From Hyphomicrobiales bacterium (GTDB lineage: Bacteria > Pseudomonadota > Alphaproteobacteria > Rhizobiales > HXMU1428-3): a stretch of DNA of 64,000 nt. Of this stretch, positions 1 through 64,000 are shown in pieces (position 1 is the first letter of the stretch; each line of letters starts with the position of its first letter). Made by a program: the position numbers and the translations under genes. The notes beneath the pieces were generated by a model. The model was given only the letters and a program-made list of their open reading frames with translations. It made no database searches and was not told the DNA's origin. The stretch covers positions 31,837 through 95,836 of the forward strand of contig JAJFHX010000017.1 of the NCBI GenBank assembly GCA_021775425.1, given 5' to 3'.

Positions 1-159
1 ACATTCAAGCCGCTTTCGTATAAGGACATCTGGCAGCAGCCCAGCCATGAGGCAGAGCTGGTTTCAGCCAATGGAAATGAAACCCATCTCACCCTCACAC
101 CCGCAAAACACAACACGGACGGCTTTTTCATCAGCGTCTTGCAAAAGACCAGTGAATGA
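1..159 (+). CDS. rsmB: C-terminal end of a 16S rRNA m5C methyltransferase (RsmB/Sun-like), truncated by window edge
   Basis: Frame 1 is open from base 1 to TGA at 157-159; the end ...LTLTPAKHNTDGFFISVLQK matches the conserved C-terminal motif (LTP..H.TDGFF.A.L.) of RsmB-type methyltransferases. Confidence 0.7.
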   Translation, partial: TFKPLSYKDIWQQPSHEAELVSANGNETHLTLTPAKHNTDGFFISVLQKTSE

Positions 160-190
160 AACAATCTCTTCAAATAGAGACCACAACTAC

Positions 191-220
191 AGACAGCTAC
201 AGACAGCAACAGACAACAAA
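191..220. repeat. 10-bp tandem repeat, 3 units
   Basis: agacagctac/agacagcaac/agacaacaaa directly upstream of the 233 start. Confidence 0.6.
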
Positions 221-232
221 TGACAGACCCGA

Positions 233-1066
233 ATGGCAACAGAGTCACAATCACAAAGCAACCTTGAGCCCATATTGATTAAACAGCGTGTGGGTGAGAA
301 AATCCTTCGCCTCACTCTCAATCGCCCAAAGGCACTAAATTGCCTTTCCCTTGAATTGCTCAATGAGTTATTGGCCGCGTTAGATGAAGCGGCAAGCGAC
401 AAAACTATCCGCGCTATCATCATTAATGGCGCAGGGCCAGGTTTCTGTGCCGGTCATGACCTCAAGGAAATAGATAGCAAACGAGCGGATATAGATGGCG
501 GCAGAGCTTATTTTGAGGCTCTTTTTAATACCTGTACGGAAATGATGCTGAAAATCGCCAGCCTCCCCATACCCGTTATTGCAGAGGTCCATAAAGTCGC
601 CGCCGCTGCCGGTTGTCAGCTGGTCGCCAGTTGCGATCTGGCAGTTGCGGAAAACGAAGCCATCTTTGCCGTCAATGGCATTGACGCCGGGCTGTTTTGC
701 TCAACCCCGCAAGTTGCCCTTTCACGCAATATTCCAAGAAAAGCCGCCATGGAAATGCTGATGCTGGGTGAGCGAATTGATGCAACACGCGCCCTCAATC
801 TGGGGCTGATAAACCGTGCTGTTCCAAAAGAACAACTGGAAGCGACAGTCATGGAACTGGCAACCAAAGCGGCACAAAGATCAAGAGAGGTCATTGCGCT
901 AGGCAAAAAAGCTTTCTATCAGCAAATTGAGATGAATGTGAAAGAAGCCTATAGCCAGATGAACAGCGTGATTGTTGAAAACCTCTTACTGCCGGATGCA
1001 GAGTGCGGCATCAAAGCCTTTATAGAGAAAAAGCAACCGCACTGGCCTTCAGACAGAGACTATTAG
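233..1066 (+). CDS. enoyl-CoA hydratase/isomerase family protein
   Basis: Crotonase motifs: AIIINGAGPGFCAGHDLKE, oxyanion-hole region AAAAGCQLVASCDLAVA. Confidence 0.9.
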   Translation: MATESQSQSNLEPILIKQRVGEKILRLTLNRPKALNCLSLELLNELLAALDEAASDKTIRAIIINGAGPGFCAGHDLKEIDSKRADIDGGRAYFEALFNTCTEMMLKIASLPIPVIAEVHKVAAAAGCQLVASCDLAVAENEAIFAVNGIDAGLFCSTPQVALSRNIPRKAAMEMLMLGERIDATRALNLGLINRAVPKEQLEATVMELATKAAQRSREVIALGKKAFYQQIEMNVKEAYSQMNSVIVENLLLPDAECGIKAFIEKKQPHWPSDRDY

Positions 1067-1118
1067 ACAGACATTATTAGATAGAGTCTATTAGATAGAT
1101 GACTATTAAACATGTGAC
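1061..1118. repeat. 14-15 bp degenerate tandem repeat, 4 units
   Basis: tattagacagacat/tattagatagagtc/tattagatagatgac/tattaaacatgtgac, starting at the stop codon of the upstream gene. Confidence 0.65.
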
Positions 1119-1142
1119 CGTTAAATCAGTGGCCCATAGATT

Positions 1143-1586
1143 ATGACAAAACCTGATATGAGCTACCCGGATGAGGAGATTTTAACAATCCTCAAAGAGG
1201 TAAAAACCATCGCCCTGATAGGTGCGAGTGATAAAGATGACCGCCCTTCAAATGAGGTGATGAAGTTCCTGCTCACTCATGGTTATGACGTCATCCCCGT
1301 CAATCCGTTGCTAAAAGACCAGGAAATTGCCGGGCGAAAAGTCGTTGCCAGTCTGAAAGATATCAACAAGCCCGTAGACATGGTCGATATTTTTCGCAAA
1401 AGCGAAGCGGTTGAAGAAATAGTCGATGAAATACTGGCTCTCAATCATTCCCCAAAAGTGATTTGGATGCAGCTCGATGTTATCGATAAGAAATCAGCAA
1501 AAAAAGCGACGAAGGCCGGCATAAAAGTCATTATGGATCGTTGCCCAAAAATAGAGCTTCTCCGTTTAAATGTGGTAAAAAGATAA
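1143..1586 (+). CDS. CoA-binding domain protein (YccU-like)
   Basis: IALIGASDKDDRPSNEVMKFLLTHGYDVIPVNP Rossmann CoA-binding motif. Confidence 0.85.
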   Translation: MTKPDMSYPDEEILTILKEVKTIALIGASDKDDRPSNEVMKFLLTHGYDVIPVNPLLKDQEIAGRKVVASLKDINKPVDMVDIFRKSEAVEEIVDEILALNHSPKVIWMQLDVIDKKSAKKATKAGIKVIMDRCPKIELLRLNVVKR

Positions 1587-1693
1587 ATAATAACAAGTGC
1601 ATAGCAAATGAAACAGCTCGAGCTATAATCGAAGTTTGAATGCACCACTGAAAATATATTGAAACTTTTCCAATGATAGCGTAACACCCAGTC

Positions 1694-3262
1694 ATGACAG
1701 AACAAATCCTCATTATCGACTTTGGCTCACAGGTCACCCAGTTGATTGCCAGACGGGTGCGCGAAGCTGGCGTATACTCAGAAATTGTTCCCTTTAACCT
1801 GGCGGAAGCCGCATTTGAAAAAATGAAGCCCAAAGCGGTCATTCTTTCAGGCGGTCCGGCCAGTGTCACGCATCAGGATACCCCAAGAGCCCCCGATGCT
1901 GTATTTAAAGCGGGCATCCCCGTGCTTGGCATCTGCTATGGCCAGCAAACCATGGTCGAGCAGCTGGGCGGTAAGGTTGAAACCCATGATCATCAGGAAT
2001 TTGGCCGCGCCGACATAGCCGTTATAAAAAACTCACCACTATTCGCCGGGTTAATAGACGAAGAAAAACTGAAAGATGGTGAGTTGCAAAACCGCCGTGT
2101 CTGGATGAGCCACGGTGACAGAGTAACAGCCCTGCCAGAAGGGTTTGAAATCATCGGCGTTTCTGAAGGGGCGCCTTTTGCGGCAATCAGCGATGAAGCA
2201 CGTCGGTTCTATGCGGTTCAGTTCCACCCTGAGGTGGTCCACACCGATGGCGGCACAACGATCATTCAGAATTTCATCCACAACATCGCTGGCTGCAAAG
2301 GCGACTGGACAATGGCCGCTTTCAGAGAAAGCGAAATCGCCAAAATCCGCGCACAAGTTGGCAGCAACCGCGTCATCTGCGGTCTTTCAGGCGGGGTCGA
2401 CAGCTCAGTCGCCGCCATTCTCCTGCATGAAGCCATCGGCGAACAGCTCCATTGCATTTTTGTTGACCACGGTTTGTTGCGAATGAATGAAGCCGAGCAG
2501 GTCGTCAAACTGTTTAACGATCATTACAACATCCCGTTGGTTCACGTGGATGCAAAAGTTAAATTCCTCGGCCAGCTGGCAGGAGTTTCAGACCCTGAGC
2601 AAAAAAGAAAAATCATCGGCGGATTGTTCATAGATGTTTTCGAAGAAGAAGCGGGCAAACTTGGCGGGGCAGATTTTCTCGCGCAAGGCACTCTCTATCC
2701 TGATGTGATTGAAAGTGTCTCCTTCACAGGTGGTCCATCTGTGACCATTAAATCCCATCACAATGTTGGCGGCCTGCCAGAGCGCATGAATATGAAACTG
2801 GTCGAACCCTTACGTGAACTTTTTAAAGATGAAGTCAGAGCCCTTGGCCGTGAACTGGGCTTGCCGGAAGAATTCATCCGCCGTCACCCCTTCCCGGGCC
2901 CCGGCCTCGCCATCCGCATCCCCGGCGACATCACCGAAGAAAAACTCGAAATTCTGCGAAAAGCTGACCACGTCTATCTGGATGAGATTAAAAACGCCGG
3001 GCTATATGATGAAATCTGGCAGGCGTTTGCCGTCCTGCTTCCGGTTCGCTCCGTCGGTGTGATGGGAGACGCAAGAACCTATGATTATGTCTTAGGCCTC
3101 CGAGCCGTCACCTCAACCGATGGCATGACAGCCGATTACTATCCCTTCGACCACGACTTTTTAGGCCGCGTCTCAACCCGCATCATCAATGAAGTCAGAG
3201 GCGTGAACAGAGTGGTCTATGACATCACCTCAAAACCCCCAGGCACAATTGAGTGGGAATAA
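1694..3262 (+). CDS. guaA: GMP synthase (glutamine-hydrolysing)
   Basis: GATase motif GICYGQQ, P-loop [10 protein letters not shown]-terminus ...[14 protein letters not shown]. Confidence 0.98.
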
Positions 3263-3271
3263 ATTTTAAAT

Positions 3272-3557
3272 ATGGAAATAATATCCTATCATAAATTGAC
3301 CGCTCTTGAAGGTGGTACTCAAGTTCAAAAAGGTATGAACTTTGGTATCAAACCAAATTATTCAATTTTACTTATGTCTGTACAACCAAACGCACCATAC
3401 AATGATAAAATGTTAATGCACTCAATGTGATGCTACAGACAACCTTCATTTTGATCATATCCTTCCATTTTCTAAAGGTGGGTCATCAAAAGTAGTTGAA
3501 AACATACAGCTACTTTGTGCGAGGCATAATTTATTAAAGAGCGACAAATTTCTATAA
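3272..3557 (+). pseudogene. HNH endonuclease relic (N-terminal start plus C-terminal HNH core, internal deletion/frameshift)
   Basis: Frame from 3272: MEIISYHKLTALEGGTQVQKGMNFGIKPNYSILLMSVQPNAPYNDK...stop 3428-3430. Different frame from 3426: CDATDNLHFDHILPFSKGGSSKVVENIQLLCARHNLLKSDKFL stop 3555-3557, a classic HNH core. Confidence 0.75.
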
Positions 3558-3579
3558 CTTTATTTCAAAGGTATACAAC

Positions 3580-4251
3580 ATGTCAGAGAAAACATGGTTC
3601 GCTGTCGATGATTATTTCAACGAAAAGCTATTGGAAAAAGACACCATCCTCGATGACGTCCTGAACGCAGCCAAAATTGCTGAACTGCCACCCATTGCTG
3701 TTTCTAAATCATTCGGAAAATATCTCGCCATGATGGTGCAGATCTCTGGCAGCAAACGGATTCTTGAAATCGGCACCCTTGGCGGTTATAGCGCGATTAT
3801 GATGGCCAGGGCCTTGCCGGATGATGGCCAGCTCATCACCCTCGAACATGAGCCAGCCTGCGCTAATGTCGCAAAAGAGAATTTTGCTAAAGCTGGTCTT
3901 CTGAACAAAATTGACCTTCGCCTTGGCGAAGCAAATGACACGCTTGATAAAATGATCGAAGCGGGCGAAGCACCATTTGACTTTGTGTTCATTGACGCAG
4001 ACAAACAAAACAATTCAAACTATTTCAACCGCGCAATGAAAATGGCAAATATTGGCACCATCATCATCACAGATAATGTTGTAAGAGATGGCGAAGTAAT
4101 AGATGCCGATACGGAAGATGAAATGGTCATCGGCGTCCGCAACTTCACAGATCTGATTGCAAAAGACAGCCGCGTCACTTCAACCGCCCTGCAAACCGTC
4201 GGGGATAAAGGTTATGATGGGTATATGCTGACCCTGGTCAACAGCCTTTAA
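3580..4251 (+). CDS. class I SAM-dependent O-methyltransferase (catechol/caffeoyl-CoA OMT type)
   Basis: RILEIGTLGGYSAIMMARALP, FDFVFIDADKQNN, IIITDNVVRDGEV motifs. Confidence 0.93.
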   Translation: MSEKTWFAVDDYFNEKLLEKDTILDDVLNAAKIAELPPIAVSKSFGKYLAMMVQISGSKRILEIGTLGGYSAIMMARALPDDGQLITLEHEPACANVAKENFAKAGLLNKIDLRLGEANDTLDKMIEAGEAPFDFVFIDADKQNNSNYFNRAMKMANIGTIIITDNVVRDGEVIDADTEDEMVIGVRNFTDLIAKDSRVTSTALQTVGDKGYDGYMLTLVNSL

Positions 4252-4282
4252 ACCAATCAGTGTTTGAAAATTGCCAGCTAGA

Positions 4283-4342
4283 TTAGGTAGCGCGTTTGTA
4301 AGTAGTGCCTGTGTAAGTAGTGCCTGTGTAAGTAGCGCCTGT
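4283..4342. repeat. 15-bp tandem repeat (about 4 units)
   Basis: gtaagtagtgcctgt x2 exact (4298-4312, 4313-4327), third unit with one mismatch (4328-4342), degenerate unit before. Confidence 0.75.
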
Positions 4343-4410
4343 GAGTAAGCATCGGTGCGACTGCTAATTCAATGCTCGGGTTGCAACCGTAAAATAAATG
4401 ACAATGAAGC

Positions 4411-5019
4411 CTATTCAAAGATATTGGTTTTCGCACCAAGGCCGCGGAACAATTGAGTAAGCAGCGAAGCTTCCTGACCGTGAGATGGAGTTTCCCTTGA
4501 GATAAAGTCAATCACTTTACCATCCTGCAATCCATAATGCGCGACCCTCTGCACAGTATCAATTTGCGGGGCAAAATAAACCGCAACCACCCGGCGTTCA
4601 ATTTCTTTTGCTGGCAGGAATGATTTAGTTTCCATTTTTGAAGAAATGTAATAATAAACATCGCCGGTATAGGTCGCCGTGGTATCAGGAGTACCAAGCA
4701 GGAAATTAACCTGCTGTTTCGACATCCCGACCTGCACCTGAGCCAGGTCAGCTTCTGTGAGCAAATGACCATGCTGCGAAATTTGCGATGAGCAACCACC
4801 GGCAACCCCTAAAAACAATGCCATAACAAAAAATGACATCAGTTTAAAAAAGGCGGAACGGAATTGAGATATCTGAGCGAAAAAGATAGATGAAATGGTC
4901 AACGGTGAACGATATATGAAACTAGCAAATTGTAAAATATGGCGAATTTTACAAAACCGCTGCATCAGGGGCAGCAAGCCAAATTTTCCGGTCTTTGCAG
5001 TCATATAGATTTTCACCAA
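4411..5019 (-). CDS. bamE: outer membrane protein assembly factor BamE (SmpA/OmlA) lipoprotein; true start may be internal (about residue 61)
   Basis: Lipobox region LFLGVAGGCSSQ; VQVGMSKQQVNFLLGTPDTTATYTGDVYYYIS SmpA/OmlA motif. Confidence 0.85.
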   Translation of the reverse strand: MVKIYMTAKTGKFGLLPLMQRFCKIRHILQFASFIYRSPLTISSIFFAQISQFRSAFFKLMSFFVMALFLGVAGGCSSQISQHGHLLTEADLAQVQVGMSKQQVNFLLGTPDTTATYTGDVYYYISSKMETKSFLPAKEIERRVVAVYFAPQIDTVQRVAHYGLQDGKVIDFISRETPSHGQEASLLTQLFRGLGAKTNIFE

Positions 5020-5131
5020 GGGTTATTGAATTAAAACCACCTCTATAGCTGTTACCTTGAGTTGGCCTTAAATGCAAGTTAGCTATGCAACTATAAACCT
5101 ATAATCCATAGCCAGAAATTAAGAGTATCCT

Positions 5132-5659
5132 ATGTTCAAATGGCTGAAAAATCAGGCAGAGAAAAGGCAGAATGCCAAAAATCTCTATATGCTTGCCACC
5201 AGCCATGCCGGGAATACGGAGTTTTACAGCTCATACCAGGTATCAGATTCAATTGAAGGCCGCTATGAAATGCTCTGCATTCACATCTTCTTGCTGCTAG
5301 AGCGACTGCGTCACGAAGATAAGGAAAAACAGCTCAGTGAACTTATTACCGAACTCCTGGTGAAAGACCTGGAGTTGAATTATTTTGAAAGTGAAATTAA
5401 AAATCTGGATCGCGCCGATAAAATCAACCAGCGCATCGGTGGATTTTATAACAGATCCGCAGATTATCAATCGGCCCTGCGCCAGAGTAGAAGAGACTTG
5501 CTCGAGCAGTCAGTGACAAAACATGTCTTTAACGATCTGAACAATTACGACGAACGGGCCAAATATCTTGCCAACTACATCTTCGCCGCTCATAATTATC
5601 TTAATTCCATACCATTCAGAGACATTGAATCAGCAAAATTTTTATTTGTAGAGCCTTAA
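5132..5659 (+). CDS. ubiquinol-cytochrome c chaperone (CBP3) family protein
   Basis: MFKWLKNQAEKRQNAKNLYMLATSHAG..FYSSYQVSDSIEGRYEMLCIHIFLLLERL resembles the alphaproteobacterial CBP3-like family; sits upstream of DUF177. Confidence 0.8.
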   Translation: MFKWLKNQAEKRQNAKNLYMLATSHAGNTEFYSSYQVSDSIEGRYEMLCIHIFLLLERLRHEDKEKQLSELITELLVKDLELNYFESEIKNLDRADKINQRIGGFYNRSADYQSALRQSRRDLLEQSVTKHVFNDLNNYDERAKYLANYIFAAHNYLNSIPFRDIESAKFLFVEP

Positions 5660-5725
5660 ATTCTGCTCACATTTCTAAAACGAGGCTGTTATAAATTGAA
5701 GAATAAAGAACTATCAGAGGCAGCT

Positions 5726-6265
5726 ATGAACCCACCATCAGAATTTACCCAGCCAATAGATCTGGTCATCCCTATTTCAGAAATAGGCGAGGGCGGTATA
5801 AAGAGAACTCTGGTTTTAACACAGGATCAGAAATCAGTCCTGCTCAAAGAACTAGATTTGTTTGCGTTTGAAAGTTTCCAGTGTGAATGGCAGTTAAAAT
5901 CTTTACCAAGAAAAAGATTTCACCTCAAAGGATTGATCACCGCTGACCTGTCCCAGAAAAGTGTTCTCAGTCTGGAACCGGTCGTAACAAATCTGAATGA
6001 GACTTTCGAGACCGAGTTCTGGCCTGTTGAGCAGAACAACCCCGATATATCACCCGAGCTTGATCTTGAATATGCTGATGAAATTATTGAATTTTATGAA
6101 GGTAAAAGCTTTGATATCGGCCAGGTTATTTATGAGCATTTTGTCGTCTCACTAGAGCAGTTCCCAAAATCAGAAGATGAATCTTTTGAGTGGGAAGGCG
6201 AACAGTCTGATGATGATGCCCCGCCAAACCCATTTGCTGTGTTAAAAAAGCTAAAAGACCAGTAG
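5726..6265 (+). CDS. DUF177 (YceD-like) protein
   Basis: Position between CBP3-like and plsX; acidic C-terminal part FEWEGEQSDDDAPPNPFAVLKKLK typical of DUF177. ORF track starts at TTG 5696; ATG at 5726. Confidence 0.82.
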   Translation: MNPPSEFTQPIDLVIPISEIGEGGIKRTLVLTQDQKSVLLKELDLFAFESFQCEWQLKSLPRKRFHLKGLITADLSQKSVLSLEPVVTNLNETFETEFWPVEQNNPDISPELDLEYADEIIEFYEGKSFDIGQVIYEHFVVSLEQFPKSEDESFEWEGEQSDDDAPPNPFAVLKKLKDQ

Positions 6266-6556
6266 CCGACTAAAGAAACAATATAACAATTTGCCGGAAT
6301 AAAGGGGCTTGCCAGCAGAGCAGGAAGCTTTATGTTGTCGTGTTCATAAAAATAACCAGTAACCACGCGAATAAAAAACACATAAGTGGAAACCGGCAGC
6401 TTTAAAACGTTATAAAATTCAAAAAATTCTGGTTTACTATAGGCCAGAGCAGAAATAAAAAACAATAACTGAAAAGCGATATGAGAGTTTGATTGGGGGC
6501 TTCAAATTGATTGTTTGAACTTGCAGCCAGTCTGACAATCAAGGGTGATAGAGAAG

Positions 6557-7603
6557 ATGACTACGCCATTAACAATATCCCTGGATGCAATGGGGGGTGA
6601 TGCCGGGCCAGAAATGGTGATTGCCGGAGCCGACCGCTCTTTAACGCACCATCCCGATATTGCTTATCTGCTATTTGGTGATGAAGCAAAAATTACCCCC
6701 ATCCTGAAGCGATTTAAAAATCTGCAGAAATGCGCAACCATCATCCACACAGATGTCTCTGTAGATATGGGCGAAAAACCAAGTCAGGCACTGCGCCGCG
6801 GCAAACGAAATTCAAGCATGTGGATGGCGATTGAAGCCGTTAAAAAAGGTGAGGCAGATGTCTGTATCTCGGCAGGTAATACCGGCGCTCTGATGGCAAT
6901 GGCAAAAATCTGCCTGCGCACCGTCGCAGATGTTGACCGCCCGGCCATAGCCGCACTCTGGCCAACCGTGCGCCGGGAAAGCATCGTGCTGGATGTCGGC
7001 GCCAATGTCGGGGCTGACGCACATCAACTGGTTGATTATGCGGTGATGGGGTCAGCCATGGCAACTGCCCTCTTTTCGAAAGAGCGCCCGTTAATTGGCT
7101 TGTTAAATGTTGGTGTCGAAGAAATCAAAGGCCTGGATGAAATTAAAAAAGCCGCCAGCATCATGCGGGAAAAAGACCTCCCCTTTGATTATCATGGCTT
7201 TGTTGAAGGTGATGATCTGGGCCGCGGTGTGGTTGATGTGATAGTCACGGAAGGGTTCTCAGGCAACATTGCACTGAAAACGGCCGAAGGAACAGCAAAA
7301 CAAATCGGCACCTATATAAAAGACGCCATGACAAGAACCATGATAACCAAACTCGGCGCACTGATCGCCTCAAACGGATTTGCCGCATTAAAGCGCAAAA
7401 TGGACCCAAGGGGCATGAATGGCGGTGTTTTCTTAGGCTTAAACGGCCTGGTGATTAAAAGTCACGGGGGAACAGACGCAAAAGGCTTTGCCAGCGCCAT
7501 CGATCTTGGATATGACATGGCATCAAATAAACTGGTAGAACGCCTCTCAAGAGATATTGAAAGCTTCCACCAGGCAGAGTCAATTGAAGAAAATGAAACA
7601 TAA
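6557..7603 (+). CDS. plsX: phosphate acyltransferase PlsX
   Basis: ISLDAMGGDAGPEMVIAGA start; GANVGADAHQLVDYAVMG. ORF-track GTG start at 6545. Confidence 0.96.
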   Translation: MTTPLTISLDAMGGDAGPEMVIAGADRSLTHHPDIAYLLFGDEAKITPILKRFKNLQKCATIIHTDVSVDMGEKPSQALRRGKRNSSMWMAIEAVKKGEADVCISAGNTGALMAMAKICLRTVADVDRPAIAALWPTVRRESIVLDVGANVGADAHQLVDYAVMGSAMATALFSKERPLIGLLNVGVEEIKGLDEIKKAASIMREKDLPFDYHGFVEGDDLGRGVVDVIVTEGFSGNIALKTAEGTAKQIGTYIKDAMTRTMITKLGALIASNGFAALKRKMDPRGMNGGVFLGLNGLVIKSHGGTDAKGFASAIDLGYDMASNKLVERLSRDIESFHQAESIEENET

Positions 7604-7615
7604 AGGTCAGGTATT

Positions 7616-8593
7616 TTGTCAGAGTTTCGAGCCATCGTAAAATCGGTAGGCGGCTACCTTCCAGAAAAAAAACTAACAAACACAGATCTGTCTCATATGG
7701 TAGATACATCAGATGAATGGATCACTGAGCGAACCGGCATCAAAGCCCGTCACATCGCAGCTGAAGGTGAGTTTACTTCAGACCTTGCGTTAAACGCGGC
7801 AAAAGAAGCCCTTGAGCGTGCCGAAATGTCAGCCCAGGAAATTGACCTGATCATCCTGGCAACCTCAACACCAGACCAGACCTTTCCGGCAACCGCCGTC
7901 ACCATTCAGGCAGCGCTGGGTATCAACCACGGTGCCGCCTTTGATGTGCAGGCCGTCTGTTCAGGCTTTGTTTTTGCTTTAACCACTGCCGATCAGTACA
8001 TAAAAACCGGTCAGGCAAAAAATGTGCTGGTGATCGGCGCTGAAACATTCTCCCGCATCCTTGATTGGGAAGACAGAGGCACCTGCGTTCTGTTTGGTGA
8101 CGGGGCGGGCGCTGTCGTTGTCGCCTCAGAACCGGCAACCGAAGCAAACAAAGGGCACGGCATCATCACATCCTGCCTGCGCTCAGATGGCCGCCATAGA
8201 GAAAAGCTTTATGTAGATGGCGGGCCCTCAAGCACCAGAACCACAGGCGTAGTGCGCATGAACGGACCGGAAGTTTTCCGCCATGCCGTCACGAACATCT
8301 CTGGCGTCATAAAGGAAACGCTGGAAAAAGCCAATTTAACAATTGATGATGTGGACTGGTTTGTCCCCCATCAGGCGAACAAGCGTATATTATTAGGAAC
8401 AGCAAAAAAAATCGGTCTGCCAATTGAAAAAGTGATCATGACAGTAGCTGAACATGGCAACACTTCGGCTGCTTCAATTCCTCTAGCTCTTAATCATGGC
8501 TTTGTTGAAGGCAAAGTAAAATCAGGTGATCTGGTATTACTCGAAGCAATGGGAGGTGGCTTCACATGGGGGGCCGTGTTGTTGCGATGGTAA
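7616..8593 (+). CDS. fabH: 3-oxoacyl-ACP synthase III (FabH)
   Basis: [13 protein letters not shown] active-site Cys, [27 protein letters not shown] start. Confidence 0.97.
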
Positions 8594-8814
8594 AAAACAG
8601 CATCAATATGGATGAAAAGCGATATATACAATCTATAGCTGCAAAAACAGTGATTTGCCCCCTGATTTAAACATTTGTTCATATTGCCGGATAAAAATAG
8701 CCTATATTTGAGCTAAATCCCGAAATTTACAACAAAAATTACGATTGCCCATTGACCAATTCATCTCCCATAGATTAGCATTTCGCATAATCTAAATAAT
8801 TAGGGGAGGAGATT

Positions 8815-9147
8815 ATGAGCGAGAAAACATTAACTCGTGCAGATCTCGCAGAAGCGGTTGTTAAGCGCATCGGACTGCCACGCAATGAATCTGCTGATCT
8901 GGTTGAGCTGGTTCTTGCCGAAATCAGTAATAGTCTCCAGGCCGGTGAACAGGTGAAGCTGTCTTCGTTTGGCTCCTTCGGAGTCCGTGAAAAAAAACAG
9001 CGGATCGGTCGCAACCCGAAAACCGGTGAAGAAGTGCCAATCACGCCGCGCCGTGTTTTGGTTTTCCGCCCCAGTGCTATCATGAAAAACCGGATAGATT
9101 CAACCATGAAGGCCCGCAAAAAAAGAACCGCCAAGAAGAAAAAGTAA
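8815..9147 (+). CDS. ihfA: integration host factor alpha subunit
   Basis: [49 protein letters not shown]. Confidence 0.95.
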
Positions 9148-9273
9148 CCGTCTCTTATAAAAATTTGAGAGAACGCCTTTCGCAGCCTGTCAGAATGTCC
9201 TATATGGATGATGCGCTTCATCTGTAAAAAATAATAATAACACGATTATCGCAGCAATATATTGAGGACCGTA

Positions 9274-9687
9274 ATGAAAAAGTCTTCTGATGCCCTTCGC
9301 ACAATCAGTGAAGTAGCAAGCCTACTTGACACGCCCAAACATGTGTTAAGATTTTGGGAAAGCAAATTCACACAAATCCGGCCTATGAAACGCGGTGGGG
9401 GCCGTCGTTACTACCGCCCGGCAGATATTGAATTGCTACAAGGCATTCGCCACCTCCTTTACGATGAAGGCTTCACCATCAGAGGCGTGCAGCAGATCTT
9501 TAAGCGTGAAGGCGTGGATTATGTCAAACAATACGCCAGCCTTTCCATTCGTGATGAAAGCGTTGAAGAAGAGACATCTGAGAGCTCCAGCCAGCGTAAA
9601 TTTGAAAATGTACACCCAAAGCACAAAATCCTGCTCTCTATCCTTGATGAAGTGAAAGCCTGCCGCAAAATTCTTGATGACGCATGA
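9274..9687 (+). CDS. MerR family transcriptional regulator
   Basis: [57 protein letters not shown]; downstream of ihfA as in many alphaproteobacteria. Confidence 0.92.
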
Positions 9688-9702
9688 TCTGACCTGCTAA
9701 CG

Positions 9703-9740
9703 CTTTATGTTACCAGTGAACCTTTATGTTACTAGTGTAC
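9703..9740. repeat. 19-bp tandem duplication
   Basis: ctttatgttaccagtgaac (9703-9721) / ctttatgttactagtgtac (9722-9740). Confidence 0.75.
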
Positions 9741-9851
9741 AAAGTGAAGAATGATAGAATTCACTTGACGTCAGCTTATAAAAATTGAGAAAACAACCCA
9801 GACAGACACCTCATCTGTCTGTGAAACTAAATGACTTAAAAAACTGAATAG

Positions 9852-9929
9852 CGGAGCGTGGCGCAGCCCGGTTAGCGCACCGGTCTGGGGGACCGGGGGT
9901 CGTAGGTTCAAATCCTATCGCTCCGACCA
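9852..9929 (+). tRNA. tRNA-Pro (GGG)
   Basis: Cloverleaf: acceptor cggagcg/cgctccg, anticodon stem ccggt-ctggggg-accgg (anticodon GGG), T arm ggttcaaatcc, encoded CCA. Confidence 0.95.
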
Positions 9930-10011
9930 GTTTATCTTTTTGAAAATTTATGCCCGAAGGTGAAGGAAGTGCTTGTTGAGCTCAACTTTCCATAAAAGGC
10001 GTTTCTAAAGC

Positions 10012-10845
10012 TTACCCCAATTGCACTTGCTTCCCATCAGCATAAACACCGATTTTCCCGTGCTCTGAAAATCGCAAAGCAACCTCAGAGTAATCCCCGT
10101 TATCATTCAGCAAGTGACTGTACTTTTCAATGAGCCTGTCAATCTCAGCTTGTGAAGAAGCAAGCTGCATAGCCTCAACAAAAGGCATTCGTTTTTCAAG
10201 TTCCACAACATGACTGCTGATCGCATGAAGCGAGCGAAGCTCACGATCCAGGCCTGTGTTTTGCTCTAATGCGGCTTTAAGCTCATTCCCATAAGCATAA
10301 TCATTGGGTAATATCATCCTGCCTTCAGAGTTATAGCTGATGCTCTCAGGCGCTTCGGGTATTTCAAACTCTTTCAATAGCTGTTGAAAACGCTCAGTCG
10401 CATGTTCAGAAAGCACTTTGAGATTAGATCGTGAAGGCAGCAGCAAAGGGACATCAGCAAGATTGGCATAATGTTTCGGCTCATTCGAAAAATAGTCATC
10501 AAGGTCAATTTCAATTTGACCGTGATTGCTGCTCACCACCGCCAGGTGATCCTTCTCTTTCGTCACGCTGGTATCATCAATATTTTCAGATGCATCTTCA
10601 TTTTGGTTAAAGTCAAAAGCTAAATCCGCAGACACAGCATTCACTTGAGTTGCTATAAGTGGGGCGGCAAAACTTGCCGGTGAATGGGAATTTTTTTCCA
10701 CATTTTCTCCAGATGTCAAAGCCTGCAATTGTACGTCGATTTCCGCCTGAAACAGTCCGGAACTCTTAAAATCCGGCGTGTTTTTACCATCGCTCATGTT
10801 GTCACGCTGCTTTTGTGGGTGAAAAGTGGCGCTTGAAATATCCAT
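10012..10845 (-). CDS. hypothetical protein
   Basis: 277-aa ORF, acidic and low-complexity N-terminal half, no family recognised. Confidence 0.6.
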   Translation of the reverse strand: MDISSATFHPQKQRDNMSDGKNTPDFKSSGLFQAEIDVQLQALTSGENVEKNSHSPASFAAPLIATQVNAVSADLAFDFNQNEDASENIDDTSVTKEKDHLAVVSSNHGQIEIDLDDYFSNEPKHYANLADVPLLLPSRSNLKVLSEHATERFQQLLKEFEIPEAPESISYNSEGRMILPNDYAYGNELKAALEQNTGLDRELRSLHAISSHVVELEKRMPFVEAMQLASSQAEIDRLIEKYSHLLNDNGDYSEVALRFSEHGKIGVYADGKQVQLG

Positions 10846-10985
10846 ACGAGTCTCCTAAAGTTTCGTCCAGTTGAAAAAGCAGAGCAATATTTATACCGGT
10901 TTCAGGCAACTCTTAAGTCCTGAGTTCCGTCTGGATTATTCAATGTCTGTTTTGAAAATATCTGTCTCGAAGGTCTGAGTGATTG

Positions 10986-11032
10986 TGGATCTGACGTTTA
11001 AATGGATCTGACAAAAAAGATCTGACTTAAAA
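10986..11032. repeat. 15-17 bp degenerate tandem repeat
   Basis: tggatctgacgtttaaa/tggatctgacaaaaaa/gatctgacttaaaaa. Confidence 0.55.
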
Positions 11033-11067
11033 AGAGTGGAATCAAACACCGAAAGAGTTGAGAACAA

Positions 11068-11613
11068 ATGTCAGTTACAATTCCAAACCCAATTCAGGTT
11101 GAACTCATCCCTCATGATCCTTTCTGGATTGATATGGCTGAAGATGAAGCCGGGCAGCTCAAACTGGCGCTGGGCGAGGTCGCAAGAGATATACATCACA
11201 TCGGCTCAACCGCGATCCCGACAATCATTGCCAAACCCATCATTGATTTGTTAGCCGTTGTCAGAAGTTTTAATGAGCTGGATACCAGAAGAGCCCATCT
11301 TGAAGCCGTAGACTATATCTGGTGCGGGGAGCTGGGCATAAAAAACCGGGTTTATTGTTATAAGAACGAACCAGATACGCAAAAGCGCCTGTTTCAATTG
11401 CATATCTTTCAACAAAATGACCCGAAGGTCGAACAGCATCTCGCCTTTAAAAAACGCTTGCTGTCAGATACAAACCTGGCTCGTGAGTATGAAAGATTAA
11501 AGCAGCAATGCCAGCTAAAGCACCCCAATGACAGCCATGCCTATTCTGGTTGTAAGGATCAATGGTTCAGCGCAATAGAAAATAATTTCGCTCAAGCCGG
11601 ACAGTCTTTCTGA
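11068..11613 (+). CDS. GrpB family (UPF0157) protein
   Basis: ARDIHHIGSTAIPTIIAKPIIDLLAVV (nucleotidyltransferase-like GrpB motif). Confidence 0.9.
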   Translation: MSVTIPNPIQVELIPHDPFWIDMAEDEAGQLKLALGEVARDIHHIGSTAIPTIIAKPIIDLLAVVRSFNELDTRRAHLEAVDYIWCGELGIKNRVYCYKNEPDTQKRLFQLHIFQQNDPKVEQHLAFKKRLLSDTNLAREYERLKQQCQLKHPNDSHAYSGCKDQWFSAIENNFAQAGQSF

Positions 11614-11688
11614 TATTGCGCAAAATTATTTAACAACCATGCCTGATTCTGAATCTGGGCCTGAGACTGAGACTGGCCGGCACTCTGT

Positions 11689-12936
11689 TTAATGGTTACG
11701 TGTGCGAAGCTGGTGCTCTTCAAGTTTCACGTAAGCAAACGCACCCCATATCAGCCCCATCAGAATATACAGTAACCGCCAGTGGTCAGTGTCGACTATG
11801 TAGTTCTCAATCAGCAGACCGAAAAAAGTACAGACAGCAATAGCATGATAATGGGTCCACGGCGCTCTGTATAAAATAACACTGATACCAAAATAAAGAG
11901 TAGTCAGCATCAGGATAAGAAACACCACACCCCCGATCCAGCCGGTTGAAAGAAACATGCTGAGATAGACATTGTGCGGCAATTCATGATGATAGTAATA
12001 TCCAAAATAAAGCGCGCCGATGCCAACAGGGTTTTCAAGTATGACATTCATCGCTTTTTTATGGCCGGCAAACCGCCCCTGGTCCCCAACATCATGAGTT
12101 TGTTTCAGTGTCGCCCGTTCTTCCCATAATTCCTGTACTTTAGGTGACTGGAGCGCAACCGCAAGCACCCCGATCAGCACAATAAGGCTGGCAACGCAAA
12201 GCCCGAAAATTTTCAGCCTTTGACGGGAGTTCGGCGCTGTTAAAACAAACACAGCCACATAACTGGCGCTGGCAATGCAAAACAGCATCCATGCGCCACG
12301 TGAAAAGCACATTAAAATACCAAACAGAAACAAACCCATCAGCCCGATTGAAACAAGGCCGGTGTTTGCGTCCCGTGTCAGCAGGCGGTGGAGGCAATAA
12401 AGAAATGCCGGCACCAGATAAGGACCAAACACATTCGGGTCTTTAAATGTTCCCCGCGCCCGGCCATATTTTGTAAACAGATCAAAAGAGCCGGGGATAA
12501 GGTCAAAATATCCGATAATTCCAGCCACTGCCGCTATGATCGCCCCGCACATATACCCATTCCAGACAAGCTCAAGATGCTGCCCCGGGTTGCGTGTAAT
12601 AAATGCGGCCAGCACCACGGCAAAAATCGAGAGATAAAGTGAAATCAGCATATGCTTGGCAGAGACAATGTAAAATTCATGCGTGCCAGCCGCTATCAGC
12701 CCACCAGCAATAACAATCATTAGCAACGCAAACATCAGCCCATGAATGGCAGTGAACCTGACAAGGCCAAACAACGGCATTAAAATGACAAACATCATCA
12801 TGAAAAGATCGCAAGGGGCAGGTTCTTTAATCACCACAGCATTAAGAAAAAACATCATCCAGACAAACAGAAACAGCAGCCGCCGCAAAGAGGCTGAAAT
12901 AGCAACAGAGCTGTCTAATGTGGCTGAAAAACTCAT
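11689..12936 (-). CDS. O-antigen ligase/polymerase (Wzy/WaaL-like) family membrane protein
   Basis: Multi-TM protein with GRARGTFKDPNVFGPYLVPAFLY and HNVYLSMFLSTGWIGG, characteristic Wzy_C motifs. Confidence 0.85.
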   Translation of the reverse strand: MSFSATLDSSVAISASLRRLLFLFVWMMFFLNAVVIKEPAPCDLFMMMFVILMPLFGLVRFTAIHGLMFALLMIVIAGGLIAAGTHEFYIVSAKHMLISLYLSIFAVVLAAFITRNPGQHLELVWNGYMCGAIIAAVAGIIGYFDLIPGSFDLFTKYGRARGTFKDPNVFGPYLVPAFLYCLHRLLTRDANTGLVSIGLMGLFLFGILMCFSRGAWMLFCIASASYVAVFVLTAPNSRQRLKIFGLCVASLIVLIGVLAVALQSPKVQELWEERATLKQTHDVGDQGRFAGHKKAMNVILENPVGIGALYFGYYYHHELPHNVYLSMFLSTGWIGGVVFLILMLTTLYFGISVILYRAPWTHYHAIAVCTFFGLLIENYIVDTDHWRLLYILMGLIWGAFAYVKLEEHQLRTRNH

Positions 12937-12993
12937 GAGATAGTAAAACTGTCTTTCTGTTCGTGATGGCTAAAGCAAAGCGGTGCTTGCTGG

Positions 12994-14532
12994 CTAGTAA
13001 GCATTGTCTTTATCAAAAATCAGGCAATATGGCGTCTTGAGGAGAATGTAGAGATCAAGAAAAATGGACCAGTTCTCAATATAATAAAGATCAAACTCAA
13101 CCCGTTTCTGGATTTTCTCTTCCGTGTCGGTTTCACCACGCCAGCCATTAATCTGCGCCCATCCGGTGATGCCGGGCTTCACTCTGTGCCGGGCAAAGTA
13201 ACCATCAACAACATCATGATAATTCTGCCGTGCCGCTTTGGCCTGCAAGGCATGCGGGCGCGGGCCAACAAGTGAAAGCTCACCTTTTAAAACGTTGAAC
13301 AATTGCGGCAATTCATCAATGCTGCTTTTACGTATAAAGCGGCCAACAGGTGTCACTCTTGGGTCATCTTTGGTAACAAGTTTTGCAGCAGCCTCATCCG
13401 ACATGTCGGTATACATGGAGCGAAACTTATAAACTTCAATCAGCTCATTATTAAAACCATAGCGTTTCTGCCTGAAAATAATCGGCCCCTTACTTGTCAG
13501 CTTGACGGCAAGGGCTGCCACAAGAAACAGAGGCGACAATGCGATGATGGCAAAAAACGCGATCACTTTGTCAAACAGCCATTTTAAAACAAAATCCCAG
13601 TCGGCCATGGGTTTGTCAAAAATATCAATAAACGGCACATTGCCAATATAGGAATAAGCCCTTGGTCTGAAGCGAAGCTTCGTCGTATGAGCAGCAAGGC
13701 GAATGTCAACCGGTAACACCCATAGCTTTTTTAAAACTTTCATCAACCGGCTTTCGGCCGTAAGCGGCAAGGTCACAATCAGCAAATCAATGCGCGATTT
13801 GCGCCCAAATTCGACCAGCTCATCATAATTACCAAGCTTCGGGTATCCCTCAATAACAGAGGGAACGCGGTCATCACTTCTTTCGTCAAACACACCGCAG
13901 ATGCGAATGTCAGTGTTTTCAGAAGCATCCAGTTCCTGAATGACATTAACAGCCTGCTCACCGCCGCCAACAATAACAGCCCGTCGGTAAATCCGTCCTT
14001 CGGTGCACCATTGTTTTAAAATCGCAGCAAAGGCAAAGCGAATGAATAAAACACCTAGAACCGAAAGCAGGTACCATGAGCCAAGCCATACCCTTGAAAA
14101 CACATCACCCATTTTAAGGAAAAAGATAGACGTGATAAGAAGGGCAAACACAAGTGTGATGCCAAGCCACAGTTTCGGCGTCTGCCTTATGGGGGAGTTA
14201 AAAGACTGGATGCTGTAAACATTAACCGAATGAAACACCATCGTCAGCACAATACAAAGACTGGCAATCGCGATCAGATAAGAGGAAATATGCGTGGCAA
14301 GCCCTGTTTCAACATAGGCAAAATATCCGGCAATACCAATGCCCGCGACCACAAGAGTTTCAAATAATCTGTATAGACCACTCAATACGATCGGCGAAAT
14401 AAGGGTGTTTTTTTCATCTGTGATGAGACCCTCTAGTTTCGGATATTTATTGGATGAGATTAAAACAGGCCCTTCAGGCTTTGTTTCAACATGTTTTGTT
14501 TCATTCTCGACATGCAGGTTCTGGTCAGACAT
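12994..14532 (-). CDS. undecaprenyl-phosphate glycosyl-1-phosphate transferase (WcaJ/ExoY-like)
   Basis: C-terminal bacterial sugar transferase domain: FRQKRYGFNNELIEVYKFRSMYTDM, RKSSIDELPQLFNVLKGELSLVGPRPHA, VKPGITGWAQINGWRGETDT. Confidence 0.93.
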   Translation of the reverse strand: MSDQNLHVENETKHVETKPEGPVLISSNKYPKLEGLITDEKNTLISPIVLSGLYRLFETLVVAGIGIAGYFAYVETGLATHISSYLIAIASLCIVLTMVFHSVNVYSIQSFNSPIRQTPKLWLGITLVFALLITSIFFLKMGDVFSRVWLGSWYLLSVLGVLFIRFAFAAILKQWCTEGRIYRRAVIVGGGEQAVNVIQELDASENTDIRICGVFDERSDDRVPSVIEGYPKLGNYDELVEFGRKSRIDLLIVTLPLTAESRLMKVLKKLWVLPVDIRLAAHTTKLRFRPRAYSYIGNVPFIDIFDKPMADWDFVLKWLFDKVIAFFAIIALSPLFLVAALAVKLTSKGPIIFRQKRYGFNNELIEVYKFRSMYTDMSDEAAAKLVTKDDPRVTPVGRFIRKSSIDELPQLFNVLKGELSLVGPRPHALQAKAARQNYHDVVDGYFARHRVKPGITGWAQINGWRGETDTEEKIQKRVEFDLYYIENWSIFLDLYILLKTPYCLIFDKDNAY

Positions 14533-14882
14533 TAGACACCAACCCCTTTACTCTTGTTACTTAATGCGGGCACACTGGCAGTACTTCAGGCTCTTAATCC
14601 CAGAAGAAGCATGAAACATGCCGACTATATAAAATCAGTCCTACGATTGGATGAAACTTTCCGGCAATAGTGAGAATTTTATTCTTTTGCTGAAAGTATG
14701 GTTAATATTCCCTTGTAACAAGAGTTAAAATTGATTGCAATTCAATCATCTAGGGGGATCAATCAAATAAATTTGTAAACGGAAATGAATGAGCCTCTGT
14801 CTGGCAGGAAGAACTGCCAAATCCGTCCCAAAACAACACAATCACGGCGGGAAGCATTAATTTTATTATGCTGGTTCATCAA

Positions 14883-16016
14883 TCAGCGTTTCAAAACGGA
14901 AAGATAAAAATCTGTGACCTGAGCAGCCATTGTTTCAATGTTAAACCGTTTTAATATCAATGCCTGCAGGCGCTGAGCTTTTAAAGCCTGCCTCGCCGGG
15001 TCACTGAGAAATTCAGCCATGGCGTTTTTGAGTGCCAGCGGATTTTCCGGTTCAATAAGCTGAGTGTCTGACCCCTCAACAATTTCATTGATGCCACCGA
15101 CATCAGTAGAGATCAGTGGTTTTTGAGCAGCCCCCGCCTCAAGCACAATATAAGGAAAGCTTTCGGCTCTGGAAGGAACCACCATAGCCCGCCCAAGTGT
15201 AAATGCCTGGCGGGCGGGCAGCCTCCCCGGGAATACGACCTGCTTAGACAGCCCAAGTGTTTCACTCATTTTGATAAATCTCTGGCTGTCTGGCCCATCA
15301 CCAACAATCACAGCGCTCGCAGCCGGAAACTGATCTTTAAGGAGTGAGAGCGCAGTGAGGAAAATATCGACGCCCTTTAATTGTCTCAACTCACCAACAA
15401 ACAGAAAATCAGCCGCCCCTTCAGCGAGCTCAACCGGCACAAATTCTTCTTCGGACACCCCGTTAGGAATAATGTTAACCGGGCAATACCCAGCCCCAAC
15501 CACCTCACTGAAAATACGGGCAGAATAAGCACTTTCAAAAATCAGCCCGCTGGACATGCGAGCGAGTTTGCGCTCAAGCCCAAGAAACAACCTGCCGGAA
15601 ATGCTGGTGGGTGAATAATGCAGGCTACCCCCATGAGGTGTGTAAAAACCAAGACAAGGGCTCATCCTGTTATGAAGACTGCGCGCCGCAAGCCGTGCGT
15701 AAGCCCCGCCCTTGGCACCATGACCATGTATGATCTGAGCTTGGCTATCTTTCGCAAAGGTTTTCACAGCCCGGTAGGCCGTATAGTCTGAAAATGATAA
15801 AAGGCGCGGCATTTTGGTTGATTGCACCCCAAGCAGACAAACCTCATGCAAACGTGCAATCTGCGGTTTAACGGAAGGGGTAAGAGTAGAGTGATCATAA
15901 ATCACCACCACCTCATGCCCAACCCGGGCCTGTTCAACAGCCAGATCAAACACATGACGAAACAAACCGCCAAGGGGGGCCCTTAAGCAATGAATAATCC
16001 GCAAATTTCGGCTCAT
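14883..16016 (-). CDS. glycosyltransferase (GT4-like, GT-B fold)
   Basis: PNGVSEEEFVP, FLFVGELRQLKGVDIFLTAL, VVPSRAESFPYIVLEAGAAQKPLISTDVGGINEIV. Confidence 0.92.
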   Translation of the reverse strand: MSRNLRIIHCLRAPLGGLFRHVFDLAVEQARVGHEVVVIYDHSTLTPSVKPQIARLHEVCLLGVQSTKMPRLLSFSDYTAYRAVKTFAKDSQAQIIHGHGAKGGAYARLAARSLHNRMSPCLGFYTPHGGSLHYSPTSISGRLFLGLERKLARMSSGLIFESAYSARIFSEVVGAGYCPVNIIPNGVSEEEFVPVELAEGAADFLFVGELRQLKGVDIFLTALSLLKDQFPAASAVIVGDGPDSQRFIKMSETLGLSKQVVFPGRLPARQAFTLGRAMVVPSRAESFPYIVLEAGAAQKPLISTDVGGINEIVEGSDTQLIEPENPLALKNAMAEFLSDPARQALKAQRLQALILKRFNIETMAAQVTDFYLSVLKR

Positions 16017-16089
16017 GAAATGTCTCGCTGTAGTTGATCAGCTGAAATGCCAAAAACAATATTATTATATTGAATGCAACTGAAACACC

Positions 16090-16917
16090 CTAAAAGAAAC
16101 GCTCACGAATATAAACGGTATCTCCAGGAAACACAGGGAAGTTTCTTGAGACCAGCAAAGTATAGCGTCGCCCTTTGTAAACCCGGCTAACCCGCATTTT
16201 CCGCTCATCAGCGCGCGCTGTGAACCCGCCAGCAATCGCTGCGGCCATTTCGGCTGTCATGCCAACAACATAGGGGAACTGACCTGCCGTCTGCACTTGT
16301 CCAAGCACAAAGAACGGGCGATAAGTGGCGACTTCAACGGAAACCTTCGGATCTCGTAAATATTTAGCCCGCAAAAGACCGGCAATGCGGCGCTCAACCT
16401 GTTTGGTGCTGGCACCGCGCGCTTTCACCTGCCCGACAAGCGGCACAGAAATATAGCCGCTGTCGTCAACGGTGTAGCTTCTTGTCAGAGTTCTCTGGCT
16501 ATACACAATCACCCGTAACCGGTCCCCGGTATCGAGCCGGTATTTCAGTGGCCACTGGCCGGTGCGGCGAAAAACATCAACCGGGTTAATCTCAGCGCGC
16601 TCGCTTTTCACCCAGTCATTGGTAGCATGTGTATAGGTTGTGTCCCACTCATCCGTGGTTGATGTTCCTCTGACACGATGAGCAATGCGCGTGCGCCAGC
16701 CAACAGTTTCCTCGGAAGCAAACTGCTCATCAAGCCCAAATCTAAATCCGGTGTCTTTCAGGGAGTTGGCCAAAGTACTATGGCCAGAAGGCTCAGGAAT
16801 AACATCCTGCTCACTAATCAACTCAAACTTATTTTCACCTGCTAGGTCTCTGTGGCTACAACCAGTTAAAACCAGCAAATAAATGAAAATTAAACTATAT
16901 TTTGCGATACTCATCAC
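16090..16917 (-). CDS. polysaccharide export lipoprotein (Wza/poly_export family)
   Basis: Lipobox LLVLTGCSH; YRLDTGDRLRVIVYSQRTLTRSYTVDDSGYISVPLVGQVKARG; PVFPGDTVYIRERFF. Confidence 0.92.
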   Translation of the reverse strand: MMSIAKYSLIFIYLLVLTGCSHRDLAGENKFELISEQDVIPEPSGHSTLANSLKDTGFRFGLDEQFASEETVGWRTRIAHRVRGTSTTDEWDTTYTHATNDWVKSERAEINPVDVFRRTGQWPLKYRLDTGDRLRVIVYSQRTLTRSYTVDDSGYISVPLVGQVKARGASTKQVERRIAGLLRAKYLRDPKVSVEVATYRPFFVLGQVQTAGQFPYVVGMTAEMAAAIAGGFTARADERKMRVSRVYKGRRYTLLVSRNFPVFPGDTVYIRERFF

Positions 16918-17123
16918 TCAACACACCCATACATAACACAATTACTTTGGATGTAAGGGTAAAGCGATATGGTTAAAAATTATCTAAGAATGTTTTATTA
17001 TTGCACAACGTTAAAGTTTTGCTGGCAATTTACATGTTAATTCAAAGCTGATTCGCATATCACTGGATATATAACTTAACCGCTGACCGTTGAGTTAAAA
17101 ATAGAAGTAAAGGCAACGTAAAG

Positions 17124-18560
17124 ATGACAGATGCAAATGAAGTCAGTATTGGTGGACTTCTATCAACTATCAAATCTTCGCTGATAAAAATTCTGGCTTT
17201 CAGCCTGCTTTGTGCGGCTGCAACCTTTTTCATCCTCAGCAACATGTCACCACGTTACCTTTCAGAAGCCCGCGTTCTTGTCGCCCCGACCGCGACATAT
17301 CAGAACCCGGCTGCCGGGCGCAACCCTGAAGCCAGCCTTGTTGATCAGGCCACCATTCTCAGCCAGATACAGGTTATTCAGTCAAGAGACATCATCGGCC
17401 AGGTGGTTGATAATTTCAGCCTGTTAAAGGATGAAAAATTTCAGGAAATTTTACGTGGTCGTGCCGGCAACTCCATTGGCAACATCCTCTCTCATGGCTG
17501 GACAACAAGCTATGAAGATATGTCCACTGAAACCAGACGCGAACTCGCAATTGATACAATCATAGATGACATTCAGGTTGTCCCCTTGTCAGAATCTCGT
17601 GTCATTGGCATCAGATACCACAATTCAGATCCGATCAGAGCCGCAGGCATCGCCAATAGCCTGGCCAACGCTTATATCGAATGGCAACGCTCTGAAAAAG
17701 TATTACAAAATCAGGATGATTCCATTCGCCTCGCCCGTCTGATTGCCGACTTTAAAAAAGAAGTGAAAAGTTCAGAAGCGGCTGTCGCCAAATACCGGGC
17801 CCAGAAAGGCATTTTCAAAAGCAGCAGCACTGACGTTACGCTGGATAGACAGCAACTAACAGAACTGAACAGTCGCATCATCGCTGCAAGAGAACGCCGG
17901 GCAGAATCCGAAATTCGCGCCAAGCTGATCCGTGAAATGCTGGATAGAGAAGGTGAGGTTGCGAATGCCACAGAGACCATGCGCTCCCAGCTCATCCAGC
18001 GTTTGTTTGAACAAAAAACCAGAGTTCAGCGTTCTCTGTCTGAACTTGGCGCTACATTGCTTCCGTCTCACCCCCGCATTCGCCAGTTGCGCTCTGAGTT
18101 GCGCGGCATCAATCAGCAGATCAGGTCAGAAATGCGCCGCATTGTGCTGTCAGTTGAAAATGACGCCAAAATCGCCAGAGCCCGTGAAGAGTCTCTGGTC
18201 GAAAGTCTCAATCAGTTAAAGAGCCAGTCAACCCAGACTGATGGTGATGAAATCCAGCTCCGGGCATTGGAGCGCGAGGCCAGAACCAACAGAGACCTGC
18301 TAAACACCTATATGGCCCGTTTCAGAGACGCTGAAGCCAGAAAAGACAGCGCCATCGCGCCAGCATATGCGACCATCGTTTCAAAAGCCCATGTGCCAAG
18401 CTATCCTTATTTTCCAAAAGTCTTTCCTTATACCATGCTGATCTTCATGGCCGCCTTTCTTGCAGGTATTGCCATTGTTGTGATGAGGGCCGTCCTCCTG
18501 GCGGGGGATGACTTCAGAGCCAATAAAAATGAAGCTGAGTATACCCCCGGAACTTATTGA
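17124..18560 (+). CDS. GumC/Wzz-type chain-length determinant protein (no C-terminal tyrosine kinase domain)
   Basis: Wzz N-terminal domain, long coiled-coil, LSELGATLLPSHPRIRQLRSEL, C-terminal TM. Confidence 0.88.
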   Translation: MTDANEVSIGGLLSTIKSSLIKILAFSLLCAAATFFILSNMSPRYLSEARVLVAPTATYQNPAAGRNPEASLVDQATILSQIQVIQSRDIIGQVVDNFSLLKDEKFQEILRGRAGNSIGNILSHGWTTSYEDMSTETRRELAIDTIIDDIQVVPLSESRVIGIRYHNSDPIRAAGIANSLANAYIEWQRSEKVLQNQDDSIRLARLIADFKKEVKSSEAAVAKYRAQKGIFKSSSTDVTLDRQQLTELNSRIIAARERRAESEIRAKLIREMLDREGEVANATETMRSQLIQRLFEQKTRVQRSLSELGATLLPSHPRIRQLRSELRGINQQIRSEMRRIVLSVENDAKIARAREESLVESLNQLKSQSTQTDGDEIQLRALEREARTNRDLLNTYMARFRDAEARKDSAIAPAYATIVSKAHVPSYPYFPKVFPYTMLIFMAAFLAGIAIVVMRAVLLAGDDFRANKNEAEYTPGTY

Positions 18561-18711
18561 GACCTCAGGGTACTCAGCAATCTGGCAAACTTCATATCAG
18601 TCTTTTAAAGCCATCTAAGCCATTAGGCTTAAAGATGAAAACTCTTATGGAATCTTAACTCTAACCTGCTAGTCTCCATTATTCTTGAACATATAAAAGA
18701 CCCAGGGACCA

Positions 18712-19764
18712 ATGTCTTCTCTGATCCTGTACATATATAAAGCGGCGTTAAATATCCTCTATTTTAGCGGCCTTTATAAGCTTGCCGCCCCCATAACCCG
18801 GGGCAGAGGCGTGATTTTCACCCTGCATCAGGTTAGTGATCAGCCCTTGGATGAATTCTCTCCAAATTCAATCCTCACAGTTACCCCGGACTTTCTCGAG
18901 CAGACCATCAAAACCGTTCTCGAAGAAGGCTATGAAATCATCTCTCTGAAAGAGATGACCGAAAGAGAAGAAGGCGGTGCCGGGCAAAAACCGTTTGCAG
19001 TCTTCACATTTGATGATGGCTACGTTGATAATAAGGATGTCGCCCTCAAAATTTTTGAAAAATACGATATCCCCATAGCCATATATGTAGTGTCAGAATA
19101 CAGCTCTCATCAGGGTGAGTTATGGTGGCTCGCGCTGGAAGAGATCATCAGACAAAATGACAGTGTCAAAAACCCATATATGGAAGGTCAGGTCCTTCCA
19201 ACCAGAACAACGGCACAAAAATATCGGGCATTTGATAAAATCTACTGGCCGATGCGCCACAGCAATCAGCATCACCAGCGCATCACCATCCGCTCCTTGG
19301 CCGAAGAAAATGACTATGATATCGATCAACTGACCAGAAAACTGATCATGGATTGGGACCAGCTAAAAGAAATTAACAACAGCCCGCTTGTCACCCTTGG
19401 TGCACACACAAAATCACACTTCGCCCTCTCAAGGTTAACAAGCGCAGAAGCCAAAAGCCAGGTAACCGAAGGGCTTCTGAAAATGGAAAAGGAACTTGGC
19501 GAACAGGCTGAGCATTTTTCATACCCCTATGGCAGCAGACAATGCGCCGGGCCACGGGATTTTGATCTGTTAAAAAACCTTGGAATGAAAACTGCCGTCA
19601 CCACCCGCAAGGGCGTTATTTATGATGCGCATGATGACCATCAGACAGCACTGCCGCGTGTCTCATTAAATGGCGACTACCAGCATCAGAAATATTTAAA
19701 AGTGTTTATGTCCGGCCTGCCGTTCCGTCTTTATAATTTCTGGAACCGGCTTGACGTAAAATAG
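18712..19764 (+). CDS. polysaccharide deacetylase (NodB/CE4-like)
   Basis: PFAVFTFDDGYVDNKDVAL; VTLGAHTKSHFALSRL; HFSYPYGSR motifs. Confidence 0.9.
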   Translation: MSSLILYIYKAALNILYFSGLYKLAAPITRGRGVIFTLHQVSDQPLDEFSPNSILTVTPDFLEQTIKTVLEEGYEIISLKEMTEREEGGAGQKPFAVFTFDDGYVDNKDVALKIFEKYDIPIAIYVVSEYSSHQGELWWLALEEIIRQNDSVKNPYMEGQVLPTRTTAQKYRAFDKIYWPMRHSNQHHQRITIRSLAEENDYDIDQLTRKLIMDWDQLKEINNSPLVTLGAHTKSHFALSRLTSAEAKSQVTEGLLKMEKELGEQAEHFSYPYGSRQCAGPRDFDLLKNLGMKTAVTTRKGVIYDAHDDHQTALPRVSLNGDYQHQKYLKVFMSGLPFRLYNFWNRLDVK

Positions 19765-19801
19765 CGCCCGGGCAGTTACCGGGACCACAATCAAGCTACT
19801 G

Positions 19802-19999
19802 CTATTTCGCCAGCCATTTTATAATGAATGCGCCCGGAATAACCCAGATTGTCCCCGCAACAAACATAAATAACAATTGCACACCTTGCGATGTGCCGGG
19901 CAAAACACCATAGGCAATGGCAATCACTACGATGATGTAGAACGCGAGAAACAACACAAAGAACAGCCCGCCGATTAATCTTTTCAGTTTGTTATACAT
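19802..19999 (-). CDS. DUF2842 family small membrane protein
   Basis: 65-aa, two TM segments, C-terminal GTIWVIPGAFIIKWLAK. Confidence 0.7.
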   Translation of the reverse strand: MYNKLKRLIGGLFFVLFLAFYIIVVIAIAYGVLPGTSQGVQLLFMFVAGTIWVIPGAFIIKWLAK

Positions 20000-20135
20000 A
20001 AATGAACGCCTTTTTTGCCAACCACTATATGCGAAACCCGGTCATAAACACCAACCGCGCCAATCTGCCATATCTGATTTCCCCCTGCGATAGCCTATAA
20101 ACCGGCAGATGTGCAACCATAATCTGACACTTTAA

Positions 20136-21329
20136 TTGTGGCGCGAATTTCCACTATACCAGAATTCTCAGCTCAGCTATAAGCCAACAGATGAAGAATT
20201 TAATGATCCAACGATCAGCTCATTAACCACCGAAGTAACCGGAACCATCATGCCAGCCTCAAATATCCAGCCAGAAGCTGATCAATTCAGCCCCCTGACA
20301 GAAAAACAAATCAATGCAAGGCCAGCCATAAGGTTCTGGCTGTTCAGCATCTGCGCGCTGATTTTCGCTATGGTCGTTGTTGGCGGCGCGACAAGGCTGA
20401 CAGGCTCTGGCCTCTCTATTACAGAATGGAAACCGATTGTCGGCGCTATCCCACCACTGAGTGACGCAGACTGGCAGGACGCGTTTTCAAAATACAAAAC
20501 CATTCCGCAATATCATGAAATAAACAAAGGCATGAGCTTAACCGAGTTCAAATCCATTTTCTGGTGGGAATGGGCGCACCGGTTTTTGGGCAGGTTTATC
20601 GGCGTTGCATTCCTGCTGCCATTTCTGTTTTTTCTATTTACCAAACGCATTGAACCTTCAATGACCCCAAAATTCTGGCTGATGTTTCTGGGTGGCGGCC
20701 TCCAGGGTTTTGTTGGCTGGTATATGGTCGCCAGCGGTCTAACAGAGCGCGTTGATGTCAGTCAATATCGCCTTGCTGCCCATCTGGGGCTCGCTATTTT
20801 GCTCTATGGCTATATTTTCTGGGTGGCGATTAATCTCGGCAGTGAAAAAACAACACAGCAACGGTCAGGCAACAAGCTGTTTATTTCTGCGGTTGGTTTG
20901 ACGGCATTGATCTACCTGCAAATCATCGCCGGGGCCTTTGTCGCCGGGCTAAAGGCTGGCAAATCACACAACACCTGGCCATTGATGGATGGCAGATGGA
21001 TCCCAAACGGCCTTGATGGCATGAACCCCTTCTGGCGCAACCTTTTTGAAAATGTTTTAACCGTCCAGTTCAACCACAGAGCGATCGCCTATCTGCTGGT
21101 TCTTGCCGTCGTGCTACATCTGGTAAAAGCCATAATAACTAAAAATCAGACAGCCATTGTAGGGGCCGGTTTGATATTGATCGCGCTGCTCTGCCAGATC
21201 TCAATCGGCATTATGACCCTGCTGAAATTCGTCCCCCTCGACCTCGCCCTCCTGCATCAGGCCGCCGCGGTCATCCTCTTTAGCATCAGTATTTGGCATG
21301 TTAAATCGCTTTCTCTAAATCCGCGATGA
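20136..21329 (+). CDS. ctaA: heme A synthase (CtaA/Cox15)
   Basis: VGGATRLTGSGLSITEWKPIVGAIPPLSDADW; WWEWAHRFLGRFIG; VQFNHRAIAYLL. Start uncertain; ATG at about 20250 possible. Confidence 0.95.
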   Translation: MWREFPLYQNSQLSYKPTDEEFNDPTISSLTTEVTGTIMPASNIQPEADQFSPLTEKQINARPAIRFWLFSICALIFAMVVVGGATRLTGSGLSITEWKPIVGAIPPLSDADWQDAFSKYKTIPQYHEINKGMSLTEFKSIFWWEWAHRFLGRFIGVAFLLPFLFFLFTKRIEPSMTPKFWLMFLGGGLQGFVGWYMVASGLTERVDVSQYRLAAHLGLAILLYGYIFWVAINLGSEKTTQQRSGNKLFISAVGLTALIYLQIIAGAFVAGLKAGKSHNTWPLMDGRWIPNGLDGMNPFWRNLFENVLTVQFNHRAIAYLLVLAVVLHLVKAIITKNQTAIVGAGLILIALLCQISIGIMTLLKFVPLDLALLHQAAAVILFSISIWHVKSLSLNPR

Positions 21330-22578
21330 TATCCAGCGCATCCTCAATGCCAATAGAAAGGCGGATCACATCATCACCAGCACCCGCCGCCTTGCGTTCT
21401 TCAGCGGTGAGCTGAGAATGTGTGGTCGAAGCCGGGTGAATAATCAGACTGCGTGTATCTCCGACATTGGCCAGATGACTAAAAAGTTCAACGGAATTCA
21501 CAAGCTTCACACCAGCGTCATACCCGCCCTTAAGGCCAAATGTAAAAACGGCGCCCGCGCCTCTGGGGCAATATTTTTTCGCGCGCTCATGGTAAGCATT
21601 GTCAGGCAAACCGGCATAGCTGACAAAAGACACTTTTTCATGCGCTGAAAGAAACCGCGCCACCTGCAATGCATTTTCTGAATGTTGCTTAATCCGCAGT
21701 GGCAGCGTTTCCATTCCCGTCGCGATAAGAAAGGCGTTAAAAGGTGAAATACAAGGCCCAAGGTCACGCAGCCCCAGCACCCGGCAGGAAATGGCAAAAG
21801 CGATTGGCCCGAAAACTTCGCCAAACACCATGCCGCCATAACTTTCACATGGCGTGGATATGGACTTGAACTTATCAGAAGCCATCCAGTCAAACGTGCC
21901 GCAATCAACCAGCACACCGCCAACGGAATTCCCGTGCCCGCCAAGAAATTTCGTCATTGAGTGTACAATAATGTCAGCCCCGTGTTGCTTGGGCTGGCAA
22001 AGATAAGGCGTTGCCAGCGTATTATCAACAATCAGCGGCACCCCGGCTTTTTTGGCAATCACAGAAATGGCATCGAGATCAGTAATAACGCCGCCGGGGT
22101 TGGCAATTGATTCAACAAAAATTGCTCTGGTTTTTTCATTCACCAGGGCTTCAAAACTGGAAGGATCGTCAATATCGGCAAAGCGCGCAGTCCAGCCAAA
22201 TTTTTTAAAGCTGTGCCCGAACTGATTAATCGAGCCACCATAAAGCTGCTTTGCTGCAATAAATTCATCTCCCGTTTCCATTAAAGTGTGCAGCACAATC
22301 AATTGCGCACTATGACCAGAAGCCGTGGCAAGAGCAGCTGTCCCGCCTTCAAGAGCGGCGACACGTTCTTCAAGCACATTCTGTGTCGGGTTCATAATCC
22401 GCGAATAAATGTTACCAAAAGCTTCAAGGTGAAACAGTTGTGATGCATGTTCAGCATCATCAAACACAAAAGAGGTTGTCTGATAAATCGGCGTGGCTCT
22501 GGCACCGGTAGCTTCATCAGGGGCCGCACCTGCGTGAATGGCCATCGTCGCGAATTTGTGATTATTCTCTTCAGTCAT
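21301..22578 (-). CDS. metY: O-acetylhomoserine (thiol)-lyase / aminocarboxypropyltransferase
   Basis: PLP-dependent Cys/Met metabolism enzyme: FATMAIHAGAAPDEATGARATPIYQTTSFVFDDAEHA; VHSMTKFLGGHGNSVGGVLVD; ATG at 22578 with AGGAG. ORF track extends further upstream. Confidence 0.92.
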   Translation of the reverse strand: MTEENNHKFATMAIHAGAAPDEATGARATPIYQTTSFVFDDAEHASQLFHLEAFGNIYSRIMNPTQNVLEERVAALEGGTAALATASGHSAQLIVLHTLMETGDEFIAAKQLYGGSINQFGHSFKKFGWTARFADIDDPSSFEALVNEKTRAIFVESIANPGGVITDLDAISVIAKKAGVPLIVDNTLATPYLCQPKQHGADIIVHSMTKFLGGHGNSVGGVLVDCGTFDWMASDKFKSISTPCESYGGMVFGEVFGPIAFAISCRVLGLRDLGPCISPFNAFLIATGMETLPLRIKQHSENALQVARFLSAHEKVSFVSYAGLPDNAYHERAKKYCPRGAGAVFTFGLKGGYDAGVKLVNSVELFSHLANVGDTRSLIIHPASTTHSQLTAEERKAAGAGDDVIRLSIGIEDALDIIADLEKAI

Positions 22579-22804
22579 TGTTAGCTCCTCCGGTTTCTCA
22601 CCAACACTATTCGATAATATGCAGCATCCTTTTGAGAAAAAAGACAATAAAAATAAGTAAGCAGGACTGAAAAAGGCCGGAAACAATGGAATATATCCAT
22701 AGGTAGAATAATACCACATATCTAAATAGTTGAAATATAAAGACAAATAATATTTTATTGACAGATGCTGGAAGCTTCTGTACAAACCGCACATCTTGAT
22801 TTTA

Positions 22805-22836
22805 GCGCTGGGCGAACCGGCGCTTTTGAATTTTTT
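22805..22836 (+). terminator. stem-loop plus T-rich run in the rplM 5' leader (attenuator or terminator)
   Basis: GCGCTGG-GCGAA-CCGGCGC then TTTTGAATTTTTT. Confidence 0.5.
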
Positions 22837-22913
22837 AACCCGCCAATTTACGTCTTAATGACAACTTGCCATAGGGGCAGGGGGCAAGAGACATTGGCGC
22901 TGAGGAAAACGAA

Positions 22914-23378
22914 ATGAAAACCTTCAACGCAAATCCCACAAATATTGAAAAAAAATGGGTTTTGATTGATGCAGAAGGCCTTGTATTGGGTCGTCTGGCT
23001 TCAATTATTGCTTACCGTTTGCGCGGCAAGCACAAAGCTACCTTCACACCAAATATGGATTGTGGTGACAATATCGTTGTTATCAATGCGGATAAAGTGG
23101 TCCTTACCGGCAAAAAGCGCACAGATAAAACCTATTATTGGCACACAGGCCATCCAGGTGGCATTAAATCTCGTAAAGCGCATCAGATATTAGATGGCCG
23201 CTTTCCAGAGCGCGTGCTTGAAAAAGCCGTTGAGCGCATGTTGCCAGGCGGACCATTAACACGCCGTCAATTGAAAAATCTGCGCATTTTTGCAGGCAGC
23301 GAGCACACACATGCAGCCCAGGAACCAGAAACTCTGGATGTTGGCGCCATGAATGATAAAAACAATCGGAAGGGCTAA
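22914..23378 (+). CDS. rplM: 50S ribosomal protein L13
   Basis: [40 protein letters not shown]. Confidence 0.97.
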
Positions 23379-23383
23379 CCACA

Positions 23384-23866
23384 ATGGCTGAAGAAATTAA
23401 ATCATTAGAAGAGCTTGGCGGTAGCAGCGAAGAAACACAAACTTCCGAAGCACCCGTTTATGTTCAAAAACTTGATGCACAGGGCCGTGCTTACGCAACC
23501 GGCAAAAGAAAAGATGCGGTTGCCCGCGTTTGGGTCAAGCCCGGCAGTGGCAAAATCATCATCAATAAAAAAATTGATACCGAATATTTTGCCCGCCCTG
23601 TATTGCAAATGATCATCCGCCAGCCTTTAAAAGCGGCTGAGCGTGAAGACCAGTTCGACATTATCGCAACTGTGCATGGCGGCGGCCTATCAGGCCAGGC
23701 TGGTGCGGTTCGTCACGGCATTTCAAAAGCGCTGACCAACTATGAACCAGCCCTGCGCCCGGTTCTGAAAAAAGGTGGCTTCTTAACAAGAGACAGCCGC
23801 GTTGTGGAACGTAAGAAATACGGTAAAGCCAAAGCCCGCCGTAGCTTCCAGTTCTCGAAACGCTAA
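23384..23866 (+). CDS. rpsI: 30S ribosomal protein S9
   Basis: [22 protein letters not shown]-terminus [17 protein letters not shown]. Confidence 0.98.
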
Positions 23867-23908
23867 AGGCAAAGCAACAAAGAATACCCTTCAAACGGGT
23901 CATCCATC

Positions 23909-23943
23909 AAAAAGGGCGTTGCAAATTGCAGCGCCCTTTTTTA
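23909..23943 (+). terminator. rho-independent terminator after rpsI
   Basis: GGGCGTTGC-aaatt-GCAGCGCCC followed by TTTTTT. Confidence 0.9.
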
Positions 23944-24010
23944 ATGTCGTTCAACCTATCCACCAGATCAGTTTCATAATCCAAAGCAGTTTTAAAAGAG
24001 AGACAGGCAC

Positions 24011-25084
24011 ATGACAGCCAAGCAAATCAGAACAGTCATCATCGGCGCATCAGGTTACACTGGTGGGGATTTCATGCGCCTGGCCGTCCCTCATCCTCAG
24101 ATAGAACTGACCGGCCTTGTCGCAAACACCCATGCAGGCAAAGCGGTGGCAGATGTTTACCCCCATTTAAGAATGGCAAACCTGCCGGATATGGTTGCCC
24201 TCGAAGATATCAACTTTGATGACTGTGACGCAGTTATCTGCGGTCTGCCCCATGGCACAGCGCAGGACATCATCTCAACTCTGCCAAAGCACATAAAAGT
24301 AATTGATATGTCAGCAGATTTTCGCTTAAGAGACACAAAAACATACGAGCAGTGGTATGGCCGCGCACATGATAATGCCAACCTCTATGATGAAGTTTCC
24401 TACGGCCTTTCCGAGCATTACAGAAATGAGATAAAAGCCGCCCGCATTATCGCCTGCCCGGGTTGCTACCCGACCGCCGCTTTGCTGGCGCTTCTGCCTC
24501 TGGTCAAAGCAAGCGTAATCGCAACTGATAATATCATCCTCAATGCCATTTCAGGTGTCTCAGGTGCGGGCCGGGCGCTTAAGCAGAACACGCTCTTCTG
24601 TGAGACTAGTGAAGGCTTCAGTCCTTACGCCATCGGCAGCCACAGACACACACCAGAAATCGAACAGGAATTAAGCAGAGCCGCCGACAAGAGCGGATCA
24701 GACACCATTGGAATAGGCGAAATAGAAGTCACCTTCACCCCGCACCTTGTGCCAATGAGCAGAGGTGAGCTGATCACCTGCTATCTGACACTCAAAGAAG
24801 GGACGTCCCATGATGACGCAAGGGCCGCGATGCAAAAAGCATGTGAGGGCGAACCATTTGTTCATCTGGTACCAGAAGGCGTCACCCCTGGCACTCAGCA
24901 TGTCAGAGGGTCAAACCACTGTCTGATCGGCATGTTCAAAGGCAAAGTGAAAAACCAGCTGATTGTGGTCTCTACCATTGACAATCTCGTCAAAGGGTCA
25001 GCCGGTCAGGCTATGCAGAATTTTAACATCACCTTCGGCCTGAAAGAAACAACCGGGCTCGAGCAACTGCCACTCTTTCCCTAA
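24011..25084 (+). CDS. argC: N-acetyl-gamma-glutamyl-phosphate reductase
   Basis: VIIGASGYTGGDFMRL; IIACPGCYPTAALLAL active-site Cys; HRHTPEIEQEL. Confidence 0.96.
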   Translation: MTAKQIRTVIIGASGYTGGDFMRLAVPHPQIELTGLVANTHAGKAVADVYPHLRMANLPDMVALEDINFDDCDAVICGLPHGTAQDIISTLPKHIKVIDMSADFRLRDTKTYEQWYGRAHDNANLYDEVSYGLSEHYRNEIKAARIIACPGCYPTAALLALLPLVKASVIATDNIILNAISGVSGAGRALKQNTLFCETSEGFSPYAIGSHRHTPEIEQELSRAADKSGSDTIGIGEIEVTFTPHLVPMSRGELITCYLTLKEGTSHDDARAAMQKACEGEPFVHLVPEGVTPGTQHVRGSNHCLIGMFKGKVKNQLIVVSTIDNLVKGSAGQAMQNFNITFGLKETTGLEQLPLFP

Positions 25085-25155
25085 ATCCCATAGTGAAAGA
25101 AACCTAAGTGAAAATTTTGTCGGCATAAAACACAAGCTACGGCGAACCAAAAATC

Positions 25156-25764
25156 ATGTCCTTAGATGTCCTCCTCTCGCTGTTGATTTTCATCGCTGTC
25201 GGCTCGATCACCCCGGGGCCGAATAACATCATGCTACTGGCTTCCGGCATGAATTATGGCGTCTTGAGAACTTTGCCCCATCTTTTCGGTATCTGGGTTG
25301 GCTTCCCGCTGATGATCCTGCTGGTCGGTCTTGGTCTGGCAAAATTGTTTGATATCTATCCGGCCAGTCTGCTGATCCTGAAAATCATCAGTACCTTTTA
25401 TCTGCTCTATCTTGCATGGAAAATAGCAACCGCCGCCACGCCAAAACTGAACAGCAGTGAGATCGAAAACCAGAGCAAACCATTGACATTTCTCGAAGCG
25501 GCTGTTTTTCAATGGGTCAACCCAAAGGGCTGGACCATGGCCTTAACGGCCATCAGCCTCTACACACCACCAGATCATCCTGTCAGCAGCATCTTTCTGG
25601 TCACATTCATATTTTTCTGTGTCTCAATTCCATCTGCCGGCATCTGGGTCATACTCGGCCACAAATTGCGCAATCTTATAGCCGATGAGAAAAAAATCAG
25701 GCTGTTTAATCTTATTTGCGCAGGCCTGCTGGTCGCCTCTCTATACCCGATCGTTTTCAGTTAG
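25156..25764 (+). CDS. LysE family translocator
   Basis: SITPGPNNIMLLASGMNYGVLRTLPHLFGIWVGFPLM; FLEAAVFQWVNPKGWTMAL. Confidence 0.9.
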   Translation: MSLDVLLSLLIFIAVGSITPGPNNIMLLASGMNYGVLRTLPHLFGIWVGFPLMILLVGLGLAKLFDIYPASLLILKIISTFYLLYLAWKIATAATPKLNSSEIENQSKPLTFLEAAVFQWVNPKGWTMALTAISLYTPPDHPVSSIFLVTFIFFCVSIPSAGIWVILGHKLRNLIADEKKIRLFNLICAGLLVASLYPIVFS

Positions 25765-25802
25765 AAATGCTGAGAGGGTAAGTGCGAGATATTTAATTAG
25801 TG

Positions 25803-25836
25803 CAGGCCTATAGTTAACACAGGTCTATCGTTAACA
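25803..25836. repeat. 17-bp tandem duplication
   Basis: caggcctatagttaaca/caggtctatcgttaaca. Confidence 0.75.
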
Positions 25837-25995
25837 GTGGTCAGTAATCACCTGTCATTGTTCAGCAACAGTTGAGTAATGAACGAGCCAGAACCGCCGC
25901 AAAAAGAAAATCAAACTAATAATAGCCATATTTTGCGAACAGTGTTAGGGTGCTTCGACTTGTAGCGTCGCAGTATTAGTTTTTCGCGTAATCTT

Positions 25996-26274
25996 TTGAA
26001 TAAACTGAGACAAAACATCATGATCGATAGCAAATACGTAAAATATATTTTCCGTAAATCAGCTCTGGTTTTCACCGTCAGCAGCACCCTTATTGGGGCG
26101 ATGTTCCTGTCAGGCTGTTCAACCACCACCATTCCCTGGCCAACGCTTTCTATCTCACATAAAGAGGCGGATGAAGGCCTCTCGAAGCAGGAACAATCCC
26201 TGCTGGCAGATCTGCTTGATTCAAGCCAGAAAAACCATAAAAGAGAAGCTTTAAGGGAAATCGAAGGTCGTTAA
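25996..26274 (+). CDS. small predicted lipoprotein
   Basis: Signal/lipobox TLIGAMFLSGCSTTT; conserved family unknown. Confidence 0.55.
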   Translation: MNKLRQNIMIDSKYVKYIFRKSALVFTVSSTLIGAMFLSGCSTTTIPWPTLSISHKEADEGLSKQEQSLLADLLDSSQKNHKREALREIEGR

Positions 26275-26642
26275 AGACCGGTAGAAGACTGTCGAAGTAC
26301 AACTACGCCTCCTTTTTTCCAACAATATTTATCCCTAACTATCTGAATTTCATAAACATAATCACTGACATAGCCAGGTGATAGCAGACTTATACCCATC
26401 CCCAAAAAACTAAAAAAAAAGATTGACCAAATCAGTCATCGGGGTGAAATTCACTATCTGACGAAAAGGGCTTTAACAATGCCACTTTTTTATCTGGCAA
26501 ACTGCCAGCAACATAAAAAAGCAGTGCAATAAAGAAATCAGAATTCAGTCACCAATACGTTGCCTGAGTTTTGAAACAATCTTTAAGATTTAAACGTCCT
26601 TCGTCCAGTATCTGATAACCTTTAAAGCGATGAGGCATTCTC

Positions 26643-27857
26643 GTGCACGATGATTTCCACCGTATAAAACGGCTTCCCCCTTATGTATTTGCTGAAGTAA
26701 ACAGACTAAAGCAAGACGCACGAGCGGCCGGCGCGGATATCATTGATTTCGGCATGGGCAATCCGGATGGAGCTACCCCACAGCATATCGTTGATAAGCT
26801 GGTTGAAGCAGTACAAGACCCGCGCAGCCACCGTTATTCAGCGTCGAAAGGCATTCCTGGGCTTAGAAAAGCGCAGGCAAAATATTACGATCGCCGTTTT
26901 GGCGTGAAACTCAACCCTGAAACGGAGATTGTCGCGACCCTTGGTTCAAAAGAAGGTTTCGCCAATATGGCTCAGGCCATCACCGCACCGGGTGATGTGG
27001 TCCTTGTTCCTAATCCGACATACCCGATCCATGCTTTCGGGTTTATCATCTCAGGCGGCGTCATTCGTCACCTGCCGGTTGAACCGGATGATCATTTCAT
27101 TGAAGCCCTTGACCGCGCGATGAATTTCTCGGTGCCAAAACCTGTGGCTCTGGTGTTGAATTACCCGTCTAACCCGACGGCAAAAGTCGCCAGTCTTGAT
27201 TTTTACAAGGATGTGGTCAAATACGCCAGAAAGAACAATCTCATTCTGCTCTCTGATCTGGCCTATTCTGAAGTCTTCTTTGATGGCAACCCGCCCCCTT
27301 CAATTCTTGAAGTTGAAGGCGCGAAAGATGTAGCCGTTGAATTTACCTCACTATCAAAAACCTACTCAATGCCCGGTTGGCGCATGGGCTTTGCCGTTGG
27401 CAATGAACGGTTGATCGGTGCGCTCGCAAGGGTGAAATCATATCTTGATTATGGCGCATTCACGCCAATTCAGGTTGCAGCCACAGCGGCACTAAATGGC
27501 GATCAGTCCTGTGTTTCAGAAATGCGGGCGCTTTATCAGAAACGTCGCGATTGCCTTTGCGATGTTTTTGCAAGAGCTGGCTGGGAAATTCCCTCGCCGC
27601 CGGCAACCATGTTTGCCTGGGTGCCAATTCCTGAAAGCTGCAAACACATGGGATCACTTGAATTCTCAAAACTTCTGCTTGAAAAAGCTGATGTCGCCGT
27701 CTCTCCAGGTATCGGTTTCGGTGAGCATGGTGAAGGCTTTGTGCGCATCGCACTTGTGGAAAATGAGCAAAGAATTCGCCAGGCGGCAAGAAATGTAAAA
27801 AGATTCCTCGCAGAAATTCCCGAAAACATGCATAACGTTGTGCCTATCGCACGTTAA
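26643..27857 (+). CDS. alaC: class I/II aminotransferase (AlaC / LL-DAP aminotransferase-like)
   Basis: IKRLPPYVFAEVNRLKQDARAAGADIIDFGMGNPDGATP; SLSKTYSMPGWRMGFAVGN PLP-lysine motif; upstream of hom. Confidence 0.9.
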   Translation: MHDDFHRIKRLPPYVFAEVNRLKQDARAAGADIIDFGMGNPDGATPQHIVDKLVEAVQDPRSHRYSASKGIPGLRKAQAKYYDRRFGVKLNPETEIVATLGSKEGFANMAQAITAPGDVVLVPNPTYPIHAFGFIISGGVIRHLPVEPDDHFIEALDRAMNFSVPKPVALVLNYPSNPTAKVASLDFYKDVVKYARKNNLILLSDLAYSEVFFDGNPPPSILEVEGAKDVAVEFTSLSKTYSMPGWRMGFAVGNERLIGALARVKSYLDYGAFTPIQVAATAALNGDQSCVSEMRALYQKRRDCLCDVFARAGWEIPSPPATMFAWVPIPESCKHMGSLEFSKLLLEKADVAVSPGIGFGEHGEGFVRIALVENEQRIRQAARNVKRFLAEIPENMHNVVPIAR

Positions 27858-27871
27858 AACGGGAAAAATAC

Positions 27872-29197
27872 ATGAATGAGCCATTAAAAATAGGGCTGGC
27901 TGGCCTGGGCACAGTCGGGCGCGGCGTTATCCGTATGATCGAAGGCAGCAATGGTGAAGCCATTGCCCGCAAGCTTGGCCGCCCTGTTCAGATCACCTCA
28001 GTGACAGCAAGAGACCGCACAAAAGACCGCGGTGTCGATATAAGTTCCTATCAGTGGTTTGAAACACCAGAAGCTCTCGCAAAAGAAGCTGACATTGACG
28101 TTTTCGTTGAACTGATCGGCGGCGAAAACGGTCCGGCTCTTGAAGCGACCAAAATCGCTCTTGGTCGCGGGCTGGATGTGGTCACAGCCAACAAAGCCAT
28201 GCTGGCTATGCACAGTGTTAAACTCGCCATCCTCGCAGAGGAAAAAGACGCAAAACTGCTATTCGAAGCAGCAATTGCAGGCGGCATTCCGATTGTCAAA
28301 ACGCTAAAAGAAAGCCTGAGCGGCAATCAGATTAAGCGTGTCTATGGCATTCTCAATGGCACCTGTAATTATATCCTCACCGTCATGCAAAACGAAGGCA
28401 AGCCTTTTGACGTTATCTTGAAAGCGGCGCAGGAAGAAGGCTATGCGGAAGCTGACCCAAGTTTTGACATTGGCGGCATTGACGCTGCCCACAAACTGGC
28501 ATTGCTCACTTCTTTATGCTTTGGCACTGAAACATCTTTCAAGGATGTTTACATTGAAGGCATTGAAAAAATCACACCTGAAGATATCACAGCCGTTGAC
28601 GATCTTGGCTATCGCATCAAGCTGTTAGGTGTTGCATTAAAAACAGATGAAGGCATCGAACAGCGCGTCCATCCGACACTGGTGCCGAAAAATTCAGCGA
28701 TAGGTCAGGTCTCTGGTGTCACCAATTGTGTTTGTGTTGATGGTGATTTTGTCGGCAAGGTCATGCAGGTTGGCCCAGGTGCAGGAGAAGGCCCAACAGC
28801 ATCAAGCGTCGTCGGGGATATTATTGAAGCGGCATCAAAAGATCAAAGCCCGGTTTTCACATTGCCAGCCAAAGAATTGATGACCTATCAGAGAGCGCCA
28901 ATACGCGCCCATGAAGGGGGCTATTATGTGCGGCTTTCCCTTTGTGACAGACCAGGCACATTTGCCGCCATCGCCAACCGAATGGCAGAATTTGGTATAT
29001 CCCTCGAAAGTATAGTACAACGTCATCAGGGAGATAAATTCAACAGCCAGAATGAAGAAAAAACAGAAGCACCGGCCCCGGTTGTGATCATTACACATAA
29101 CACAACTGAGCTTGCGGTTTCAGAAGCACTTCAGGCCATTGAGCAGGACGGCCACATCATCGGCCAGCCCAACATGATAAGAATTGAGCGCCTTTAA
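27872..29197 (+). CDS. hom: homoserine dehydrogenase
   Basis: IGLAGLGTVGRGVIRMI; GILNGTCNYILTVM; AQEEGYAEADPSFDIGGIDAAHKLALL; C-terminal ACT domain. Confidence 0.97.
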   Translation: MNEPLKIGLAGLGTVGRGVIRMIEGSNGEAIARKLGRPVQITSVTARDRTKDRGVDISSYQWFETPEALAKEADIDVFVELIGGENGPALEATKIALGRGLDVVTANKAMLAMHSVKLAILAEEKDAKLLFEAAIAGGIPIVKTLKESLSGNQIKRVYGILNGTCNYILTVMQNEGKPFDVILKAAQEEGYAEADPSFDIGGIDAAHKLALLTSLCFGTETSFKDVYIEGIEKITPEDITAVDDLGYRIKLLGVALKTDEGIEQRVHPTLVPKNSAIGQVSGVTNCVCVDGDFVGKVMQVGPGAGEGPTASSVVGDIIEAASKDQSPVFTLPAKELMTYQRAPIRAHEGGYYVRLSLCDRPGTFAAIANRMAEFGISLESIVQRHQGDKFNSQNEEKTEAPAPVVIITHNTTELAVSEALQAIEQDGHIIGQPNMIRIERL

Positions 29198-29259
29198 GGC
29201 ATAACAATAATGAATTGAACAGCACTGTTCTAAAGAGAAAACTATAAAGGCAGAATAGC

Positions 29260-30225
29260 ATGACAGAACAACTCAACAAAAGCCTGATATGGGACATCAT
29301 GCATGTAACCGAACGCGCCGCGATTGAAGCCGCCAAACTGAGAGGCCGCGGTGATGAAATGGCAGCAGATAAAGCCGCCGTGGATGCAATGCGCAGTGAG
29401 CTGAACAAACTCGATATCGATGGCCGCGTCGTCATTGGTGAAGGGGAACGGGACGAAGCACCAATGCTGTTCATCGGCGAAGAGATCGGCACCAAAAACG
29501 GCCCAAAAGTCGACATCGCCGTTGACCCGCTTGAAGGCACAACGTTGTGCGCAAAATCGCTCCCTAATGCTCTTGCAGTGCTGACCCTAGCGCAAGGCGG
29601 CAGTCTCCTTCATGCCCCTGATATCTATATGGAAAAAATCGCCATCGGCCCGGGTTACGAGGCTGATCTTGTCTCTCTGGATAAAACACCAGCTGAAAAT
29701 CTGCAAAGCCTGGCTGAGGCAAAGGGCACAACTGTCAATGATCTCACAGTCTGTATTCTTGACCGTGCCCGCCATAGCAAACTGATAGAAGAAGTGAGAA
29801 GCGCTGGCGCGGCTGTGAATCTGATTGGTGACGGTGATATCGCCGGTGTCATCCAGACAACAGACCCGGATGAAACCGGAATTGATATGTATATGGGCGT
29901 TGGCGGCGCTCCTGAAGGTGTGCTGGCAGCTTCAGCCCTTCGCTCAATCGGCGGGCAGATGCAGGGCCGGTTAACGCCCTTGCATGAAAGCCATTATGAG
30001 CGCGCTGCAAAGGTCGGCATCACAGACCTTTCTAAAATCTACAGCATTGACGACATGGTCAAAGGTGACGTGATCTTCGCGGCAACTGGTGTCACATCAG
30101 GCACCTTGCTTGATGGTGTCCGCCTTGATGCAGATGTGATCGAAACGGAAACCCTCATCATGCATGTGGGCAGCGGCACAGTGCGCTGGGTGAAAAACCA
30201 GAATCAGGTTAGAACTAACAGCTAA
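29260..30225 (+). CDS. glpX: class II fructose-1,6-bisphosphatase (GlpX)
   Basis: ERAAIEAAKLRGRGDEMAADKAAVDAMR; GRVVIGEGERDEAPMLFIGE; VDPLEGTTLCAK. Confidence 0.96.
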   Translation: MTEQLNKSLIWDIMHVTERAAIEAAKLRGRGDEMAADKAAVDAMRSELNKLDIDGRVVIGEGERDEAPMLFIGEEIGTKNGPKVDIAVDPLEGTTLCAKSLPNALAVLTLAQGGSLLHAPDIYMEKIAIGPGYEADLVSLDKTPAENLQSLAEAKGTTVNDLTVCILDRARHSKLIEEVRSAGAAVNLIGDGDIAGVIQTTDPDETGIDMYMGVGGAPEGVLAASALRSIGGQMQGRLTPLHESHYERAAKVGITDLSKIYSIDDMVKGDVIFAATGVTSGTLLDGVRLDADVIETETLIMHVGSGTVRWVKNQNQVRTNS

Positions 30226-30270
30226 CAAACCAGTAACCAGATCGTAAAAGCCTGAGATACGAAGAAGGGA

Positions 30271-30335
30271 GCCAGACTTATTTATAAGTCTGGCGCACAT
30301 GGTGGCAAGGCCACCCGGCACTTAGCGCCGCACCT
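30271..30335. repeat. composite palindromic repeat, copy 1 (hairpins A+B plus gcgccgcacct tail)
   Basis: CCAGACTTA-TTTA-TAAGTCTGG, then GGTGGC-AAG-GCCACC, then cggcactta-gcgccgcacct; first 48 bp exact match to 30387-30434. Confidence 0.9.
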
Positions 30336-30343
30336 CGTAGAGC

Positions 30344-30361
30344 CTGACGCGCTAGCGTCAG
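30344..30361. repeat. perfect palindrome between the repeat copies
   Basis: CTGACGC-GCTA-GCGTCAG. Confidence 0.8.
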
Positions 30362-30386
30362 AATAGCTCGTGAGAGAAAAAACAAA

Positions 30387-30487
30387 GCCAGACTTATTTA
30401 TAAGTCTGGCGCACATGGTGGCAAGGCCACCCGGTCAAGCGCGGTTGTTAGTGGGCAAACTGAAGCGCCAGCAATGCGCCGCACCTT
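30387..30487. repeat. composite palindromic repeat, copy 2, with additional hairpin C before the gcgccgcacct tail
   Basis: 48 bp identical to copy 1, then hairpin C (30439-30468) GCGC-GGTTGTTAGTGGGCAAAC-TGAA-GCGC, then gcgccgcacctt. Confidence 0.85.
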
Positions 30488-30542
30488 GCGAGGATTTAAC
30501 ACAGATTGGTTTAATATGGGGAATGCCCAATCAAAATCTGAG

Positions 30543-32357
30543 ATGGCCGAAACAGCTTTTCTCGGAATTACCAAATCCGCTAAAGGATATATCTGGCGGG
30601 AGCGGCTGGATGAGGCGGGAAGAAACCTCGGTCTGGCTTTATCGCAAATCGCTGGCATCACTGAAATTCTCGGCCGTGTTCTGGCCGCCCGCGGCGCCAC
30701 GGTTGATGATGTAGAACACTGGCTGAACCCCTCGATCAAACAATACATGCCTGATCCATATGTCATGCAGGATATGGAAAAAGGCGCCACACGTATCGCG
30801 CAAGCGATAAAAGCCAGTGAAAAAGTGGCCATCTTTGGTGATTATGATGTCGATGGCGCAGTCTCCAGCGCATTGATGAAACTGTTTCTGAAAGCCCATG
30901 GCCTGAAAGGCCCGCTGGAGCCTGAAATTTATATCCCTGATCGCATCTTTGAAGGCTACGGCCCCAACCCGGATGCCATCAACACGCTGGTTGATAATGG
31001 GGCCAATCTGATCATCACGGTTGATTGCGGCACCGTTAGCCACGAGAGCCTCGCTGAAGCAACAAAGCGCGATGTCAGCGTCGTCATTGCAGATCATCAC
31101 CTCGCCAGTGAAACTCTGCCAGATGTTGACGCAGTCATCAATCCAAACCGTCAGGATGATCTCTCAAATCTGGGTCATCTTTGTGCGGGCGGTGTGGTGT
31201 TCATGTTGCTGGTCGCGGTGAAACGGATTCTGACAAAAGAGGGATATTATCAGGAAGGCAATCCAGCCCCTGATCTGATGAGCTATCTTGACCTCGTTGC
31301 CCTTTCAACCATTTGCGATGTCGTGCCGTTAAAAGGCCTGAACCGGGCCTTCGTCGCCAAAGGCCTGCAGGTGATGCACAAGCGCCAGAATAAAGGCCTT
31401 CGTGCCTTAGGAGACGCAGCCGGGCTGACAACAGCCCCAACACCTTATCATCTTGGCTTTTTGCTGGGGCCGAGAATAAATGCTGGCGGTCGCATCGGGT
31501 CCTCTGAACTGGGCGCAAAACTCCTTTCTGAGCCAGACGAAAGCGAAGCAGAGCGCATCGCAGCCCTGCTTGATAAACTGAATAATGAACGTAAGGAAAT
31601 GGAAAAACTAACCCTTGAAGAAGCCACAACAAGGGTTGGTGATCAGTTAGAGAACGCGCCGGAAACACCGATCATTTTCATCGGCTCAAAAGACTGGCAC
31701 AAAGGTCTCGTCGGCCTGGTAGCAAGCCGTCTTACTGAAAAATTCCGCCGTCCGTCTTGTGTGCTGAGTATTGACGAAAAATCAGGCACAGCGACAGGTT
31801 CTCTTCGTTCGATTGCAAGCGTTGACATAGGCCGCGTGGTGCAAAAGGCGCGCGATGAAGGCCTGATTGTAAAAGGCGGCGGTCATGCTATGGCTGCCGG
31901 TCTGACCTTAGAAATAGATAAACAAAAAGAAGTAGAAGACTTTTTCGCCAATGAGCTATCCAGCACCGTGTCACTGGAACGCGCCAAAATGGGGCTAAAC
32001 ATAGATGGAGCCATGACAGCCAACGCCGCCACCCCCAATTTTATGGACCAGCTCGAGCGCGCCGGGCCTTATGGCGCAGAAAACCCGACCCCTCGTTTTG
32101 TGCTTCCGTCACACCGGGTTAAATTTTCAAAAATCGTCGGTGAAAATCATGTTAAATGCACATTAGAAGCAAGCGACCAGTCAAGAATAAATGCCATTGC
32201 CTTCAGAGCCGCCGGAACAGATTTGGGCGAGATGCTACTTGACCGCGCCGGAGAACCGTTGCATATAGTCGGACAGCTGCGCCGCAACAGCTGGAATGGC
32301 CGGGAAACAATAGAACTCACCATTGAAGATGCGGCAAAACCGGTAAAAACTTTTTAA
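30543..32357 (+). CDS. recJ: single-stranded-DNA-specific exonuclease RecJ
   Basis: VAIFGDYDVDGAVSSALM (DHH), VVIADHHLAS, LGPRINAGGRIGSSELGAKLL, KGGGHAMAAGLTL. ORF track begins at 30474 inside the repeat; ATG 30543 is preferred. Confidence 0.94.
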   Translation: MAETAFLGITKSAKGYIWRERLDEAGRNLGLALSQIAGITEILGRVLAARGATVDDVEHWLNPSIKQYMPDPYVMQDMEKGATRIAQAIKASEKVAIFGDYDVDGAVSSALMKLFLKAHGLKGPLEPEIYIPDRIFEGYGPNPDAINTLVDNGANLIITVDCGTVSHESLAEATKRDVSVVIADHHLASETLPDVDAVINPNRQDDLSNLGHLCAGGVVFMLLVAVKRILTKEGYYQEGNPAPDLMSYLDLVALSTICDVVPLKGLNRAFVAKGLQVMHKRQNKGLRALGDAAGLTTAPTPYHLGFLLGPRINAGGRIGSSELGAKLLSEPDESEAERIAALLDKLNNERKEMEKLTLEEATTRVGDQLENAPETPIIFIGSKDWHKGLVGLVASRLTEKFRRPSCVLSIDEKSGTATGSLRSIASVDIGRVVQKARDEGLIVKGGGHAMAAGLTLEIDKQKEVEDFFANELSSTVSLERAKMGLNIDGAMTANAATPNFMDQLERAGPYGAENPTPRFVLPSHRVKFSKIVGENHVKCTLEASDQSRINAIAFRAAGTDLGEMLLDRAGEPLHIVGQLRRNSWNGRETIELTIEDAAKPVKTF

Positions 32358-32470
32358 AGTCACAGAAACCAACACTGAAAACCAGAATTCACCAATAAAT
32401 ATGGTGTTTTTGCAAATCAGTGCTTGCCAATCCCGTGAAACTTTTTTATAGCAGTTTTTCGGAAACTTAT

Positions 32471-32545
32471 GCCCCCTTCGTCTAGTGGTTAGGACGCAAG
32501 ATTTTCATTCTTGAAACAGGAGTTCGATTCTCCTAGGGGGTGCCA
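32471..32545 (+). tRNA. tRNA-Glu (TTC)
   Basis: gccccct...agggggtgcca; anticodon stem caaga-ttttcat-tcttg; T loop gttcgattc. Confidence 0.95.
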
Positions 32546-32752
32546 CTGCTTCCCGCTGAAAAAACTCCCCTTTTCCAATTTCATCACTGTATCTTCCGTC
32601 ATCGCGTAGGTGTGGTGCAGATGATTGACAAGGTGCGAGTGAATGCCGCAGTGCTGGTGTTTGACACCGCCTTGCCAATAAGCAGCCCATCTGATTAAAC
32701 TCTGGCGGTTTATAACTCATCTGCCAATGCAAATCATCATTCGGAGCATAAA

Positions 32753-33718
32753 TTGACCGGCCTGATAAATACCATTTTGCCGTTTTTCGGGCTGATCCTG
32801 CTCGGCTTTCTTGCCGGAAGATTTCTGAAACATGAAGAAAACGGGCTGATCTGGCTCAATCGCTTTGTGATTTATGCCGCACTGCCACCGCTGATTTTCC
32901 AGATCATCAGGAAAGCACCACAGGAAGGCCTGCTGAATTTACCCTACTTTTTAGGAACTGCCCTCGGCACTGGCAGCATATTCATCGGCTCGGCCCTGCT
33001 GCTCTATCTGCTTTATAAATCTTCCATCAAAACCATGGCCCTGCAAGGCGCAACGGCCAGCTATGGAAATATCGGCTATATCGGTCTGCCGCTTTGCGTT
33101 GGTATATTTGGCGCTGAAGCTGCTGTGCCCGCTGTTCTGGTTTTTTGTTTTGATAACACCCTGCAATTCGTGTTTGTCCCATTTCTAACTGCCCTTGGCA
33201 GCAACACAACTGAGAGCAAATGGAAAATCGCCAGGCGCATTATTCTGGGCATCATTCTTCACCCCTTCATCCTCGCCACCATTGCCGGCCTGATATTTCT
33301 GTTTGCCAATATCACCCTGCCGCAAGCAGCAGATAATCTATTGAGCATGCTAGAAAGAGCCGCAGGCCCTTGTGCCCTGTTCGCTTTAGGGGTGACAGTT
33401 TCACAACAATCAGCGATAAAATTTCAGTCTGAATATCTGATCCTCATCATCGCCAAGCTGTTTGTGCACCCACTACTGACCTTTCTGATCCTCAGTTATA
33501 TCGGTGGCTTTGATAAAGTCTGGATGGGCGTTGCATTGCTGATGGCTTCTCTGCCAACCGCGTCGAATGTTTTTGTCATGGCATCGGATTATAATACCTA
33601 CAAAACCGGCTCATCTAATTGCATCCTGATTAGCACAGCCTTGTCATTTTTCACCATAATGGCCCTTTTGATCGCCATAGAGACGAATTCCATCCCTCAA
33701 AACCTGTTTGGCTATTAA
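32753..33718 (+). CDS. AEC family transporter (auxin efflux carrier-like permease)
   Basis: ILPFFGLILLGFLAGRF; NRFVIYAALPPLIFQII; TASYGNIGYIGLPLCVGIFG. Confidence 0.9.
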   Translation: MTGLINTILPFFGLILLGFLAGRFLKHEENGLIWLNRFVIYAALPPLIFQIIRKAPQEGLLNLPYFLGTALGTGSIFIGSALLLYLLYKSSIKTMALQGATASYGNIGYIGLPLCVGIFGAEAAVPAVLVFCFDNTLQFVFVPFLTALGSNTTESKWKIARRIILGIILHPFILATIAGLIFLFANITLPQAADNLLSMLERAAGPCALFALGVTVSQQSAIKFQSEYLILIIAKLFVHPLLTFLILSYIGGFDKVWMGVALLMASLPTASNVFVMASDYNTYKTGSSNCILISTALSFFTIMALLIAIETNSIPQNLFGY

Positions 33719-34053
33719 GAGAGCAAAACCATTTACTTAGGTCGAATTTCGTCGGCAATCCCGCCTGACAGGAATATTCAGCCTGCAAATTAACACTGAA
33801 TTGACCTCTTCACGCGCTTGTCAGGCCACCAAGAATCGTCAAAGTTCTAAACCATAGCGAAGAAACATGATGCGTTAGCTTCGGTCTGATAGGGCAGTAT
33901 CCGGGTATAAAACAGCCACCTGATAACAATTAATTATGGTGAGGTGATATTTGTTGATACTCGGAATTCTTGACCTGTGCGCTCTTCTATGGCACGACCA
34001 ACGCGGGATAAAATTTATAATAAAAAAATAGATAGATAGAGGGTGCTACATTT

Positions 34054-35043
34054 ATGACTGAACAAGTCCAGCAGCTGGCGAAGCATTGTCTGAATTACAG
34101 AGATGCAAGCCCGCTCCGCGCGAACTTTCAATTGGTGACCACACTTACTCTCTTTGTCATTGCCTGTTTTGCTATGTATCAAAGTCTTGCCATTGGCTAT
34201 TGGCTCACTTTGTTGCTGTCGTTTCCAACCGCCGGTTTGGTGCTGCGCCTGTTTATTATTCAGCATGATTGTGGCCACGGCTCTTTTTACGCAAATAACA
34301 ATCTGAACGACTGGGTCGGTCGTTGTCTCTCTCTCATCACCATCACCCCATATGCCTATTGGCGCCGCTTGCATGCGTTGCACCATGCCTCTTCCTCTAA
34401 TCTGGACAAGCGCGGCTATGGTGATATCGACACTCTGACCGTCGCTGAATATAACGCGCTTCCCCTTCTGCGCCGCATTGGCTATCGCATTTACCGCAAT
34501 CCGTTTTTTCTGATGCTGGTCGGCGGCCCGGTTCATTTCGCAATTTTGCAGCGCTTACCTCTGGCGTTTGAAAAACCATCCCTGCAAATGTGGATCAGCT
34601 GCCTCGGTCTGAATGTCGCAATGGCGTTTTTCTACGGTGGGTTGATCTGGTATGTCGGATGGCAGGCCTTCCTGATGATGGCATTGCCGGTTATTCTGGT
34701 TTCATGCAGCGTCGGCGTCTGGCTGTTTTATATCCAGCACCAGTTTGAGGATGCCCACTGGGAAACTTCTGAACACTGGGACCGCAAAACGGCCGCCCTA
34801 TATGGCAGTTCCTATTATGCGTTGCCGAAAATTCTTCAATGGTTCACCGGTAACATCGGCATTCATCACGTTCATCATCTTTGTAGCTCCATCCCGAATT
34901 ATCGTTTGCAGGAATGCCTTGATGATGAGCCGGAATTAAAAAGCATCAATTACCTCACCATCAAAGACAGTTTGCGCTTTGCGCATCTGGCCCTTTGGGA
35001 TGAAGACGCAAAAAAGCTGGTGCCTTTCCCGGCCAGAGGCTAA
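34054..35043 (+). CDS. fatty acid desaturase
   Basis: Three His boxes: HDCGHGSFY, HALHHASSSN, HHVHH; multi-TM. Confidence 0.93.
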   Translation: MTEQVQQLAKHCLNYRDASPLRANFQLVTTLTLFVIACFAMYQSLAIGYWLTLLLSFPTAGLVLRLFIIQHDCGHGSFYANNNLNDWVGRCLSLITITPYAYWRRLHALHHASSSNLDKRGYGDIDTLTVAEYNALPLLRRIGYRIYRNPFFLMLVGGPVHFAILQRLPLAFEKPSLQMWISCLGLNVAMAFFYGGLIWYVGWQAFLMMALPVILVSCSVGVWLFYIQHQFEDAHWETSEHWDRKTAALYGSSYYALPKILQWFTGNIGIHHVHHLCSSIPNYRLQECLDDEPELKSINYLTIKDSLRFAHLALWDEDAKKLVPFPARG

Positions 35044-35168
35044 GAATCCGGCTTTAAAAAGTGTAGCGATGATTTCAGGTAGCTTCATAAAAGATATGCC
35101 TCAATTTACCAGGCTGCTCTTTTAACTGTGTCTCTTGAAATTATCCTGGCTCTACGCGAAGGAGTAAG

Positions 35169-36137
35169 TCATGTCCGGCGCAGTTTCGGCAGCAGATGAA
35201 TGAGCTTTGCCAGCAGCACAATCACCGCAAACGAAAATATCATCCGAAACACCAAAATCACCCAGATATCCCCGCCAATCGCCAGCATCAGCAATGTGTC
35301 TTCTATCAATGCATGTAATAGTGAAAGCGTGGCAAACGGCAAAAACAGATCCTGCGCCGTAAAATGATGTTTACGCGCCGCCTCTAAAATCAGCCCACCA
35401 CCATAAGCCAGCCCCAGCACCAGCCCGATCGTCGTCAAAGGCACAAGTGTCGCGGGAACACCAATCCGGTTCAGCATCGGTGTCAGCCCGCGTGTAATCC
35501 AGTTCATCACCCCAAGCCATTCAAGTGTATCAATCAGCAGAAAACATAAAAATATGATCACCAGCATGGAAAGTAACGACTGCAGTGTCGTGATCGTCCA
35601 GCCTGTCCAGCTCGGGTCAGCAGCGCTTTCCGCGATCCATGTCAGCTCATGTGGTCCGTTCAGCCATCCGGTCTGCTGACAGAAAAACGCAACCAGCCCG
35701 CCATAGACCAACGCCGCAACAATCCTAAGACCGCCAGTAATGAGATATGAAGCCCCCGCTTCACGAACGATCGCCTGTTCCACCGGCAGCGCATGGGCAA
35801 ATAACATCATGGAAGTGAGAATGCTGATTTGCGCGGCATTCATATCCAGCACCGGCAGCAAAGTAATATAAGCACCTATCCCACCATATATTCCGGTGAT
35901 GATTGTCACCGCCCAGACAATCCCGGCCTCCGCCGGTAGACCAACCAGCTTCATAACCGGTCCAAGCAAAAGGCCTAGTTTTTCAGAAAGGCCAAATTCT
36001 TCCCCTATGCGCACCAGCAACATCACCGGCAGCATAATTTTTGTCAGCTGAAAAAAAGTCGAACCGCTTCGGATGCTTAATTGAGAAACATATCGCAAAG
36101 AGCGTGAACTGAAAGGTGAAGAGCCCTGATCAGCCAT
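35169..36137 (-). CDS. nucleoside recognition (Gate) domain membrane protein
   Basis: ITGIYGGIGAYITLLPVLDMNAAQISILTSMMLFAHALPVEQAIVREAG; GLVLGLAYGGGLILEAAR. Confidence 0.8.
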   Translation of the reverse strand: MADQGSSPFSSRSLRYVSQLSIRSGSTFFQLTKIMLPVMLLVRIGEEFGLSEKLGLLLGPVMKLVGLPAEAGIVWAVTIITGIYGGIGAYITLLPVLDMNAAQISILTSMMLFAHALPVEQAIVREAGASYLITGGLRIVAALVYGGLVAFFCQQTGWLNGPHELTWIAESAADPSWTGWTITTLQSLLSMLVIIFLCFLLIDTLEWLGVMNWITRGLTPMLNRIGVPATLVPLTTIGLVLGLAYGGGLILEAARKHHFTAQDLFLPFATLSLLHALIEDTLLMLAIGGDIWVILVFRMIFSFAVIVLLAKLIHLLPKLRRT

Positions 36138-36327
36138 TTCGTATTGTCCTGAAATTTAGATGAAAATAAAAATCTGTTCATCAGAGAGTGACGTAAATTC
36201 CATGCATTTTTTAATCAAATATTGCAAAAAAACTAAATAAGCACGCATATATATGGTCATTATGCAATAATTAATCGTTCAAGTTGGGTTCTGGTTAGAA
36301 ATCCAGTGTTCAGGAAATGTAGCAGAC

Positions 36328-36804
36328 ATGAAGCAAGACACCACCAAGCTGGATAAAATCGACAAACACATTTTAAAGGAACTACAGGTCAGGGCTGATA
36401 TTCCGAATAAAGAGCTGGCAGAAATCGTCGGCTTGTCTCCTTCAGCCTGTTTGCGCCGCGTCAGCCATCTCAAGAAAAAGGGTGTAATTAGGCGCATCGT
36501 CGCCCTTGTCGATCCCGCCCATCTTGACCGCCGGCTAACGGCGATAATCACTGTTCGTTTAGTTCGGCACGGGCCGGAATATCGCCGTGACTTTCTCAAA
36601 CGCATTCGCAATGAGCCAACAGTCAGCCAGTGCTACATGGTCTCTGGCGATACAAGCTGCGTGCTGATAATGCATGTGGCAGATATGGAAGAATACACCG
36701 AACTGGCTGACCGACTGTTCCACGAAGATAAGAACGTCGCTACCTTCACCACCCATCTGGTGATGAACACCATTAAAATGGAAACCGCCATCGCTCTGGA
36801 ATAG
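36328..36804 (+). CDS. Lrp/AsnC family transcriptional regulator
   Basis: LDKIDKHILKELQVRADIPNKELAEIVGLSPSACLRRVSHLKKKGVIRRI. Confidence 0.95.
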   Translation: MKQDTTKLDKIDKHILKELQVRADIPNKELAEIVGLSPSACLRRVSHLKKKGVIRRIVALVDPAHLDRRLTAIITVRLVRHGPEYRRDFLKRIRNEPTVSQCYMVSGDTSCVLIMHVADMEEYTELADRLFHEDKNVATFTTHLVMNTIKMETAIALE

Positions 36805-36839
36805 GGAAATGAATTAATGCTAAAGCAAAGGCTTCAAAC

Positions 36840-37343
36840 CTAACGCGGCGCCAGCATATTGCGCTGGTTGGGCGGGTAAAGGCTGTTATTAACACTGCCC
36901 TTGGAACGGTCAGGCAAACTGCCCGTCGAACGATGATGTGAGGGCGGTGATTTAGAATGAACCTTCTGACACCGCCACGAGCTTTCACCGGTTCTGATCA
37001 ATCTCTGCCCGGCAGAACAGGAACAGCCACCAGCCCGCGCACTACCGCCAAAACAACTGATCCGTTTGGAGGGAGTGACAGTGGTCCTCTCATCACAGCG
37101 ATATGCCCTCGGCCCAATTTTGACCCGCCGTTGTGTGGCTCCGCATCTGCACACGCCCTTGACAACCGACCCGCCAACACACGAAGTAATATTTGCGGCA
37201 AGCACGAAATGAGGATTATGACGATCAGATTTCAACAGCTGATGTTGTGCGTGATCAGCAAAGTCAGGGCGCTCTGCAATTGCAGAATTCCCTGAAACGC
37301 CAGTCACGATCAATATCATTGTCAGAAATCTAATCATAAACAA
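36840..37343 (-). CDS. secreted Cys-rich protein with two CxGGx4GxCxC repeats
   Basis: Signal peptide then SCVGGSVVKGVCRCGATQRRVKIGPRAYRC and SCFGGSARAGGCSCSAGQRLIRTGESSWRC. Confidence 0.6.
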   Translation of the reverse strand: MFMIRFLTMILIVTGVSGNSAIAERPDFADHAQHQLLKSDRHNPHFVLAANITSCVGGSVVKGVCRCGATQRRVKIGPRAYRCDERTTVTPSKRISCFGGSARAGGCSCSAGQRLIRTGESSWRCQKVHSKSPPSHHRSTGSLPDRSKGSVNNSLYPPNQRNMLAPR

Positions 37344-37360
37344 CTTTCTAAAACCCCCAG

Positions 37361-37430
37361 AACCTGCCGGCCAGAACCTGCCGGCCTGAATCTGCCTGCC
37401 TTAACCTGCCGAGATGAACCGGCTGGTAAG
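37361..37430. repeat. 14-bp tandem repeat, 5 units
   Basis: aacctgccggccag/aacctgccggcctg/aatctgcctgcctt/aacctgccgagatg/aaccggctggtaag. Confidence 0.85.
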
Positions 37431-37445
37431 CTGATCTTCAGGCGC

Positions 37446-37865
37446 TTACCATTTGCCGGTATTCTCCATAGAGGCCCAGGGTTCCTGTTTCTGCAAACTC
37501 GCACCCTTTTGCAGCAATTCAATGGAAATGTTATCAGGTGAGCGAATAAACGCCATATAACCGTCACGTGGCGGCCGGTTTATCGTCACACCCTTATCCA
37601 TCAGTTGCTGGCAGGTTTCATAGATATTATCCACCTCATAGGCAAGGTGACCAAAATTGCGGCCCTCATCATAGTCTTCCGGGTCCCAGTTATAAGTTAA
37701 CTCGACCTGAGCATCGTGATTACCGGGCGCTGCGAGGAAAATAAGCGTAAAACGACCGGCTTCAACTTCCTTACGGCGAACTTCTTCCAGACCGAGTTTA
37801 TTGCAATAAAAATCAAGCGATTGATCAACATCCTTGACCCGAACCATCGTATGCAGATAGCGCAT
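37446..37865 (-). CDS. gloA: lactoylglutathione lyase (glyoxalase I)
   Basis: MRYLHTMVRVKDVDQSLDFYCNKLGLEEVRRKEVEAGRFTLIFLAAPG; LTYNWDPEDYDEGRNFGHLAYEVD; ATG at 37865. Confidence 0.95.
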   Translation of the reverse strand: MRYLHTMVRVKDVDQSLDFYCNKLGLEEVRRKEVEAGRFTLIFLAAPGNHDAQVELTYNWDPEDYDEGRNFGHLAYEVDNIYETCQQLMDKGVTINRPPRDGYMAFIRSPDNISIELLQKGASLQKQEPWASMENTGKW

Positions 37866-38242
37866 CTGTTTCTCCCATTGATTGATATGCTGCTTTAATA
37901 AAAAACAGCGCGATTTGAGCTTTAACAACAACATATAGGCTGAAGAACAGCTTTCGCAACCCTGGTGTTTAAGCATATGCCCCGGCGTTAAAGCATATGT
38001 GACTGATCTGAAAAAGCAGTAGAAGCCTCATCCAGCAATAAGCCACTACATCTGCCTTTCATAGAAAAGCCAGCCACATCATGTAGAACTCACCAGCTCA
38101 GAGAGTGATTCGCTAATTTTTAGGAAAATACGAGGACTAAAATTGAAATATCAGCAAACCGGGAACAAAAAATAAAAAAATTTAAGACTTTTTTTACCCT
38201 TCTTTTTGCCATCAATTAAGGCCGATATTTTTGTTGAAAAAC

Positions 38243-38318
38243 AGTACTTTCAGTACAAAGAGCAGGGGTTCACTCTGCCACATTCTATGTGGAGAAGCTC
38301 CAGACCCTGCCTTTTTTT
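38243..38318 (+). ncRNA. candidate structured RNA ending in an intrinsic terminator
   Basis: GTACT-ttc-AGTAC; outer GCAGGG(38262)/CCCTGC(38305) enclosing CCACAT-tct-ATGTGG; followed by CTTTTTTT. Confidence 0.45.
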
Positions 38319-38481
38319 ACTGGCAACACACGCATGAGCTGCTATTTTCAAATGGCTAGGAATGGTCTGGCAGGTTTTCGTTAAGAGTTTAAACGCGGCA
38401 AACGATTAGACTTACTAAAGGCAGCGAAAAACCCATAAGTCCGGATCTTATTGTTAATAGTTATTAGTGGGGAATAAAGGC

Positions 38482-39084
38482 ATGGCGGCAAAAATAGCGC
38501 CTGAGGTTGAATTAACGCCAGACGGGATTGAAGATTTAAGCCAGCTTGATGAAGATGGCGCATTAGATGTCATTGAAGTTGCTGGGGCCATAAAATGGTT
38601 TGATGCTTCAAAGGGTTACGGCTTCATCGTACCAGACAATTCAGGCATGGAAGATGTGTTATTACACGTCACTTGTTTAAGAGCCGGTGGCTTTCAGACA
38701 GCATATGAAGGCGCCAGAGTGATCGTGGAAGTTCTGAACAGACCAAAAGGTTTGCAGGCATTTCGTATCATTAATATGGATGAATCAACAGCGGTTCACC
38801 CATCGCAATTACCACAAAGAACACATGTCACAGTTGTACCGGAAAGCGATTTCGAGCGCGCAGCAGTGAAGTGGTTCAACCGGATTCGTGGCTTTGGTTT
38901 CTTAACCAGAGGTGAAGGCACAGAAGATATTTTCATTCACATGGAAACACTTCGCAGATTTGGTTTTGCCGAATTGCGACCGGGGCAAGTCGTAATGGTC
39001 AGATATGGCTATGGCTCTAAAGGACTGATGGCCGCTGAATTGAAACCTGATGGTGCTCCATCAAATCTGCCATTCTCTCATTAG
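38482..39084 (+). CDS. cold-shock protein with two CSDs
   Basis: GAIKWFDASKGYGFIVPDNSGMEDVLLHVTCLR and AAVKWFNRIRGFGFLTRGEGTEDIFIHMETLRRFGF. Confidence 0.95.
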   Translation: MAAKIAPEVELTPDGIEDLSQLDEDGALDVIEVAGAIKWFDASKGYGFIVPDNSGMEDVLLHVTCLRAGGFQTAYEGARVIVEVLNRPKGLQAFRIINMDESTAVHPSQLPQRTHVTVVPESDFERAAVKWFNRIRGFGFLTRGEGTEDIFIHMETLRRFGFAELRPGQVVMVRYGYGSKGLMAAELKPDGAPSNLPFSH

Positions 39085-39180
39085 TCCGGATTGATCTCAG
39101 AAATGAGATATACTGAACTAAGCACGGCATGAAATTGATTGCATGCAAATGACAGAATGCAAAATTTAAAGACGATCTGA

Positions 39181-39210
39181 AACGGGGTGCTTGTTGCGCC
39201 TCGTTTTTTG
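39181..39210 (+). terminator. rho-independent terminator after the CSD gene
   Basis: CGGGGTGC-ttgtt-GCGCCTCG then TTTTTT. Confidence 0.75.
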
Positions 39211-39516
39211 GTTTCTCTCAAATTGATGTGACCCAATTGAAATATGTTCGAGGCAAATCAAACAGTCTAAATCTGCGGGTGTTCATTAATACGTGTTGTA
39301 GAATTGGCGGTCATCAGATGGTAGACTTTTGAATGATCGTCTTTTGAAGTCTAATCTTGTAGACAAACAAAATATGTTAAAGAGTAATGAGCCTCATAGA
39401 GGAAAAAGACTATGAGCAATGATGATATTCATTTTTTTTGAAGAATTTATGTCTAATCAGGAAATAGGGCTTGCCCAAGCTTCTATTTAGGGGTAATCAA
39501 TTCCTCTCAGCAATTA

Positions 39517-39593
39517 CGGGGTATAGCTCAGCCTGGTAGAGCACTGGTTTTGGGAACCAGGGGTCGCGAGTTCGAATCTTGCTGCCCCGACCA
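39517..39593 (+). tRNA. tRNA-Pro (TGG)
   Basis: cggggta...tgccccgacca; anticodon stem ctggt-tttggga-accag. Confidence 0.95.
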
Positions 39594-39642
39594 CGATAAT
39601 CCCGTTGAAGGGACTGTCTGGAAATTGCAGGAGAAAAATCGC

Positions 39643-39948
39643 ATGGTCGCACGGATATATCGTCCAGCTAAAAACGCAATGCAATCCGGCTTGGCAGGCA
39701 CCAAAAACTGGCGCCTTGAATATGAGCCTGAAAGCCCGAAGTCTTTTGAAGGCGTCATGGGTTATTGCAGCACATCTGACATGAAATCCCAGATAAAACT
39801 CGAATTTGATACCAGCGAGGAAGCGGTTGAATATTGCACCCGTCATGGCATCCCCTATGAGCTAATGGACGAACAGCCAAGAAAACACCGCCCAAGAACT
39901 TATGCCGAAAACTTCCGTTATGGGCGCATAGGCACCTGGACCCATTAA
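39643..39948 (+). CDS. NDUFS4-like (ETC complex I 18 kDa-type) subunit
   Basis: MVARIYRPAKNAMQSGLAGTKNWRLEYEP..GVMGYCSTSDMKSQIKLEFDTSEEAVEYCTRHGIPYEL..RPRTYAENFRYGRIGTWTH. Confidence 0.92.
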   Translation: MVARIYRPAKNAMQSGLAGTKNWRLEYEPESPKSFEGVMGYCSTSDMKSQIKLEFDTSEEAVEYCTRHGIPYELMDEQPRKHRPRTYAENFRYGRIGTWTH

Positions 39949-40164
39949 AAAACTCTTGGGTCTCATTCTTTGATGTAGCCCAACACACAGATCAATCCAG
40001 CAGGTTCTATAATCTGTGGCAGATTGATAATCTGAATAGTCAGCTCAGTGTCAGAGGTCATGCCGGTTAATTTTCACAATTCAGATATTGTTCTAAGTGA
40101 TTTTGTTTGCTAAGAACTGCGAACAGAAATGGCGGGCTGAATGGTCGGCCTCCTCACCAGAAAC

Positions 40165-40241
40165 GGTCCCATAGCTCAGCTGGATAGAGCAACTGCCTTC
40201 TAAGCAGTAGGTCCGAGGTTCGAATCCTCGTGGGATCGCCA
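40165..40241 (+). tRNA. tRNA-Arg (TCT)
   Basis: ggtccca...tgggatcgcca; anticodon stem actgc-cttctaa-gcagt. Confidence 0.95.
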
Positions 40242-40357
40242 GTTTCTTCAATAAATATAATGACCTAAACATTTCCTTGTCTAGCACGCTCTCAATGAAA
40301 TTTATCAGGGGCGCAGTATGGTCACAAGCGATCGTGATTTTGCCCCTTGAAAATGTT

Positions 40358-40501
40358 TTATGCGACAAGTTCGCGCTCTTCCAGTTTGGCTTTGTCATAA
40401 GCATGGACTTCACTATTTAACGACAAGCTGACACCCCCATATTTAACTGGTTTGGGAAAGCCGCGAGACTCCATCCATCTGTAAATAATTGATTTGCCCA
40501 T
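40358..40501 (-). pseudogene. truncated AlpA-family (MerR-like HTH) excision/regulator gene
   Basis: MGKSIIYRWMESRGFPKPVKYGGVSLSLNSEVHAYDKAKLEERELVA matches AlpA core (GKSTIYR...FPKPVKLG..S..W..SEVDAW); N-terminal helix missing, replaced by the 3' end of the MCP gene. Confidence 0.65.
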
Positions 40502-40523
40502 GATGTGATATTGATACGGAGAC

Positions 40524-42710
40524 TTAAGCTGCAGCCACTTCACCCAGAAACTCATCAACAACCTTGTTAAGCTCATCTGTTTCACCTGTCACATTATGTA
40601 CCGCGTCTAAAATTGTCCCGACAGAATTTTCTGTTTCAACGGTTGCCTGTGTCACATTCTGAATGCTCTCGGAAACTGTTGATGCCCCGGATGCCACCTC
40701 ATGAATATTCCGTGAGATCTCTGCCGTCGCAGCACCCTGTTCTTCCACCGCAGCGACAATCGCACTTGTGCTGACAGAAACATTCTGCATAATTTCCAGA
40801 ATTTCTCGAATGGATAACACAGCCGCATCCGTCTCATTCTGAATATCTTTAATCTGATCACCAATATTCTCAGTCGCTTTCGCCGTTTGATTGGCAAGCT
40901 CTTTCACTTCAGCTGCGACTACGGCAAAACCTTTGCCAGCCTCACCAGCCCTTGCTGATTCAATCGTCGCATTTAGTGCCAGCAAATTAGTTTGCTCAGC
41001 AATATCTTCAATCAGCGCAACAACCTCACCAATCTTCTCAGCCGCAGTTGATAAATCAGCAACTCTTCTGTCAGTCGTCTGAGCTGCGGTCGAAGCCTGA
41101 TCAAGAATGTTATTAGTATCTATAATCTGAGAAGAAATCTCATTGATAGAAGCTGACAATTCTTCAGAAGCGGCAGACACCGCCTGCACATTCTGTGTTG
41201 AATATTCTGACGCGGTACTTGCCGTTTCAGCTTGTGAACTGGTGGCTTTCGCGGCATCAGATATCACAGCAACAGTGCTTTTCATATCCCCGGCATTCTG
41301 ATTTAGACTGCCAATCGCCGATCCGATATTTTTCCTGAACATCTCAATAAGAGCGCTAACCTTTTGCTCACGCGCCACAATCGCCTTATTCTTTTCATCA
41401 TTTTCCTTATGCAGCTCACGACGCTCTATCGCATTATCCTGAAAGACCTGAACCGCCCGGTACATGTCACCAATCTCATCTTTCAAGTGCACACCAGGTA
41501 ATTTAATTTCCAGATTACCTTCCGCTAACTTAGTCATCAGATCAACAAGCTGGGCAATGCTCTTGACTATTGATCGGGAGAAAAACACACCAACAACACC
41601 AGCTAAAACAAGTAGCACAAGTGTGATATAGAGCATTTGTTGCCCCATTTTATTCACCGGCTGCATTATTTCAGCATCACTCTCAGCAACTGCCAAAACC
41701 CATTTCACACCTTCAAAATTAAAGGGCTCAGCGACATAATAAAGCTCCATCCCCCGATAGGAACTATCAAGCGTCCTGCCAATTTTCCCCTTAAATGCTT
41801 CACGGATTGCTGCATTATCAATTCTGGTTTTTAAAATATCATTCTCTTTGGAAAATTTAGAATCATTACGAAAATAGCCATCCTCACCAATCAGCATAAT
41901 CTCACCGGTTTGCCCAAGGCCTTCAATGTCGTTGGTCAGCTCATTGATGATGTCCACCGGCATCTGATAGACCAACGCCCCAATCTTTTCCCCCTGATCA
42001 AAAATAGGCGTTGCAATAAAACTTGCCGCCGCCCCGTTTGACGGGCCATAAGCTTTAAAATCAAAAAAGCTGATGGAGCCTGGTTTCTCACTCTTCAACG
42101 CCGCGCGAAAGGCATTCCCCAAATCAGTGTCTTTCCACTTACCCGTATTAAGGTTAGTGGCATAATCAAGCTCTTTAAAAACAGTGTAAACCAGATCACC
42201 CTGTGTGTTGATGAGGAAAACATCATAATATTGATGTTCTTTCAGAAGCTTGCGATACCAGGGGTGATACATCTTGTGAAAACGGTCATATACGGTCCCC
42301 GTGTCAGCCGCATCCAACTTTTCTTTTTCACCAGGCGGATTGGGGTTATTCTCAATATAGGCGTGATGTAATTTGGCAGTAGCGTCATTTCCAAACAGCC
42401 GGTAAGCTGTTGTGAAATTCTTCATCGCGTCAATTGTGGTTGGGCTCTCAGAGACAACGCGCAAATCTTTTTCAAGGGTTTTCAGATAAGTCTTGATCTC
42501 ATGGCCGCGTGCTTCCATCAGCTCCAGAACTTTTTTATGAGCCATGTCACTGGCATTGTTACGAGCGGAGATGAAACTCGCCACCCCAACACTACTTGCC
42601 ACAACAAACGCGACACCGATAATAATCAGAGGCAGCTTGAATGAAATTGTCCCGATTTTTTGTGTAAAACCCATCCTGAAATCCCCAATCAGTCTATTTT
42701 TATGAAACAT
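40524..42710 (-). CDS. methyl-accepting chemotaxis protein with Cache-type sensor, HAMP and MCP signal domains
   Basis: Signalling tip [48 protein letters not shown] region; large periplasmic domain. Confidence 0.95.
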
Positions 42711-42891
42711 TACAGTCTTTGTATAGACAGGAAATATGTCACTGATGTATGAAGCTTTATTTAAATATTTCTTGCCGCTTCATTAGACTTTAGTACTGAT
42801 TGTCCGTAAAAAATTCTGTTTTCAACATCGTTTCCTGCCAAATACGGGAAAATTCCGCAGCCGTATCTACTCTTAATACATCCCCGCATTT

Positions 42892-43149
42892 TCACGAACA
42901 AACAGGACCATTATTTAGAAATAAAAGGAGTGGTAATAGAAGTGTCACCGAATAGTTTTTGCAACACCTTCTGAGTTGTTTAGAGAGCGAATTTGCAAGG
43001 AATAAGAAAATAGCTGGCGCTATGCTTTGACGCCTCACCCCAAAGCCTGTGAGGGTAGTATCATAGTAGACGGTGTCACCCGGCTGCAAACGAGCTACAG
43101 ATTGGATGGATATCGCTGCGTAATGGCAGCTGAGACTGTCGATATGCAA
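42892..43149 (-). pseudogene. tyrosine-recombinase (integrase) N-terminal fragment
   Basis: IQSVARLQPGDTVYYDTTLTGFGVRRQSIAPAIFLF resembles the N-terminal arm of phage-type integrases (..L.pGdtvyDt.lkGFGvRr...); core and catalytic domain absent. Confidence 0.55.
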
Positions 43150-43377
43150 TTGAAAAAATGATGGAGAATGTGTGGAGCCTCCAATAAGGTGAAAAGCAGT
43201 TCGTCAGCAAGCATATAACCCTGTACAAACGAAGAAAGTGTGGCACCCTCTCTCTGTTAGATGATGAACTTATAAGTGAGATATAAAAACTTCATAAGGC
43301 GATCGTACAATTGAAGCCTTCTGGCAGCGCGCTCAAAAATTAAGTGCCAATTTTAATTTTTAAACTGAGGTGAAGTA

Positions 43378-43833
43378 ATGTTTCGTATTGCAATCGTGTT
43401 TTGTTTCTTATCACTCATAAGCCTGGCTGGCTGCGCAACGAAATCTGTACCGACTTCAGGAGAGATAGCAAAATTACAGGGCGGAACGACAAAAGTGGTC
43501 GTTTATGGGTTTTGCGTTCCAATGGATCATCTGATCAAGACAACACTAACTCGGATGACATTGACTTATGTTGTGAATGGTAAAAACATCGGGACGATAA
43601 AAACCTGCGGTTACAAATCCTTCAGTGTCCAGTCGGGCTATTGGGAATCTCATTTTCTTCAAGGGGGCCTTAGTTTCCCAATCCATCTTCCCAAAATGAT
43701 TTTTCGGCCAGGACAAACACAATACCTTTACATGAAACCGGCAGGCTATGGCACATTCGAGGGAGAATGGGTTGGAAAATCTGAAGCAGAAAAAGGTATA
43801 GCGAATATCAAACAGATAAATCAGCTTTTTTAA
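43378..43833 (+). CDS. predicted lipoprotein, hypothetical
   Basis: Lipobox SLISLAGCATKS; 151 aa. Confidence 0.65.
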   Translation: MFRIAIVFCFLSLISLAGCATKSVPTSGEIAKLQGGTTKVVVYGFCVPMDHLIKTTLTRMTLTYVVNGKNIGTIKTCGYKSFSVQSGYWESHFLQGGLSFPIHLPKMIFRPGQTQYLYMKPAGYGTFEGEWVGKSEAEKGIANIKQINQLF

Positions 43834-43891
43834 TACGTTCTGCTAAGAACCTTTGAGAATGATCTGAAAGTGGCATTATCTTCCGTTGGTC

Positions 43892-44068
43892 TCAGCGCTC
43901 AAATTTATCGATAGCTTCAAAATCACCAATTTGAGAGAGCCACAATTGTCTTAAAAATTTGTGGTTCTGACGCTCAATTTTAACCACTTCTTGCTCCAAA
44001 GCACGTCCGATATGGTACCCGAGAAATCCACAAATCACAGAGGCGGTAATGATGATAAAAATGAGCAT
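43892..44068 (-). CDS. 58-aa small membrane protein (not in ORF track)
   Basis: MLIFIIITASVICGFLGYHIGRALEQEVVKIERQNHKFLRQLWLSQIGDFEAIDKFER; preceded by GAGGT 7 nt before ATG. Confidence 0.45.
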   Translation of the reverse strand: MLIFIIITASVICGFLGYHIGRALEQEVVKIERQNHKFLRQLWLSQIGDFEAIDKFER

Positions 44069-44124
44069 TAGTTAGACCTCATCGGATTTTTAACGGCAAA
44101 ACTTTCAATATTAAAATTTGCCGG

Positions 44125-44223
44125 TTAATGACAAAGTATTTTCTGTCTCAACAGATCCAGAGTAGTAAGCAACGGAAACATAACAAAAATATCAGCAATA
44201 GAATATAGAGCGTATGCTTTCAT
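44125..44223 (-). CDS. 32-aa small hydrophobic ORF (not in ORF track)
   Basis: MKAYALYSIADIFVMFPLLTTLDLLRQKILCH; preceded by AAGGA. Confidence 0.25.
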   Translation of the reverse strand: MKAYALYSIADIFVMFPLLTTLDLLRQKILCH

Positions 44224-44432
44224 AGTTAATCCTTCACTTGCGTTCTTTGGCATAAAACCAGATATACGATGTTTTTGTTATAGGCATTGCCAACTGTTCA
44301 CCTCTGATGCTGCGTTGATGAATTATGATGAGAAATTGGGATGATTAAGGCGCAGCATTGATCTGAGTTCAAACAGCATAACCGGCATTGATCAGACAAA
44401 AATTGTATTATAGATCACTAGGCGGGGTCGTC

Positions 44433-45143
44433 TTAAAATACGGCCGGGATCAGTTTGCTGTGCAATGCGCCAGCGGCGGGTTTACCAGAAACAGAGCCAC
44501 CTTCATCTTCAATAGAAATTCCATACGTCGCATTTTTTAGCAACGCTGACTCGTACTCAGTTAACGCTTTATGCGTTGTCACAGAATCCCCTCTGAGCAA
44601 TCCAAGAGATTTGGGAGAAGGGCCAATTGCGTCATGTTTGATCCAGAGCTGATAGGTTTTGCCCGCTGGCAGTTTCGCAGCAACCGGCTTAACCGTTAAG
44701 GCACGCTTTTCAAGGTTCATTGAAATAATAAACCGTGGCAGTTTATCTTCCTCCTGGAACACACCAACAAATTCCTGCCCGCCCTGAACATTGAAATTGG
44801 GGGACAAAAACACAAACGCCAGAATGCTGGCAGCAATAGCAGCTGCTCCAAGACTAGCCGTCTTCCAGAATTTGACTTGCCGGCGAAGTTGAATGACATC
44901 AGCCTGTGGTAGGTTTTCAGCCTGATCAATCCGTTTTTGAATATCTGATAACAGGTCCTGACGAGGTCTCGCTTCAGGTACCAGATCAAGCAGGGGAGCA
45001 AAGCTTTTTTCCCATTTCAGGATCGCAGCATCAAGCTCAGCATCGGCCGGGCGCCGGGCGTGAACTTCCGCCCGTTCCTCAGCCTCAAGCGTGCCAAGAA
45101 CGTATTCGGCAGCTGATATTTCTTTGTCTTCCCGTGATGTCAT
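44433..45143 (-). CDS. anti-sigma factor (RskA/anti-sigma-K type)
   Basis: ISAAEYVLGTLEAEERAEVHARRPADAELDAAILKWEKSFAPL; TM; FIISMNLEKRALTVKPVAAKLPAGKTYQLWIKHD; ATG overlaps sigma stop (ATGA). Confidence 0.88.
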   Translation of the reverse strand: MTSREDKEISAAEYVLGTLEAEERAEVHARRPADAELDAAILKWEKSFAPLLDLVPEARPRQDLLSDIQKRIDQAENLPQADVIQLRRQVKFWKTASLGAAAIAASILAFVFLSPNFNVQGGQEFVGVFQEEDKLPRFIISMNLEKRALTVKPVAAKLPAGKTYQLWIKHDAIGPSPKSLGLLRGDSVTTHKALTEYESALLKNATYGISIEDEGGSVSGKPAAGALHSKLIPAVF

Positions 45144-45703
45144 AATGCAAGACAATCCTTTAAATTTTTCAAACTGCGATGCAACCACGTTTTGATCGTA
45201 CCAACAGGCTGCCCGAAACGTTCTGCCAATTCAGCACGCGAACAGCCCTCAAGATAGGCCAGTATCACAGCCTCCCTTTTTGGTTTCTCAAGCTGAGACA
45301 GGCATTGATTAAGCCGCCGCATTTCATCACTGACTTCTAACTCACCTTCAGGCGAATTCGCAGGATCAGGGACATTATCTATGCCAGCCGCATCATCAAC
45401 AAACACCATGCGCCGCTTACGGACTTCATCCAACGCATGATTACGCGCAATTGCACACATCCAGGAAATAGGTGAGCCACGCTCAGACTGGTAGTCTCCG
45501 GCACGATGCCAGATCTTGACATAAACCTCCTGAAGAATTTCTTCAGCGACTTCCTGCTTGCGTAAGATACGTAAACAGACACCAAAAAGTTTCATATTCG
45601 TGGAATTATAGAGCTCCGCAAAAGCATGTTTGTCTTTAGATGAGGTTAAAGACAGCAATGCGGATAAGTCCCTTGTTACATTGTCCATGATATGTACATT
45701 CAT
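45140..45703 (-). CDS. ECF RNA polymerase sigma factor (SigK-like)
   Basis: AEEILQEVYVKIWHRAGDYQSERGSPISWMCAIARNHALDEVRKRR; region 4 CSRAELAERFGQPVGTIKTWLHRSLKNLKDCL. Confidence 0.92.
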   Translation of the reverse strand: MNVHIMDNVTRDLSALLSLTSSKDKHAFAELYNSTNMKLFGVCLRILRKQEVAEEILQEVYVKIWHRAGDYQSERGSPISWMCAIARNHALDEVRKRRMVFVDDAAGIDNVPDPANSPEGELEVSDEMRRLNQCLSQLEKPKREAVILAYLEGCSRAELAERFGQPVGTIKTWLHRSLKNLKDCLAL

Positions 45704-46095
45704 TCTGTCCGCAGATTGTTGAGCTAATAATCTATATAAAGCATATCTCTGAGATTGATCAAAAGTTATATTCAGTTTCAGGCAATACGATTAACAAGAA
45801 CGGCAGCTTAGTCAATCAAGCAAGCCAAAGATTGAAGCAGTCACAAAACTGTGATGCTCCGCAAAATCTGCAATAATTCGCACGGGACAATCTGTGAAAC
45901 GAGATTAATTGACTGAAATAAAACAATAATTATGGACAGGTGACTGAGTCACTGTTTCATGCCCATGGGCCACTAGAATTAAAGCAGAAATTTCTTTTGA
46001 AACTATTCTCTCCTCCGCTCCGTATCTGCCACGAACTCAAAAAGAGTTCAATTAGAGCTCAAAAAAGAGCACGAACAAAATACGGAGACAAATAA

Positions 46096-46680
46096 ATGTT
46101 TATGAAAAAAAGTGTTATGACCCTTGCCGCAATTGCGATTGCAAGTGTCTCAGCAACAGCTGTTATTTCGCAAAGCCCGGCTGTAGCCGAAAAAACCGTA
46201 ACCGTTGGCGGTGCGCCGATGTATGCTTCTAAAAACATCATCGAAAATGCTGTCAACTCCAAGGACCACACAACCCTTGTCGCCGCAGTAAAAGCGGCTG
46301 GCCTTGTCGATACGCTTTCGGGCAAAGGTCCTTTCACAGTATTTGCCCCGACAAATGCCGCCTTCGATAAACTGCCAAAAGGCACGGTTGAAAATCTTCT
46401 GAAACCAGAAAACAAAGAACAACTGAAAAAAATTCTCACCTATCATGTTCTGGCTGGCAAAAAACCCTCATATAGCGCCATCACTAAAATGACCAAAGAT
46501 GATAACAATAAGCATCCGGTGAAAACAGTATCAGGTGATATGTTCACAACCATGATCGATGGTGGAAAGCTAAAAATAAAAGACGAAAGCGGAAACGTCG
46601 CAACCGTCACCATCCCTGATGTAAATCAGTCAAATGGTGTGATCCACGTGATTGATACCGTGCTGATTCCAAAATCATAA
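46096..46680 (+). CDS. secreted fasciclin-domain protein
   Basis: HTTLVAAVKAAGLVDTLSGKGPFTVFAPTNAAFDKLPKGTVENLLKPENKEQLKKILTYHVLAG; NGVIHVIDTVLIPKS. Confidence 0.95.
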   Translation: MFMKKSVMTLAAIAIASVSATAVISQSPAVAEKTVTVGGAPMYASKNIIENAVNSKDHTTLVAAVKAAGLVDTLSGKGPFTVFAPTNAAFDKLPKGTVENLLKPENKEQLKKILTYHVLAGKKPSYSAITKMTKDDNNKHPVKTVSGDMFTTMIDGGKLKIKDESGNVATVTIPDVNQSNGVIHVIDTVLIPKS

Positions 46681-46697
46681 AATGTTAAAATAACAGG

Positions 46698-46730
46698 ACT
46701 GCGCGCTATTTTGGCGCGCAGTCATTTTTT
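46698..46730 (+). terminator. rho-independent terminator after fasciclin gene
   Basis: ACTGCGCGC-tattttg-GCGCGCAGT then CATTTTTT. Confidence 0.9.
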
Positions 46731-46741
46731 AATTAAAACAT

Positions 46742-47515
46742 TCAGCGTCCGATCATTCCAAGTTCCAGCACGTCATCATAAAGCGGGTCATCAAGCAATT
46801 CAGTCGCTTTTAAAATTCGCTCATCAATTTCCGTGCGGTAAAGAAACTCACCAATTATAAATCCAGCTTTCTTTTTATCCCGGCACATTTCATTCGTGAA
46901 AAATGGGTCACCATTCATGGTTGTCAAATTGTGGCGAAGGCTCGCCATATGCACCGCTGCCTCAGGATCTGGAGACCGGTCAAAAACCTCTAACACCCGC
47001 TTGAGATCACCGCCTGCCAGTATCACCATGCCAAGCACCTCAGATAAATCATATTCCAGCCGGTAACCAACCGGCCATTTTAACAGCTTCAGTTGAAAAA
47101 CGCTCGCCTCCAGAAACGCATCAAAAAATTCGTTAATTATTTCCATCTCATTTGCAGGCCAGCGTTCACGATATCCATCAAGCCGGACAAGACAAACATC
47201 AAGATCAATATGTGAAGGTGGCTCACAATTGGCAATCAATTCAAAATAACGAGGTAAGAAATGCTTGAACTCGGGTTCAATCACTTTGACATCATAGCCA
47301 TGCGCAGAATTGGTATATTCGGCCAAAAGCGAAGAAGAAACTTCTTTAAGTGGCAGCGAAGAAAGCAAGCGGGCATGGTCCTGGCTCATGCAGACATTGC
47401 AATCACAATGGACGATCATGCCACGTAACTGATATTTACCAAACACCTCATAACTGCGGGCAACTGCCGCTTCCAGCCGCGGTGTAATAACAGGTTCAAC
47501 ATGGTCCCAGAACAT
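46742..47515 (-). CDS. conserved hypothetical protein with HCDCNVC motif
   Basis: 257-aa ORF, MIVHCDCNVCMSQDHARLLSSLPLKE; no family named. Confidence 0.65.
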   Translation of the reverse strand: MFWDHVEPVITPRLEAAVARSYEVFGKYQLRGMIVHCDCNVCMSQDHARLLSSLPLKEVSSSLLAEYTNSAHGYDVKVIEPEFKHFLPRYFELIANCEPPSHIDLDVCLVRLDGYRERWPANEMEIINEFFDAFLEASVFQLKLLKWPVGYRLEYDLSEVLGMVILAGGDLKRVLEVFDRSPDPEAAVHMASLRHNLTTMNGDPFFTNEMCRDKKKAGFIIGEFLYRTEIDERILKATELLDDPLYDDVLELGMIGR

Positions 47516-47620
47516 CTCACCTACCCAGAGTATAAATTAATAAGCTATGCCCGTTAGACGAACTTTTTCTGAATTAGGTTCATTCAGAATTATAAAACCT
47601 CAAAATGTCAAAGCTCTCGG

Positions 47621-48379
47621 TCAATGGTCATCTGATTTAAATGATTTGCTTAGTTTTAAAAATGGCAAAAATGCCGGCACCCGCTTCCTGTAATCCTGAT
47701 AGGGCTTGCCGATAGAGTTGATCAGGTCATTTTCTTCAAAAGGTGTAGCTGCCAGAATATAACAGACCGTGGCAGCAGAAAAGGCCACATGCCCAACCGT
47801 CAGGTGAGGTTGAATTAAAGGAGCAATCATCCAGCCAAGGCTGATAGGGTGACGCACCAGCGCATATAGATACCGCGCTGTCATCTCGGTCTGTACAGCC
47901 GCTGAGTTTTTATAAGTCTGCCATGCTTGCGCAAGGCCGAAAAACTCAAAATGTCCAAAATGAAAAGTCGCCGCAAGCATCATAACCCAGACCAGAACAT
48001 AAAAGAAAATAATGATCGCTGTGAGTAATGAGCTTTCAATCTGCCAGATGGTAATCGGAATAGGGCGCCAGAAATAAATCAGCAGCGCAGTAACAAGAAG
48101 GGTCATATAAAGATAAGTCGCTCGCTCAATCGGTGCGGGCACAAATCTCACCCACCATCTTTTAAAAGACGACCGCGCTGTTATCGAATGATGCAGACCA
48201 AACAGACCAATCAACGCAAAATCAATTAAAACAGCGACAAAGACAGAACTCTGCTCACCATCACTGATCCCTTTGGGCACGCCAAAATCTATCAGAAACC
48301 CCATAATGTACAAAAGATTGAGCAGCCCGAGAAGATAAGCAAGTACGGCGTAAAAAACTTGTACGCTTTTAATTGTCAT
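47621..48379 (-). CDS. MddA-like methanethiol S-methyltransferase / NnrU-type membrane methyltransferase
   Basis: LFGLHHSITARSSFKRWW; TFHFGHFEFFGLAQAW; YLYALVRHPISLGWMIAPLIQPHLTVGH; TPFEENDLINSIGKPYQDYRKRVPAFLPF. Confidence 0.75.
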   Translation of the reverse strand: MTIKSVQVFYAVLAYLLGLLNLLYIMGFLIDFGVPKGISDGEQSSVFVAVLIDFALIGLFGLHHSITARSSFKRWWVRFVPAPIERATYLYMTLLVTALLIYFWRPIPITIWQIESSLLTAIIIFFYVLVWVMMLAATFHFGHFEFFGLAQAWQTYKNSAAVQTEMTARYLYALVRHPISLGWMIAPLIQPHLTVGHVAFSAATVCYILAATPFEENDLINSIGKPYQDYRKRVPAFLPFLKLSKSFKSDDH

Positions 48380-48502
48380 GGCTTAAGTCCGACCCGGTGA
48401 ATTAATCCGAAACGGACAGCATATCACCAAAAAAGCGAGTGAAAAAATAAATACGAAAAGAGCTGGAAAGTGATGAGCTGGGAGCCGGCCCATAAAAGAG
48501 GC

Positions 48503-49309
48503 TCACCCGCCGTCAGCACTTTTTGTGTTTTGCTGGTTCAAAGAAAGAGGATCACACTTGGCAACGTCGTCGGTCTGGCCTGCTCTGTTCACATGCTCCA
48601 GATAATCCATCGCCACTTCTTTAACAGACATAATGTGATTATAAAGAACTTCACTGCCGCGTTTTGCATTCCCGGTATCAACCGCCTGAACAAAATCATC
48701 ATGTTCACTATGTGATGCTGCCAACCGTCTGATGTCTTTAAACTGCACCCGCCGGTATGAAGTGATCCGCCGCCGGGCCTGCTGGCTGAACTCTACAAGG
48801 CTGCTGTTTTTAACGCCGCCATATATACAGCAATGAAACTCAGAATTTAATTTAATATAAGTCTCAGCATCGCCCTGATGCACAACCTCTCTCATTTTCA
48901 GGTGCAGTTCGGTTAGTTTGCGCCGCTCAGGACCGGTCATCCGCTCCACGCAGAGCCTGCCGCAAAGCGCTTCCATCTCAGCCATCGCTTCAAAAATTTC
49001 CAGCATCCGTGCAGGTGTCAGCGTAGCGATAAAAACACCAAGATTGGGTCGGCGCTCAACCAGTTCCGTCGCGCACAATAAATGCAGCGCTTCCCGAACA
49101 GGTGTTCGCGAACATTTAAACCGCTCAACCAGCATCAGTTCTTCCAGTTGCTGGCCCGGTAACAAGCGCCCGCTCACGATGTCATCTTCCAAAGCCTGAC
49201 ACATTTTCTGAGACATGGTGAGTGAGTTCGAGCCAGTCGGTCTGGATTTTGGTTTGGCGTCTTTCAAGTTATTTTCCTGCTTGTTCAGGTTGCAATAGGT
49301 ATCACTCAC
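48503..49309 (-). CDS. GntR family transcriptional regulator (FCD/FadR subfamily)
   Basis: DIVSGRLLPGQQLEELMLVERFKCSRTPVREALHLLCATELVERRPNLGVFI plus FCD domain. Confidence 0.93.
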   Translation of the reverse strand: MSDTYCNLNKQENNLKDAKPKSRPTGSNSLTMSQKMCQALEDDIVSGRLLPGQQLEELMLVERFKCSRTPVREALHLLCATELVERRPNLGVFIATLTPARMLEIFEAMAEMEALCGRLCVERMTGPERRKLTELHLKMREVVHQGDAETYIKLNSEFHCCIYGGVKNSSLVEFSQQARRRITSYRRVQFKDIRRLAASHSEHDDFVQAVDTGNAKRGSEVLYNHIMSVKEVAMDYLEHVNRAGQTDDVAKCDPLSLNQQNTKSADGG

Positions 49310-49391
49310 TACTTAATCATGAAAAATTACAAAAAACCAATATCAAAAATGCATTTATTAAATTTTACACCATTCCGTAATGGCCAGAAGC

Positions 49392-50717
49392 CTACCAGCC
49401 GATAGCATTCGGTAACCAGGTCGCAAGTCCGGGGAATAAAAACAACAACAAAAGCCCGATCATCTGAATGCCAATAAATGGAATAACGCCCTTATATATA
49501 TCAGCCGTAGTCACCCCCGGCGGCGCAACGCCTTTTAAAAAGAATAAAGCCCAGCCAAATGGCGGCGTTAAAAATGATGTTTGAAGGTTCATGGCGACCA
49601 ATATCGCAAGCCAGGTCATATTGATATCTGTGCCCGCAAAAACGGGCAGGAACAACGGCAGTGCGATATAGGAAATTTCAATCCATTCAAGAAAAAAGCC
49701 CAGAACAAAAATCACCAGCATCATAAAAAGGATGTCTGCCATTTGCCCGCCGGGTATAAAATCAAACATATGCTGAACAAGCCCTTCACCACCAAGACCG
49801 CGAAATGCCAGACCAAATGGCTGCGCGCAAATGAGAATAAAAAACACCATGGCAGATGTCGCAAGCGTTGCCTCTGAACTTTCTTTTAGCATCCCCCAGT
49901 TTAACCGACCGGATATAAGCGCAATGATGATCGCCCCAAGTGCCCCCATCGAAGCGGCCTCAGTCGGCGCAGCAACACCGCCGATGATAGAACCAAGCAC
50001 CGCAAAAATCAGAATAAGCGGTGGCAAGACCACTTTGATAATCCTGAGTGTCAGCTCTTTAGCTGAAATCTCATCGCGCTCTTCTCTTGGAATGGCTGGT
50101 GCTTTATCTGGCCAGATGAAGCCAACCATCACCAGATAAAGCGCCAGTAACCCGGCCAGCATCAACCCCGGCACCATCGCCGCGGCAAACAATGTTCCAA
50201 CTGAAATGCCGAGTATGTCAGCCAGCAGAATAAGCACCAGGCTTGGGGGAATAATCTGTCCCAAAGTGCCAGAGGCACAAATCGTCCCGCAAGCGAGAGA
50301 TTTGTCATAGCCCCGCCTGATCATCGGCCCAAGTGCCAGCAGGCCAACAGTTACCACGGTCGCCCCGACTATACCGGATGAGGCCCCCATTAACACACCG
50401 ACAATAATGATCGCCAGCCCGATGCCCCCACGCAAGCCCCCCATCGCATGACCAATCACATCAATCAGGTCCTCAGCTATTTTCGACTTCTCCAGCATCA
50501 CTCCCATAAAGATAAATAATGGCAGCGCGAGAAGTGTGTAGTTCGTCACCACACCGTGAATGCGCCCTGGAAGCAAGCCAAACAAACTGGTGCCAAACCC
50601 TAGATAACCAAACAACAGGCCAGATACCGCCAATGAGATAGCAACCGGAATGCCTATGATCAGCAACCCGAAAAAGCCTGCGATCATAAAAACGGACAGC
50701 AGTTCCATTTCCGTCAT
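49392..50717 (-). CDS. TRAP transporter large permease (DctM)
   Basis: LALPLFIFMGVMLEKSKIAEDLI; SSGIVGATVVTVGLLALGPMIRRGYDKSLACGTICASGTLGQIIPPSLVLILLAD. Confidence 0.95.
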   Translation of the reverse strand: MTEMELLSVFMIAGFFGLLIIGIPVAISLAVSGLLFGYLGFGTSLFGLLPGRIHGVVTNYTLLALPLFIFMGVMLEKSKIAEDLIDVIGHAMGGLRGGIGLAIIIVGVLMGASSGIVGATVVTVGLLALGPMIRRGYDKSLACGTICASGTLGQIIPPSLVLILLADILGISVGTLFAAAMVPGLMLAGLLALYLVMVGFIWPDKAPAIPREERDEISAKELTLRIIKVVLPPLILIFAVLGSIIGGVAAPTEAASMGALGAIIIALISGRLNWGMLKESSEATLATSAMVFFILICAQPFGLAFRGLGGEGLVQHMFDFIPGGQMADILFMMLVIFVLGFFLEWIEISYIALPLFLPVFAGTDINMTWLAILVAMNLQTSFLTPPFGWALFFLKGVAPPGVTTADIYKGVIPFIGIQMIGLLLLFLFPGLATWLPNAIGW

Positions 50718-50785
50718 AAATAAATATTCCTGATTAATTTAAATAACATGAGTGAGGAGGGCATTTTCATATGCTGTTTCTGTTT

Positions 50786-51334
50786 TCAGGTGGTGCCGGG
50801 GCTCTCAGCCCGCAGCCTCAGGAAATAACAGATTGAATGAACAATCTGAGAGAGTGCCTGAACAGTAAGCAGGAAAAACCCCAAAGGTATAAATGCTTTC
50901 AGAAGAAAGCGATAAGGCAAGCCGCCCGGGTCCGGGGATCCCTCCAGCAGGCTGTAAGATTGTTCAATATAAGGAAGCGAAAGCAGAACAATAATGATGG
51001 CAACGATCGCGAGAAGCAGGGCGGAAACCAGATCAATCACCTGCTTACCGCCCTCGCTCATTCTTTCATATAAAAAATCAACCCTCACATGCTCTCCCTT
51101 TTGCATGGCATAAGACATACCAATCAGCGCTATGGGCGAGACAAGATGCCATTCAAGCTCCTGCATGCCAACCGAGCCCAGGTTGAACACATAGCGAGCA
51201 AGCACGTTGCCTGAAACAACCAGCACAAGCACGAAACCACACCAGGCCGCAGCCTGCCCGGCCAGAGTGACCGGGCGCAGCAACAAGCCTTCAAGTTTCA
51301 CAAGGGTTTGCAATTGAGAGTCGACCATTTTCAT
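50786..51334 (-). CDS. TRAP transporter small permease (DctQ)
   Basis: 4-TM; VGMQELEWHLVSPIALIGMSYAMQKGEHVRVDFLY. Confidence 0.92.
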   Translation of the reverse strand: MKMVDSQLQTLVKLEGLLLRPVTLAGQAAAWCGFVLVLVVSGNVLARYVFNLGSVGMQELEWHLVSPIALIGMSYAMQKGEHVRVDFLYERMSEGGKQVIDLVSALLLAIVAIIIVLLSLPYIEQSYSLLEGSPDPGGLPYRFLLKAFIPLGFFLLTVQALSQIVHSICYFLRLRAESPGTT

Positions 51335-51375
51335 ATGTACCTTCTTAGTAATAAAGTCGTTTAAGAAGATATCGC

Positions 51376-52464
51376 TTATGAAGAAATCAGCGTGTGAAAC
51401 GGCTTTTCAGAAATTGCCGCCCATGAGCGGTGTTTATCCCTGAAGGCCATGAAATGATCATGCACTTTTTGTGTCAAAGGATCAGCCTTGGCTTTTTCAG
51501 TCAATACTTCATCAGTGATTGATTTCAATTTCACCACAATATCCTGAGGCAGTGATTGAGCAATGACCCCATGATTTTTAACTAGGTCAGTCAAGGCGTC
51601 AGCATTGTTCGCTTCACTCCAGGAATGACTGTCAAGATTACACGCCTGCGCACAGGATTTGACAATCGCCTGCAGATCCTTCGGCAATGTGGCCCAGGCT
51701 TTGGCATTGATCATCAGTTCTGTGACATTAGATGGCTCGTGCCAGCCGGTTGTGTAATAATATTTAGCCGCCTTATGCAGTCCCATCCGCCGGTCCTGAA
51801 ACGGGCCAACAAATTCAGCGGCATCAATTACACCGCGCTCAAGTGCGGGAAAAATTTCACCCCCCGGCAGCAATTTTACATTCACACCAAGCTTTTCATA
51901 AACCTTGCCAGCCAGCCCGGGGATTCTCATTTTTAAGCCGCTAAAATCTTCAATCGATTTGATCGGTTTTTTAAACCAGCCTGTCATCTGAATGCCGGTA
52001 TTGCCCATGGGCATGGCAACAAGACCATAAGGTTTGTAAACCTCATTCCAGAGCTCAAGCCCGCCACCATGATACATCCAGGCATTCACACCCTGAAAAT
52101 TTAGGCCAAAAGGAACCGTCGTGAAATATTGCGCCGCAAAAATTTTACCGGCCCAGTAATAGGCATTGCCAGCATTCATCTCAATGGTCCCGGCCCGCAC
52201 AGCATCAAACCCTTCCTTCGGAGGGATCAGCTCATTGGCCGCAAAAATTTTAATGTTTAACCGGCCACCGGACATTTCTTTGACCCGCTCACAAAAGTCC
52301 GTCGGGCTACCAGGCCCTACCGTATAAAACGGCGCACCAGCCGGATACATATTGGTCATTTTCCAGTTAAAACTGTCCTTTGCCCGGGCAATAGATGGCA
52401 TCGCCAAAGTGCTGCCAGCAGCAGCGCCAGCCACTGAAGCGGTTAAAAACTCACGTCTTTTCAT
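51376..52464 (-). CDS. TRAP substrate-binding protein (DctP, TakP-like), Tat signal
   Basis: MKRREFLTASVAGAAAGSTLAMPSIARA; MGNTGIQMTGWFKKPI..LKMRIPG..AAEFVGPFQD. Confidence 0.93.
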   Translation of the reverse strand: MKRREFLTASVAGAAAGSTLAMPSIARAKDSFNWKMTNMYPAGAPFYTVGPGSPTDFCERVKEMSGGRLNIKIFAANELIPPKEGFDAVRAGTIEMNAGNAYYWAGKIFAAQYFTTVPFGLNFQGVNAWMYHGGGLELWNEVYKPYGLVAMPMGNTGIQMTGWFKKPIKSIEDFSGLKMRIPGLAGKVYEKLGVNVKLLPGGEIFPALERGVIDAAEFVGPFQDRRMGLHKAAKYYYTTGWHEPSNVTELMINAKAWATLPKDLQAIVKSCAQACNLDSHSWSEANNADALTDLVKNHGVIAQSLPQDIVVKLKSITDEVLTEKAKADPLTQKVHDHFMAFRDKHRSWAAISEKPFHTLISS

Positions 52465-52604
52465 GATTTTCCTCATTCGATTAAGAATATGATTTTGTCA
52501 GAATGACAAACAGTCTGAAAAGACACTTAGCAAGTCCCGCGCCAAGATAAAAAATACAATAATATCAGTTAGATAAAGATAAAAAATCAACAAAAGAAGG
52601 GATA

Positions 52605-52616
52605 TATGTATACATA
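52605..52616. promoter_or_regulatory. TATGTATACATA palindrome, candidate GntR (FCD) operator
   Basis: Perfect 12-bp palindrome 141 bp upstream of the TRAP dctP start; GTATAC core resembles sites of GntR/FCD regulators. Confidence 0.35.
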
Positions 52617-52797
52617 CGCATCATAGCTGACTAATATATAGCCATAACGTGAGGATATGGAGGAAGGTAAACTAAGGCCATGAAAATAATAAAAGAAACA
52701 TGAAAATTCAATGTGCATATGCTATTTCAGTCAAAATCTGCTGAGCAGCACTATAGGGTGGGGCACATCACCAAACAGATCATTCAGTATTAAAAGT

Positions 52798-53430
52798 TCA
52801 TACCACCTCAGCCAGATAGCTATCCAACCGGCCGCGCACAGTTTCATAGTCACCAAAACCGTTCAGTAACAGCGTTGCCTGTTCCTGATGCACCATGATC
52901 AGTGTAGGAAAACCGCTAACACCCATCGCGCTGACATCCTGAAACTCATTTAATGTCAAAGCGGACATTTCATCTTTTTTGAAGTGAGCCATAAACTCAG
53001 CCCCATCAAATCCAGCATCGAATGCCAGTTGCTCAATCACTTCATCAGAAGTGATGATCTGCCCCCCGGAATAATAAGATTTTTGTAAAAACTTAAAAAA
53101 TTCCATCCCCTTCAGGGAACCGTAAAGCCCCCTTGCTGTAATCACAGCCCGGCAAGCCGGTTCAGTGTTATAAAACCAGCCGCGCTTCTCAAGCAGAGAA
53201 AAGTCAAAGTCCTGGCCTGAAAGTTCATGCACCCGCTCCCAGTGATGGCGGAGAAAATCAGCCATTTCATCATCAACAACGGCCTTGTTTCCTGGGCGTA
53301 ATCCGCCAAGCAAAATTTCAAACTCAAGCTTGGTTGCGTAGTTCTGAAGAAGTTTCGCCATCACTGGCGCCAGTCCCCAGCACCAGGAGCACATCGGATC
53401 ACCAACATAAATAAGAATGGGTTTAGGCAT
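52798..53430 (-). CDS. DsbA family (FrnE-like) protein
   Basis: ILIYVGDPMCSWCWGLAPVM (CSWC) and VSAMGVSGFPTLIMV. Confidence 0.88.
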   Translation of the reverse strand: MPKPILIYVGDPMCSWCWGLAPVMAKLLQNYATKLEFEILLGGLRPGNKAVVDDEMADFLRHHWERVHELSGQDFDFSLLEKRGWFYNTEPACRAVITARGLYGSLKGMEFFKFLQKSYYSGGQIITSDEVIEQLAFDAGFDGAEFMAHFKKDEMSALTLNEFQDVSAMGVSGFPTLIMVHQEQATLLLNGFGDYETVRGRLDSYLAEVV

Positions 53431-53673
53431 GAATGAAACTGGCTTTTTTGAAATTAAAGGATGCGTAAAGACTAATCATAAAACCAGTATATAGCCAGAA
53501 TATAGATAGTAAACTTACTGTGTCGGTCGAAAATTCATCGGTGATCATAAAATCAGTGTTGAAAAACAGGCGAATAAACTATTCAATCGGATTAATAACA
53601 ACGAAACGATAAGATCTGTGCAACAGGCGCAGTGATAACAAGCGCACACAGCAAATAGGGGATAAGGGAAATC

Positions 53674-54792
53674 ATGAAACGACGTGACTTTCTTAAAAAA
53701 TCGGCAAGAGGCCTTGCTGGTGCCGCAGGCGCAGCCACGCTTGCGACCACTTCCACAATAACAGCCCCCGCACATGCAAAGGGAAGAACCAGCTGGATCT
53801 GTGTTTCAGCCTTTGGCAAAGCCGGTATGCTAGGCCAGGCCATCACTCATTTTGCTGAGTTTGTAAATCAGGCATCAGCCGGGCGGATGAAAATCAAAGT
53901 CTATCACGGAAGCGAACTTGTTGGCCCGTTTGAAGCGATGGATGCCGTACAATCCGGCACAGCCCAGATGGGTTTTGGCGCACCTTATTACTGGGCCGGT
54001 AAATCAGAGGCGATTTCATTCGTCGCGGCCATGCCCTATGGGCTCACGGCACAGGAACAAAATGCCTGGGCCTATTATGGGGGCGGCATCGAAATCGCTG
54101 ATAAGCTGGTTTATAATCCGCTGGGCCTCAAATTTCTGCCCATGGGAAATACCGGCAATCAGATGGGTGGCTGGTATAAAAATGAAATCAACACAACAGA
54201 TGATCTCAACGGTCTGAAGTTTCGCATGCCAGGCCTTGGCGGTGAAATCTTAAAAACATTTGGGGTCAACGTGGTGCTGCTTCCCGGCCCGGAAGTTTTG
54301 CCAGCCCTGACCTCAGGCGCCATAGACGGCACAGAATGGATCGGCCCGGCAGCAGACCTTGGCAAAGGCATGTTCAGGGTGGTTCAGAATTATTACTACC
54401 CCGGCTGGCATGAACCAGCCACCATTCTTGATGGTTTCTTTGATTTAAAAGAATGGGAAAAACTCGACAAAGACCTGAAAGAAATTGTCATCAAAGGCGC
54501 AGCGGCGACCAATCTCTTCCTGCTCTCAAGGTTTCAGGCGGCAAACAATGCCGCGATGCAAAAACTGATCACTGATCATCAGGTGAAATTGCGTAAATAC
54601 AGCGATGAGCTCCTCAAAGCCATTGGCGAGCGGGCAACAACTGTCCTGCCCGAGCTGGCAAAACGCACACCAGAAGCAACGGAGCTGTTCAATCATCTGG
54701 TAAGTTTCCGAACAACCATGACAGAATGGTCCGGCTATTCAGAAGGCAGCTTTATCGAAAGCCGGTTATCAGCCAAATTCAAACCCATATAA
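53674..54792 (+). CDS. TRAP substrate-binding protein (DctP, TakP-like), Tat signal
   Basis: MKRRDFLKKSARGLAGAAGAATLA; MGNTGNQMGGWYKNEI..LKFRMPG..GTEWIGPAAD. Confidence 0.93.
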   Translation: MKRRDFLKKSARGLAGAAGAATLATTSTITAPAHAKGRTSWICVSAFGKAGMLGQAITHFAEFVNQASAGRMKIKVYHGSELVGPFEAMDAVQSGTAQMGFGAPYYWAGKSEAISFVAAMPYGLTAQEQNAWAYYGGGIEIADKLVYNPLGLKFLPMGNTGNQMGGWYKNEINTTDDLNGLKFRMPGLGGEILKTFGVNVVLLPGPEVLPALTSGAIDGTEWIGPAADLGKGMFRVVQNYYYPGWHEPATILDGFFDLKEWEKLDKDLKEIVIKGAAATNLFLLSRFQAANNAAMQKLITDHQVKLRKYSDELLKAIGERATTVLPELAKRTPEATELFNHLVSFRTTMTEWSGYSEGSFIESRLSAKFKPI

Positions 54793-54852
54793 CTCTCCAC
54801 GCCTCATATTTTCCGATTACTAAGAAAGACATAGTTGTTAAAGACCTAATAT

Positions 54853-55449
54853 ATGAATGCACTAAGAAAAATTTCAGACGTGATAGACACAATCAACAAC
54901 ACGATCGGCAAGGCCGTTTCCTGGCTGATGGTGATCATGGTCATAAATGTGTTTCTGGTCGTTGTGCTGCGCTATGTATTTTCGATTGGCTTCATCTGGA
55001 TGCAGGAATTATACGTCTGGACCCATGCCGCCATTTTCATGCTCGGTGCTTCCTATGCGCTGCTGCATGATGAGCATGTCAGAATTGATCTGATTTATCG
55101 CACCGCTTCAGCCAGATACAAAGCCCTGGTGAATTTATTAGGCAGCTTATTATTCGCGCTTCCCCTGTTAAGCATATTGTTTTTGAAAAGCTGGCCCCAG
55201 CTGGTGCGGTCGTTTAACACATTGGAAAAATCCGCCGAAGCGGGCGGGTTGCCAGGTCTCTTTATTCTGAAAGCCGTTATTCCATTGTTCTGCATCCTTT
55301 TGGGCCTGCAAGTTCTCTCCCTTATGCTGCGCAGCATCATAACCCTCATCACTCCGAAAAGTGATAGTGAGTATAGTTTCGAGAGCGAAGGTGAAACAGC
55401 AGCTGAACCTACAACAACCCTCCTGAAAGAAGCTAAACACCTGTCATGA
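54853..55449 (+). CDS. TRAP transporter small permease (DctQ)
   Basis: IGFIWMQELYVWTHAAIFMLGASYALLHDEHVRIDLIYR. Confidence 0.92.
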   Translation: MNALRKISDVIDTINNTIGKAVSWLMVIMVINVFLVVVLRYVFSIGFIWMQELYVWTHAAIFMLGASYALLHDEHVRIDLIYRTASARYKALVNLLGSLLFALPLLSILFLKSWPQLVRSFNTLEKSAEAGGLPGLFILKAVIPLFCILLGLQVLSLMLRSIITLITPKSDSEYSFESEGETAAEPTTTLLKEAKHLS

Positions 55450-56828
55450 CGCCAGAATATCTCGCCCTTTTAATGTTTCTGGCCACCCTTGCGGCGTTAA
55501 TGCTTGGCTTCCCGGTGGCCCTCACACTGGGCGGGGTCGCCATTCTGTTCGCCTTTATTGGTGACTGGCTCGATATGTTCAATCTCGGTCTGCTGAATGT
55601 CTACCCGCTAAGGGTACTGGGCGTGATGAAAACCGAAACACTGGTCGCAGTGCCGCTGTTTATTTTTATGGGGGTGATGCTGGATAAATCAAAATTAGCT
55701 GGCAATCTGCTTGATGCGATGGGGAATATGTTTGGCCAGAAATGCGGTGGGCTTGGTTTCTCGGTGCTGATCGTAGGCACCTTGCTCGCAGCTTCAACAG
55801 GCATTGTCGGTGCAACCATTGTGACCATGGGGCTGATGTCGTACCCGGTCATGTTACGCGCTGGTTATGATCCAAAACTGGCCGCAGGCCTCATTTGTTC
55901 GTCTGGTACATTGGGCCAGATCATCCCACCCTCAATCATTCTCGTGCTGCTGGCTGATATTCTGCAAGGGGCAAATGAACAGGCGGCAGAGATCAATGGC
56001 AATCTTGCTCCTGAACCTGTCACAGCGATAGACCTTTTCGCTGGGGCATTGATACCAGGGCTGTTTCTTGTTTGTCTTTATATGTTATGGCTGGTGTTTC
56101 AATCCATCAAAAATCCACAGTCCTGTCCTTCGCTGCAAAATATGCAAGATGGTGATATCCGACCATTGAAAATGGGTGAGCTTTTCAAAATCATCCTCCC
56201 TCCGCTAATTCTGATTTTTGTGGTGCTGGGTTCCATTCTGGCTGGCATCGCCACACCGACAGAAAGCGCCGCTGTTGGTGCCGTTGGCGCCAGTCTTCTG
56301 GCCATGCATGCTCGCAGTTTTAATCTTAAAGTGTTGCAGCAGGTGAGCCAGGAAACAACCCGAATGAGCGCCATGGTGTTTCTCATCCTGATCGGCGCGT
56401 CAATGTTTTCGCTGGTGTTTCGCGGGCTGGGTGGTGACACCGTCATTGAAGAATTTTTAAAGAATTTACCAGGCGGCGCCTTTACAGCCATGTTGCTGGT
56501 TATGGGCGTGATCTTTCTACTCGGATTTTTTCTCGACTTTATCGAGATTATTTTTGTCGTCGTCCCCATCGTCGCCCCGACCCTGATTGCACTGGGTTAT
56601 AATCCGCTTTGGCTTGGCGTGATGATCGGCGTGAACCTGCAAACCAGCTTCCTGACACCGCCCTTTGGCTTCGCCCTGTTTTATCTAAGAGGCGTCGCCC
56701 CAAAAGAAGTAAAAACAAAAGACATTTATCTTGGCGTGATACCGTTCATCCTGCTGCAAATCCTGGCCCTTGCCCTGTTCTGGCTATTCCCCGAAATCGT
56801 CACCTGGCTACCAGGCATACTATTTTAA
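55446..56828 (+). CDS. TRAP transporter large permease (DctM)
   Basis: VAVPLFIFMGVMLDKSKLAGNLL; ASTGIVGATIVTMGLMSYPVMLRAGYDPKLAAGLICSSGTLGQIIPPSIILVLLAD; ATGA overlap with dctQ. Confidence 0.95.
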   Translation: MTPEYLALLMFLATLAALMLGFPVALTLGGVAILFAFIGDWLDMFNLGLLNVYPLRVLGVMKTETLVAVPLFIFMGVMLDKSKLAGNLLDAMGNMFGQKCGGLGFSVLIVGTLLAASTGIVGATIVTMGLMSYPVMLRAGYDPKLAAGLICSSGTLGQIIPPSIILVLLADILQGANEQAAEINGNLAPEPVTAIDLFAGALIPGLFLVCLYMLWLVFQSIKNPQSCPSLQNMQDGDIRPLKMGELFKIILPPLILIFVVLGSILAGIATPTESAAVGAVGASLLAMHARSFNLKVLQQVSQETTRMSAMVFLILIGASMFSLVFRGLGGDTVIEEFLKNLPGGAFTAMLLVMGVIFLLGFFLDFIEIIFVVVPIVAPTLIALGYNPLWLGVMIGVNLQTSFLTPPFGFALFYLRGVAPKEVKTKDIYLGVIPFILLQILALALFWLFPEIVTWLPGILF

Positions 56829-56863
56829 AAAGTAAGTCCAGACAAAAACCTCAATCCCAACCA

Positions 56864-56895
56864 GCGCCGGTTGCTTGTGGGCAACCTGAAGGCGC
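56864..56895. repeat. hairpin C-family palindromic repeat
   Basis: GCGCC-GGTTGC-ttgtgg-GCAACC-tgaa-GGCGC, homologous to 30439-30468. Confidence 0.75.
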
Positions 56896-56940
56896 ACTAA
56901 AAGAGTATGCAAAAAAGAAAAATGTTGAGATAATAACGGG

Positions 56941-58854
56941 ATGAAACGCCACATACTCAAAAATCCATTTTTTATAGCCTTGCTGCTGATGCTGACATTG
57001 TCCGTTTCATGGCTGGGTTATTCATTTGCCATTCGCTATTTCATCAATAAAACCGCGATACAAGGCCAAAGCACTTTACGTCTCGCAACAGCAGGCCTGC
57101 GCGGTGAACTCAGCCGTTATGAACCTCTGCCAGAACTGATTGCGGATAACAAAGACATCAGAAACCTGTTAGCTGACCCGACAGACCGATATCAGGTTGA
57201 CATGGTTAATCAGCAGCTCAAACAGATTACAAAAAATGTCGCCGCCTCAGTCATCTATCTGATCGATAAACAAGGGCTCACCATTGCCTCCAGTAATTTT
57301 GATACACCGATTTCCTTCGTAAACCGCAATTTTGATTATCGACCTTATTTTCAGACAGCGATTAAAGGCGGGGAAGGGCGTTACTTTGCTCTTGGGTCAA
57401 CATCATTAAAACGCGGATATTATTTCGCAGCACCGGTGCATATTAGGGGTGAGATTGTCGGCGTCACAGTGGTCAAAATTAATGTTGATGGCTTTGAAAC
57501 AGCATGGCGTGGAAACGAAAATGAAATCATCGTCACAGATGAATACGGCATTATCTTTATGTCGAGCCGGGAAGAGTGGTTGTTCAGATCGATAAAGCCG
57601 GTATCATCCGACCTGTTGTTTAAATTCAAATCAACCCGTCAATACCCGGTTGATCGGATCAGTGAACTCCCTATCACAAATCTCAGCCAGAATAACAGTC
57701 AGAACGATTTATTGACCAATAAAGACAAAGGCGAGCTCATCTCACTCCCTTTTGCAGGTGACAATAAAGAATTTATTTTCAAACATATGGAGATGAAAGA
57801 TGCAGGCTGGACAGTCCACATCCTCTCCCCGACCTCAGGCGCAAGGGCGCAGGCCTATGCGGTGCTGCTCTCTATCATTCTCTCAACTTTGTTGGCAATA
57901 TTGTTGTTAGCGTTCTTGTCTCAGCGCCGTGCCCGCATTGAAGAAATTATGCAAACCCAGAAAGAGGCCCATGAACAACTCGAAAAACGCGTCGCCAATC
58001 GCACCAAAGACCTGAATGAAGTCAACGCCAAACTGCTTGAAGAAGTAGAAGAACGTGTGGCAGCAGAGAGGCGCCTGAGAAAAACGCAGGAAGATCTGAT
58101 ACAGGCGGGCAAATTAGCCGCTCTGGGGCAAATGTCAGCAGCCCTGTCACATGAACTAAATCAGCCGCTTGCCGCGGTAAAGTCATATGCTGATAACGCT
58201 GAAGCATATTTAGAACGAGAGAGACCAGAAGAAGCAAAGGAAAATATCAAACGCATTTCAGAACTGACAGATCGCATGGCCGCCATCAGCAAACACTTGC
58301 GTAACTTTGCCAGAAAACCCAAAGAGCAATTAGGCCCCATCCCACTGGCGACAGTTGTTAATGATGCCATAGAGATCATGTCAGGCAAATTAAGATCAAG
58401 ATCGGCAAGCATTTCGGTTGATGTCCCGGGCAATGAGATATGGGTTCATGGGGGGCAGGTTCGTTTGCAACAGGTTCTGGTCAATCTGATCAGCAACGCG
58501 CTGGATGTTGAAATAAAAAGCGTCAATACAACCGAAGCCAGCACACCCGAAGTCAACACACCCAAAGTCAATACACCCAAAATTGAAATCCGCGCTGGCG
58601 TGAATGACGGCCGTGTGAAAATTGAAGTCCGTGATAATGGTAAAGGTCTTGAGGAAGACATCATCAATCAGATTTTTGATCCGTTTTTTACAACGAAAGG
58701 GATTAACAAAGGGCTAGGTCTCGGGCTTTCTATTTCTTATAACATCATCAGGGATTTCGGTGGCACACTTTCGGCAAGAAACCATCCGGATGGTGGCGCT
58801 ATTTTCACAATCGAACTAAACGAGGCAGAAAGAGTTGTGGGGGCAGCTGAATGA
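56941..58854 (+). CDS. dctB: C4-dicarboxylate sensor histidine kinase DctB
   Basis: Double-Cache periplasmic region; GKLAALGQMSAALSHELNQPLAAVKSYADNAEAYLERER; LGLGLSISYNIIRDFGG. Confidence 0.93.
   Translation: MKRHILKNPFFIALLLMLTLSVSWLGYSFAIRYFINKTAIQGQSTLRLATAGLRGELSRYEPLPELIADNKDIRNLLADPTDRYQVDMVNQQLKQITKNVAASVIYLIDKQGLTIASSNFDTPISFVNRNFDYRPYFQTAIKGGEGRYFALGSTSLKRGYYFAAPVHIRGEIVGVTVVKINVDGFETAWRGNENEIIVTDEYGIIFMSSREEWLFRSIKPVSSDLLFKFKSTRQYPVDRISELPITNLSQNNSQNDLLTNKDKGELISLPFAGDNKEFIFKHMEMKDAGWTVHILSPTSGARAQAYAVLLSIILSTLLAILLLAFLSQRRARIEEIMQTQKEAHEQLEKRVANRTKDLNEVNAKLLEEVEERVAAERRLRKTQEDLIQAGKLAALGQMSAALSHELNQPLAAVKSYADNAEAYLERERPEEAKENIKRISELTDRMAAISKHLRNFARKPKEQLGPIPLATVVNDAIEIMSGKLRSRSASISVDVPGNEIWVHGGQVRLQQVLVNLISNALDVEIKSVNTTEASTPEVNTPKVNTPKIEIRAGVNDGRVKIEVRDNGKGLEEDIINQIFDPFFTTKGINKGLGLGLSISYNIIRDFGGTLSARNHPDGGAIFTIELNEAERVVGAAE
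58522..58581 (+). repeat. in-frame 15-bp tandem repeat in dctB (4 units)
   Basis: gtcaatacaaccgaa/gccagcacacccgaa/gtcaacacacccaaa/gtcaatacacccaaa = VNTTE-ASTPE-VNTPK-VNTPK. Confidence 0.9.
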
Positions 58855-60197
58855 GCAATGGCAAAGTCATATTTGTCGATGATGAAGAACATCTGAGGCT
58901 CGCGGCAAAACAGGCGTTAGAACTTGCCGAACTGGATGTGAGCTGTTTCGCCAACGGTGAGCAGGTGATGGATTTGCTAAGCCGGAATTTTACCGGCGTG
59001 CTGATTACAGATGTTCGCATGCCCGGGAAAGATGGAATGGATCTGTTAAAAGCCGCCCTTGAGATTGATGCCCAGCTACCCGTTGTGCTGGTCACGGGGC
59101 ACGGTGATGTTCAGCTGGCCGTTGAAGCAATGCGTCTGGGAGCGTACGATTTTATTGAAAAACCCTTTGCCTCAAATCACCTCATTGATGTGGCAAGGCG
59201 CGCCATTGATAAACGCCGCCTCACACTTGAAAATCGCCAGCTACGTTCAGCCGTTGCCGGAAGAGACCGGCTTGAAGCAAGATTAATCGGCCGCGCCGAA
59301 GTGATGGTCGAACTGCGCCGCAAGATCAGAGCCATCGCCCAGACGGATACAGACATCCTCATCATCGGCAAAACAGGAACAGGCAAAGAGGTCGCCGCCC
59401 GGGCACTGCATGCCATCAGCCCGCGGGAAGAAAAGCCATTTGTTGCCATCAATTGCGGCGCTCTACCAGAAGGGCTGATCGAAAGCGAGCTTTTCGGCCA
59501 TGAAGCAGGGGCATTCCCCGGGGCTACCAGGTCGCGATATGGCAAATTCGAACATGCACAAGGGGGCACAGTGTTTCTCGATGAAATTGAAAGCATGTCG
59601 ATGGAATTACAGGTCAAACTCCTCCGCGTCATACAGGATAGAACCATCTCACGGCTCGGCTCAAATGAGATGATTGATTTAGATGTCCGCTTTCTTGCCG
59701 CCAGCAAAGCAGATCTGGAAAAAGAAGCTGAGGAAGGCCGCTTTCGCGAAGACCTTCTGTATCGCCTCAATGTCATCACCTTAAGAATGCCAACCCTTGA
59801 CCAGCGACGAGAGGATATCCCGCGCCTCTTTACTCATCTGGTTAATCAGGCCTGTGCACGCTATCGCCGCGAAATGCCAGAAATTCCATCCACCATTCTT
59901 GCAACAGTCGCGAACAGGAACTGGCCGGGTAATGTCCGTGAATTAAGAAACGCTGCAGACCGCTTTGCCCTTGAACTTGGTCTGGCGGATGGAATAGGCA
60001 CCGAACCAGCAGCCAAAGGATCGCTGTCAGACCGCATAGCCGATTATGAAAAAAACCTGATTGCAGCAGAGCTTTCAGTAAATAATGGCCGTCTCAAAGA
60101 GACCTATGAAAATCTCGGTCTGTCCCGTAAATCTCTTTATGAAAAAATGCAAAAACATGGTTTGAGCCGCGAAAGTTTTGGATCAAAAGATAAGTAA
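58851..60197 (+). CDS. dctD: sigma-54 activator-type response regulator DctD
   Basis: Receiver VIFVDDEEHLRLAAKQALELA..DVRMPGKDGMDLL; AAA+ IIGKTGTGKEVAARALH; Fis HTH at C-terminus; GAFPGA at 59508-59525. Confidence 0.94.
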   Translation: MSNGKVIFVDDEEHLRLAAKQALELAELDVSCFANGEQVMDLLSRNFTGVLITDVRMPGKDGMDLLKAALEIDAQLPVVLVTGHGDVQLAVEAMRLGAYDFIEKPFASNHLIDVARRAIDKRRLTLENRQLRSAVAGRDRLEARLIGRAEVMVELRRKIRAIAQTDTDILIIGKTGTGKEVAARALHAISPREEKPFVAINCGALPEGLIESELFGHEAGAFPGATRSRYGKFEHAQGGTVFLDEIESMSMELQVKLLRVIQDRTISRLGSNEMIDLDVRFLAASKADLEKEAEEGRFREDLLYRLNVITLRMPTLDQRREDIPRLFTHLVNQACARYRREMPEIPSTILATVANRNWPGNVRELRNAADRFALELGLADGIGTEPAAKGSLSDRIADYEKNLIAAELSVNNGRLKETYENLGLSRKSLYEKMQKHGLSRESFGSKDK

Positions 60198-60420
60198 ACG
60201 AAATCAAATTTCGGGTTAATTTCTTGGTTTTGGGTAGATTCTGACCCGTGCTTAAAGCAAAATGTAACCATATCCACCCACAGGCCAAAATAAATACTCA
60301 CATTCGCCCTTTTTTCTTAGTAGCTTACTTGCAACCAACTTTTAGATTGGTTGAGTATAACCCAGCGTAAATTTAACAATAAAAAATTACGTAAGTTTAG
60401 CAAACTCTAAGGAGAGAGAA

Positions 60421-61434
60421 ATGCGATATATGAAAGTAGCTGCCGCGGCAGCTGGCTTGCTGGCATTAAGTGTAACAGGTGCAACAACCGCACTTGCCAA
60501 CTGCGATTCAGGTGAAACAGTAATTAAGTTTAGTCACGTGACCAACACTGACAAACACCCAAAAGGTATTGCTGCCACTCTGCTTGCAAAACGCGTAAAT
60601 TCTGAGCTCAACGGAATGGCCTGCATGGAAGTATTCCCGAACTCAAGTCTTTATGATGATAATAAAGTGCTTGAAGCACTTTTGAATGGCGATGTTCAGC
60701 TTGCTGCGCCATCCTTGTCTAAATTTGAAAAATTCACCAAAAAATTCCGCATTTTTGACTTGCCATTCATGTTTACAAACATTGATGCCGTTGACCGTTT
60801 TCAAAACTCTGAAGATGGTGAAAAGCTGAAAAACTCAATGGTTAAGCGCGGCCTGAAAGGTCTTGCCTTCTGGCACAATGGCATGAAGCAAATGTCCGCT
60901 TCAAAACCACTGATTTCACCAAAAGATGCTGAAGGCCTGAAATTCCGTGTGCAAGCTTCTGACGTGCTTGTTGCACAGTTCGAACAACTAGGCGCCAGCC
61001 CGCAAAAAATGTCCTTTAAGGAAGTTTACGGCGGTCTGCAAACCAAAGTTATCGATGGACAGGAAAACACCTGGTCAAATATCTACGGCAAAAAATTCTT
61101 TGAAGTGCAGGATGGTACAACTGAAACCAACCATGGCGTCATTGATTATCTTGTTGTGACATCAGACGAATGGTGGAATGGCCTGAAGCCTGAACTACGT
61201 GACAAACTTGAAATCATCATCAAGGAAGTGACAGAAACACGTAACAAAGAATCATTCAAAGTGAATGAGGAAAACAAAAAGAAAATCATCGAAGCCAAAG
61301 GTGTCGTAAGAGTGTTGAATGCAAAACAACGCCAGGCCTGGGTTGATGCTTTAAAACCTGTTTGGGCAAAATTTGAAGGTGACATCGGTAAAGATCTGAT
61401 TGCAGCCGCTCAAAGAGCCAACGAAACCAACTAA
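60421..61434 (+). CDS. dctP: C4-dicarboxylate TRAP substrate-binding protein DctP
   Basis: LKFRVQASDVLVAQFEQLGASPQKMSFKEVYGGLQTKVIDGQENTWSNIYGKKFFEVQDGTTETNHG. Confidence 0.96.
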   Translation: MRYMKVAAAAAGLLALSVTGATTALANCDSGETVIKFSHVTNTDKHPKGIAATLLAKRVNSELNGMACMEVFPNSSLYDDNKVLEALLNGDVQLAAPSLSKFEKFTKKFRIFDLPFMFTNIDAVDRFQNSEDGEKLKNSMVKRGLKGLAFWHNGMKQMSASKPLISPKDAEGLKFRVQASDVLVAQFEQLGASPQKMSFKEVYGGLQTKVIDGQENTWSNIYGKKFFEVQDGTTETNHGVIDYLVVTSDEWWNGLKPELRDKLEIIIKEVTETRNKESFKVNEENKKKIIEAKGVVRVLNAKQRQAWVDALKPVWAKFEGDIGKDLIAAAQRANETN

Positions 61435-61492
61435 CAGATGTACTATGATCAGCTATAGTGATGAAGATTGCCATGGCTGGTTTTAGCACTTT

Positions 61493-61557
61493 AAAGTCGC
61501 GCAGTGACATTGATCCACGTCGTTGCGCGACTTTATAATTTGTCACCGGGCGACTTT
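61493..61557 (+). promoter_or_regulatory. dctP-dctQ intercistronic region with two overlapping (competing) hairpins
   Basis: AAAGTCGCGCA(61493-61503)/TGCGCGACTTT(61524-61534) perfect; AAAGTCGCGCAGTGAC(61493-61508)/GTCACCGGGCGACTTT(61542-61557) 14 of 16 paired. Confidence 0.7.
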
Positions 61558-61659
61558 AACATATATTAAAGTACAACTTAAAAATGTAGCCGATGTGCTA
61601 TTTCAGAAAATAACCGCTACGGTAAAAAAATCGATGACGAACTCGGGGAGGGGGCAGTC

Positions 61660-62313
61660 ATGACAAAAAATAATACGCACAGCAGGTCGCATCGTGCGAG
61701 CCAGTGCATAGACCAGTTAGAAGAAACACTCATTGCAGTCATTCTTGGTCTGATGACGCTGGTCACCTTCGCCAATGTGATCGCAAGATATGTCTTTAAT
61801 GATAATATTCTCTGGGCACTGGAAACAACCGTCTTCCTGTTTGCCTGGCTCGTCCTTTTGGGCATGTCTTATGGCGTGAAAAAGAATTTTCACATCGGTG
61901 TAGATGCACTGGTGAATATCCTGCCCACCTCGGTAAGAAAAATACTCACGCTGATTGCAGTTTCCGCATGTCTTCTCTTTAGCCTGTTATTATTACAAGG
62001 TGCCTGGGATTATTGGTCGCCCTTTATAGGAAAACGGGCATTTCTTGAAACGAATGACGTGCCGATGCCCGGCTTTCTCCAGTTTTTAGCAGATATGCTG
62101 AATGACGGTGAGCGCTATGAAAAAATGCCGCGCTTCATCCCCTATTTTGCTTTACCCCTTGGATTAACACTTTTGACATTTCGCTTTTTGCAAGCCGCTT
62201 GGCGTGTCCTTACAGATCAGCAAACATTGATCATCGCCAGCCATGAAGCAGAGCAGATGCTTGAAGAGACAAAATCAGGCAATCAACCACAATCACAAAA
62301 TAAAGAGACCTGA
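61660..62313 (+). CDS. dctQ: C4-dicarboxylate TRAP small permease DctQ
   Basis: EETLIAVILGLMTLVTFANVIARYVFNDNILWALETTVFLFAWLVLLGMSYGVKKNFHIGVDALV. Confidence 0.94.
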   Translation: MTKNNTHSRSHRASQCIDQLEETLIAVILGLMTLVTFANVIARYVFNDNILWALETTVFLFAWLVLLGMSYGVKKNFHIGVDALVNILPTSVRKILTLIAVSACLLFSLLLLQGAWDYWSPFIGKRAFLETNDVPMPGFLQFLADMLNDGERYEKMPRFIPYFALPLGLTLLTFRFLQAAWRVLTDQQTLIIASHEAEQMLEETKSGNQPQSQNKET

Positions 62314-62316
62314 GCC

Positions 62317-63690
62317 ATGGATGTAGTACTTCTCTTCGTAATGGTAATTACACTGATGATGATTGGTGTGCCTATCGCCATCTCCCTTGGCCTTTCAAGT
62401 ATGATCTTCCTGTTGATCTATGCTGATGGCTCACTCGCTTCAATCGCTCAAACACTTTTCTCCGCTTTTGACGGACATTACACCCTTCTGGCCATTCCAT
62501 TTTTCATTCTGGCTTCAAGTTTCATGTCTACTGGCGGTGTGGCGCAGCGCATCATCCGTTTCGCGATCGCCATCGTCGGCCATTTTCAGGGCGGTCTCGC
62601 CATTGCCTCAGTGCTTGCCTGTATGATGTTTGCAGCCCTTTCCGGTTCATCGCCTGCAACTGTGGTTGCCATTGGTTCAATCGTCATCGCCGGCATGCGC
62701 CAGGTTGGCTATACCAAAGAATTTGCAGCCGGTGTCATCTGTAATGCAGGCACCCTTGGTATCCTCATCCCGCCTTCCATCGTGATGGTGGTTTATGCAG
62801 CTGCAACAGATGTTTCCGTTGGCCGGATGTTTTTGGCCGGTGTCATCCCCGGCATCATCGCCGGATTGATGCTGATGACGGGTATTTATATCTGGGCCAA
62901 AGTAAAAGGCCTTCCCTCCCAGCCCTGGGCCGGGTGGAGAGAAGTTTACCTTGCTGGCAAAGACGCATCCTGGGGTTTGTTTCTTATAGTAATTATTCTT
63001 GGTGGTATTTATGGCGGCATTTTCACTCCAACAGAAGCTGCCGCAGTGGCTGCAGTCTATGCCTTCATCATCGCCAATTTCGTTTATCGCGATATGGGGC
63101 CGTTAAGTGGTGAAAATGGCAAATCACTTTCATTATTAAGAAAACCACACAGCCTTCTGACAGTCTTTGTTCACCCGGATACCAAACGGACCTTGCTGGA
63201 AGCTGGCAAGCTGACCATCATGCTGATGTTCATCATCGCCAATGCACTCATTCTCAAACATGTGTTAACAGAAGAACGCATTCCGCAGCTCATCACAGAA
63301 TCAATGCTTGCTGCCGGTTTCGGCCCGATCATGTTCCTGATTGTGGTGAACATCATTCTGCTGATTGGTGGTCAGTTCATGGAACCATCTGGCTTACTGG
63401 TGATTGTGGCACCGCTTGTCTTCCCAATTGCCATCCAACTGGGCATTGATCCCATTCACCTTGGCATCATCATGGTTGTGAACATGGAAATCGGTATGAT
63501 AACCCCGCCCGTTGGGCTCAACCTGTTCGTCACAGCCGGGGTCGCGCAGATGTCGGTGATGAATGTGGTCAAAGCCGCTCTGCCCTGGGTCGGGATTATG
63601 TTTATCTTCCTGATACTGGTGACTTACGTACCGATTATCTCAACCTGGCTACCAACCATGATTATGGGGCCGGAGATCATAACCAGATAA
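62317..63690 (+). CDS. dctM: C4-dicarboxylate TRAP large permease DctM
   Basis: LLAIPFFILASSFMSTGGVAQRIIRFA; ALSGSSPATVVAIGSIVIAGMRQVGYTKEFAAGVICNAGTLGILIPPSIVMVVYA. Confidence 0.97.
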   Translation: MDVVLLFVMVITLMMIGVPIAISLGLSSMIFLLIYADGSLASIAQTLFSAFDGHYTLLAIPFFILASSFMSTGGVAQRIIRFAIAIVGHFQGGLAIASVLACMMFAALSGSSPATVVAIGSIVIAGMRQVGYTKEFAAGVICNAGTLGILIPPSIVMVVYAAATDVSVGRMFLAGVIPGIIAGLMLMTGIYIWAKVKGLPSQPWAGWREVYLAGKDASWGLFLIVIILGGIYGGIFTPTEAAAVAAVYAFIIANFVYRDMGPLSGENGKSLSLLRKPHSLLTVFVHPDTKRTLLEAGKLTIMLMFIIANALILKHVLTEERIPQLITESMLAAGFGPIMFLIVVNIILLIGGQFMEPSGLLVIVAPLVFPIAIQLGIDPIHLGIIMVVNMEIGMITPPVGLNLFVTAGVAQMSVMNVVKAALPWVGIMFIFLILVTYVPIISTWLPTMIMGPEIITR

Positions 63691-63710
63691 TCTACCAGGA
63701 TAAAAATATC

Positions 63711-63751
63711 AGGGGGCTGGCTGTATTAATCAAAGTCAGTCCCCTTTTTTT
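63711..63751 (+). terminator. rho-independent terminator after dctM
   Basis: GGGGGCTGGCT...AGTCAGTCCCC (with G-U pairs) then TTTTTTT. Confidence 0.75.
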
Positions 63752-63823
63752 GTGTTCATGTTGTAGGAATGAAAATTCAACAGGCTGAAAAAAAATCGAA
63801 AATTCAGACTTTACAAATTTAAA

Positions 63824-63837
63824 AATGTATATACATT
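63824..63837. promoter_or_regulatory. AATGTATATACATT perfect palindrome, candidate autoregulatory operator
   Basis: 14-bp perfect palindrome 35 bp upstream of the 63873 start. Confidence 0.4.
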
Positions 63838-63872
63838 GCACATCACTTGCATAACTATAAAGCGAGTTGCCC

Positions 63873-64000
63873 ATGGCCGATGAGAAAAAGCGAAAAAAGA
63901 AAAATCCAAAGGATAGCCAGCTGGTTATCCGGATTAGTCGCTCGGATCGTGACCAGTTCGTAGAACTATGTGAGGAATTGGATAGCAGTGCAGCGAGAGA
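63873..64000 (+). CDS. partial CDS, possible ribbon-helix-helix/antitoxin-like N-terminus (runs off window)
   Basis: MADEKKRKKKNPKDSQLVIRISRSDRDQFVELCEELDSSAARE; QLVIRIS..DRDQF...C resembles RHH strand-helix start. Confidence 0.5.
   Translation, partial: MADEKKRKKKNPKDSQLVIRISRSDRDQFVELCEELDSSAAR

Follow-up and report, generated by a model that had tools for sequence, protein, structure and literature searches.

The intergenic region between glpX and recJ holds two head-to-tail units, one complete and one damaged, of a repeat of about 120 nt with four hairpins. The family to which they belong is dispersed in multiple copies, swaps its modules, shows insertion polymorphism beside stop codons, covaries between its core and its 3' end and displays strand polarity within the genus. 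The reading that we favour, and that we hold to be probable by a modest measure, is that these are non-autonomous, mosaic, intergenic mobile elements of a REP/BOX-like kind, which act through single-stranded DNA.

Within the window, by which we mean the whole 64-kb stretch of DNA that was analysed, the elements lie between glpX (29260-30225, TIGR00330) and recJ (identified by TIGR00644). The first-pass annotation had described a two-copy repeat at this position, with a shared exact block of 48 bp containing two perfect hairpins and with a tail common to both copies, and this description is correct except for the length of the block. The exact direct repeat measures 49 bp (30270-30318, identical to 30386-30434), is the sole repeated 30-mer on the + strand of the window and includes hairpin 1 (GCCAGACTTAT/ATAAGTCTGGC, 11 bp) and hairpin 2 (GGTGGC/GCCACC); the tail GCGCCGCACCT is found at 30325-30335 and again at 30476-30486.

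Copy 1 (30259-30379, + strand) is the complete four-hairpin element and matches covariance model R1 with 116.3 bits (model positions 1-128 of 128). Its parts, all on the + strand, follow each other in the order: 5' linker, P1 (30271-30294, a perfect 11-bp stem with a loop of 2 nt), the conserved linker GCACAT (30295-30300), P2 directly after this linker (30301-30315), P3 (30316-30330, CGGCAC-TTA-GCGCCG, with a single A.C mismatch), the core loop (30332-30338), P4 (30340-30369, GAGC-CTGACGC-GCTA-GCGTCAG-AATA-GCTC, with the conserved 4-nt 3' bulge AATA) and the conserved 3' end GTGAGAGAAA (30370-30379). The palindrome CTGACGC-GCTA-GCGTCAG, earlier taken for a separate feature between the copies, is indeed there (30344-30361) but forms the inner stem of this fourth hairpin. 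In the core loop, X (A30332) pairs with Y (T30338), and the triplet N1N2N3 (CTC, 30334-30336) pairs and covaries with GAG (30374-30376) of the 3' end, both pairings being recovered as covariation throughout the family. Folded as a single strand, copy 1 reached z = -5.4 (+) and -5.65 (-), with no shuffle equally good, and the two strands are equivalent in energy (-31.2 and -31.0 kcal/mol). No terminator-like T-run is present in copy 1; on the minus strand, at 30377-30410, P1 of copy 2 and, after it, the A-rich terminal part of copy 1 make up a terminator-like hairpin plus TTTGTTTTTT.

Copy 2 (30380-30498, + strand) is damaged and scores 26.4 bits with R1: P1 (30387-30410), P2 (30417-30431) and the tail of P3 (30476-30486) are recovered on the + strand, a cassette replaces the 5' arm of P3, and P4 and the 3' end are missing. 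This cassette (about 30437-30472, + strand, GTRG type, ~38 nt; nhmmer cassette profile, E 2.4e-7) is the extra 'hairpin C' that had been noticed in copy 2; its presence stands, but it is a unit of an independent and abundant family, of which a solitary ~38-nt GTGG member lies on the same strand of the window at 56868-56901 (+, E 1.6e-4). From the end of copy 2 to the likely start of recJ at 30515 there are about 17-30 nt; the mechanically longest recJ ORF begins within copy 2, at 30474, and comparison with relatives points to ATG 30515 (MGNAQSKSEMAETAF...) as the real start.

The annotation had named confinement of the block to this site as the outcome that would refute it; this outcome did not occur, and the block, used as a query against the genome, brought up many diverged copies. 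In the aligned genome copies the unit starts as ACGAAGAAGGGA-P1-GCACAT-P2-P3 (CGGCGC..GCGCCG) and continues after P3 as C X C N1N2C G Y A-P4-GTGA-G N2'N1'-AAA, the stem sequences being almost wholly different between copies and the linkers constant. Counted among the matches listed, this genome contains 39 R1 matches at E<=1, of which 30 have an E-value below 1e-4; the genus-mate G005 contains 48 (E<=1e-3) and the genus-mate G004 at least 149. Matches occur in 26 of 101 relatives. With the core model R2 the same core was recovered in 28 of 386 class genomes (27 of these 28 listed as 'same class'), often several times per genome and in tandem, and other families, both in the order and in the class, have weaker homologues with this core, GTGA and the core being invariant across the class. 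The exact core pattern was found in the named genome collection only in Methyloligella sp. DHS20C07 and in two uncultured Hyphomicrobiales MAGs. Head-to-tail arrays of near-identical units with a period of ~88-115 nt were seen in other families (L062 1030-1616, L074 1169-1620 and L165 735-986), the array in L062 being located upstream of a gene that we take, by eye, to be ffh. Carriage as plasmid or phage cargo was considered and rejected: PLSDB gave no match at E 1e-3 to the query, one 63-nt core, which makes a weak test for diverged hairpins, and among viral contigs a core pattern is matched by two only, and the genus core and the cassette by none. The CIR repeats of Caulobacter are tied to CcrM sites; a CcrM-linked repeat of this type was likewise rejected, GANTC being found in only 5 of 212 element copies. 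A literature search for the conserved strings returned unrelated papers only, and we regard the repeats as a REP/BOX-like family, part of which may have been described earlier, the RIME/ABC sequences lying outside the comparison.

The core was analysed in an alignment of 25 diverse cores (A4). The X-Y pair is formed in all 25, by four different Watson-Crick pairs and never by G.U, N2-N2' is paired in all 25 by three pair types, and P3 covaries as well; the covariation score of the whole structure is 0.343, versus 0.095 after shuffling (0/500) and at most 0.067 with slid partners. In a larger set of 125 distinct elements, 114 have complementary X and Y, where shuffles reached at most 64, and in 100 the triplet N1N2N3 exactly complements its 3' partner, where shuffles reached at most 61; six triplets are represented. 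Under strand-symmetric scoring the stems contain more than 2500 Watson-Crick pairs against 29 G.T and 29 A.C; like the covariation counts, these numbers include related sequences and do not represent independent events. Because X-Y encloses N1N2N3 and the partner of the triplet lies beyond P4, the layout is pseudoknot-like; the element is therefore no simple double-stranded palindrome, and recognition as one folded strand is implied. Since an RNA with a function of its own should accept G.U pairs on its strand, the lack of a G.U excess points to DNA. As far as can be read from the alignments, the data thus favour an element that is read as one folded strand, of DNA over RNA. No Rfam covariance model matched the element, and a known structured RNA was rejected on this ground together with the missing G.U excess. 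Adjoining the element of L065 (1406-1545, -) there are sub-threshold Rfam matches to the Brucella sRNAs CI27 and CI408, which probably stem from a different Rhizobiales palindrome (of the GCATGATC...GATCATGC type) that replaces P1. The foot of P4 carries the tag GYAG, in which Y can be T, G, C or A and varies with X. A recurrent P4 variant, CYGAGC-NNA-GCGARG (L044, L063, L072, L091, L097 and L099), resembles tandem G.A pairs with a triloop cap; a similar hairpin is present in CGTC-REPs.

The cassettes follow the consensus GCGC-GGTTGC-TNGTRG-GCAACC-TGAA-GCGC-CACTAAAA and yielded 33 BLAST matches in this genome, with over 100 first-look candidates for several genus-mates; the genus loci examined contain 262 distinct units, and at loci outside the genus the nhmmer profile found none. 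GT[AG]G occupies the foot of the GCAAC stem in 233 of the 238 cassettes that could be parsed (91 could not). They occur in tandem with a period of 36-38 nt, inside the loops of the large elements (the X-Y loop in G003 and G004, P4 in G003 and G006), nested in the loops of other cassettes (G007), directly after stop codons and alone, and mostly on the strand of the element. Relatives have 0, 1, 2 or several of them at the recJ site.

Comparison of orthologous loci shows gain or loss of whole elements and exchange of their parts. In G007 (L086) element and cassette sequence separates a stop codon from the following gene, and G004 (L242) has ~18 nt at this place; in G003 (L082) there are cassettes and an element that starts at the TAG stop, and the orthologous L197 of G004 has none there; and L185 of G004 carries an element that the orthologous L081 of G003 does not. 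In another orthologous comparison, L197/L082, P2, P3 and the 3' end are nearly identical, with a P4 that is wholly different and contains a cassette in G003, so that a swap of a whole hairpin is seen in one orthologous pair with near-identical flanks. The recJ site has an element on the same strand in six of seven genus genomes (G005 is the one without), and across these P1-P4 have been replaced and the linkers kept. The empty-site comparisons showed no terminal inverted repeats and no clear TSD at the insertion boundaries. In L063 the conserved element end GTGAGCGAAA apparently supplies the GTG start of the downstream ORF (GTGAGCGAAACAAATC = MSETNQ...), presumably encoding an engB-type GTPase, as read by eye.

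The orientation of the copies follows the contig. In the two well-assembled genus-mates, 94-97% of the copies lie on one strand per contig, with a minority strand of 5/149 in G004 (among the matches listed) and 3/48 in G005, as well as 3/39 in this genome. Pair concordance is 0.935 in G004 (among the matches listed) and 0.826 in G005, against 0.50 for random strands; in this genome, with its many short contigs, it is 0.736 and falls inside the random range (maximum 0.793), and the claim of polarity therefore rests on G004 and G005. In each of the five contigs whose mean |GC skew| is ~0.1 or more, the element + strand coincides with the C-rich strand, three weak-skew contigs being ambiguous (the skew of the window is only -0.042), and on contig C3 of G004 the element runs opposite to rpoB-fusA-tuf. 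Judged from skew and from the direction of rpoB-fusA-tuf, the element + strand in G004 and G005 is opposite to leading-strand synthesis; the strand with GYAG 5' of P4 is accordingly assigned to the leading-strand template and its complement to the lagging-strand template. Outside the genus, with few matches per contig, polarity is not obvious. Copy density seems to be highest on contigs of weak GC skew (G005:C2 and G004:C6 versus G005:C1), possibly those close to the terminus. Convergent sites are enriched (>E< 41 versus <E> 7), the element being near the 3' end of the facing gene. Gene orientation was rejected as the cause of the polarity: coding strands, as sampled, show no polarity in common with the element, and the sites are mostly convergent, so transcription does not explain it. 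Hairpin-driven deletion was rejected too, both strands folding equally well. In six loci (L009, L066, L074, L169, L170 and L175) a distance of 3-6 nt separates the 3' end of the element from that of a tRNA gene, which the element faces in every case, and at most of these the tRNA is tRNA-Leu, tRNA-Ser or tRNA-Arg.

A polarity of this strength, independent of gene orientation, could also mark a selected chromosome signal, comparable to KOPS or to a fork or primosome assembly site, that a motor or primosome protein reads in one direction and whose hairpins are maintained by selection and not by mobility. The retention on the 5' side of recJ in six of the seven genomes of the genus, where every stem has been replaced and the linkers kept, and the class-wide invariance of GTGA and core would suit such a signal; we nevertheless judge it improbable, since copy number varies widely among genus-mates (39, 48 and at least 149), close species differ in presence at orthologous loci, the tandem arrays and nested cassettes look parasitic and a minority of the class (28/386) carries the element. 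Nor do we put much trust in action at the RNA level, by which a structure transcribed in the 3'-UTR and serving as terminator, RNase barrier or processing site would have been moved passively. Such a structure would account for the convergent sites near the 3' end of the facing gene and for the six elements that face the 3' end of a tRNA, all in one relative orientation, and transcribed 3'-UTR REPs are known in Bradyrhizobium (PMC5082802). Against it, the stems hold as many A.C as G.T (29 each), X-Y is free of G.U in the 25 aligned sequences, the strand follows the contig yet the mostly convergent sites have no single direction of transcription, Rfam gives no match and copy 1 is without a terminator-like T-run.

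The annotation had further proposed a modular REP/BIME-style element with a RAYT partner. What holds of this is an intergenic, multi-copy element that gains and loses cassettes; the alternating inverted REPs of a BIME are not found, the copies being head-to-tail and strand-polarised, and neither is the RAYT. PF01797 (RAYT/Y1) has no match in this genome (94% complete) or in six of seven genus-mates, including G002 (99%) and G005 (98%), and the two matches in G004 adjoin no element, cassette or REPtron. The IS91-type Y2 transposase (PF04986) has no match in this genome either; both enzymes were thus rejected as partners here, and the enzyme is therefore hypothetical. We consider it very doubtful that the repeats form an ordinary GTAG-REP/BIME system with a RAYT that has been lost or falls in an assembly gap. 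The GT[AG]G at the foot of nearly all parsed cassette stems and the GYAG at the foot of P4 speak for such a system, as does the bulged stem, which is typical of the REPs of RAYT subclass 2.2 (PMC6006769); the near-complete genomes without PF01797, the lack of a REPtron next to the G004 matches, the direct and polarised copies in place of inverted dimers, and a Y of GYAG that varies with X speak against it.

Single-strand mobility, the reading we favour, would proceed as follows. The unit is a chain of hairpins with invariant linkers that ends in a conserved core (P3, loop, P4 and GTGAG end); it would be recognised as folded single-stranded DNA exposed at replication forks. A hypothetical HUH-type or other ssDNA nuclease may cut at the P4/3'-end core, similar in layout to the guide-hairpin-end geometry of the IS200/IS605 right end, and new copies would be inserted beside the 3' ends of transcription units. 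Hairpins and ~38-nt cassettes may be exchanged, duplicated in tandem and inserted into loops via the short identical linkers, and any benefit for the host would be secondary.

The elements share properties with several known systems. With the REP/BIME repeats of the GTAG family that are served by TnpA_REP (RAYT) they have in common the intergenic location, high copy number, bulged palindromes and composite arrays (PMC6006769, PMC2817692), and the GT[AG]G at the foot of the parsed cassette hairpins and the GYAG at P4 may be a further likeness; they differ in the 120-nt four-hairpin unit, in a tag base that covaries with an upstream base, in the head-to-tail, replication-polarised arrangement with tandem copies almost all on the same strand, and in a genome without RAYT. 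The pneumococcal BOX element (boxA-boxB(n)-boxC) likewise has fixed ends and an inner cassette in variable tandem number (PMC3049150), a likeness of design only, whereas the cassettes described here are also found in hairpin loops, in each other and alone, and are strand-polarised. The right end of IS200/IS605 has, 5' of its hairpin, a guide that pairs with the terminal tetranucleotide (PMC6006769). The present elements resemble these ends and their MITE derivatives in that the triplet 5' of the last hairpin is predicted to pair, and covaries, with the 3'-terminal triplet (N1N2N3 with GN2'N1'), which would make it a guide-to-end pairing with cleavage only predicted, and also in the ssDNA-type fold and the replication-linked orientation. 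They are unlike them in that this genome has no Y1 transposase, the element sits beside stop codons with no fixed tetranucleotide target shown, and the strand with the guide geometry is on the leading-strand template; for a simple IS200/IS605 analogue, with its active strand on the lagging-strand template, only the reverse complement, with the invariant TCAC at the hairpin foot, would fit. CGTC-REPs are alphaproteobacterial and without associated transposase, as are the present elements, but the CGTC tag, size of 20-40 bp, CCA tail and head-to-head dimers of their description (PMC3733652) were not seen in our element alignments. Br-REP1/Br-REP2, Caulobacter CIR and the Rhizobium RIME/ABC mosaics are also multi-palindrome intergenic repeats of alphaproteobacteria, and the printed Br-REP consensus differs from the element (PMC5082802).

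More tentatively, the repeats could represent an undescribed class-wide family that combines pseudoknotted ssDNA, a self-templated end code, a fork-set orientation and an enzyme outside RAYT/IS200 and IS91; the loop triplet would then specify the covarying 3' triplet as an end-recognition code, and the enzyme would move or maintain the element. How REP-like repeats spread and why genomes retain them is a long-standing question. The family described here, with no identifiable RAYT, a guide/end code kept class-wide, modular hairpins and ~95% of its copies replication-locked in one genus, makes two ideas testable: that forks expose the strand through which such repeats work, and that the repeats are served by an unknown ssDNA enzyme. 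The covariance model, moreover, annotates many hitherto unlabelled intergenic stretches in the alphaproteobacteria.
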